36,569 bases of DNA from Acidobacteriota bacterium (GTDB lineage: Bacteria; Acidobacteriota; Terriglobia; Terriglobales; Acidobacteriaceae). The position numbers and the translations under genes are program-made. The DNA lies in contig JAJYZC010000036.1 of assembly GCA_021800255.1 (NCBI GenBank), positions 1 to 36,569 of the forward strand. Reading direction: 5' to 3'. Position 1 is the stretch's first letter; every line of letters starts with the position of its first letter. Shown piece by piece: positions 1 to 36,569 of the stretch. The notes under the pieces were generated by a model. That model was not told the origin of the DNA and ran no database searches. It worked only from the letters and a program-made list of their open reading frames with translations.

Positions 1-1183
1 CGTGGATGAAGTTCTGCTTGTTGCGGAACCCTCGCGCCGTGTACTTCACCCACTGGATTTTGGCATTGATCGACTCGCTGGCTGCATTTGTGATCCGATG
101 CCGCAGGTAAGTGATGATGTTCTCGAAGCGTCGTTTGAACATGCGCGCCACGGCGATCATCGGCTTGAGACGGCTGCGCAGCGCCCAGTTCTGCCACCAG
201 CGGAAATGCTTTCGGCAAGGCCGCTCGTAGACGTAGTCGTAGAGGGCCATCGCTGTCTCCTTCAGCGCCCAGGCCCGTGCCGTCTTCAGTCCGCTGTGGC
301 GTAACGTGTCGAACTCGCGACGGTCCCGTGGCTCCATCGCCGCACGGTTGCGCAGCCAGTCGTAGCGTGTCCCGGTCAGCGTGTCGTCCCCGGCAGCCTT
401 CAGCGTCTTGGTCTCCTTGCGCCGCACCTGGTCCACGGCCTCGCCCAAGTGTTGCGCCACATGAAACTTGTCGAACACGATCTTCTTCGCCGCCTCCGGT
501 ACATGCGCCTCCACCGAGGCGATAAATGGATCCCACATATCCATCGCCGCGGCTGCGATGCTCTGCGACTGTTCCCGAGTCAGCGTTGCCCAGAACCCGT
601 CCAGACTGCTCTGTTTGCGCTCCTCGGCCACGTACAGCACCCGGCTCCGGCTGAGATCGTTGACCAGCGTCAAGTAGTTGTGTCCCTTGCGGAAGGCTTT
701 TTCGTCTACGCCGATCTGCTGCACCGGCTCTGCCTGCCGCCGCTTCAGTCCGCGCTCGACCGCCCGCTCCATGATCCCGTGCATCTCGTCCCAACTCAGC
801 CCCAGCAACTTCGCCACTGCGCTTTGACTCGACGCCTTCAGCCACTCGATGGCCAGCGCCTCAAACAGCGCCGTAAAGTGGCTGCCCGGCTCGGCCCATG
901 GCAGCTTCACTACCCGTACGCCATGCTCATCGCACTCACTCCGCGGCGGCTCGGCGTGCAGGATCGTCTGGTATTGGCAGGTGTCCAGATGACGCCACTG
1001 CCGCTCCGGCTGATGATCGTACTGCCGGCAGGTCTTGCCGCACTCCGGGCACGGCCACTGCCGCACCTCGCCGTGATCAAGGTAAACGTGTACCTCGCCT
1101 GACTCCAGCTTCAGCTCCACTCGCTCCACTTTCCACGGAGACTCGATCCCCAATATGCGCCGATACAGCTCATGATCCTGCAT
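1..1183 (-). CDS. ISL3-family transposase (3' end outside window)
   Basis: The reverse strand reads through without a stop from an ATG at 1183 to the window edge, giving 394 complete codons. The N-terminus has a zinc-finger-like cysteine group (CPECGKTC, about residues 38-45). The middle has the DDE-type region with DEKAFRKGHNYLTLVND, and the C-terminal part has ITNAASESINAKIQWVK and ARGFRNKQNF, which are hallmarks of ISL3 transposases. Family members are about 400-440 residues, so only some 15-30 residues are probably missing. The enzyme would catalyse cut-and-paste movement of its own insertion sequence. No frameshift or internal stop is visible, so it may be active. Recognition rests on motif memory; the family assignment is firm and the exact IS name is unknown. 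Confidence 0.93.
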   Translation of the reverse strand, partial: MQDHELYRRILGIESPWKVERVELKLESGEVHVYLDHGEVRQWPCPECGKTCRQYDHQPERQWRHLDTCQYQTILHAEPPRSECDEHGVRVVKLPWAEPGSHFTALFEALAIEWLKASSQSAVAKLLGLSWDEMHGIMERAVERGLKRRQAEPVQQIGVDEKAFRKGHNYLTLVNDLSRSRVLYVAEERKQSSLDGFWATLTREQSQSIAAAAMDMWDPFIASVEAHVPEAAKKIVFDKFHVAQHLGEAVDQVRRKETKTLKAAGDDTLTGTRYDWLRNRAAMEPRDRREFDTLRHSGLKTARAWALKETAMALYDYVYERPCRKHFRWWQNWALRSRLKPMIAVARMFKRRFENIITYLRHRITNAASESINAKIQWVKYTARGFRNKQNFIH

Positions 1184-1308
1184 CTACCCAGTCTTGCAGC
1201 CCACCCCATGCCAGGTCACCCACTCAAACCCGGAATTCCCAGAAATCTTGGGCCCCGGCACGCCTTTTCAGGACTACGTTTGAAGGAGAAATGCCTTAAA
1301 AGCCGGCG

Positions 1309-1330
1309 GGGGATGAACTTTTTCATCCCC
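1309..1330. terminator. 9-bp perfect hairpin
   Basis: GGGGATGAA (1309-1317) pairs perfectly with TTCATCCCC (1322-1330) around a 4-nt loop. It lies upstream of the transposase gene and could shield it from read-through or be part of the IS end. There is no clean T-tract, so a terminator role is a guess. Confidence 0.35.
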
Positions 1331-1531
1331 GCGCGCAACTTTTCTCAATCATCCGGTGTCTAAGCTGATCGACGGCAGGCGGTGACTCGAAGCGCCGAAC
1401 CCTGCCGTTGTACGTAAATTCCCGCGACGGCTCCACGTGCGAGCGCGCTCTGGAACGATTCATTCCTGTTTGATTGCCATGGGTGAAGAGAGCCTGTTCA
1501 GGTTCGGGTGCCGGTGTGGCCGAGCCTCTCT

Positions 1532-1648
1532 CTACGGCATTTTCGGAGATACGGTGAACGATTGAGAGCCGTAAAAGTGGATTTTTTTGAGGAAAAATCC
1601 ACTCAGCAGCAGCGGTTTCGGTCTACACCTTTTCCTAAAATGCTATAG
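1532..1648. repeat. MITE-like palindromic repeat, copy A
   Basis: This 117-bp unit is repeated at 19134-19251 with roughly 85% identity by hand alignment. Its ends are inverted repeats (1532-1547 against 1633-1648, 13 of 16 matching), and the centre is a perfect 11-bp hairpin of AGTGGATTTTT and its complement around about 6 nt. The two halves resemble each other along most of their length, so the unit is one long imperfect palindrome. It contains no reading frame. It lies about 100 bases upstream of the lipoprotein start codon and could affect that gene's expression, but no promoter is assigned. Confidence 0.75.
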
Positions 1649-1746
1649 CCCAGCAGCGCACGGGATTGGAGCGGTTCAGTTCAGAGGCCAGAAAGACGGT
1701 TACTCGGCGGCACGCCCGGCAGCCCGCAGAAAGAGATGCTCCAGAG

Positions 1747-3177
1747 ATGTCCGCTACATTGTCCAGCAGGCTCTTCAAGCTCGCCCTCCCCTTGCTCACC
1801 GCAGGTGTTTTCCTCGCGGCGGGCTGCAGCAGCTCCATGAACAGCGCCAGCATGAACAGCGCGACCTCCGGTCCGAGCTTTGTGGTTGGGACGGATGCGC
1901 CCATGGCCAGCGTAACCTCGTTCTCAGTGCAGATCGAGAGCATCGACGCCATCGACTCCAGCGGCAATAGCGTTGATTTAATCAGCGGCACGCCCACGGT
2001 GGACTTTGCCCGCTACAACGGGCTGCAGACGCTGATCGACATGAACGACGTTCCCGCCGACACCTATACCAGCGTGAAAATTACGCTGGGTGCGGGTACG
2101 ATCGGCTACCTCGACACCAGCGGCACGGCTGCGCCCACGATTAAGACCGAGGCGGCGACGTTCACCACCTCTACGGTGAGTGTTACGCTCAATAAGCCTC
2201 TGGTGGTGGTTCATGCGGGCACGCCGGTGGGCGTGCGCCTGGATTTCGATCTGAGCAAATCGATCCAGGTAGATTCGAGCGGGAATATCACCGGCTCGGT
2301 TACCCCCACGTTCGACGTGGAGACGGTTGCCTACTCCGATGCCCAAGCCTACATTGACCGCTACACTGCCGCGGTGGTCAGCGTAAATATGGGCGCGCAA
2401 TCGTTTATTGTTCAGGGGCCGCACGGCGAGCAGTTCACGATTAACGTAAACGGGCAGACCGAGTGGGACGGCCAGGCCAGCTTGAACGACCTGACCGCCA
2501 GCAGCATTGTGCAGGTCTCCGGTCTGCTGGATAAAGCTGACCAGACCCTGGATGCCGATGAGGTGGCGATCGTTTCGCAGAACGGCTTCTATGCCAGCGG
2601 ACAGATTACGTATGTGACTCCGCCCACCGGCGCGGCCACCAGCTTCGACCTGTATGTGCGCGGGCTGCTGCCCACCAATACGGGCCTGCAACTGGGGCAG
2701 ATCGCACAGGTAAATCTCACCGGCAGTGAGACGTACTCCGTTTACTGGATGCACAACGCGTTTACGAATTTCCTGTTCAACTCCAGTGCGCTGGTGGCAG
2801 GGCAGACCGTAGCTGTGGGCGGCCCGGCGAGCGGCGCGGCCAACGCCAATGCCGTCACGGTCAACCGTATCATGCTGCGAAACTGGGGATTCAACGGCAC
2901 GGTGGTGGCCGGCAGCCAGGATTCAGGCAAAGGCAGCTTCCAGATGCAGATCAATGGTTTCGCCGGCGTGTTGATTCCTGAAACCGTTACCGTCTATCTC
3001 GGCAACAAATGCGACTTCCGCTTCGGCATGGGCGGATTCGGCGACCTCGCGGACGGCGTCAAGATTCGCGTGGTGGGATTGCTGCTGAAAAATTCCTCTT
3101 CCGGTCAGGTGGTGCTGCTGGCGCGCCACGTGGACGGGTTCAGCTTCACCGACTTCACCACCACCAACTTTGAGTGA
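1747..3177 (+). CDS. DUF4382 domain lipoprotein
   Basis: The 476-residue product starts with a lipoprotein signal: basic N-terminus, hydrophobic stretch and lipobox LAAGC with the acylated cysteine at residue 27, followed by a Ser/Asn-rich linker. I chose ATG 1747 because it gives this signal; an open frame extends upstream to 1666 but adds an unlikely basic leader. Residues of about 40-200 match the DUF4382 pattern (VGTDAPMASVTSFSVQIESI near the start, then YNGLQTLIDMNDVPADTYTSV). The rest looks like repeated beta-rich DUF5666-type segments. Such proteins are common in Acidobacteria, presumably anchored to a membrane facing the periplasm or outside; their role is unknown. It appears to be a single-gene unit, followed by a hairpin at 3201-3230. 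Confidence 0.88.
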   Translation: MSATLSSRLFKLALPLLTAGVFLAAGCSSSMNSASMNSATSGPSFVVGTDAPMASVTSFSVQIESIDAIDSSGNSVDLISGTPTVDFARYNGLQTLIDMNDVPADTYTSVKITLGAGTIGYLDTSGTAAPTIKTEAATFTTSTVSVTLNKPLVVVHAGTPVGVRLDFDLSKSIQVDSSGNITGSVTPTFDVETVAYSDAQAYIDRYTAAVVSVNMGAQSFIVQGPHGEQFTINVNGQTEWDGQASLNDLTASSIVQVSGLLDKADQTLDADEVAIVSQNGFYASGQITYVTPPTGAATSFDLYVRGLLPTNTGLQLGQIAQVNLTGSETYSVYWMHNAFTNFLFNSSALVAGQTVAVGGPASGAANANAVTVNRIMLRNWGFNGTVVAGSQDSGKGSFQMQINGFAGVLIPETVTVYLGNKCDFRFGMGGFGDLADGVKIRVVGLLLKNSSSGQVVLLARHVDGFSFTDFTTTNFE

Positions 3178-3519
3178 GCAGGAAGAAATCACGCACCCAA
3201 CGCCGGAGCCGCAAAATACAGGCTCCGGCGCTCCTGCGCAAACTGATAATTTTTCTCCGCCGCCGCTACAGAAGGCCGCGAAACACCTCGCAGGCCGATG
3301 ATTCCGGTATCGAGATCGCTGTGCGAGATACAGTGAACTTGGCCCTGCCCAGGAAGCATCAAAACACGAACAATCGCCGCTGCCACCTCCGGCCGCTACC
3401 GGGCATAACGCTTCGTACGCCCATGATGTTCATACGATGACTCTGGCCTCGCCAGCGCATCGAAACCGCAAAGTGGTTTACCTCTCCTATACTGAAGTCT
3501 GGTTCTGAATGAACCTGCC
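3178..3519. other. Intergenic stretch without a convincing gene
   Basis: Apart from the hairpin at 3201-3230 I see nothing here that I can name. Short open frames exist on both strands (for example 3174-3440 plus and 3189-3386 minus) but have no recognisable domain. Confidence 0.5.
3201..3230 (+). terminator. 10-bp perfect hairpin downstream of the lipoprotein gene
   Basis: CGCCGGAGCC (3201-3210) pairs perfectly with GGCTCCGGCG (3221-3230) around a 10-nt loop, 24 bases after the lipoprotein stop codon. The position fits a transcription terminator, but a T-rich run appears only about 20 bases later. Confidence 0.5.
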
Positions 3520-3708
3520 ATGCTGGGAACCCGCATCAAGCCGTACCGCGAGCAGGTAGCCGAGCGCGAGCGGCGCGAGGCGCAAGGGCGCGTTTTCCGG
3601 CGCAACCAGGTCTTCGGGCTGGTGCTGATTGCGGCGGCCATCTGCATCTGGTGGCTCTTTCACACCAATCCTAAGTGGATCTTTCCGCCCGGCTGGTGGC
3701 GGCCGTAG
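3520..3708 (+). CDS. Small single-span membrane protein upstream of miaA
   Basis: This 62-residue product has a charged N-terminal half (YREQVAERERREAQGRVFRR), one hydrophobic segment at about residues 32-47 (VFGLVLIAAAICIWWLF) and an aromatic tail ending PPGWWRP. The pattern of a basic inside segment, one membrane span and a short Trp-rich tail is that of a real small membrane protein. It sits on the same strand, 101 bases ahead of miaA. I recognise no named family and assign no function. The ribosome binding site is weak, so the start is uncertain. Confidence 0.6.
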   Translation: MLGTRIKPYREQVAERERREAQGRVFRRNQVFGLVLIAAAICIWWLFHTNPKWIFPPGWWRP

Positions 3709-3809
3709 AGATAGTGGTTAGCTATCAGTTTTCAGCGGTCAGAGCCAATGGGCCGTGGACTGGGACGCCGTTTGCACGCGAAACTGTGGGTTGAGGGAGT
3801 GCGGAGTGC

Positions 3810-4841
3810 ATGACGCTCGCGCCGAAGAATGAACCGCTGGCCTGGAGTCCTGCGCGGACGGTGCATCCTTTGGACGAGAGAGCAGCAGAGGCATGCGGCT
3901 CGTACAGCGAGCCCTTGCCGCTCGCCATGATTCTTCTCGGACCCACGGGCAGCGGCAAGACGGCGCTCTCGCTGGCCCTCGGCGAGCGGTTCGGCGGCGA
4001 GATCGTCAGTTGCGACTCGGTGGCCGTCTATCGCGGCATGGAGCTGGGCACGGCCAAGCCCACCGCGGAAGAACGGACGCGGCTGCCGCACCACCTGATC
4101 GACGTGACTGAGCCAGACCACCCGTTCACGGCCGGCGAGTACAGCAGGCTTGCCCGCAAGACCCTGCAAGAGATCGCCGCGCGCCAGCGCCTGCCCATCG
4201 TGACTGGCGGAACGGGGCTGTATCTGCGCGCGCTCACCGAGGGGCTGTTTGCCGGGCCGGAACGGCAGGAGCCGTTGCGGGCAAGGCTTAGGTCCAGAGC
4301 GCAAAAGCACGGAAGCGCCTGGCTGCACCGCTTGCTGGAGCGTCTTGATCCGGCAACGGCAGCGCGCATTCACGCCAACGACGTGCCCAAGCTGATCCGC
4401 GCCATCGAGGTCTGCCTGGCGTCGCGGAGACCGATGTCAGAGATGATGGGGCGCGATCCGCTGACCGGCTTCCGGCTGCTGCGCATAGGGCTGAACCCGC
4501 CGCGGCAGCAGCTTTACGTCCGGCTGAACCGGCGCTGCGAGGCCATGTTCGCCGCCGGCCTGGTGGAGGAGACGCGCGCGCTGCTCAATCGCTACGGGCC
4601 GGTGAAGGCGCTCGACTCGCTTGGATACAGGCAGGCGCGCGGCGTGCTCGAGGGCGCGTTGAGCCTGGCGGATGCAATCCAGGCCGCGCAGCAGGGTCAC
4701 CGCAACTACGCCAAGCGGCAGATGACATGGTTCCGGCGCGAGCCTGAAGTGCGATGGATGGAGGGGTTCGGGGACGAGGCGGAGACGGTGCGCGTGGCGG
4801 CGGAGCTTGTGAGGACCGCTTTGCCGCGGGCAATACAATGA
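3810..4841 (+). CDS. miaA: tRNA dimethylallyltransferase
   Basis: The product (343 residues) transfers a dimethylallyl group to N6 of A37 in tRNAs that read codons starting with U, a modification that stabilises decoding. The P-loop GPTGSGKT lies at about residues 44-51, followed by the family motifs SCDSVAVYRGMELGTAKP, HHLIDV and VTGGTGLYLRAL, and late in the protein DSLGYRQ and RNYAKRQMTWFRR. The catalytic domain starts near residue 39, so the first 38 residues are an extension; an alternative start is ATG 3927 (MILLGPTG). ATG 3810 is kept because GAGGGAG at 3793-3799 is a usable ribosome binding site. lpdA begins 13 bases downstream, suggesting co-transcription. Confidence 0.95.
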   Translation: MTLAPKNEPLAWSPARTVHPLDERAAEACGSYSEPLPLAMILLGPTGSGKTALSLALGERFGGEIVSCDSVAVYRGMELGTAKPTAEERTRLPHHLIDVTEPDHPFTAGEYSRLARKTLQEIAARQRLPIVTGGTGLYLRALTEGLFAGPERQEPLRARLRSRAQKHGSAWLHRLLERLDPATAARIHANDVPKLIRAIEVCLASRRPMSEMMGRDPLTGFRLLRIGLNPPRQQLYVRLNRRCEAMFAAGLVEETRALLNRYGPVKALDSLGYRQARGVLEGALSLADAIQAAQQGHRNYAKRQMTWFRREPEVRWMEGFGDEAETVRVAAELVRTALPRAIQ

Positions 4842-4854
4842 ACTTTACAAATGA

Positions 4855-6336
4855 ATGAAGGTGCGTCCTTCGGCAGGAACGCGCCGACTGGAGCTTCCCT
4901 TGGCGGATTCAGAGACGATTTACGACGTAGTGGTGATGGGCGGCGGGCCGGCCGGTTACACGGCGGCGATTCGTGGAGCGGAGTACGGGCTGAAGGTGGC
5001 TCTGATCGACGCCAGCCCTAAGCTGGGCGGGACCTGCCTGCACGTGGGCTGCATTCCCACCAAGGCGCTCTTGTTCAACGCCGAGATCTGGGACCACCTG
5101 AAGGACGCGGCCGAGTACGGGATCAGCTTTGGTGAAGGCGGCGCGGCCAAGCCGGCGCTGGATTGGGCTGCGGTGCTCAAGCGCAAGGACGCCATCATCG
5201 CCCGGCACGTGAAGGGCCTCGAGTTCCTGATGCGCAAGCACAAGATCGCCGTGATGGCAGGCTTTGGGCGGCTGACCGGCGGGGCGAACGGCGGCGTGCA
5301 TACCGTCGAAGCCGATGCGAACGGCGCCAAAAGCCTGGTGAAGGCGAAGAACGTGATTCTGGCCACCGGGTCGGAGGCCAAGCTGCTGCCGGGCCTCGTG
5401 GCTGGCGGCAACATCCTCACCAACATCGAGATTCTTTCGCTGGCTGCGCCGCCCAAGTCGCTCATCGTGATCGGCGCCGGCGCCGTGGGCGTGGAGTTCG
5501 CATCGATCTTTCGCAGCTTTGGGACCGAGGTCACGATCCTGGAGTTTTTGCCGCGCGTGGTTCCGGTGGAGGACGAGGAGATTTCCAAAGAGCTGGCGCG
5601 GGTCTTCCGCAAGCGCGGCATCGAGACGCAGACGGGCGCGAAGGTGGAAAAGGTCGAAAACACGAGTGCGGGCGTGAAGGTGACCTACACCGGCGCCAAC
5701 GGCATGGTGCAGACCAAGGAGGCTGAAAAAGTTTTGGTGGCCGTTGGGCGCGGACCGCTGACGCAGGACATTGGTCTGGAGAAGACAAGGGTGGAGCTGG
5801 AGCGCGGACTGGTGAAGGTGAATGAGGCGCAGCAGACGGCCGAGCCGGGCGTCTATGCGGTTGGCGACATCGTGGCCGGGCTGCCGCAACTGGCGCACGT
5901 GGGCATGATGAGCGGCATGGTGGCCGCGGCGAAGATCGCGGGGCGCGCCTTCCGGCCGGTGCGGCGCGAGCGGATTCCGGGCTGCACCTATTGCGAGCCG
6001 CAGATCGGCAGCGCGGGGCTGACCGAGGCGCAGGCCAAGGAAAAAGGCTGCACGGTCAAGGTGGGCAAGTTTCCGTTTGCCGGCAACTCGAAGGCCACGG
6101 TTGTGGGCCGCCACGACGGCTTTGTGAAGATCGTCTCTGACGCCCAGTACGGCGAGATTCTGGGCGTACACATCATCGGGCCGCAGGCCACAGAGATGAT
6201 CGCCGAGGCCGTCGCGGTGATGGAGCTGGAAGGCACGGTCGAGGAGATGATGTTCGCTATTCATGCGCATCCCACGCTGAGCGAGGCGATGCTCGATGCC
6301 TATGGCGCGGTGGAGGGAATGGCGATCAACGCATGA
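4855..6336 (+). CDS. lpdA: Dihydrolipoyl dehydrogenase (E3)
   Basis: This 493-residue flavoprotein reoxidises dihydrolipoyl groups of 2-oxoacid dehydrogenase or glycine cleavage complexes, passing electrons to NAD. Seen in order: the FAD-binding GGGPAGYTAA (about 29-38), the redox disulfide motif GGTCLHVGCIPTK (about 58-70), the NAD-binding GAGAVGVEFA (about 208-217), a second FAD motif (VYAVGDI) and the dimerisation-domain HAHPTLSE carrying the catalytic His-Glu pair. ATG 4855 has no ribosome binding site; TTG 4900, preceded by TGGAG at 4889-4893, is a credible alternative and would give a more usual N-terminus. A second, truncated lpd 3' end lies at 15396-15509. No E1 or E2 gene is in the window. 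Confidence 0.95.
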   Translation: MKVRPSAGTRRLELPLADSETIYDVVVMGGGPAGYTAAIRGAEYGLKVALIDASPKLGGTCLHVGCIPTKALLFNAEIWDHLKDAAEYGISFGEGGAAKPALDWAAVLKRKDAIIARHVKGLEFLMRKHKIAVMAGFGRLTGGANGGVHTVEADANGAKSLVKAKNVILATGSEAKLLPGLVAGGNILTNIEILSLAAPPKSLIVIGAGAVGVEFASIFRSFGTEVTILEFLPRVVPVEDEEISKELARVFRKRGIETQTGAKVEKVENTSAGVKVTYTGANGMVQTKEAEKVLVAVGRGPLTQDIGLEKTRVELERGLVKVNEAQQTAEPGVYAVGDIVAGLPQLAHVGMMSGMVAAAKIAGRAFRPVRRERIPGCTYCEPQIGSAGLTEAQAKEKGCTVKVGKFPFAGNSKATVVGRHDGFVKIVSDAQYGEILGVHIIGPQATEMIAEAVAVMELEGTVEEMMFAIHAHPTLSEAMLDAYGAVEGMAINA

Positions 6337-6337
6337 G

Positions 6338-6382
6338 GGGGCTGGCCGGCAGGGCGCACGAACCGGCCGCCGCGCCGGCCCC
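6338..6382. terminator. GC-rich hairpin between convergent genes
   Basis: GGGGCTGGC (6338-6346) pairs with GCCGGCCCC (6374-6382), with one G-T wobble, and an inner GGCCGG/CCGGCC pairing is also possible. It lies between the ends of lpdA and the DUF6249 gene and could serve both. No T-tract is present. Confidence 0.4.
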
Positions 6383-6421
6383 GAGACAAGGTAGTCGTGC
6401 GCGCCTCGCACCCCTCGCCGC

Positions 6422-6868
6422 CTACTCCAGCGGTGCGGCGAAAAAGCGGATATACAACAGCATGGCGACGCCGATCAACCCGGGGATCAGCCCGCAAAGA
6501 TAGACGCCGTGCGCAGGCACGAGCGCCCACAGGAAGATCATCAGGCTTATGCCTACGCCGAGGCAGATCAGACCGCCCAGTTTTATGCCTTCGCGGGACT
6601 TGATGCGCTTGAGCCGTTCCTCCTCGCGCAGCAGATCGATGGCGGCCTTCGCGCCTTCGCCCGAGGCCTCGGCGATCTTCCGCAGGGTTTCCGCCTTGTA
6701 AAAAGCAGCGCGCTCTTGCCTCCGGTTGCCTGTCCAGACGGCGATGGCGAGAAAGGTAAAAACCGCCACCGTGGACACAATCGGAACAAAAACGCCGGCG
6801 ACCGCGACCGTCTCATACGGAGATTTGTCCGCGAGCAGAATGCATAACGCAGGAATCAGTGCACCCAT
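6422..6868 (-). CDS. DUF6249-like membrane protein
   Basis: The 148-residue product begins at ATG 6868, chosen because a near-perfect AAGGAGG ribosome binding site precedes it; a longer frame to 6937 has no such site. It has a hydrophobic segment at about residues 22-44 (AGVFVPIVSTVAVFTFLAIAV), a basic helical stretch with RRQERAAFYKAETLRKIAEA, and two more hydrophobic segments at the C-terminus (GGLICLGVGISLMIFLWAL and GLIPGLIGVAMLLYI). This matches the DUF6249 pattern as I recall it. It is divergent from the ECF sigma gene; genes of this family often neighbour sigma factors, so a shared membrane or envelope response is plausible but inferred. Confidence 0.8.
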   Translation of the reverse strand: MGALIPALCILLADKSPYETVAVAGVFVPIVSTVAVFTFLAIAVWTGNRRQERAAFYKAETLRKIAEASGEGAKAAIDLLREEERLKRIKSREGIKLGGLICLGVGISLMIFLWALVPAHGVYLCGLIPGLIGVAMLLYIRFFAAPLE

Positions 6869-7023
6869 TTTTCTCCTCCTTGCCGGGAGTCTTCCCGTGC
6901 GTTGGGTGGGACAGCAAAGACACGCGGCCGGTTGCATAATCTCAGAAAGAAGGTTTCCGGCAGAAATTGCAACCGGGGCAGATCCGGAGCGGTCTCACCC
7001 GATGCAGAGGGGCGTCTGAAAGA

Positions 7024-7632
7024 ATGTACGCTACCATCAACGCCGAAGAAGACCTTGCCGACGTGGAGCGCGTGCTGGCTGGCGATGCGCAGGCCTTCGC
7101 AGGCATCGTCCGCCGCTGGCAGGGTCCGCTCGTCAATATGGCGTGGCGCTACTGCCGCGACCGCGCGCGCGCCGAGGATTTAGCCCAGGACGCATTTCTG
7201 CGCGCCTGGCGCGGCTTGGCCGGATGGCGCCGTGAGTCCAGTTTTTCTACCTGGCTCTTCGCCCTCGCGGCCAACGCCTTTCGCTCCGAGCTGAAGCGAT
7301 TCCCCGTCGTGCATCTGTCGCTCGATGATATCCACGAGCCGGCGAGCCGGCGCACTCAGCTCGACAGCTTGTCCGAAGAGCAAAATCGTGAAGCAGTGAG
7401 AAGGGCCGTGCTGGCTTTGCCCAGGCGCTACCGCGAGCCGGTGCTGCTCTACTACTTTCACGGCATGGATGTAAGCGCCGCGGCGCGCACCATGGACCTG
7501 CCCGAGGGAACCGTGAAAGCGCGGCTGGCTCGCGGACGCGCGCTGCTGCGCCGGCGTTTTCCGCATCTAAACCAGGAGAGCGGCGTCGCAGCAACTTCCG
7601 CTTTCCACCGGGGAAAGGAGGCCTTGCCATGA
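7024..7632 (+). CDS. ECF-type RNA polymerase sigma factor
   Basis: The 202-residue product has sigma region 2 (about residues 33-85, including YCRDRARAEDLAQDAFLRAW and FSTWLFALAANAFR) and sigma region 4 (about 128-182, LPRRYREPVLLYYFHGMDVS then DLPEGTVKARLARGRALLRR). There is no region 3, which defines the extracytoplasmic-function group. ATG 7024 gives the usual N-terminus (YATINAEEDLADVERVLAGD). The stop codon overlaps the next start in an ATGA, so the downstream membrane protein is translationally coupled. The likely target promoters are unknown. Confidence 0.93.
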   Translation: MYATINAEEDLADVERVLAGDAQAFAGIVRRWQGPLVNMAWRYCRDRARAEDLAQDAFLRAWRGLAGWRRESSFSTWLFALAANAFRSELKRFPVVHLSLDDIHEPASRRTQLDSLSEEQNREAVRRAVLALPRRYREPVLLYYFHGMDVSAAARTMDLPEGTVKARLARGRALLRRRFPHLNQESGVAATSAFHRGKEALP

Positions 7633-8018
7633 ACCCTAAGAACGGCCACGAGAAGAATCTTGACGCCATCGACCGCGCTCTGGCCGGCGAGGAGGTTGTT
7701 GTTCCCTCTTCAGGATTCGTAGCGGCGGCCATGGAATGTATCCGCAAAGAAGCAGACGCGCCTCCGCCAATTCCCTTCCCGTGGAGGCTTGCCCTGCCCG
7801 GCATGGTGCTGGCGGCCGGCGCCGCCGGCTGGAGCGCATACGAGGCAATCCGGTCTGTTCAGCCCCTAACCCCGCAGCTTGCGCTCAGCCTGCCGCATCT
7901 TTCTGCCGCTGCCGTGATGTCGTTGCAAGATGCCGGCTGGGTGGCTCTGGCCCTCGGCGCTTCGCTGGCGTCCTGGCTTGTGTCGCGCCGGCTGGCAGGG
8001 CAGACGGGGCTGCTGTAG
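7629..8018 (+). CDS. Small membrane protein coupled to the sigma factor, possible anti-sigma factor
   Basis: This 129-residue product overlaps the sigma gene by four bases (ATGA) and has the ribosome binding site AAAGGAGG at 7614-7621. A soluble N-terminal part of about 50 residues (acidic, with LDAIDRALAGEEV) is followed by two hydrophobic segments near residues 55-70 and 104-122. The layout of cytoplasmic N-terminus, membrane spans and coupling to an ECF sigma factor fits a membrane anti-sigma factor. I see no ZAS-type His-Cys zinc motif, so the function rests on context. Its stop lies only 7 bases from the end of the convergent trpD. Confidence 0.72.
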   Translation: MNPKNGHEKNLDAIDRALAGEEVVVPSSGFVAAAMECIRKEADAPPPIPFPWRLALPGMVLAAGAAGWSAYEAIRSVQPLTPQLALSLPHLSAAAVMSLQDAGWVALALGASLASWLVSRRLAGQTGLL

Positions 8019-8025
8019 GCGGGCT

Positions 8026-9219
8026 TCACGATTTTGCCGAGTATTTTGCCCCAAACCGGCGCAGCTTCTCGAGCGTCGCCGCCGCTTGGCCTGAGTCGAT
8101 GGCCTCGGCGCCCATAGCCACGCCCTCTTTCAGGTCTCCCGCCAGCCCCGCGGCCACCAGCGTCGCGGCTGCGTTCAGTAGCACAATGTCGCGCCGCGCG
8201 CCGGTCGCGCCGGTGAGCACGCCGTAGAGCAAGGCGGAGTTGGTGGCTACATCGCCGCCCACAAATTCCTCAAGCCGGGCGCGGGGCAGGCCGGCCATCT
8301 CTGGCGTTACGCGGGCAGCCCTTAGCACCGGGGTCCCCGGCGACGGTTTTTGGTCGCTGGGGTGGAGCACCGGGGTCCCCGGCGACGGTTTTTGGTCGCT
8401 GGGGTGGAGCACCGGGGTCCCCGGCGGCGGCTTTTGGTCGCTGGGGTGGAATGTGGATTTGTCCGCTTTGGAGTTTGCTGCGCTCTCCTCGACGCGGGCC
8501 ACCACGGACTCGCCCGTGGTGGTGAGCTCGTCGATACCGTCCGAGCCGTGCACCACAAAGGCGCGCTTGGCGCCCAGCGCCGCCAGCGCGCGGCCCACCA
8601 GCAGTACCTTGCTGGGCGCAAGCACGCCGATCACCTGCGTGCGCGCTCCGGCGGGGTTGGTGAGCGGCCCGCAGAGGTTGAAGATGGTGCGAAAGCCGAG
8701 CGCGCGCCTCAGCGGCCCCACCGCTTTCATGGCCGGGTGATAAAACGGCGCGAAGAGAAAGACGAAGCCGGTCTCGCGCAGGCATTCGACGGCCTGCTCC
8801 GGCTGGAGATCGATGGGCACGCCGAGCGCCTCCAGCACATCGGCGGCGCCGCAGCGCGAGGTGACGGCGCGGTTGCCGTGCTTGGCGACCTTGGCGCCCG
8901 CAGCGGCCGCTACCAGCGCGGCGCCGCAGGAGATGTTGAAGGTCTGCGGCCCGCCGCCGCCGGTGCCCACGCAATCCACCAGTTCCTCCCGTTCCTCGGG
9001 TCCAAAGGGCAAAGGCACGGAGTGCGCGCGCATCACGTCCACAAAGCCAGCCAGCTCCGGCGCCTGCTCGCCGCGCGTAGCCAGTACGGCTAAGAGCGCC
9101 GCGGTCTCCGTCTCCGGCGCGCCGGCGAGAATCTCCTTCAGCACGGCAGACGCCTGCTCGCGCGTGAGGGCTGCGCCATCCTCGGCCAGCGGTTTCAGCA
9201 GCTCCTTCAACAAGCCCAT
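8026..9219 (-). CDS. trpD: Anthranilate phosphoribosyltransferase with in-frame tandem-repeat insertion
   Basis: The enzyme joins anthranilate and PRPP in the second step of tryptophan synthesis. Family motifs are complete: [10 protein letters not shown] (about 81-90, PRPP binding), [22 protein letters not shown] (split here as [10 protein letters not shown] and [10 protein letters not shown]), ADVLEALGV, and [12 protein letters not shown] (about 179-190). ATG 9219 is preferred because GGAG lies 5 bases upstream and it gives the standard [10 protein letters not shown] start. At 397 residues it is about 50 longer than usual. The surplus is at residues 245-300, where three tandem 14-residue units (consensus [14 protein letters not shown]) interrupt the chain before [11 protein letters not shown]. 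All flanking motifs remain, so the enzyme is probably functional. No other trp gene is nearby. Confidence 0.95.
8325..8450. repeat. Three tandem 42-bp repeats inside trpD
   Basis: Units lie at 8325-8366, 8367-8408 and 8409-8450. The first two are identical and the third differs at two bases. Each 42-bp unit equals 14 codons, so copy-number change keeps the reading frame. Every unit contains the palindrome CCGGGGTCCCCGG and a small stem GCGAC/GTCGC around an 8-nt loop. Confidence 0.97.
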
Positions 9220-9386
9220 ACCACTCCATGGTAAAGGCGTGGCGCGCCCCAGCGGCCGAATTGCGGCTCTCTTGGCCGGCAAGATACTATGGTGATTGCC
9301 GCTGCCGCGATCTCGCTGGCCCGGATCATTCCTGGTTCAGTCCCGAATCATTCTTCAAACAGCGGACTGGGCGGTTCCTACCGATT

Positions 9387-10562
9387 ATGAAAATTCACGA
9401 ATACCAGGCAAAAGAAATTCTGGCGCGGTACGGGGTTCCCGTGCCCAAGGGCGAAGTGGCCAACACGCTGGAAGAAGCCAACGATGTGGCCCGCAAGCTG
9501 TTTGCCGAAGGCGCCAAGGGCGTGGTGGTGAAGGCGCAGATTCACGCCGGCGGCCGCGGCAAGGGCGGCGGCGTGAAGGTGGCCAAGACCCGCGAAGAGG
9601 CTGAGCAGTACGCCAAAAACATTCTCGGCATGACGCTGGTCACCCACCAGACCGGGCCGCAGGGCCAGAAGGTGCAGCGGCTGCTGATCGAAGAGACCGC
9701 GGCCATCGACCGCGAGCTTTATCTCGGCATCGTGCTCGACCGCGCCGTGGGCAAGCTGGTCTTCATGGCCTCCCAGGCCGGCGGCATGGAGATCGAGGAG
9801 GTGGCCGCGAAAACTCCCGAGGCCATCTTCAAGGAGACCATCGACCCGGCGGTCGGTTTCGGCGCCTGGCAAGCACGCAAGCTGGCCTTCGCGCTGGGCC
9901 TTCAGGCCACACAGATCAACCAGGCGGTAGCCTTCTTCCAGAGCCTCTACAAGGCCTACATCGAGACCGACGCCTCGCTAGTGGAGATCAATCCCTTCAT
10001 CACCACCAAAGACGGCAAGCTTTTCGCGCTCGACGCCAAAATCAACTTCGATGACAACGCTCTGTTCCGCCACGCTGACATCAAGGCCCTGCGCGACATC
10101 GCCGAAGAGGCCCCGCTCGAAGTCGAGGCCAGCAAGTACGCGCTCAACTACATCAAGCTCGACGGATCCATCGCCTGCATGGTCAACGGCGCCGGTCTGG
10201 CCATGGCGACCATGGACATCATCCAGTACGCCGGCGGCAGCCCCGCGAACTTCCTCGACGTGGGCGGCGGGGCCACCCAGGAGCAGATCGAGCACGCCTT
10301 CGAAATCCTGCTCGCCGACGCGCACGTGAAGGCCATCTTCATCAACATCTTTGGCGGCATTCTGCGCGTGGACCGGCTGGCGATGGGCGTGGTCGCAGCA
10401 GCCCAAAAACTGAAGGTCAAGGTGCCCATTGTGCTGCGGCTCGAAGGCACGAATGTGGAGGAGGGGCGGAAGATCCTTCAGGAATCGGGCCTCAACTTTC
10501 AAGTCGGAGCAACCATGAAAGAGGCGGCGGAGTTGGTCGTAAAGGCAGCTTCTAGCTCCTAG
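9387..10562 (+). CDS. sucC: Succinyl-CoA synthetase beta subunit (ADP-forming)
   Basis: This 391-residue ATP-grasp protein is the nucleotide-binding subunit of the citric-acid-cycle enzyme that interconverts succinyl-CoA and succinate with phosphorylation of ADP. The start [20 protein letters not shown] is the canonical N-terminus, which fixes ATG 9387 even though the frame is open further upstream. Further motifs are [19 protein letters not shown] (about 46-64), VEINPF (about 200) and [13 protein letters not shown] (about 318-330). The last codons (K-A-A-S-S-S-stop) are written by the heptamer repeat at 10546-10580, so the C-terminus has been reshaped by it. sucD follows after an intervening gene. 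The gene is divergent from trpD. Confidence 0.97.
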
Positions 10563-10580
10563 CTTCTTGCTGCTGGCTCT
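10546..10580. repeat. Left inverted arm of heptamer repeats (sucC end)
   Basis: Five heptamer-like units (AGCTTCT, AGCTCCT, AGCTTCT, TGCTGCT, GGCTCT) run from 10547. The arm is complementary to 10955-10989: of 35 positions 29 are Watson-Crick and 3 more could be G-U pairs in RNA. It contains the sucC stop codon (10560-10562). Confidence 0.9.
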
Positions 10581-10605
10581 TCAAAGACAGGAAGAGGGAT
10601 CGCAC

Positions 10606-10962
10606 TTGGCGCAAGACTTCCAAGATCTCACGGCTTGGCAAAGGACCATGGAACTAGCCACTACTGTGTACGGGATGACAAAGACTTTTCCCGCCGAAGA
10701 GCTATTTGGGCTGACCTCGCAGTTGAGGCGAGCGAGCGTTTCGATCGTGAGCAATATCGCGGAGGGCCGCGGTAGAGGCTCCGATGGGGAATTTAGGCAG
10801 TTCTTGAATATCGCACAAGGTTCAACGCACGAAGTGCAAACACAGATTTTGCTTGCCAAGCGATTGAAGATTGGAGATGAGATGATGCGGAAGAAGGCTG
10901 AATCACTCAGCATTGAAACCTCCAAAATGCTTGGCGCGTTCATCCAGTCGTTAAAAAGCTAG
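10606..10962 (+). CDS. Four-helix-bundle protein (S23/IVP family) between sucC and sucD
   Basis: The 118-residue product matches the four-helix-bundle family originally seen as the 23S rRNA intervening-sequence protein: QDFQDLTAWQRTMELATTVY at the start, LFGLTSQLRRASVSIVSNIA in the middle, then EGRGRGSDGEFRQFLNIAQG and a final helix. TTG 10606 is preferred because GGAAGAGGGA lies 6-7 bases upstream and it places the conserved start correctly; TTG 10567 lies inside the repeat arm. Base composition is more AT-rich than the adjoining sucC and sucD. Its stop codon falls in the first heptamer of the right arm, and sucD starts 33 bases later. The molecular function of orphan members is unknown. Insertion between two subunits of one enzyme indicates acquisition. 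Confidence 0.9.
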   Translation: MAQDFQDLTAWQRTMELATTVYGMTKTFPAEELFGLTSQLRRASVSIVSNIAEGRGRGSDGEFRQFLNIAQGSTHEVQTQILLAKRLKIGDEMMRKKAESLSIETSKMLGAFIQSLKS

Positions 10963-10989
10963 TAGCTAGAAGCTAGCAGCTAGGAGCTG
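10955..10989. repeat. Right inverted arm of heptamer repeats (sucD leader)
   Basis: Four exact AGCTAGN heptamers plus AGCT run from 10957 to 10988. The arm contains the stop codon of the four-helix-bundle gene (10960-10962) and the sucD ribosome binding site AGGAG (10982-10986). Pairing with 10546-10580 would enclose a 374-nt loop holding the inserted gene and would bury that ribosome binding site. Confidence 0.9.
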
Positions 10990-10995
10990 TTTTTC

Positions 10996-11871
10996 ATGGC
11001 AGTTTTGGTTGATAAGAACACTCGGCTTATCGTGCAGGGAATTACGGGCAAAGAAGGCACCTTCCACGCCAAGGGCTGTGCCGAGTACGGCACCAAGGTG
11101 GTCGGCGGCGTCACGCCGGGCAAGGGCGGAACGACGCACGAGGGCTGGCCGGTCTTCAACACCGTGGCCGATGCGGTCCGCGAGACCGGCGCCAACGCCA
11201 CCATGATCTTCGTGCCGCCGCCGTTCGCCGCCGACGCCATCCTGGAGGCCGAGGACGCGGGCATTCCCCTCATCGTCTGCATCACCGAGGGCATTCCCAC
11301 GCTGGACATGGTGAAGGTGTGGGCCAAGCTCAAGACCTCCAAGTCCCGGCTCATCGGCCCCAACTGTCCGGGCGTGATCTCGCCGGGCAAGGCCAAGATC
11401 GGCATCATGCCCGGCAACATTCACAAGGAGGGTTCGGTGGGCCTGGTATCGCGCTCGGGCACGCTCACCTACGAGGCTGTCTACCAGCTCACCCTGCACG
11501 GCATCGGACAATCGACGGCCATCGGCATCGGCGGCGACCCCATCGTGGGCACCACGCACATTGACGCCCTGCGTCTGCTCAACGACGACCCTCAGACCGA
11601 AGCCATCGTCATGATCGGCGAGATCGGCGGCTCGGCCGAGGAAACCGCAGCCGAGTTCGTCAAGCAGCATGTGAAAAAGCCGGTGGTGGGCTTCGTGGCC
11701 GGCCAGACCGCGCCGCCGGGCCGCCGCATGGGCCACGCCGGCGCGATTATCTCCGGCGGCCAGGGCACCGCCGCCGACAAGATGAAGGCCATGACCGCAG
11801 CCGGCATTCATGTGGTGGTTTCGCCCGCGGAGATCGGCGCCACACTTGCCAAGGTCATTGGCAAAGGCTGA
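10996..11871 (+). CDS. sucD: Succinyl-CoA synthetase alpha subunit
   Basis: This 291-residue protein binds CoA and carries the phosphohistidine of succinyl-CoA synthetase. Motifs seen: [20 protein letters not shown] near the start, [21 protein letters not shown] (about 118-129), the [11 protein letters not shown] stretch and [17 protein letters not shown] containing the active-site histidine. ATG 10996 is preceded by AGGAG at 10982-10986, which belongs to the heptamer arm. It pairs with sucC upstream; the unusual feature is the gene inserted between them. Confidence 0.97.
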
Positions 11872-12052
11872 CCTGTGCCGGTCCGGCGAAACCACTCCTG
11901 TGTTCCTGCTGCTCGCTGATGCTCACGCCGGCCGGGTAATCATGCTTCCGGGATACATCTACCCTGGTTTTGCGTTAGCGCCCGCTGTCCCTCTATCCTC
12001 AAAAAGATGGCCGCGTTTTTTCACCTGCGGCCTCTGGGGAACTCAACATCTC

Positions 12053-14092
12053 ATGAGCAAGGAAACGATTGCCGTACACCTGCCCGATGGGGCCGTTCGC
12101 GAGGCGCCTGCGGGCGCGACGCCGCTTGAAATTGCCAAGTCCATCTCGCCGCGCCTGGCTGCGGCGGCCGTGGTGGCGCGGCTGACCCCGGTGAACACAA
12201 AGAGCAGCCAACGATCCGCCTCCGTCAGCGAGTCCGAGCCGGAAGCGGCGATGTACGCCGCCGAAGACGCGGCCGCGCCGCGCCTGGTGGATCTCACGGC
12301 GCCGCTCACCGCCGACACGCGCCTGGAGCTGGTAACCGAAAAAGACCCCGAAGCGCTCAAGGTGGTGCGCCACTCGGCCGCGCACGTGCTGGCCACCGCG
12401 GTGCTCGAACTCTTCCCTGAGACCAAGCTCGGCCACGGACCGGCTACGGACTCCGGCTTTTTCTACGACTTCTATCGCGAGAAGCCCTTTACGCCGGAGG
12501 ACCTGGCCGCCATCGAGAACAAGATGGCCGAAGTGGTGGCGCGCGACGAGCCGTTCATCCACGAATTTGCTCCAAGAGAGAAAAGTCTGGAAGACTTTGA
12601 ACGGGACGGCGACTTCATGAAGACGCACTTCGTGACCCGCTTCACCGCCCCCGGCGACCAGGTGAGCTTCTATCGCAACGGCAAGTTTGTGGATTTTTGC
12701 CGCGGCCCGCACGTGCCCTCCACCGGCCGCGTGAAGGCATTCAAGGTGACCAGCCTGGCCGGCGCCTACTGGCTGGGCGACGAAAAGAATCCCCAGTTGC
12801 AGCGCATCTATGGGACCGCGTTCTTCTCGAAAAAAGAGATGGACGAGCACTTCGCCCGCCTGGAAGAAGCGGCGCGCCGCGATCATCGCGTGCTGGGCAA
12901 GCAGCTCGACCTGTTCAGCATTCAAGACCTGGCCGGAGCGGGGCTGATCTTCTGGCATCCCAAGGGCGCCATCATCCGCAAGGTGATGGAAGACTGGATG
13001 CGCGAGGAGTGCCTCAAGCGCGGCTACCAGCTTGTGTTTACGCCGCACGTGGCGCGCGTGAATCTGTGGCAGACCTCAGGCCACGAGGGCTTTTACGCGG
13101 CCAACATGTTCACGCCCATGGAGCTGGACGATGCCGACTACCGCATCAAGCCCATGAACTGCCCGTTCCACATCCTCATCTACAAGAACACCCCCAAGAG
13201 CTACCGTGACCTGCCCGTGCGTTACGCTGAGCTGGGCAACGTCTACCGCTATGAGCGGTCGGGAACCATGCACGGCCTGTTGCGCGTGCGCGGCTTCACG
13301 CAGGACGATGCGCACATCTTCTGCACGCCAGGCCAGATCGAAGACGAGGTGGTGGGCTGCATCGACTTTGCCGAAGCCGTGCTCAGGACCTTCGGCTTCA
13401 AGGAGTTCAAAGTCGAACTCTCGACCTGGGACCCCGGCGACCGCGCCCACTACGCCGGCTCCGACGACAACTGGACACTTGCAGTGGGCAGCCTTCAGAG
13501 GGCTTTAGACCGCAAGGGGATCGCCTGCAAGACCATCCCCGGCGAAGCCGCCTTCTACGGCCCCAAGATCGACGTGAAGCTGGTGGACGTGCTGGGCCGT
13601 CTGTGGCAGCTCTCGACGGTTCAATTTGACTTCAACCTGCCGGCGCGCTTCGAGCTCGAATACGTGGGCGAGGACGGCGAGCGCCATCAGCCGGTGATGG
13701 TGCACCGGGCGCTGTTCGGTTCGGTGGAGCGGTTCTTCGGCGTGCTCATCGAGCACTACGCGGGCGCGTTTCCGCTGTGGCTCGCGCCGGTCCAGGCCGG
13801 CCTCGTTCCCATCAGCGAGCGCCACTTGGCCTACGCCGAAAAAGTCGAAGCCGAGCTAAAGGCCGCCGGCCTCAGAGTTGAAACCGACGCCCGCAACGAA
13901 AAGATGAACGCCAAGATCCGCGACTTCGCCAACCAGAAAACGCCCTATATCCTCGTCTTCGGCGACAAGGAAGAAGCCGCCGGCCAAGTCAGCGTCCGCA
14001 CCCGCGGCAAAGGCGACCAGGGCTCCATGCCGCTCGACGAGTTCATCGCCAAAGCCAAGGATCTGGTCGCCACGCAATCCACGGAGCTGTAG
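12053..14092 (+). CDS. thrS: Threonyl-tRNA synthetase with N-terminal insertion
   Basis: The 679-residue class II synthetase charges tRNA-Thr. ATG 12053 gives the normal TGS-domain start (AVHLPDGAVREAPAGATPLE); the frame is open to 11810 but that part has no match. Visible: TGS domain (about 5-95), editing-domain motif HSAAHVLATAVLELFP (about 107-122), catalytic-core motifs with zinc ligands (MNCPFHIL; HRALFGSVERF) and the anticodon-binding C-terminus (QAGLVPISERHLAYA). Residues 45-77 are a Ser/Glu/Ala-rich insertion inside the TGS domain (TPVNTKSSQRSASVSESEPE and following), absent from typical enzymes. The 181-base leader after sucD shows no T-box that I can recognise. Confidence 0.96.
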   Translation: MSKETIAVHLPDGAVREAPAGATPLEIAKSISPRLAAAAVVARLTPVNTKSSQRSASVSESEPEAAMYAAEDAAAPRLVDLTAPLTADTRLELVTEKDPEALKVVRHSAAHVLATAVLELFPETKLGHGPATDSGFFYDFYREKPFTPEDLAAIENKMAEVVARDEPFIHEFAPREKSLEDFERDGDFMKTHFVTRFTAPGDQVSFYRNGKFVDFCRGPHVPSTGRVKAFKVTSLAGAYWLGDEKNPQLQRIYGTAFFSKKEMDEHFARLEEAARRDHRVLGKQLDLFSIQDLAGAGLIFWHPKGAIIRKVMEDWMREECLKRGYQLVFTPHVARVNLWQTSGHEGFYAANMFTPMELDDADYRIKPMNCPFHILIYKNTPKSYRDLPVRYAELGNVYRYERSGTMHGLLRVRGFTQDDAHIFCTPGQIEDEVVGCIDFAEAVLRTFGFKEFKVELSTWDPGDRAHYAGSDDNWTLAVGSLQRALDRKGIACKTIPGEAAFYGPKIDVKLVDVLGRLWQLSTVQFDFNLPARFELEYVGEDGERHQPVMVHRALFGSVERFFGVLIEHYAGAFPLWLAPVQAGLVPISERHLAYAEKVEAELKAAGLRVETDARNEKMNAKIRDFANQKTPYILVFGDKEEAAGQVSVRTRGKGDQGSMPLDEFIAKAKDLVATQSTEL

Positions 14093-14108
14093 GAAATCCG
14101 GGTGCAGG

Positions 14109-15212
14109 TCAGTCCCTTGACAGGCCGGAAAGCTCATGGCCGTCAATGAGACGTATCCCTGTTCGTTGTGCCAACTCTTTGGCCGATTGCGTAAAAGTCG
14201 AATTGGTGACTACCCAACCTTCATCTCCAGAGTAGAAGTGAAGTGCGCTCAGGGCTTCCTGAACGGCACCGTTTCCGACAGGGCTCATATATCGCTTGGC
14301 TTGGATGACGATATTTCTTCCATCCTTTCTTGCCAAGATGTCTGCGCCTTGGTCGCCTGTAGCAGCTGTACCGCGAATGTCTGTGAATCCAAGTCTTTCG
14401 AGAAGCTTCGTAAGATAGACTTCGAAGTCAACGCCGGTCATCGCTCTGTAGTCTACCTTTGGGACGCGCTCAAATCGCGCTTTCTGATGACGCACCCTAA
14501 AGCTCTGATCGAGAGAGTCTGACAATTGTTTGTATTCGTTTGGCATTGCCCGAGGAAATTTCTTCCAACGAGAATAGTCGACTGCATTCTCTTTGGTCGC
14601 AATCTTTTGAATTACCAAGTCGATTTCTCTTTGAAGCGCGCCCCAATTCTCCTCTCCATAGTCATCCCGCAGCGAGACCTTTCTCTCCGCTACTTCATAA
14701 AATGCGCGAATCAAGGGAGCATATTTCTCTTGAAGGGCACGCATCTTTGCTTCAATCTCCAACTGTTCCTGTTTCTGTTTTGCTTGGGATAATTCTCGAC
14801 TCCGTTCCCCGAATCGCCGAGACAGAGAGGTTGAGAGTGCAAGGAACTCAGGCGTTGCAGTCTGATTCCATTTCCAGAGAAATGTGCGATTCGGCCCTTC
14901 CGAAGACCTGCCTTCGGCATCGGCGATGTCCTGAATGCAATCCCTTATGGCGTCGGATTCGTGATAGCTGCGACTACCGTTAATGTGGAAGCTCTCCAGA
15001 TGGCTCCGAATTATATCTTCATTCCGTTCTTCAAGTGTTCTTGTGTCCTTCGGTCGAACGCCCCATTTCTGTAATGCGTCTCGCCGTCTCTTCCTTGAAC
15101 TCTGAAAATTTTGACCTGCTTCGATGATGCTGGAGAAGATGTTAGAGACAATCCACCAAATGAGCCATGCGGCAACGCCGAGAACCACGACAACAATGAC
15201 GAGTTCGTCCAC
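14109..15212 (-). CDS. Membrane-anchored Mrr-like restriction endonuclease
   Basis: The 367-residue product starts at GTG 15212 with GAGGA about 7 bases upstream. A membrane segment lies at about residues 4-26 (ELVIVVVVLGVAAWLIWWIV), then a long charged helical region (about 130-190, LSQAKQKQEQLEIEAKMRAL), then an Mrr-type PD-(D/E)XK nuclease domain from about residue 258 (MTGVDFEVYLTKLLERLGFT). The catalytic set appears as Asp in QGADI (about 291) and Gln-Ala-Lys in VIQAKRY (about 304-306), as in Mrr enzymes. Such nucleases cut foreign or modified DNA. GC content is clearly below that of thrS and the other neighbours, suggesting transfer. No methyltransferase partner is present, which fits a type IV-like role. 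It is convergent with thrS, 16 bases apart. Confidence 0.88.
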   Translation of the reverse strand: MDELVIVVVVLGVAAWLIWWIVSNIFSSIIEAGQNFQSSRKRRRDALQKWGVRPKDTRTLEERNEDIIRSHLESFHINGSRSYHESDAIRDCIQDIADAEGRSSEGPNRTFLWKWNQTATPEFLALSTSLSRRFGERSRELSQAKQKQEQLEIEAKMRALQEKYAPLIRAFYEVAERKVSLRDDYGEENWGALQREIDLVIQKIATKENAVDYSRWKKFPRAMPNEYKQLSDSLDQSFRVRHQKARFERVPKVDYRAMTGVDFEVYLTKLLERLGFTDIRGTAATGDQGADILARKDGRNIVIQAKRYMSPVGNGAVQEALSALHFYSGDEGWVVTNSTFTQSAKELAQRTGIRLIDGHELSGLSRD

Positions 15213-15270
15213 GCTACGCTATCCTCGACGGTGTAACTTTTTGGTAATCGCAAACAGTATACACAGCCAG

Positions 15271-15305
15271 CCGGGTGCCCCAGGTCTCGATTCTGAGACC
15301 TGGGA
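15271..15305. repeat. Palindromic hairpin repeat, relative of the era insertion
   Basis: CCCAGGTCTC (15279-15288) pairs perfectly with GAGACCTGGG (15295-15304) around a 6-nt loop, with a CCGGGTGC border at 15271. The reverse complement of 15271-15305 matches 31426-31460 inside era at 27 of 35 positions. It lies 60 bases upstream of the Mrr-like gene. Confidence 0.75.
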
Positions 15306-15395
15306 AATCAATGCCTTAAACCAACCAACTTTCTAACTCCGCCAGCTCCGCTACCACGCGCACAGCGCGGCTAACCCCGCCAACTACGCTGCCTT

Positions 15396-15509
15396 TTACG
15401 CATTAATCGCCATCCCCTCCACGGCCGCGTACCCATCCAGCATCGCCTCGGCCAGCGTAGGATGCGCGTGAATGGCGAACATCATCTCCTCGACCGTGCC
15501 TTCCAGCTT
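15396..15509 (-). pseudogene. 3' stub of a second dihydrolipoyl dehydrogenase gene
   Basis: Read on the minus strand, 36 codons ending in TAA at 15396-15398 give LEGTVEEMMFAIHAHPTLAE followed by the usual lpd C-terminus. They differ from the intact lpdA C-terminus at only 3 of 36 residues, but at 18 of 114 bases, so most changes are silent. Homology stops abruptly near 15509; beyond it comes the end of the DUF2147 gene. The catalytic His-Glu of the stub is intact, but the FAD, NAD and disulfide regions are absent, so it is a remnant of a formerly functional paralogue. Confidence 0.88.
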
Positions 15510-15534
15510 GGTCGCCTTCGTCGCCGCCCGAACT

Positions 15535-16062
15535 TTAATTTTCTGGCCCGGTCCCGCAAGCCTTCACCGGCTGCGTGGGGCGTCTCCAGGTTTGCGACCG
15601 TCCGAACAAGGGAATGCCGATGTAGCCGCGCAACCGAAGCGTTGCCCCGTCTGCCGTAATCATTCCGTGGTAGGTCTTTCCCGTCTTCGGGTCGTAGAGG
15701 GTGCCGCCGGTCGCGTGATCCGCGTCGCGCAGCTTGAAGCCGCTGCCAATCTCCAAGCCGCAGAGGGAGCGGCTGCGCAGCGCCGGATGGGGATTGTGGA
15801 CGTCGGTGGCGGCCGGCGCGCGCTTGCTGACGGAGACGATCCACATGCAGACCTGCGCGCCGCAGCGCCCGATGCGGATGACCGAGCCGGTGGGTTCGGT
15901 CCAATCGCCCAGGATGCCCTTGGTTTGCGCGCTCAGCCGGACAGGCGCAAGCAATAGCGCGACTCCTGCAACAAGCAAGGTCCAGCTCACCTTTGCCGCC
16001 GGCCGCCGGTTCGGCCTCCTCCTGCGGATGGCATGACCAACCCGGCGCACACGCTTCGTCAT
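15535..16062 (-). CDS. Exported DUF2147 protein
   Basis: The 175-residue product has a very basic N-terminus (MTKRVRRVGHAIRRRRPNRR), a hydrophobic signal segment (about 26-45, TLLVAGVALLLAPVRLSAQ) with a probable cleavage after SAQ, and a DUF2147 domain: ILGDWTEPTGSVIRI, CGAQVCMWIVSV, then GGTLYDPKTGKTYHGMIT and LRLRGYIGIPLFGRSQTW. Proteins of this family are small secreted or periplasmic beta-rich proteins without established function. ATG 16062 is chosen because it starts the signal peptide; the frame extends upstream to 16395 through AT-rich sequence with no domain. The ribosome binding site is weak. It is divergent from gyrB. Confidence 0.85.
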   Translation of the reverse strand: MTKRVRRVGHAIRRRRPNRRPAAKVSWTLLVAGVALLLAPVRLSAQTKGILGDWTEPTGSVIRIGRCGAQVCMWIVSVSKRAPAATDVHNPHPALRSRSLCGLEIGSGFKLRDADHATGGTLYDPKTGKTYHGMITADGATLRLRGYIGIPLFGRSQTWRRPTQPVKACGTGPEN

Positions 16063-19120
<3,058 letters not shown>

Positions 19121-19133
19121 GCCGGGCTGGGCC

Positions 19134-19251
19134 CTACGGCATCTTCTGAAATACTGGAAACGATTGAGAGCCGCGAATGTGGATTTTTGTTGAGGAAAAA
19201 TCCACTCCACAGGAGTGGTTCCGGTCTACACCTATTCCGAAAATGCTATAA
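19134..19251. repeat. MITE-like palindromic repeat, copy B
   Basis: This is the second copy of the unit at 1532-1648, beginning 14 bases after the gyrB stop codon. Inverted ends are 19134-19149 and 19236-19251; the centre is a 10-bp perfect stem (GTGGATTTTT and its complement). Here it could act as a gyrB terminator, whereas copy A lies upstream of a gene. Confidence 0.75.
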
Positions 19252-19521
19252 GGCCCGTCGTCGAATCAACCGGACAAGTTTGGAAACGCAGTAGACCGCA
19301 GCGGGGAAGTTGTGGCCGGTTTTGCCGCCGCAGGCAGCAATCGCGCGGAGATGCTTGAGCTGGGCAAAGAAATTTGCCATCTGAACGCCTCGTCGAGCCC
19401 ACCGGCGGAGGAGATTGCCCATACTGCAAACCTGCGGGATCCAAGCCGAAGCGGGCCTCGACCACAGTCTTTGAAGGGCGTGCGCCGAGACTTGCGCATA
19501 ATGCCGGCGAGGCGCAGCCGC
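19252..19521. other. Intergenic stretch, nothing recognised
   Basis: Together with the repeat at 19134-19251 this fills the gap between the convergent gyrB and xylanase genes. Short open frames occur on both strands but show no domain, and I call none of them. Confidence 0.5.
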
Positions 19522-20664
19522 TCAATGCCGGGAGGCCTCAGAAGCAACGCGCATGACCGCATCGAAAGACAGATTCGGACTGCCGTTGCGGCCGAAGAGC
19601 AGCGGGTAGTCAGTGCGCCCCTTTACCGGCCAGTTATTGAGCCAGGAATCCCCATTGGTGACGCCCCAGAAGGTCACGCGCATGATTTGGCCGCGATGCT
19701 TGAGGAAGACGCGAAACAGGCCGGCGTAGCGCGCGGCCAGCTCCTTTTGCACGGATTCCGGCAGTCCGTTTACATAAGGATTCAGCTTCGGGTTCTGGCG
19801 AATGTGGAGATTCACATCGGCGGTGGGTTGACCCCCAGGGGTGGGCAGCACGTTAATATCCAGCTCCGAGATGGCAACTTTGACTCCCAAAGCCGCGAAG
19901 GCAGAGATGGTGGCGTCTTCCTGCTCTACGGTGGGCCAGGTGAGGCTGTCGTGATCCTGCAAGCCGACGTAGGCTATCGGGATTCCATCCGCCTTCAGCC
20001 TCTTGACCAGCGCGATGGCTGCCTTGCGCTTGGCCGGCTTCTCCAAGTTGTAGTCGTTATAGCCGAGCAAGGCGTGGGGATCGGCCTCATGCGCGTATTC
20101 GAAGGCTTTCTCGATATAGTCAGGGCCGATGATCTTGTACCATAGCGACTGGCGCATGGTTCCGTCTTCGTTGAGGGCTTCGTTGACTACATCCCAGCAG
20201 TTGATCTTTCCCTTGTAGCGGCCGACCACGGTTTGAATATGGCGGCGCATTCGGGCAAGCAGGGCATCGCGGCTGAGGAGATGACCTTTGCTGTCGCGGA
20301 AGACCCACCCTGGAACCTCTTCATGCCACACCAGATTGTGGCCCAGGATGTTCATGTGGTGCTTCAGGCCAAAGGCAACGTACTGGTCGGCCAAGGTGAA
20401 ATCGTACTTGCCCGGCTGAGGATGGACGAACGCCCACTTCAGCGCGTCCGCCGGCGAGATGGCGTTGAATTGGGTCTCGATGATGGCGTCGCCGCGCGCA
20501 TCTTCGCCTGTAATCAGCGCCGCATTCATGGCCGCGCCGATGAGGAAGTCGCCCTTGTATGCCTCTTTCAGAGAGGTGGGAGCATGGGCTGACGCCGTTA
20601 AGCTCACCGCCAAAAAGCCCGCCCATGCTGCCGATCGCATCTTCCTCTTCCTCTTTCTCTTCAT
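19522..20664 (-). CDS. Secreted GH10 endo-1,4-beta-xylanase
   Basis: The 380-residue product has a basic N-terminus and signal peptide (MKRKRKRKMRSAAWAGFLAV, cleavage after about ASA), then a single GH10 barrel. Diagnostic motifs: NAISPADALKWAFVHPQPGK, GHNLVWHEEVPGW, INCWDVVNEALNEDG with the acid/base glutamate, GYNDYNLE, and KVAISELDIN with the nucleophile glutamate. It would cut the xylan backbone outside the cytoplasm. ATG 20664 has GGGAG some 10 bases upstream; ATG 20640 is an alternative that trims the basic run. No carbohydrate-binding module is present. It is downstream of the symporter and GH3 genes on the same strand, consistent with one operon. Confidence 0.95.
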   Translation of the reverse strand: MKRKRKRKMRSAAWAGFLAVSLTASAHAPTSLKEAYKGDFLIGAAMNAALITGEDARGDAIIETQFNAISPADALKWAFVHPQPGKYDFTLADQYVAFGLKHHMNILGHNLVWHEEVPGWVFRDSKGHLLSRDALLARMRRHIQTVVGRYKGKINCWDVVNEALNEDGTMRQSLWYKIIGPDYIEKAFEYAHEADPHALLGYNDYNLEKPAKRKAAIALVKRLKADGIPIAYVGLQDHDSLTWPTVEQEDATISAFAALGVKVAISELDINVLPTPGGQPTADVNLHIRQNPKLNPYVNGLPESVQKELAARYAGLFRVFLKHRGQIMRVTFWGVTNGDSWLNNWPVKGRTDYPLLFGRNGSPNLSFDAVMRVASEASRH

Positions 20665-20725
20665 CGTGTGATGTCTCCCTTCAGGAGGGTTATGTGCCCA
20701 ATCCTTGGCCGGTTTTAGCGGCCAT

Positions 20726-22078
20726 CTATGCAGTGAACATCTTGCGCCGCGCGGCCAGTTCGTCGGCGATCTTCTGGTTCAATTCCCGCGAAATGGGGTA
20801 GAAGAACAGACAAACAGCGGTGGCAAAGAAGGCCAGGCCGGCGTAGACGCTCGCGGTTAACCGGATGCCGCTCTGAGCGTGCGCTGTCTGCGTGGCGGCC
20901 TCGGAGACGAAGCCGTAGAGCGAGAGCAGCCATCCCGCCAAAGCGCCGCCGATGGCCAGACCCGCCCACAGCGCGAACACCACCGCGGCCGTGACCGTGC
21001 CGCTGGCGCGGCGGCCCGTCTTCCATTCGCCGTAGTCGGCCACGTCGCCCATCATCGCCCATAGCAGCGGGCCCGATACTCCGAAGCTGAATTGGCGCAG
21101 CACTTCCGTACCGATGATGACCGCCGTGGCGTGCGGCGGAATGATGACCAGCGCAGTATTGAACGCTCCCGCCAGAATCATGCTGACGATGAAGAGCCGG
21201 CGCTTGCCCATGCGCTTGGTCAGGGCCGTGGAGCAGGCGACGCCTGCCAGCAGTGAGGCCAGCCCGAATCCGTTGAACCATGCGTAGATCCCCACGCGGC
21301 CGGCGACATAGCGGAAATAAGGCAGCATGACGTTGCCGCGCACCAGAAGGGCGATGAAATAGAACAGCGTGGCCAGAAAGAGCACCACCCAGGGGCGGTT
21401 CCGGATGAGGTCGGAAAGATCCTGGCCCAGCGAGGTCTTCTGCTGCGGGTCAGGCTGGATGCGCTCCTTGCTGGAGAAAAAGGCGATCACGAAAAAGAAA
21501 ACGCTCAGCACGGAGAGCAGGCCCATGGTGAGCTGATAACCGCGCGCGCTGTTGCCGTGGCCGAAAAACCCGATCATGGGAATGGCTAGGCTGGCGACGA
21601 TGAAGCCGGCGGTGTTGGCCGCAATCTGGCGGTAAGACGAGATGCTGGTCCGCTCATTGGGATCCAGGGTCATGACTGCGTTGAGCGAGGCATAGGGCAC
21701 GTTGTTGGCAACGTAGATAATCCTGAGCAGGGCGTAGGTGATCCATGCGTAGATGATCTTGCCCACTGGACTGAGGTTGGGCGTGGTGAAGGTGAGGATG
21801 CCGAAAATACCGAAGGGTACGGCCGTCCACAGCAGCCAGGGCCGGAACTTGCCCCAGCGGGTAATGGTGCGGTCGGCGATAGCGCCCACGACCGGATTGA
21901 GGCAAGCTACGCTCAGCCCGACAACCAGGAAGAGCGTTCCCGCCTGCGCCGCCGTCAGGCCAAAGGTGTGGGTGTAGAAATCCAGTTGCAGGGCGAGCAT
22001 GGCCTGGAAGACGAAGTTGGCCGCCAAGTCACCCAGGCTGTAGCCGAATTTCTCTCCGAAGGAAAGCCTCTGCTCCAT
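20726..22078 (-). CDS. GPH-family sugar:cation symporter, probably for xylosides
   Basis: This 450-residue protein has about 12 hydrophobic segments and the glycoside-pentoside-hexuronide symporter signatures: FGEKFGYSLGDLAANFVFQA at the N-terminus, NPVVGAIADRTITRWGKFRPW after the second span (NPVVGAIADRT, then RWGKFRPWLLW), YALLRIIYVANNVPYASLNA, and MGDVADYGEWKTGRRASGTV in the second half. It would import xylo-oligosaccharides or xylosides with a cation across the inner membrane; the substrate is inferred from the GH10 and GH3 neighbours. It lies 36 bases after the GH3 gene and 61 before the xylanase gene, all on the minus strand. Confidence 0.93.
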   Translation of the reverse strand: MEQRLSFGEKFGYSLGDLAANFVFQAMLALQLDFYTHTFGLTAAQAGTLFLVVGLSVACLNPVVGAIADRTITRWGKFRPWLLWTAVPFGIFGILTFTTPNLSPVGKIIYAWITYALLRIIYVANNVPYASLNAVMTLDPNERTSISSYRQIAANTAGFIVASLAIPMIGFFGHGNSARGYQLTMGLLSVLSVFFFVIAFFSSKERIQPDPQQKTSLGQDLSDLIRNRPWVVLFLATLFYFIALLVRGNVMLPYFRYVAGRVGIYAWFNGFGLASLLAGVACSTALTKRMGKRRLFIVSMILAGAFNTALVIIPPHATAVIIGTEVLRQFSFGVSGPLLWAMMGDVADYGEWKTGRRASGTVTAAVVFALWAGLAIGGALAGWLLSLYGFVSEAATQTAHAQSGIRLTASVYAGLAFFATAVCLFFYPISRELNQKIADELAARRKMFTA

Positions 22079-22114
22079 ACGCTCCTCGTCTTTGTCCGGG
22101 CTTGCCGGCTGCGC

Positions 22115-24439
22115 CTACGGCTTTACCTGCAAGATCAATTTTTTGAGGTCCGCATCCCGGGAAGAGTTGCCGGCCATCAGTTCAAAGTCGCCGGGCTCGA
22201 CGGTGTAGTTCATATCGATGTCGTAGAAGGAGAGCAGATCGGGAGTAATCTCGAAGGCGACGGTAGTGCTTTCGCCGGGCTTCAGGTACACCTTGCGGAA
22301 GCCCTTCAGCTCTTTTACCGGACGGGTTACGGAGCTCACCAGGTCGCGAATATAGAGTTGGACGACCTCGGTTCCCTCGCGCCTTCCGGTATTGGCCACA
22401 TCCACCAGAAGCCGGGTTGAGCCGCCGCGCCGGATGCTCTTTTTCGTGAGCCGCAGATTGCTGATGGAAAAGCTCGTATAACTGAGTCCGTAGCCGAAGG
22501 CGTAGAGCGGAGAAACGTCGTCGAAGAGATAGCCGCGCCGTGCCGAGGGCTTGTAGTTATAAAAGGCGGGCAGATGGCCGGCCGAGCGCGGCACGGTGAT
22601 GGGCAGCTTGCCGCCGGGATTGAAATCGCCGAACAGCACATCGGCCACGGCGCGTCCCGTCTCCTGGCCCAGGTACCAGCACTCGTAAATCACGGGCACA
22701 TTTTGGCTCAGGTAATTAATCGAGAGCGGCCGCCCGTTGAAAAGAAAAACGATCACCGGCTTGCCCAGGGCCACCATCGCCTGCGCCAGCTCATCCTGGC
22801 GGCCGATCAAATCCAGGCTGGTACGGTCGCCCATGTGGTTGAGAGCCCAGGCTTCGCGCGAGGTCTGCTCGTTGCCGCCCAGCGCCAGCACGATGACGTC
22901 AGCCTGCTTCGCCACCGCGACGGCCTCGGCGATCTGTTTGCGGTCCTGTTCAGGGTCGCTCGCAACCACCTCGTCCTGATTCCAGTTGCCGCCCACGGTG
23001 ATCTTGCACCCTTCGCTGTACAGGACCGTAATCTTCTTGCCCGCTTTTTCCCGAATGCCGTCGAGCACCGTGATGTTGTGCTTGGGCACGCCGCTGTAGC
23101 CGCCCAGCAGGCTGCGGTGCGCGTTGGGGCCGATGACGGCGATGGTTTTGATCTTCTCCGCATCGAGCGGCGCCACGCCATTCTCGTTCTTCAGCAGCGT
23201 GATGGCTTGGTGCGCGGCGGTCAAAGCCAGTTTGCGGTGCTCGTCGCAGCCCACTACGCGCGCCGCCTCGTCCGGATCGACATACGGATCGTCGAACAGC
23301 CCCATCTCAAACTTCCAGAAAAGCATGGGAGCGACCAACTCATCGAGTTGCGCTTCCTTCAGCACGCCTTTGCGCACCAGTTCGGCGAGGTGCAGATAGC
23401 AATCTGGATCGGGAAGCTCGATGTTTACGCCCGCTTTCACGGCCAGCGCGCAGGCCTCCCTCGCATCCTTGGCCACGAAATGGCCGTGCGTGTCGGCGCG
23501 GTGGCTGAGCTCCCGGATGGCGCGGTAGTCCGAGACGATGAAGCCCTTGAAGCCCCACTCCTTGCGCAGCACGTCGCGGAGCAGCCAGCGGCTGGCATGA
23601 GAAGGTACGCCGTCGATCTCGTTATAGGAGGCCATGACGCTGATCGCGCCGGCCTCGCGCAGCGCCTCTTTGAAGGGGTAAAGAAACGTCTCCCGCAGCA
23701 CACGCAGGGAGACGTTGGCAGGCGCGCAGTTCATACCCGATTCCGGCTGCCCGTGGGCAGCAAAATGCTTGAGGGTAGCCATCACGCGGCGCTTGTCGCG
23801 GAAGGTTCTATCGCCCTGAAATCCGCGCACCGCCGCGATGCCCAGCCGCGACACGAGGAACGGATCCTCGCCATAGGTCTCTTCCACGCGGCCCCAGCGC
23901 GGTTCGCGCGCTACGTCCACTACCGGCGTCAGAGCCTGGTGGGTTCCGCGCAGGCGAGCCTCGGCCGCGGTTGCGGTGAAGATCGACTCTACCAGCTCGG
24001 GATTGAAGGTCGCGCCCAGCGCAATCGGCTGCGGAAAACTCGTCCCCTCCACCGCGGCGTGGCCGTGCAGGCACTCTTCGTGAAAGACCACCGGAATCCC
24101 CAAGCGGCTGTGCTCCAGGAAAAATCGCTGGATGTCATTGGTCAGCGCCGCCATCTGGCGCGCGTTCTTTCCGTTGCCGGCATCGCTGGGGCGGCCCACC
24201 TGTCCTAGTCCGCGGCCGCTGCGGAACGCCCGCCTGGCTTTGCGCTCGTCGAAGTTGCCCTCGGCATCGACCAGCGTTTCAGGCTTTTGCTGCCAGATGC
24301 ACAGCATCTGCGCAACTTTTTCCTCAAGCGTCATACGCGCGAGCAGATCCTTGACCCGGCGGGCCGAGGGAAGTTTCGAGTTCTTGTACGCGGGCAGCGT
24401 TCCGCGCCTTTGCTTTGGCATTGCAGTCTGCTTCTTCAT
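22115..24439 (-). CDS. GH3 glycosidase, probable cytoplasmic beta-xylosidase/beta-glucosidase
   Basis: The 774-residue product has the full GH3 layout: N-terminal barrel (LLARMTLEEKVAQM; GIPVVFHEECLHGHAAVEGT; RWGRVEETYGEDPFLVSRLG; KHFAAHGQPESGMN), the nucleophile aspartate in GFIVSDYRAI (about residue 310), the second domain (ITLLKNENGVAPLD, VIGPNA) and a C-terminal fibronectin-like domain from about 660 (VDVANTGRREGTEVVQLYI). No signal peptide is visible, so it should act in the cytoplasm on imported oligosaccharides. ATG 24439 is supported by AAAGGAAG about 7 bases upstream. It is first in the minus-strand run with the symporter and xylanase. Confidence 0.95.
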   Translation of the reverse strand: MKKQTAMPKQRRGTLPAYKNSKLPSARRVKDLLARMTLEEKVAQMLCIWQQKPETLVDAEGNFDERKARRAFRSGRGLGQVGRPSDAGNGKNARQMAALTNDIQRFFLEHSRLGIPVVFHEECLHGHAAVEGTSFPQPIALGATFNPELVESIFTATAAEARLRGTHQALTPVVDVAREPRWGRVEETYGEDPFLVSRLGIAAVRGFQGDRTFRDKRRVMATLKHFAAHGQPESGMNCAPANVSLRVLRETFLYPFKEALREAGAISVMASYNEIDGVPSHASRWLLRDVLRKEWGFKGFIVSDYRAIRELSHRADTHGHFVAKDAREACALAVKAGVNIELPDPDCYLHLAELVRKGVLKEAQLDELVAPMLFWKFEMGLFDDPYVDPDEAARVVGCDEHRKLALTAAHQAITLLKNENGVAPLDAEKIKTIAVIGPNAHRSLLGGYSGVPKHNITVLDGIREKAGKKITVLYSEGCKITVGGNWNQDEVVASDPEQDRKQIAEAVAVAKQADVIVLALGGNEQTSREAWALNHMGDRTSLDLIGRQDELAQAMVALGKPVIVFLFNGRPLSINYLSQNVPVIYECWYLGQETGRAVADVLFGDFNPGGKLPITVPRSAGHLPAFYNYKPSARRGYLFDDVSPLYAFGYGLSYTSFSISNLRLTKKSIRRGGSTRLLVDVANTGRREGTEVVQLYIRDLVSSVTRPVKELKGFRKVYLKPGESTTVAFEITPDLLSFYDIDMNYTVEPGDFELMAGNSSRDADLKKLILQVKP

Positions 24440-24790
24440 AAGTTTTCTTCCTTTAAGGATGCGTGGTTGGGAGCGGGTTCGTCAGACGGGCGAAGTGGCT
24501 GCCCTCTCGCGGCGAAGAGCTGGGCCGGCCGTGCGCGCAACAATAGAAACGCGCCTTCTTTCGAAAAGGTAGACGCGCACAAGACCGGCGGAGAGATTGA
24601 TTTCATATAAAATCCACGACCGTCAGCAGCACATGGACACACTCGTTCCGCTGTAACCGGGAAACCGGTCTGCGAAGATGCACAGGCTGGCTGCTGCACA
24701 GTGTAGCCTGAGAATCCTCCGAAGACAAGAAGAGAATCGATTTTCCTTTCCCATCGCACGGCCGCGCGTTCCCGCCCTCAACCCGGCCGG
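24440..24790. promoter_or_regulatory. Upstream region of the xylan operon
   Basis: This 351-base gap between the GH3 start and the end of the SGNH gene should contain the operon promoter. The only symmetric element I can point to is ACCGG-GAAA-CCGGT at 24656-24669, with TGTA directly before it. It resembles half of a LacI-type operator, but the symmetry is imperfect and no regulator gene is adjacent. Confidence 0.3.
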
Positions 24791-26050
24791 TCACCGCTCG
24801 AACAGCGTCAATGGAATCGAATCTCCCAAGGCGCGATAGCCGGCCGGATTGGGGTGCAGATGATCGCCGCTGTCGTAGGCGGGCAGCAGGCGGTCAGGCT
24901 GGCTGGGATCTTCGATCACTTTGGCAAAATCGAGCACCGCGTCGAAGTGTCCCGGCGCGCGAATCCACGCGTTGATCTCCTTCCAGTCAGCCTCCACGGG
25001 CAAACCCGGACGGCGGTCGTAAAATGAGCCCTCGAACGGCGTGATCGTGGCCCCAATCACCTCGATCCCGTGCGCGTGCGCCCGCGTAATCATCTGCTGG
25101 TAGGCGGAGATCAGACTCTTCACCAGGTCTTCATTCGCCTGCGGTGAGGCTGCGCCCTGGAATCCAAAGGTGCCCAAATCATTGACCCCCTCGAACACAA
25201 TCACCCAGCGCACTCCAGCCGGCGCCAGCACGTCGCGGTTGAAGCGCGCCAGCGCATTGGGTCCCAGCCCGTCCAGCAGCACGCGGTTGCCGCCAATCCC
25301 TGCGTTCAGCACTCCGGTCTTGCGCGTCGCCGGCGAGGCCTGCAGCCGCTCCGCCAGCACATCGGTCCAGCGGTTGTTGCCGTTGGTCGTCGTGGCATGG
25401 CCGTCGGTGATCGAGTCGCCCAGCGCCACCACCGCGGCCGCGCCCGCCGGCGCCAGCACGTCCACGCCTGAGACTTGATACCAGTGTTCCACCTCGTTTG
25501 CGCCCGGCATCGACGCGGCTGAAACCAAATCCCCGTGCTCGTAAAATGTCGTCGTGCGTGAGCCGGGATGGCCGGTCTCCTGCGCTGGAGGCGCCTCGAT
25601 ATAAAACGAGATGGCCAGATTGGTCAGCGGCGCAACCGGATACTTGATGGGGTCCGAGATGTACTCCGCACCCGCCGGCACCGTCACCGATTCCGACCCT
25701 GAGAAGGTCAGCGCCCGGTCCGTTCCCGGCTCAATCGCTGACGATCCCGGCGCCACTGCACGCGCGATGTGTACGGACTCAAACCGCAGCGGCTGGGTCC
25801 CGAAGTCATTCGAGATGTGTACCCGCAGCTCCGCGCCGCCCACGGAGAGGCGCACCACCTGGCGCATGGTCGCATCGCGCAAGTCGTCCGGTGTGATTGA
25901 ATTCCGCGGCTCGGGAATCTGCTGCGACGATGCCCAGCTTCCCACCCAAACCTCTCTGTTTTTCGCTGTTTGCGCGCCGGCCCCCGCGCCCAGCGCCAGC
26001 GCAGCCAGTAAAACCGCGCCCAGGAGAAAGATTTTCTTTGCGATTCTCAT
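24791..26050 (-). CDS. Secreted SGNH/GDSL esterase
   Basis: The 419-residue product has a signal peptide (IFLLGAVLLAALALGAGAGA, then Q) and an SGNH hydrolase fold: block I ALGDSITDGHA with the serine nucleophile (about residue 212), block II NAGIGGNRVLLDG, block III VIVFEGVNDLG, and block V DHLHPNPAGYRALGD with the catalytic Asp-His. An N-terminal beta-rich segment of about 170 residues (VWVGSWASSQQIP, LRVHISNDFGTQPL) precedes it, as in many large bacterial members. ATG 26050 is chosen; TTG 26056 is an alternative. Next to xylanase and glucuronoyl esterase genes it may remove acetyl or other esters from xylan, but the substrate is inferred. It is divergent from the CE15 gene. Confidence 0.9.
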   Translation of the reverse strand: MRIAKKIFLLGAVLLAALALGAGAGAQTAKNREVWVGSWASSQQIPEPRNSITPDDLRDATMRQVVRLSVGGAELRVHISNDFGTQPLRFESVHIARAVAPGSSAIEPGTDRALTFSGSESVTVPAGAEYISDPIKYPVAPLTNLAISFYIEAPPAQETGHPGSRTTTFYEHGDLVSAASMPGANEVEHWYQVSGVDVLAPAGAAAVVALGDSITDGHATTTNGNNRWTDVLAERLQASPATRKTGVLNAGIGGNRVLLDGLGPNALARFNRDVLAPAGVRWVIVFEGVNDLGTFGFQGAASPQANEDLVKSLISAYQQMITRAHAHGIEVIGATITPFEGSFYDRRPGLPVEADWKEINAWIRAPGHFDAVLDFAKVIEDPSQPDRLLPAYDSGDHLHPNPAGYRALGDSIPLTLFER

Positions 26051-26112
26051 GTCCAATGTTCTACGATAGGCTCCTAAATAAATCGCTTTGTGAGCGAGAA
26101 CAGGTTATCACG

Positions 26113-27687
26113 ATGCCCATCTCCACGCGCCAGTTTTTGCGCCAGTTTTTCACGCCCGGCGCCTTTTTGCTTTTTCTCGCCCTCGCCTTCACCAGGCAAT
26201 CGCGCGCCCAGAACTCCGCCGCCAACGGCGCGCCGCCCCCGCCCGTCACCTTCACCGACGAGCAGGCGCACCAGCAACTGATGCATGAACTCGGCATTCA
26301 AGCCCTGCGTCCCGCGCCCAACGGCGACTCCCATGGTCCCAATCACGCCAACTACGACGAATCCAAGGCCAATCCCTACCCCAACCTGCCCAATGCGCTC
26401 CTCCTCAACAACGGCCAAAAGGTCACCTCCGCCGGCATGTGGTGGAACCAGCGCCGCCCCCAGATCGTTCATGACTTCGAGCAGTACGTCTATGGCTTCG
26501 TCCCCAAGAACGTTCCCAAAGTCACCTGGTCAGTCGTGGCCCAGGAAACCGAGCACATCGGCTTCCATCTTGCCAACGTCACCGTCCTCAACGGACACGT
26601 GGACAACTCTTCGTATCCGCTCATCAACGTCAACCTGCGCATGACGCTGGCGCTTCCGGCCGGCGCCAAAGGCCCCGTCCCCGTCCTCATCCTGTTCGGC
26701 CCCAGCGGCTTTCCCAATCCCCGCCAGCCCACTGCGTCCGAGCTGGCCCGCATCAACGCCGCCATGGACGCCCTGCTCATCCGGCAGGACCCCTCGCTCA
26801 AAGCGGTCATCGCGCAGTATCCCGGCTGGAACCCGGTCCCTCCCGTGCCTTTCGAGTTTCCGCACCTGAACGCCGACGGCGGCCTGCCCAGCACCTGGCA
26901 GCTCATCGGCGCCAACTGGGGCTTCGCCATGCTCGATCCGCAAAGCGCGCAGGCTGACAGCGCCGCCGGCCTTACGCGCGGCATCATCGGTCTGGTCAAC
27001 AAGGGCCAGCCGCGCAAACCCGATCAGTGGGGCGCCTTGCGCGCCTGGGCCTGGGCCGCCAGCCAGGGCCTCAATTACCTCGAAACCAATCCCGCCGTGG
27101 ACGCCAAGCACGTCGGCATTGAAGGCGTCTCCCGCTACGGCAAGGCGGCTCTCGTCACCATGGCCTTCGATCCCCGTTTCGCCATGGTCCTGGTCGGCTC
27201 TTCGGGCAAGGGCGGCGCCACTCCCCTGCGCCGCAACTTCGGCGAGTCGGTCGCCAATCTCGCCGGCGGTGAGTTCTACTGGATGGCCGGCAACTTCATC
27301 AAGTACGACGCCTCCAAGGCTGCGTTCGGCAGCATGAACCCCGGTGACATTCCCGTCGACTCCAACGAGCTCATCGCCCTTTGCGCTCCTCGGCTGACCT
27401 TCATCAGCTACGGCATTCCCGCCAAAGGCGACGCCCAGTGGCTCGACCAACGCGGAAGCTGGATGGCGACGGTCGCCGCCAGTCCTGTGTGGACCCTCCT
27501 GGGCGCGCCCGGCCTGAGCACCTCAGACTTCCACTACCGCACCGCTCCCATGCCGCCCGTCAACGACGGCCTGCTCGGCGGCAAGCTGGCCTGGCGCCAG
27601 GACGACGGCGGCCACACCGACGCTCCCAACATGGTGTACTTCATCCAGTGGGTGGATAAGTTTATCGGCTACCCGTACACGAATTAG
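26113..27687 (+). CDS. CE15 glucuronoyl esterase-like secreted protein
   Basis: The 524-residue product has a signal peptide (RQFFTPGAFLLFLALAFTRQ, cleavage near SRAQ). The alpha/beta-hydrolase core shows MWWNQRRPQIVHDFEQYVYG, VPVLILFGPSGFPNP, the nucleophile elbow GVSRYGKAAL with serine at about residue 340, and GGHTDAPNMVYFIQWVDKFI with the catalytic histidine near 501. This set is typical of carbohydrate esterase family 15, which cleaves ester links between lignin alcohols and 4-O-methylglucuronate on xylan. ATG 26113 gives the signal peptide; the frame is open further upstream but overlaps the divergent SGNH start. It fits functionally with the xylanase cluster although it is transcribed from the other strand. 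Confidence 0.88.
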   Translation: MPISTRQFLRQFFTPGAFLLFLALAFTRQSRAQNSAANGAPPPPVTFTDEQAHQQLMHELGIQALRPAPNGDSHGPNHANYDESKANPYPNLPNALLLNNGQKVTSAGMWWNQRRPQIVHDFEQYVYGFVPKNVPKVTWSVVAQETEHIGFHLANVTVLNGHVDNSSYPLINVNLRMTLALPAGAKGPVPVLILFGPSGFPNPRQPTASELARINAAMDALLIRQDPSLKAVIAQYPGWNPVPPVPFEFPHLNADGGLPSTWQLIGANWGFAMLDPQSAQADSAAGLTRGIIGLVNKGQPRKPDQWGALRAWAWAASQGLNYLETNPAVDAKHVGIEGVSRYGKAALVTMAFDPRFAMVLVGSSGKGGATPLRRNFGESVANLAGGEFYWMAGNFIKYDASKAAFGSMNPGDIPVDSNELIALCAPRLTFISYGIPAKGDAQWLDQRGSWMATVAASPVWTLLGAPGLSTSDFHYRTAPMPPVNDGLLGGKLAWRQDDGGHTDAPNMVYFIQWVDKFIGYPYTN

Positions 27688-27741
27688 CGCCGGGACCGCA
27701 TCCGCCCGCCGCTTGCAACTCCGGTATATCCTGTTCCAGAC

Positions 27742-29409
27742 ATGGAACGTACCCCCGGCAACGTCATCCGCTGGCTGTTCGACTCCCGCCACGGCGCGCC
27801 GGGCCGGCTGGTTCCGCGCTGGATATTTCTCCGCGCCCTGGCCCTCATCTATCTCTCCGCCTTCTACTCGCTTCTGTTCCAGATCAACGGCCTCATCGGT
27901 CCCGAAGGCGTCCTGCCCGCCCGCGACTATCTGGCCGCTGTCGCGCAGTCGCTGGGCATGGCTCGCTATTGGTATGCGCCCTCGCTCTTCTGGTTTTCGT
28001 CCGGCTCGGCCATGCTCCTGGCCGTCACCTGGCTGGGTCTGGCCGCCTCCGTTGCCGCCTTCTTCAACCTCTGGCCGCGCCTCAGCTTCTTCATCTGTTT
28101 TGTCAGCTATCTCTCCTTCGTTACGGCTACCAACGTCTTTTCGCAATATCAATCCGACGGCATGCTCCTGGCGGCCGGCTTTCTCGTCCTGTTTTTCGCG
28201 CCTGGCGGGATCAGGCCCGGCTGGGGCGCGCACCATCCGCCCTCCCGCGCAGCCCTTTTCCTCTTGCAATGGGAGTGGTTCCGCATCTACTTCGAGTCAG
28301 GCATGGTCAAGCTGGCCAGCGGCGACCCCGAGTGGCGTCACTTGACCGCCATGGACCAGTACTACCAAAACGGTCCCTTGCCCACCTGGATCGGCTGGTA
28401 CGTTCAGCATCTTCCTCACTGGTTCCAGGTGGCCACAGCCGGCGCCACGCTGGCGATGGAGCTGGGCCTGGTCTTCATGCTCTTCTTTCCCCGGCGCGTG
28501 CGCCTCATCTGCTTCTTCATCGTCACGCCTTGGGAGATCGGCGTCATCCTCACCGCCAACTACACCTTCCTCAACTACCTCGTCCTCTCCCTCGGCTTCC
28601 TGCTCCTCGACGACAAGTTCCTGCTCCGCTTCGTCCCCGCGCGCTTTCGCCCCCACGAGCCGGAAAAAATCGAGCCCCTCGCATTCCGCGAAGAGCCGTC
28701 CCTCTCCATCCTGGCCGCGCCTGAACCCGCTCCCGTCTTCCCCGCCGCCATGCCCCCGCGTACTACGCTTCTACGCCGGCTCTCGAACCACTTCTCTGCC
28801 CTGCGCCTGGCTGTTGCCGTGGTCCTCCTCACCTGGATCGCCTACGCCACCACCGCCGAACTCCTGGCCATTCCTTTCCGCAGCATTCCCCTGCCCGCCG
28901 CGCCCATCACCGCCCTCGAGCCCTTTCGCATCGCCAATCAGTACGGCCTCTTCGCTGTGATGACCCGGGGCCGCTACGAGATCGAATTCCAAGGATCCGA
29001 CGACGGCCAGCATTGGACCGCCTATCCCTTCCGCTACAAGCCCCAGGCGCTCAATCAGGCCCCCGGCATCTACGCCCCCTACCAGCCGCGCTTCGACTGG
29101 AACTTATGGTTCGCTTCGCTCGGCGACTGGCAGCAAAACCAGATCGTTCCCCTCACCGAAGAGCGTCTCCTCGTCAACGATCCCGCCGTACTCTCGCTCT
29201 TTCGCTCCAATCCCTTTCCCAACCTGCCGCCCCGCTATGTTCGCGCTGTCCTCTGGCAGTATTGGTTCACTTCCCTGGCTGAAAAACGCCGCACCGGCGA
29301 CTGGTGGCGCCGTGAGCTTTTGGGCCTCTACGCCCCCGTGCTTACCCTCACTCCCGACGGCCGTTTCGCCGCCGTCGAAATGCCCAGCGAGCTTCCGCCC
29401 CACGACTGA
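27742..29409 (+). CDS. Lipase maturation factor family membrane protein
   Basis: The 555-residue product has several membrane segments in its first 310 residues and family motifs: FLRALALIYLSAFYSLLFQI, INGLIGPEGVLPA, SQYQSDGMLLAAGFLVLFF, WEWFRIYFESGMVKLASGDP, EWRHLTAMDQYYQNGPLPTW, and later FEFRIANQYGLF-like PFRIANQYGLFAVMTRGRYE and PRFDWNLWFASLG. This is the LMF1 family, named for a vertebrate ER protein that aids lipase folding. The bacterial role is unestablished; a membrane chaperone for secreted enzymes is only a suggestion. It begins 54 bases after the CE15 gene, so co-transcription is possible. A Pro-rich variable linker occupies about residues 300-345. Confidence 0.9.
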   Translation: MERTPGNVIRWLFDSRHGAPGRLVPRWIFLRALALIYLSAFYSLLFQINGLIGPEGVLPARDYLAAVAQSLGMARYWYAPSLFWFSSGSAMLLAVTWLGLAASVAAFFNLWPRLSFFICFVSYLSFVTATNVFSQYQSDGMLLAAGFLVLFFAPGGIRPGWGAHHPPSRAALFLLQWEWFRIYFESGMVKLASGDPEWRHLTAMDQYYQNGPLPTWIGWYVQHLPHWFQVATAGATLAMELGLVFMLFFPRRVRLICFFIVTPWEIGVILTANYTFLNYLVLSLGFLLLDDKFLLRFVPARFRPHEPEKIEPLAFREEPSLSILAAPEPAPVFPAAMPPRTTLLRRLSNHFSALRLAVAVVLLTWIAYATTAELLAIPFRSIPLPAAPITALEPFRIANQYGLFAVMTRGRYEIEFQGSDDGQHWTAYPFRYKPQALNQAPGIYAPYQPRFDWNLWFASLGDWQQNQIVPLTEERLLVNDPAVLSLFRSNPFPNLPPRYVRAVLWQYWFTSLAEKRRTGDWWRRELLGLYAPVLTLTPDGRFAAVEMPSELPPHD

Positions 29410-29507
29410 GGAGAGAGCAGCAAGCCGGCGAGTCCGCAGCTCAACCGGCCGGGCGGCCAACAGAGTTGCGAACCGGGTGAGGACAGATCGGATCGAATTT
29501 TTGGAGG

Positions 29508-30842
29508 CTAGGAAAGAATCACTCGCTTCGCCTTTTTGCCTAAGCGAATCTGAAGCTGAACTTCGCTGCCCTTGCCGGGCGAAGAGAAATCAGAACTCTC
29601 AAGCGGTCTCGTTGCCTTGCTCCATACCTCATCGTTGATGCGAACCGCACCTTCCTTCAACTTGCGCTGGGCCTCGGCATTTGAGCTCGTCAGCCCCGAC
29701 TCGGTTAGGAGCTTGGCGACCTTTAACAACTGAGAGGAACCAGCGGCCGCTTGAAAGTCCGTTGGTGAAGTTTCCGAGCGCATCTGTTCGCGCTCTGAAA
29801 CACTCTCCGAAAGAAAGTCTCTCAGCGAAAGGTGAACCTCGTCTACGTCCTCTGAGAACTCTCTCTGCTGAAACATCCTTGCCCAGTTCTCGTCCGCGCC
29901 CTGCGCCGCCGCCTCGCCGTGGAACCCGCTCACAATCATCCGCGCCAGCCGCTTCTTGATTTCCATGGGGTGCGCACGACCGGCAGCCACGCCGGCTTTC
30001 AACGCCTCAACCTCCGACCCGCGCAGATCGGTCAGCAGGAGAAAATACTTCCACATCAGCTCATCGCTGATGCTCATCAGCTTGCCGTACATCTCCCCCG
30101 GCGGCTCGTTGATCCCAATCGCGTTGCCCAGCGACTTCGACATCTTTTGCACGCCGTCCAGCCCTTCCAGGATCGGCGTCATGAGCACGATCTGCGGCTT
30201 CTGGCCGTAGTGCCGCTGCAGCTCGCGCCCGCACAGCAGATTGAATTTCTGATCGGTTCCGCCCAGTTCCACGTCGCACTGGAGCGCCACCGAGTCGTAG
30301 CCCTGCATCACCGGATATAGCATCTCGTGCAGCCCGATGGGCTGCTCGGCCTGGAACCGCTGGTGAAACTCGTCGCGCTCCAGCATCTGCGAGACCGTAA
30401 AGTGCGCCGTCAGCCGCACCGTGGCCTCGTAGTCGAGCTTGCCCAGCCACTCGGAGTTGAATCGCACTTCCGTGGCCTGTCCATCGAGGATTTTGAAAAC
30501 CTGCTCGGTGTAGGTCTTGGCGAACGCTTCAATTTGCTCGCGGCTCAGCGGTTTGCGCGTGGCGTTTTTGCCGGTGGGGTCGCCGATCAGCGCGGTGAAG
30601 TCGCCCACCAGGAAGATGAGCTGGTGGCCTAATTGCTGGAAGTGCCGCAATTTGCGCAATAGCACGGTGTGGCCCAGGTGCAGGTCGGGCGCCGTGGGGT
30701 CGAAGCCGGCCTTCACCCGCAGCGGCCGCCCGGTCTTGCGGCTCTCTTCGAGGCGCTCGCGCAGGTCGCCTACGCGGATAATCTCCGCCGCGCCCTTCTC
30801 CAGCAGATCCAATTGCTCATCAACGGGTTTGAACGTGCTCAT
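29508..30842 (-). CDS. tyrS: Tyrosyl-tRNA synthetase with C-terminal linker insertion
   Basis: The 444-residue class I synthetase charges tRNA-Tyr. Seen: [20 protein letters not shown] with the HIGH-type motif HLGH (55-58), [20 protein letters not shown] with KMSKS (233-237), and a C-terminal S4-like RNA-binding domain ([20 protein letters not shown] and following). Between [10 protein letters not shown] and LLKVAKLL, residues 340-371 form a Ser/Glu-rich insertion ([20 protein letters not shown]) not found in ordinary homologues, and its DNA is partly palindromic (29771-29800). The gene is divergent from era and convergent with the LMF-like gene. Confidence 0.95.
29771..29800. repeat. Palindrome inside the tyrS insertion
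   Basis: Bases 29771-29781 pair with 29790-29800 (10 of 11) around an 8-nt loop. It lies exactly in the segment that encodes the non-canonical TyrS linker, next to further CTCTGAAA/CTCCGAAA-like echoes. Confidence 0.6.
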
Positions 30843-31104
30843 CGGTGTTTTCAGTATAAAATCCGTGGCTTTAGCGTTGGGAAGGGCTACAGCGATTGCA
30901 GAATAGCTGTACCCGGAAGGCGCACTGCCGAGTGGCGTTTTTCCTCAAGAAAATGCCCCTCGCACAAACCGCAAAACGACACATAAATGCTGGAACCACG
31001 CCAGGGCCTGTTATCACCACCTGGGGTGGATGATCGGGCAAGCGATACCGCCCGAGCCGGCCAGCGCACATCCGCGATAATAGGAGGCTGGAGCAGGAGA
31101 CCGC

Positions 31105-32154
31105 GTGAAATCTGGATTTGTCGCCATCCTCGGCCGGCCGAACGTGGGCAAGAGCACACTGCTCAATGCCCTGACCGGCGAAAAAGTAGCGATTGTGACC
31201 GCCAAGCCGCAGACCACGCGCAACCGGATCATCGGGGTGGTCGAGGTCCCGGCGCGCAAGGGCGTCCATCCCGCCGCGCAGATCGTCTTTGTGGATACGC
31301 CCGGCGTGCACAGGCCCGCCTCGCAGCTTGACCGGCGCATGTTGCAGGAGATCCACGAGGCGCTGGAGACGCGGGACCTGGTGCTGGTGCTCGTGGACGC
31401 CACGCGCAAGGTGGGGCTTGAGCCCTTCCAGGTCCGAGAATCCGAACCTGGGGCGCCCGCACCCAATGCACCAAGGGGAAAAAGCGCGGGAGCACCAAGC
31501 GAGGACGAGTTTCTGTTCAGCCTGGTGCGCAAGCTGGACTGCCCCGTGTTTTTGGTGCTGACCAAGATCGACCTGGTGCGCAAGGAGGAACTGCTTCCGC
31601 TCATCGAGAACCTCAGCCGCCAGTACAACTTTGCCGAAGTGATTCCGTTGAGCGCACGCAAGCGCGACGGGCTGGACGTGCTGGTGCGCAAGATCGTGGA
31701 AGCGCTGCCCAGGGGCGAACGCTACTATCCCAAGGACCAGTACACCGACCAGCCGCTGCGGTTCATGGCCGCCGAGCTGATCCGGGAGAGCATTTTGATC
31801 GAGACCGGCGAAGAGGTTCCCTACGCTGCGGCGGTGGTGATTGAGGAATTCGAAGAACCCCAGCCGTTGCCGCCCGCCAAAGGTAAAAGCCCGCAGGGCC
31901 TGACGCGGATTGCCGCGGCGATCTATTGCGAGCGCGAGGGGCAGAAGGCAATTTTGATCGGCAAGGGCGGCGCGAAGCTGAAGGCAATCGGGACGGGCGC
32001 GCGACGCAAAATCGAGTCGCTCGTGGGGACGCGTGTGTATCTGGAGTTGCACGTGATCGTCGAGCCGGGCTGGCGGGAGTCGAGGGGCTTTGTGGAATCG
32101 CTGGACTGGCGCAGGCAGTTGGAGAAGCTGGCCACGGACGAAGAGTCCGGCTGA
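31105..32154 (+). CDS. era: GTPase Era with internal repeat-derived insertion
   Basis: Era is an essential GTPase for 16S rRNA and 30S subunit maturation. The 349-residue product shows G1 GRPNVGKST (10-18), G2 TTRNRI, G3 VDTPGVH (63-69) and G4 LTKIDLV (152-158), then the KH domain (KAILIGKGGAKLKAIGTGAR). The start is GTG 31105, with AGGAG at 31095-31099. Normal Era is about 300 residues; the excess is at about 105-136 between DATRKVGLEP and LVRKLDCPVF. Within that insertion, bases 31426-31460 match the intergenic palindrome at 15271-15305. All G motifs are intact, so function is likely preserved. Confidence 0.95.
   Translation: MKSGFVAILGRPNVGKSTLLNALTGEKVAIVTAKPQTTRNRIIGVVEVPARKGVHPAAQIVFVDTPGVHRPASQLDRRMLQEIHEALETRDLVLVLVDATRKVGLEPFQVRESEPGAPAPNAPRGKSAGAPSEDEFLFSLVRKLDCPVFLVLTKIDLVRKEELLPLIENLSRQYNFAEVIPLSARKRDGLDVLVRKIVEALPRGERYYPKDQYTDQPLRFMAAELIRESILIETGEEVPYAAAVVIEEFEEPQPLPPAKGKSPQGLTRIAAAIYCEREGQKAILIGKGGAKLKAIGTGARRKIESLVGTRVYLELHVIVEPGWRESRGFVESLDWRRQLEKLATDEESG
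31426..31460. repeat. Dispersed palindromic repeat embedded in era
   Basis: This 35-bp segment matches the reverse complement of 15271-15305 at 27 positions and keeps the hairpin arms CCAGGT (31428-31433) and ACCTGG (31446-31451). It encodes residues 108-119 of Era, inside the family-atypical insertion. Confidence 0.7.
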
Positions 32155-32344
32155 CTCACAGAGGCCATTTTTCCTCGGACTGGACCGCTCCGCGGGCACG
32201 CCGCTCTCGCCCTCACGGATAGGGTTGGCCTGTAAGTTCAATTCTGCCGATTGCCGCCGCGGTGCTGTCATCGCGCCGTGCGGCGCAGATTCTCCCCCAT
32301 ACGCTATAGTTTTGCGCAAGGGAATTCAGAAAGGACCGTGGCGC

Positions 32345-34249
32345 ATGAGACTGGACCGCCGGAGATTTGTGAACGCTTGCACGGCTGCGGGGATGGCATC
32401 GCCGCTGCTGCCGGGAATTCTGTACACGCTGGCCGCGCAGGCGCAAGAAGCTGCGGGAGCGGGCCAGGCAGCCGGGCTGGCAAAGATTACGCCGGAGATG
32501 ATCGACCGGGCCGCGGAGCTGGCCGGAGTGGGGCCGTTCACCGCCGCGCAGAAGCAGAGGATGCTCGACGGCCTGAACCAGCAGCGCGGGGCCTACGCGG
32601 AGATACGCGCGCTTCATTTGCCCAACTCCGTACCGCCAGCCTACGTGTTTCATCCTCAGCCCGCAGCCAAGGCAGGCGGCGGGCCGAACTGCGAATCAGC
32701 GGCTGGGCCGGCGGCAAAGGCGACGGCCGCCGCAAGCTTTGTGGGCGGCGCTGCGGCCGCGTCTCCGCGCCTTGAAGATCTGGCCTTCGCCACCATCGGC
32801 GAGCTTGCGCCGCTCGTGCGCGAGCGCAAGATTACGTCGTTGGCGCTCACGCAGATGTACATTGCCCGGCTGAAGCGCTACGACCCGCTGCTGCACTTCG
32901 TGATCACGCTGACGGAAGAGCGGGCGATTGCGCAGGCCAGGGCAGCCGACGCGGAGATTGCCGCAGGCCACTATCGTGGGCCGCTGCACGGCATTCCGTG
33001 GGGCGCGAAGGACCTTTTGGCCGTGAAGGGCTACCCGACGACTTGGGGCGCGGGAGGGTTCGAGCAGCAGAGCTTCGACTATGATGCGACCGTGGTCCAG
33101 CGCCTGGACGCGGCAGGCGCGGTGCTGGTGGCCAAGCTCACCCTTGGCGCGCTGGCCATGGGCGACAAGTGGTTTGGCGGGCGCACACGCAATCCGTGGA
33201 ACCCGGCGCAGGGGTCGAGCGGCTCATCGGCCGGACCGGCCAGCGCGGTGGCCGCTGGATGCGTGGGCTTTGCCATCGGCTCGGAGACGCTGGGATCGAT
33301 CTCGTCGCCCTCGACGCGCTGCGGCTGCACCGGGCTGCGGCCCAGCTTCGGGCTGGTCCCGCGCACCGGCGCGATGGCGCTGAGTTGGACGATGGATAAG
33401 CTCGGTCCCATCTGCCGCTCGGTGGATGACTGTGCGCTGGTGCTTGCAGCTATCGCCGGGCCGGACGGCAAGGACCCTTCGGCGGCCAGCGTGGATTTTC
33501 ACTGGAACCCGGACTTCGATTGGCGCACGCTGCGCGCCGGCTATTTGAAAAACCAATTCGAGCCGCCGGCGCCGCTGAAACCCGCCCAGCCAGCGCCCCA
33601 GGAAACCGGCGCGGAGAAAAAGAAGCGCGAGGAGGCGCGCGCCGCTGCGGAGGCTGCACACGCACGGCGCGTTTACGACCGCCGTTATGCCCTGGCCGCG
33701 CTCGCTAAGCTGCGCTCGATGGGCGTGAATTTGATGCCGGTGGAGCTGCCCAAACTGCCGTGGGACGCGATGACGCCGCTGTTGACCGCCGAGGCCGCCG
33801 CAGCCTTCGACGAGCTGACCATGACCGGCCGCGACCGGCTGCTGACCGAACAGGGACCTGACGACTGGCCCAACCAGTTCCGCATCGCGCGCTTCTACCC
33901 GGCGGTCGAGTACATCCAGGCCAATCGCGCGCGGACGCTGGGCGTCGAGCAGATTGCGGCGCTCTTCCGGCAGGTGGAGATCATCGTGACGCCCACCACC
34001 GGCGAGCAGCTCATCGCCACCAACCTGAGCGGCAGCCCGGCGCTGATTTTGCCCAACGGATTGCGCGGCCCGGACGCGCCCCCGCCGCCCAAGATCGATA
34101 CCGGCGAGAGCGACGACATTGGAGGGCCGGGAACGCCGGTCTCGCTAACGTTTCTGGCCGGACTCTACCAGGATGCGAAGCTGGCCGCTTTTGCCCGCGC
34201 CTATCAGCAAGCAACTGGGTTCGAGAAGCTGCACCCCAAGCTGGCGTGA
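32345..34249 (+). CDS. Exported amidase-signature enzyme
   Basis: The 634-residue product starts with a Tat-like leader (RLDRRRFVNACTAAGMASPL, then LPGILYTLAAQAQ). The amidase-signature domain starts near residue 140 (FATIGELAPLVRERKITSLA). The catalytic Ser-cisSer-Lys set is visible as PWGAKDLLAVKG (lysine about 221), QGSSGSSAGPASAVAAG (about 290-305) and GSETLGSISSPS (about 311-322). It would hydrolyse an amide bond outside the cytoplasm; the substrate is unknown, and related proteins are often annotated as amidase or glutamyl-amidotransferase A-like. ATG 32345 has AAAGGA 9 bases upstream. A charged Pro/Lys/Ala segment at about 415-442 (AEKKKREEARAAAEAAHARR) is a family-atypical linker. No gatB or gatC partner is present. 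Confidence 0.92.
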   Translation: MRLDRRRFVNACTAAGMASPLLPGILYTLAAQAQEAAGAGQAAGLAKITPEMIDRAAELAGVGPFTAAQKQRMLDGLNQQRGAYAEIRALHLPNSVPPAYVFHPQPAAKAGGGPNCESAAGPAAKATAAASFVGGAAAASPRLEDLAFATIGELAPLVRERKITSLALTQMYIARLKRYDPLLHFVITLTEERAIAQARAADAEIAAGHYRGPLHGIPWGAKDLLAVKGYPTTWGAGGFEQQSFDYDATVVQRLDAAGAVLVAKLTLGALAMGDKWFGGRTRNPWNPAQGSSGSSAGPASAVAAGCVGFAIGSETLGSISSPSTRCGCTGLRPSFGLVPRTGAMALSWTMDKLGPICRSVDDCALVLAAIAGPDGKDPSAASVDFHWNPDFDWRTLRAGYLKNQFEPPAPLKPAQPAPQETGAEKKKREEARAAAEAAHARRVYDRRYALAALAKLRSMGVNLMPVELPKLPWDAMTPLLTAEAAAAFDELTMTGRDRLLTEQGPDDWPNQFRIARFYPAVEYIQANRARTLGVEQIAALFRQVEIIVTPTTGEQLIATNLSGSPALILPNGLRGPDAPPPPKIDTGESDDIGGPGTPVSLTFLAGLYQDAKLAAFARAYQQATGFEKLHPKLA

Positions 34250-34818
34250 TTGAGAACGAATCGGCCCTGCCACTCGCAGAAAATTGCCTTTGCGGCCGAT
34301 GATCCAATGTTGAGAGCCGCCCCGCACGCTTCGCTCGCTTCTCCCGGCCATTTCCATTCACTGCACACCGCGGCGTGGTCAGGCTGACGGCATGTTGCTC
34401 GCTGGAACCGAAGAAGAGATCGAAAAAGGACATGAAACTAATTAGTTTATTATGAATAATTTGACACGTTCGAGCGGAAGTGATTCAAGCCCCCGGCCTA
34501 CTGATTATCAATCACAAAAGCCAGCTTATCTGTTCACCGAATCAGAGCCGTACCTGCGCTTTCCCAAAAGTAACGTCGAGCGCGGACGGCGAGACGGCAC
34601 TTTCGTAATTTATAATTATGGTTATCTTTGTTCAAATAATGGTTACTATCGTACGGGAGCGGGTTGCCTGGCAGGCATTCGCTGGTTGACGCTCGCGTCC
34701 AAGGTTCCCCTCTCCCTGGGCGAACCAACTTTCTTCGTTCAGGGTGGAAGAACCCTGCGAGCTCATATCCCCGGCAACCTCTCAATTGAGATTGGGCGGA
34801 AAGGCGGGTGGTTTCTCA
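34250..34818. other. Intergenic region, AT-rich, no gene called
   Basis: This 569-base stretch includes AT-rich sequence at about 34430-34640. TATAAT occurs at 34611-34616 and TTGACA at 34461-34466, but neither has a correctly spaced partner. An open frame from 34452 runs into the next gene in another frame; its sequence has no recognisable domain. Confidence 0.5.
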
Positions 34819-36569
34819 ATGAGCACTTCTTCTCAAAGGGCGCCTCATATCGTGAGTTCAGCAGATGGATCGCTCGATTTCGATGCGCAACAGACCCGCA
34901 CTATAGGGACCGCTCCCTTGTCGATTGCCTTGATAGGCCCCGACGAGGCGAGACGTTCGGTCGTGGCCAAGGCCCTTGCCGAAACTCGCCGCGCCAAAGT
35001 CCGCGAGTTCAATTCCTACCCGCCGGAACTGAAATACCTGCAACCCATGAAGGCGCAGTTCGATGTTCTCATCCTGGATTTGGACAGTGAGCCGGATTTC
35101 GTCCTCGATTTAGTGGAAAGAGCGAGCGTCAACGATGCGGTGACGATCATGGTCTATTCCGAGAGTAGAGAGACGAAACTTGCGGTCCGGGCCATGCGTG
35201 CAGGTGTTCGTGAGTACCTCCTGCTGCCCCTGGAACAAGGCGCAGTGGCCGAGGCTCTCACTCGTATCGAACTCCTCCTCCAGGAAAAGCCGGCTCCCAG
35301 AGAGGCAGCTACGGGCAGCCTGCTCGTCTTTGTCGGCTCCAAAGGGGGAGCCGGTGTTACGACCGTCGCCTGCAATATAGCCATCGCCATGGCGCAGACG
35401 GCCGAGCAGCGCATTTTGTTGATCGATCTCGCGCTTCCTATTGGAGATGCCGCACTGTGCTTGGGGATTGCGGCCAATTACTCGACCGATGACGCCCTCA
35501 AGAATATCGAGCGGCTGGATGCGACTTTTCTTCAAGATCTCCTGGAAAAGCACAGGTCAGGGGTATTCGTGCTCGCGGCTCCCACCAACGTTCCTGAAGT
35601 TGAGGTTTCCAAAGAATCCATCGCCAAGCTGATCGCAGTCGCGCGGCGCGGTTTCGATCATGTGATCGTGGATGCAGGATCGAGGATCGATGTGGCGGCT
35701 AAGACGCTGTTCAAAGATGCCTCTACTGTATACCTCGTCACTCAGACGGGCATCTCCGATCTGCGCAATTCCAATCGCCTTATCGCACAGTTTTTTGCCG
35801 CCGGAAAGCCGAACCTGGAAATCGTGATCAACCGGTTTGAGTCTCGCTTACTGGAATCGGTGAACGAAGATGTAATCGCCAAGGCTATCGGCAAGCCGGT
35901 ACGGTGGACGATTCCCAATGATTCGGCCGCTGCGCGAGAGTTGCAGTACGGCGAAACCGGAGTTGCGGATACAGCCATTTCGCGCATATGCCTGAAGATG
36001 GCGAGCTCGATAAACGGAAGCCCTGCTCCACAAGAGATAAAGAAGCGGGCTGGCCTTAGAAGTCTCGGCAGAAGCATTGCGAAGGCGATTCCCGGTGATG
36101 ATGAGCCGCTGAGCATTACGATTACGCCTCCAGTTATTGTGCCCACCACACCGGCTATCACCTGGCCTGAGCCTGAGCCGATTGCCTACGGCGCAGCACT
36201 GGGCGGCGCGCAACTCAATGCCTCCACATCGATACCGGGAAGGTTCGACTACTCTCCGGCCCCGGGCAAGGTGCTGCCTGCGGGAGTGCACGAACTCACA
36301 GTTACCTTCACCCCCGAGGACAGCGCCAACTACGCTGCTGCACGGGCCGCTGTGCCGCTCACGGTGGCCAAGGCAACGCCCGCCCTCCACTGGCCGGCGC
36401 CCGGCAAAATCGCCTACGGCGCGGCGCTGGGCGGCGCGCAACTCAATGCCTCCACATCGATACCGGGAAGGTTCGACTACTCTCCGGCCCCGGGCAAGGT
36501 GCTGCCTGCGGGAGTGCACGAACTCACAGTTACCTTTACCCCCGAGGACAGCGCCAACTACGCTGCTGC
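34819..36569 (+). CDS. CpaE/TadZ-like ATPase fused to Ig/MBG-like repeats (3' end outside window)
   Basis: The visible 583 codons start at ATG 34819; the frame is closed upstream by a stop at 34687-34689, and the ribosome binding site is weak. Residues of about 30-150 form a receiver-like domain (FDVLILDLDSEPDFVLDLV; AVRAMRAGVREYLLLPLE), and residues of about 168-420 a ParA/MinD-type ATPase with deviant Walker A KGGAGVTT (175-182), LLIDLALPIGD and DHVIVDAG. Together these define CpaE/TadZ proteins that position Flp/Tad pilus machinery. After a linker (PLSITITPPVIVPTTPAITW) come at least two 76-residue beta-rich repeats beginning IAYGAALGGAQLNASTSIPG from residue 455. Such repeats are normally extracellular, so the fusion is unusual. 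No other tad gene is in view. Confidence 0.88.
   Translation, partial: MSTSSQRAPHIVSSADGSLDFDAQQTRTIGTAPLSIALIGPDEARRSVVAKALAETRRAKVREFNSYPPELKYLQPMKAQFDVLILDLDSEPDFVLDLVERASVNDAVTIMVYSESRETKLAVRAMRAGVREYLLLPLEQGAVAEALTRIELLLQEKPAPREAATGSLLVFVGSKGGAGVTTVACNIAIAMAQTAEQRILLIDLALPIGDAALCLGIAANYSTDDALKNIERLDATFLQDLLEKHRSGVFVLAAPTNVPEVEVSKESIAKLIAVARRGFDHVIVDAGSRIDVAAKTLFKDASTVYLVTQTGISDLRNSNRLIAQFFAAGKPNLEIVINRFESRLLESVNEDVIAKAIGKPVRWTIPNDSAAARELQYGETGVADTAISRICLKMASSINGSPAPQEIKKRAGLRSLGRSIAKAIPGDDEPLSITITPPVIVPTTPAITWPEPEPIAYGAALGGAQLNASTSIPGRFDYSPAPGKVLPAGVHELTVTFTPEDSANYAAARAAVPLTVAKATPALHWPAPGKIAYGAALGGAQLNASTSIPGRFDYSPAPGKVLPAGVHELTVTFTPEDSANYAA
36181..36569 (+). repeat. Tandem 228-bp repeats encoding Ig/MBG-like modules
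   Basis: Unit 1 is 36181-36408 and unit 2 starts at 36409 and is cut at 36569. Over the 161 shared bases only four differ, all at silent third positions. The near identity points to recent duplication or ongoing homogenisation. Confidence 0.95.

Follow-up and report, generated by a model that had tools for sequence, protein, structure and literature searches.

The genes for two subunits of one enzyme, sucC and sucD, are separated in the window (the whole stretch of 36,569 nt analysed here) by a third gene that is enclosed by two complementary arrays of heptamers, all on the forward strand. sucC (9387–10562) runs into the left (5′) arm at 10546–10580, which consists of the five heptamers CAGCTTC, TAGCTCC, TAGCTTC, TTGCTGC and TGGCTCT and contains the last sucC codons with the TAG stop (10560–10562). 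The right (3′) arm, at 10955–10989, reads AAAGCTA, GTAGCTA, GAAGCTA, GCAGCTA and GGAGCTG; it contains the stop codon of the enclosed gene (10960–10962) and an AGGAG (10982–10986) that lies 9 nt before the ATG of sucD (10996–11871) and is its likely ribosome-binding site. The enclosed gene (10606–10962) belongs to the S23/IVP family of four-helix-bundle (4HB) proteins and is preceded by a likely ribosome-binding site of its own, AGGAAGAGGG, at 10589–10598. A previous sequence-only reading had described 35-nt arms with 29 Watson–Crick and 3 G-U pairs, the two stop codons and the AGGAG inside them, and an S23/IVP-family gene between sucC and sucD. The pairs were recounted and hold, all three signals are located within the arms, and the order of genes is confirmed by PF05635, TIGR02436 and the family models of sucC and sucD. 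The same reading had the arms built of AGCT heptamers, which is right as to the period of 7, but left units four and five (TTGCTGC and TGGCTCT) contain no AGCT.

Under the stricter threshold no period-7 array other than these two arms was called in the window; under the laxer one a third, weak array (35663–35692) emerged. The flank complementarity of the element is 25, and a value of at least 16 is reached by just 2 of the 87 genes of 80–200 aa in the same genome. In the predicted fold of the RNA from 10520 to 11030 the arms are paired, and none of 100 shuffled sequences was as stable (z = −4.07). No rRNA match was found in the window, nor any Rfam match at the gathering score. Elsewhere in the window, three tandem HPSDQKPxPGTPVL segments (8240–8620, reverse strand) lie inside an ORF at 8026–9282 of the same strand, which we take to be trpD-like.

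The enclosed ORF matched PF05635 with an E value of 7e-36 and TIGR02436 with 5e-35. At E ≤ 0.001, its profile matches were solely PF05635 and PF22296, the latter being the bAvd model of an accessory family of diversity-generating retroelements, which gave 21 bits against a cut-off of 40. The protein matched 2gsc with an E value of 6e-22, and its predicted structure (mean pLDDT 89.5) resembles 2gsc (Z 17.9) and 2rld (Z 17.0). Translation likely starts at TTG 10606 in preference to TTG 10567, from which the longest ORF runs, because the former aligns with the ATG of two other loci (L073 and L077) and has AGGAAGAGG upstream (by eye). The seven 4HB genes found at the sucCD site are under purifying selection, with pN/pS of 0.13–0.38 in 21 pairs whose synonymous sites are mostly saturated. 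In the available text of PMC4990558, the S23/IVP family is described as being without known function and the S23 protein of Xanthomonas as pentameric.

The genome from which the window comes has three 4HB genes, and each lies within complementary heptamer arms of differing sequence: AGCT units at sucCD, TAGGGAC/TAGGCAT at L001, and GTTAGC at L003, a site that by eye is the pheS–pheT junction. The gene is carried by 45 of 60 genomes of the bacterial family and occurs in multiple copies. From these, 72 loci were taken as higher-scoring matches and 20 lower-scoring ones were handled separately. A second, named set came from Acidobacteriota, Planctomycetota, Pseudomonadota, Bacteroidota, Parcubacteria, Nitrospirae, Omnitrophota and others; it comprises the best 80 of 512 matches to the peptide PSNIAEGK and a second pattern, and is biased to one subfamily because of this peptide-pattern search. 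L055 (a tandem copy of ambiguous position) and L136 (no right flank) were left out, and deduplication reduced 150 loci to 140. Flank complementarity of at least 16 was found at 127 of these 140 loci, in Acidobacteriota as well as other phyla, against 3.7% of 4200 mismatched flank pairs and the 2 of 87 small genes given above; the remaining 13 are without clear arms. The expectation that other members of the protein family would have such arms is thus borne out, the three genes of the window's genome included.

Among 34 matched records of cyanobacterial plasmid copies, all five examined have complementary arms, four of them plainly heptameric and the one from Picosynechococcus nearer to period 8 by eye. 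In a plasmid of Picosynechococcus sp. PCC 7003 (L305), the 4HB element lies between cas10 and cmr3 and splits a type III-B CRISPR operon. Trichormus variabilis ATCC 29413 has an element as well. Two other ideas were pursued and given up. Loci without clear heptamers might be rRNA inserts, and 14 of them were scanned, with no rRNA found. A reverse transcriptase might act in trans, and RVT_1 occurs in 20 of the 45 genomes with a 4HB gene versus 3 of the 15 without (Fisher p 0.13). No RVT_1 match was found in the window's genome or in G025, a genome with 11 copies, and a reverse transcriptase is therefore not required.

The arms follow a common grammar. Period 7 was found at 110 of the 140 loci (52/71, 37/44 and 21/25), and other periods are rare. 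Arrays cluster at about four units, with a median of 29 nt. A period-7 array is also present on one side of 9 of the 87 control small genes, though on both sides of none, and a lone array is thus no mark of a 4HB gene. The unit sequences are private to each element, and the arms of different elements rarely match each other, as the 3.7% of mismatched pairs indicates. Common to the elements is a polar motif, NRCYRRN in the 3′ arm (C 0.94) and hence NYYRGYN in the 5′ arm. When 98 elements were fitted without supervision, with rotation and orientation left free, 93 chose the same polarity, compared with at most 63 of 98 in phase-shuffled controls; the 29 of 127 elements whose left arm is not periodic were left out of this fit. 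Within an element, the unit variants of one arm are matched in order by those of the other, with an identity of 0.855 in the best register and 0.626 at ±7. The CTR in the units may resemble primase start sites, and the number of five units may correspond to a pentamer.

Unit type differs with the family of the enclosed protein. GxxExxY genes (L262–L291) from the same 60 genomes have complementary arms in 27 of 30 cases and period 7 in none of the 30, and their inverted arrays are mostly of CACRGAG- or CGCCGAG-like units. Short GIY-YIG genes (L232–L261) have arms in 18 of 26 cases and period 7 in one of 26; GIY-YIG matches within long ORFs have arms in one case out of four. In both families part of the complementarity comes from a repeat common to loci, 16–19% of mismatched pairs reaching 16. 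The inverted repeats that flank short GIY-YIG genes are often of the TGTCATCCTGAGCG type, which is common to several loci. DUF559 genes are few in these genomes and lie mostly within long ORFs. Among the 20 lower-scoring 4HB loci, 18 (L337 and L340–L356) form a second subfamily, recognizable by RTKxFAIRIIRL, and 17 of these 18 have arms; the other two (L338 and L339) are divergent loci of the main type without clear arms. The units of the second subfamily are AT[TC]-based in 15 of 18 loci and are spaced by 8 (28 cases) or 7 (12 cases). Of the 18, 11 passed a threshold for period 8 and eight one for period 7, and the two 4HB subfamilies are therefore better separated by motif than by period. 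As the arms of the second 4HB subfamily and of the two nuclease families are complementary but built largely of other units, arm type tracks the enclosed protein. No other result hints as strongly that the protein may read its own arms.

The sequence-only reading had also taken the element to be an insertion, and this view is upheld by empty sites among relatives. Of 30 loci from relatives, a set that includes the window's own locus, 29 gave a readable sucC–sucD junction (L082, without sucC, was dropped). Twenty-one of these junctions are from the window's genus. In 11 of them the site is empty and sucC abuts or overlaps sucD, and in seven there is a 4HB gene with arms; the others have arms without a gene (L067), a short array (L066) or another ORF (L070). 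The relatives thus do not all carry the gene and its arms, and the empty sites have no array that could expand. ORFs with weak similarity to GIY-YIG were seen at two sucC–sucD junctions, alone in L070 and before a 4HB gene in L072; their assignment to GIY-YIG is weak, the matches (E 0.017 and 0.18; 0.041) all being under the cut-off.

The sucCD gene tree has poor resolution, with stars on 5 of its 20 inner branches. On this tree 4HB occupancy requires six changes, and a single occupied clade is rejected (p-AU 9e-9). The 4HB proteins of the site form one clade among 78 rows, so the patchy occupancy could come from one old insertion followed by repeated precise loss. The 4HB genes of L069 and L078 are sisters (starred) whereas their sucCD genes are not (p-AU 0.003), a conflict that favours some transfer. 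Taking these results together, the site was probably invaded once, then lost or re-invaded. No co-conversion signal was found in the sucCD flanks beside the site, and no target-site duplication was evident by eye at sucCD, where the ends have diverged.

Heptamer hairpins also occur without a gene. In 437 kb of the window's genome there are 16 period-7 arrays against 0–3 for any other period between 4 and 13, and 12 of the 16 are mostly intergenic, though intergenic DNA makes up 16% of the sequence. At the laxer threshold, seven gene-less inverted pairs besides the window's were found (complementarity 14–26); as codon multiples (59 arrays of period 6 and 44 of period 9) outnumber the 36 of period 7 at that threshold, the calling of these pairs rests on complementarity too. 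All seven have the window's polarity and lie between co-directional genes, and in four of them both arms are within 8 bases of the neighbouring genes. A further gene-less case was seen at what we read as the nusG–rplK junction, where all 20 loci read (L307–L325 and L329, one of them from a genome labelled as another family; L335, a partial match, was dropped and four rplK matches were left out) carry an insert of about 165 nt that has heptamer arrays and a similar loop. The two halves of this insert reach a complementarity of 16 in 16 of the 20 loci, and nine more distant loci have gaps of 0–18 nt. No Rfam match was found for the insert in the three loci tested. Its presence in all 20 loci resembles a host function more than a mobile element, and the insert may serve the rplK operon as a structured leader. 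One might extend this view to the whole class and regard the hairpins as host regulatory insulators that separate the expression of operon neighbours, with the 4HB proteins as regulators. The conserved loop at nusG–rplK would suit that idea, as would the stop codon and ribosome-binding site that the sucCD arms supply. We consider it very unlikely, however, in view of the patchy occupancy of sucCD, the privacy of the arm sequences, and the occurrence of elements on plasmids and within unrelated operons (cas10–cmr3, for instance).

Whether the stem works in RNA is a separate matter. The sequence-only reading had suggested a counterpart, within a protein-coding transcript, of the intervening sequences (IVSs) of 23S rRNA: the arms would pair in the sucCD transcript, and either RNase III would cut the stem or the sucD ribosome-binding site would be masked, which would set the SucC:SucD ratio. 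Classical IVSs with the same protein family have complementary ends and are excised by RNase III, according to the part of PMC4990558 available, and the predicted fold of the window's RNA, in which the arms are paired, fits the suggestion. So does the orientation of the elements, which could be scored in 103 of 115 (six unclear and six short-flank cases were dropped). Of these 103, 94 have a gene of the same direction upstream. Where the two neighbouring genes are co-directional, 74 elements have the sense and 6 the antisense orientation. Convergent sites outnumber divergent ones by 20 to 3, versus 49 to 45 in the window's genome. This bias suggests that the 4HB gene is placed for reading by host transcription. 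Antisense elements do occur, however (6 of 103, as well as one at nrdB–nrdA, the ribonucleotide reductase genes, of Nostoc edaphicum and one in Calothrix), and the mismatches in the arms speak against a helix maintained as RNA. On the sense strand, 127 elements have 176 G-U and 180 A-C mismatches, and the nusG–rplK hairpins have 33 and 38. A smaller first set had given 107 G-U against 80 A-C, and the apparent RNA-level constraint was discarded when this asymmetry disappeared with more data. With no excess of G-U over A-C, the pairing is not visibly kept as RNA, contrary to the suggestion; we infer that DNA-level copying between the arms best explains the lack. As for the masking of the ribosome-binding site, the predicted fold agrees with it, but AGGAG is present in the right arm, 7–10 nt before the sucD start, at all seven junctions occupied by a 4HB gene, while the exact AGGAG occurs at none of the 11 empty junctions (GGAG at five of the 11). 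From these sequences, provision of a ribosome-binding site by the right arm seems at least as good a reading as its concealment. We regard an RNA-level IVS of this kind in the sucCD transcript as unlikely.

The want of an RNA-level signature would also be expected if the arrays had simply grown by neutral expansion, with slippage multiplying the heptamers, template switching making the arms complementary, and the 4HB gene surviving as a passenger in long spacers. Heptameric repeats are reported to be over-represented in bacteria, and polymerase slippage has been proposed for them in the portions available of PMC4692102 and PMC4679880; gene-less arrays exist in our data, also beside 9 of the 87 ordinary small genes. 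Such a process does not, however, account for an arm type that differs with the enclosed protein family, for a polarity chosen by 93 of 98 elements, for purifying selection on the 4HB gene, or for empty sucCD sites at which there is no array to expand, and we hold it to be improbable.

We therefore favour, with a probability of about 0.6, the reading that the insert in the window is a transposase-less hairpin insertion akin to the IVSs of 23S rRNA, with a 4HB pentamer that acts on the arms. A member of this class would consist of two complementary arrays of about four to five heptamers and a loop that holds one S23/IVP 4HB gene or none. Insertion would occur at transcribed, tolerant places, namely operon junctions here and rRNA helices in the classical IVSs. 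As host transcription presumably reads through the element, the 4HB gene would not require its own promoter. The arms supply the upstream gene with a stop codon and the downstream gene with a ribosome-binding site, so that the split operon could remain functional, and this illustrates how an enzyme's two subunit genes can tolerate an insertion between them. The two arms of one element would be kept alike by copying at the DNA level, through slippage and hairpin-templated repair or synthesis, and selection for an RNA helix would not be involved. In its pentameric form the 4HB protein may recognize its own unit type and, with a putative host enzyme, promote spread or retention of the element.

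Seen more widely, these results raise the possibility that an unrecognized class of transposase-less mobile hairpins pervades bacteria, in which each unit type is read by a cognate small protein (S23/IVP with YYRGY heptamers or ATY-based 7- to 8-mers, GxxExxY with CACRGAG-like units, and small GIY-YIG with arms of its own). The IVSs of 23S rRNA would then be the rRNA-resident members and the published heptamer repeats gene-less derivatives. For this wider proposal we see the chances as evenly balanced. If arrays and protein families are cognate, the substrate of an S23/IVP protein adjoins each of its genes and binding is directly testable, and the heptamer repeats of cyanobacteria, Beggiatoaceae and Geobacter, the Nostoc intron stems and the rRNA IVSs would be linked. 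The copies in cultured cyanobacteria make the idea testable.

Among known systems, the IVSs of 23S rRNA come close to the window element. The element likewise has an S23p/IVP ORF (PF05635), located in the loop of a predicted long stem formed by complementary termini, and is sporadic (11 empty sites and seven with a 4HB gene among 21 junctions). The likeness drawn by the sequence-only reading therefore stands for protein family and architecture but not for location, as the element lies between protein genes of an operon and not within an rRNA gene; for this reason we describe it as IVS-like in architecture and do not class it as an IVS. The 4HB class further differs from rRNA IVSs in its many copies per genome, its unit arrays with a common polar motif, and its gene-less forms. 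The Coxiella IVS has a 28-bp stem and tandem GACAGAT heptamers before its S23 ORF (PMC4990558, in the part available), and IVP ORFs are also found inside 16S and 23S rRNA inserts of CPR bacteria, as the accessible portion of PMC11270868 describes. This Coxiella IVS is the one exception in our literature search, which covered mostly papers outside subscription and found no other link between an S23/IVP gene and a heptamer array.

The tandem 7-nt units of the window arms are also like the published heptameric simple repeats, which include TAACTGA in Beggiatoaceae, GGGAATC/GGGGATT in Xanthomonas and Nostoc, GGGACCG in Geobacter, and the P6b stems of the Nostoc trnL intron, and which in the available text are often intergenic and sometimes inverted or in stems. 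The full motif NRCYRRN accommodates TAACTGA and GGGACCG, and GGGAATC and GGGGATT agree with at least CYRR, as judged by eye. Unlike the window element, these repeats are described in that text without an enclosed gene and without mention of the S23/IVP family. The 4HB protein has a fold similar to that of Avd of diversity-generating retroelements in the predicted model, although the Z scores of 12.8–13.8 against Avd chains are near the helical-bundle background, unrelated chains scoring equally high; homology of PF05635 and Avd is discussed in the accessible part of PMC10053308. Unlike a diversity-generating retroelement, the system has no reverse transcriptase (RVT_1) match in the window's genome. 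It differs from insertion sequences and MITEs in having arms that rarely match between copies in place of common terminal inverted repeats, and from group I or II introns in that the window contains no catalytic RNA, as judged by Rfam at the gathering score.

REPIN/RAYT systems comprise a gene with a flanking inverted pair and, dispersed in intergenic space, inverted pairs without a gene. The dispersed gene-less pairs (seven in 437 kb besides the window's) are a feature that the 4HB elements have in common with them, while the 4HB elements differ in encoding an S23-family four-helix bundle instead of a tyrosine transposase and in having an arm sequence private to each element. On these comparisons, REPIN/RAYT appears to be the nearest functional analogue of the hairpin at sucCD, and the IVS of 23S rRNA its nearest relative.
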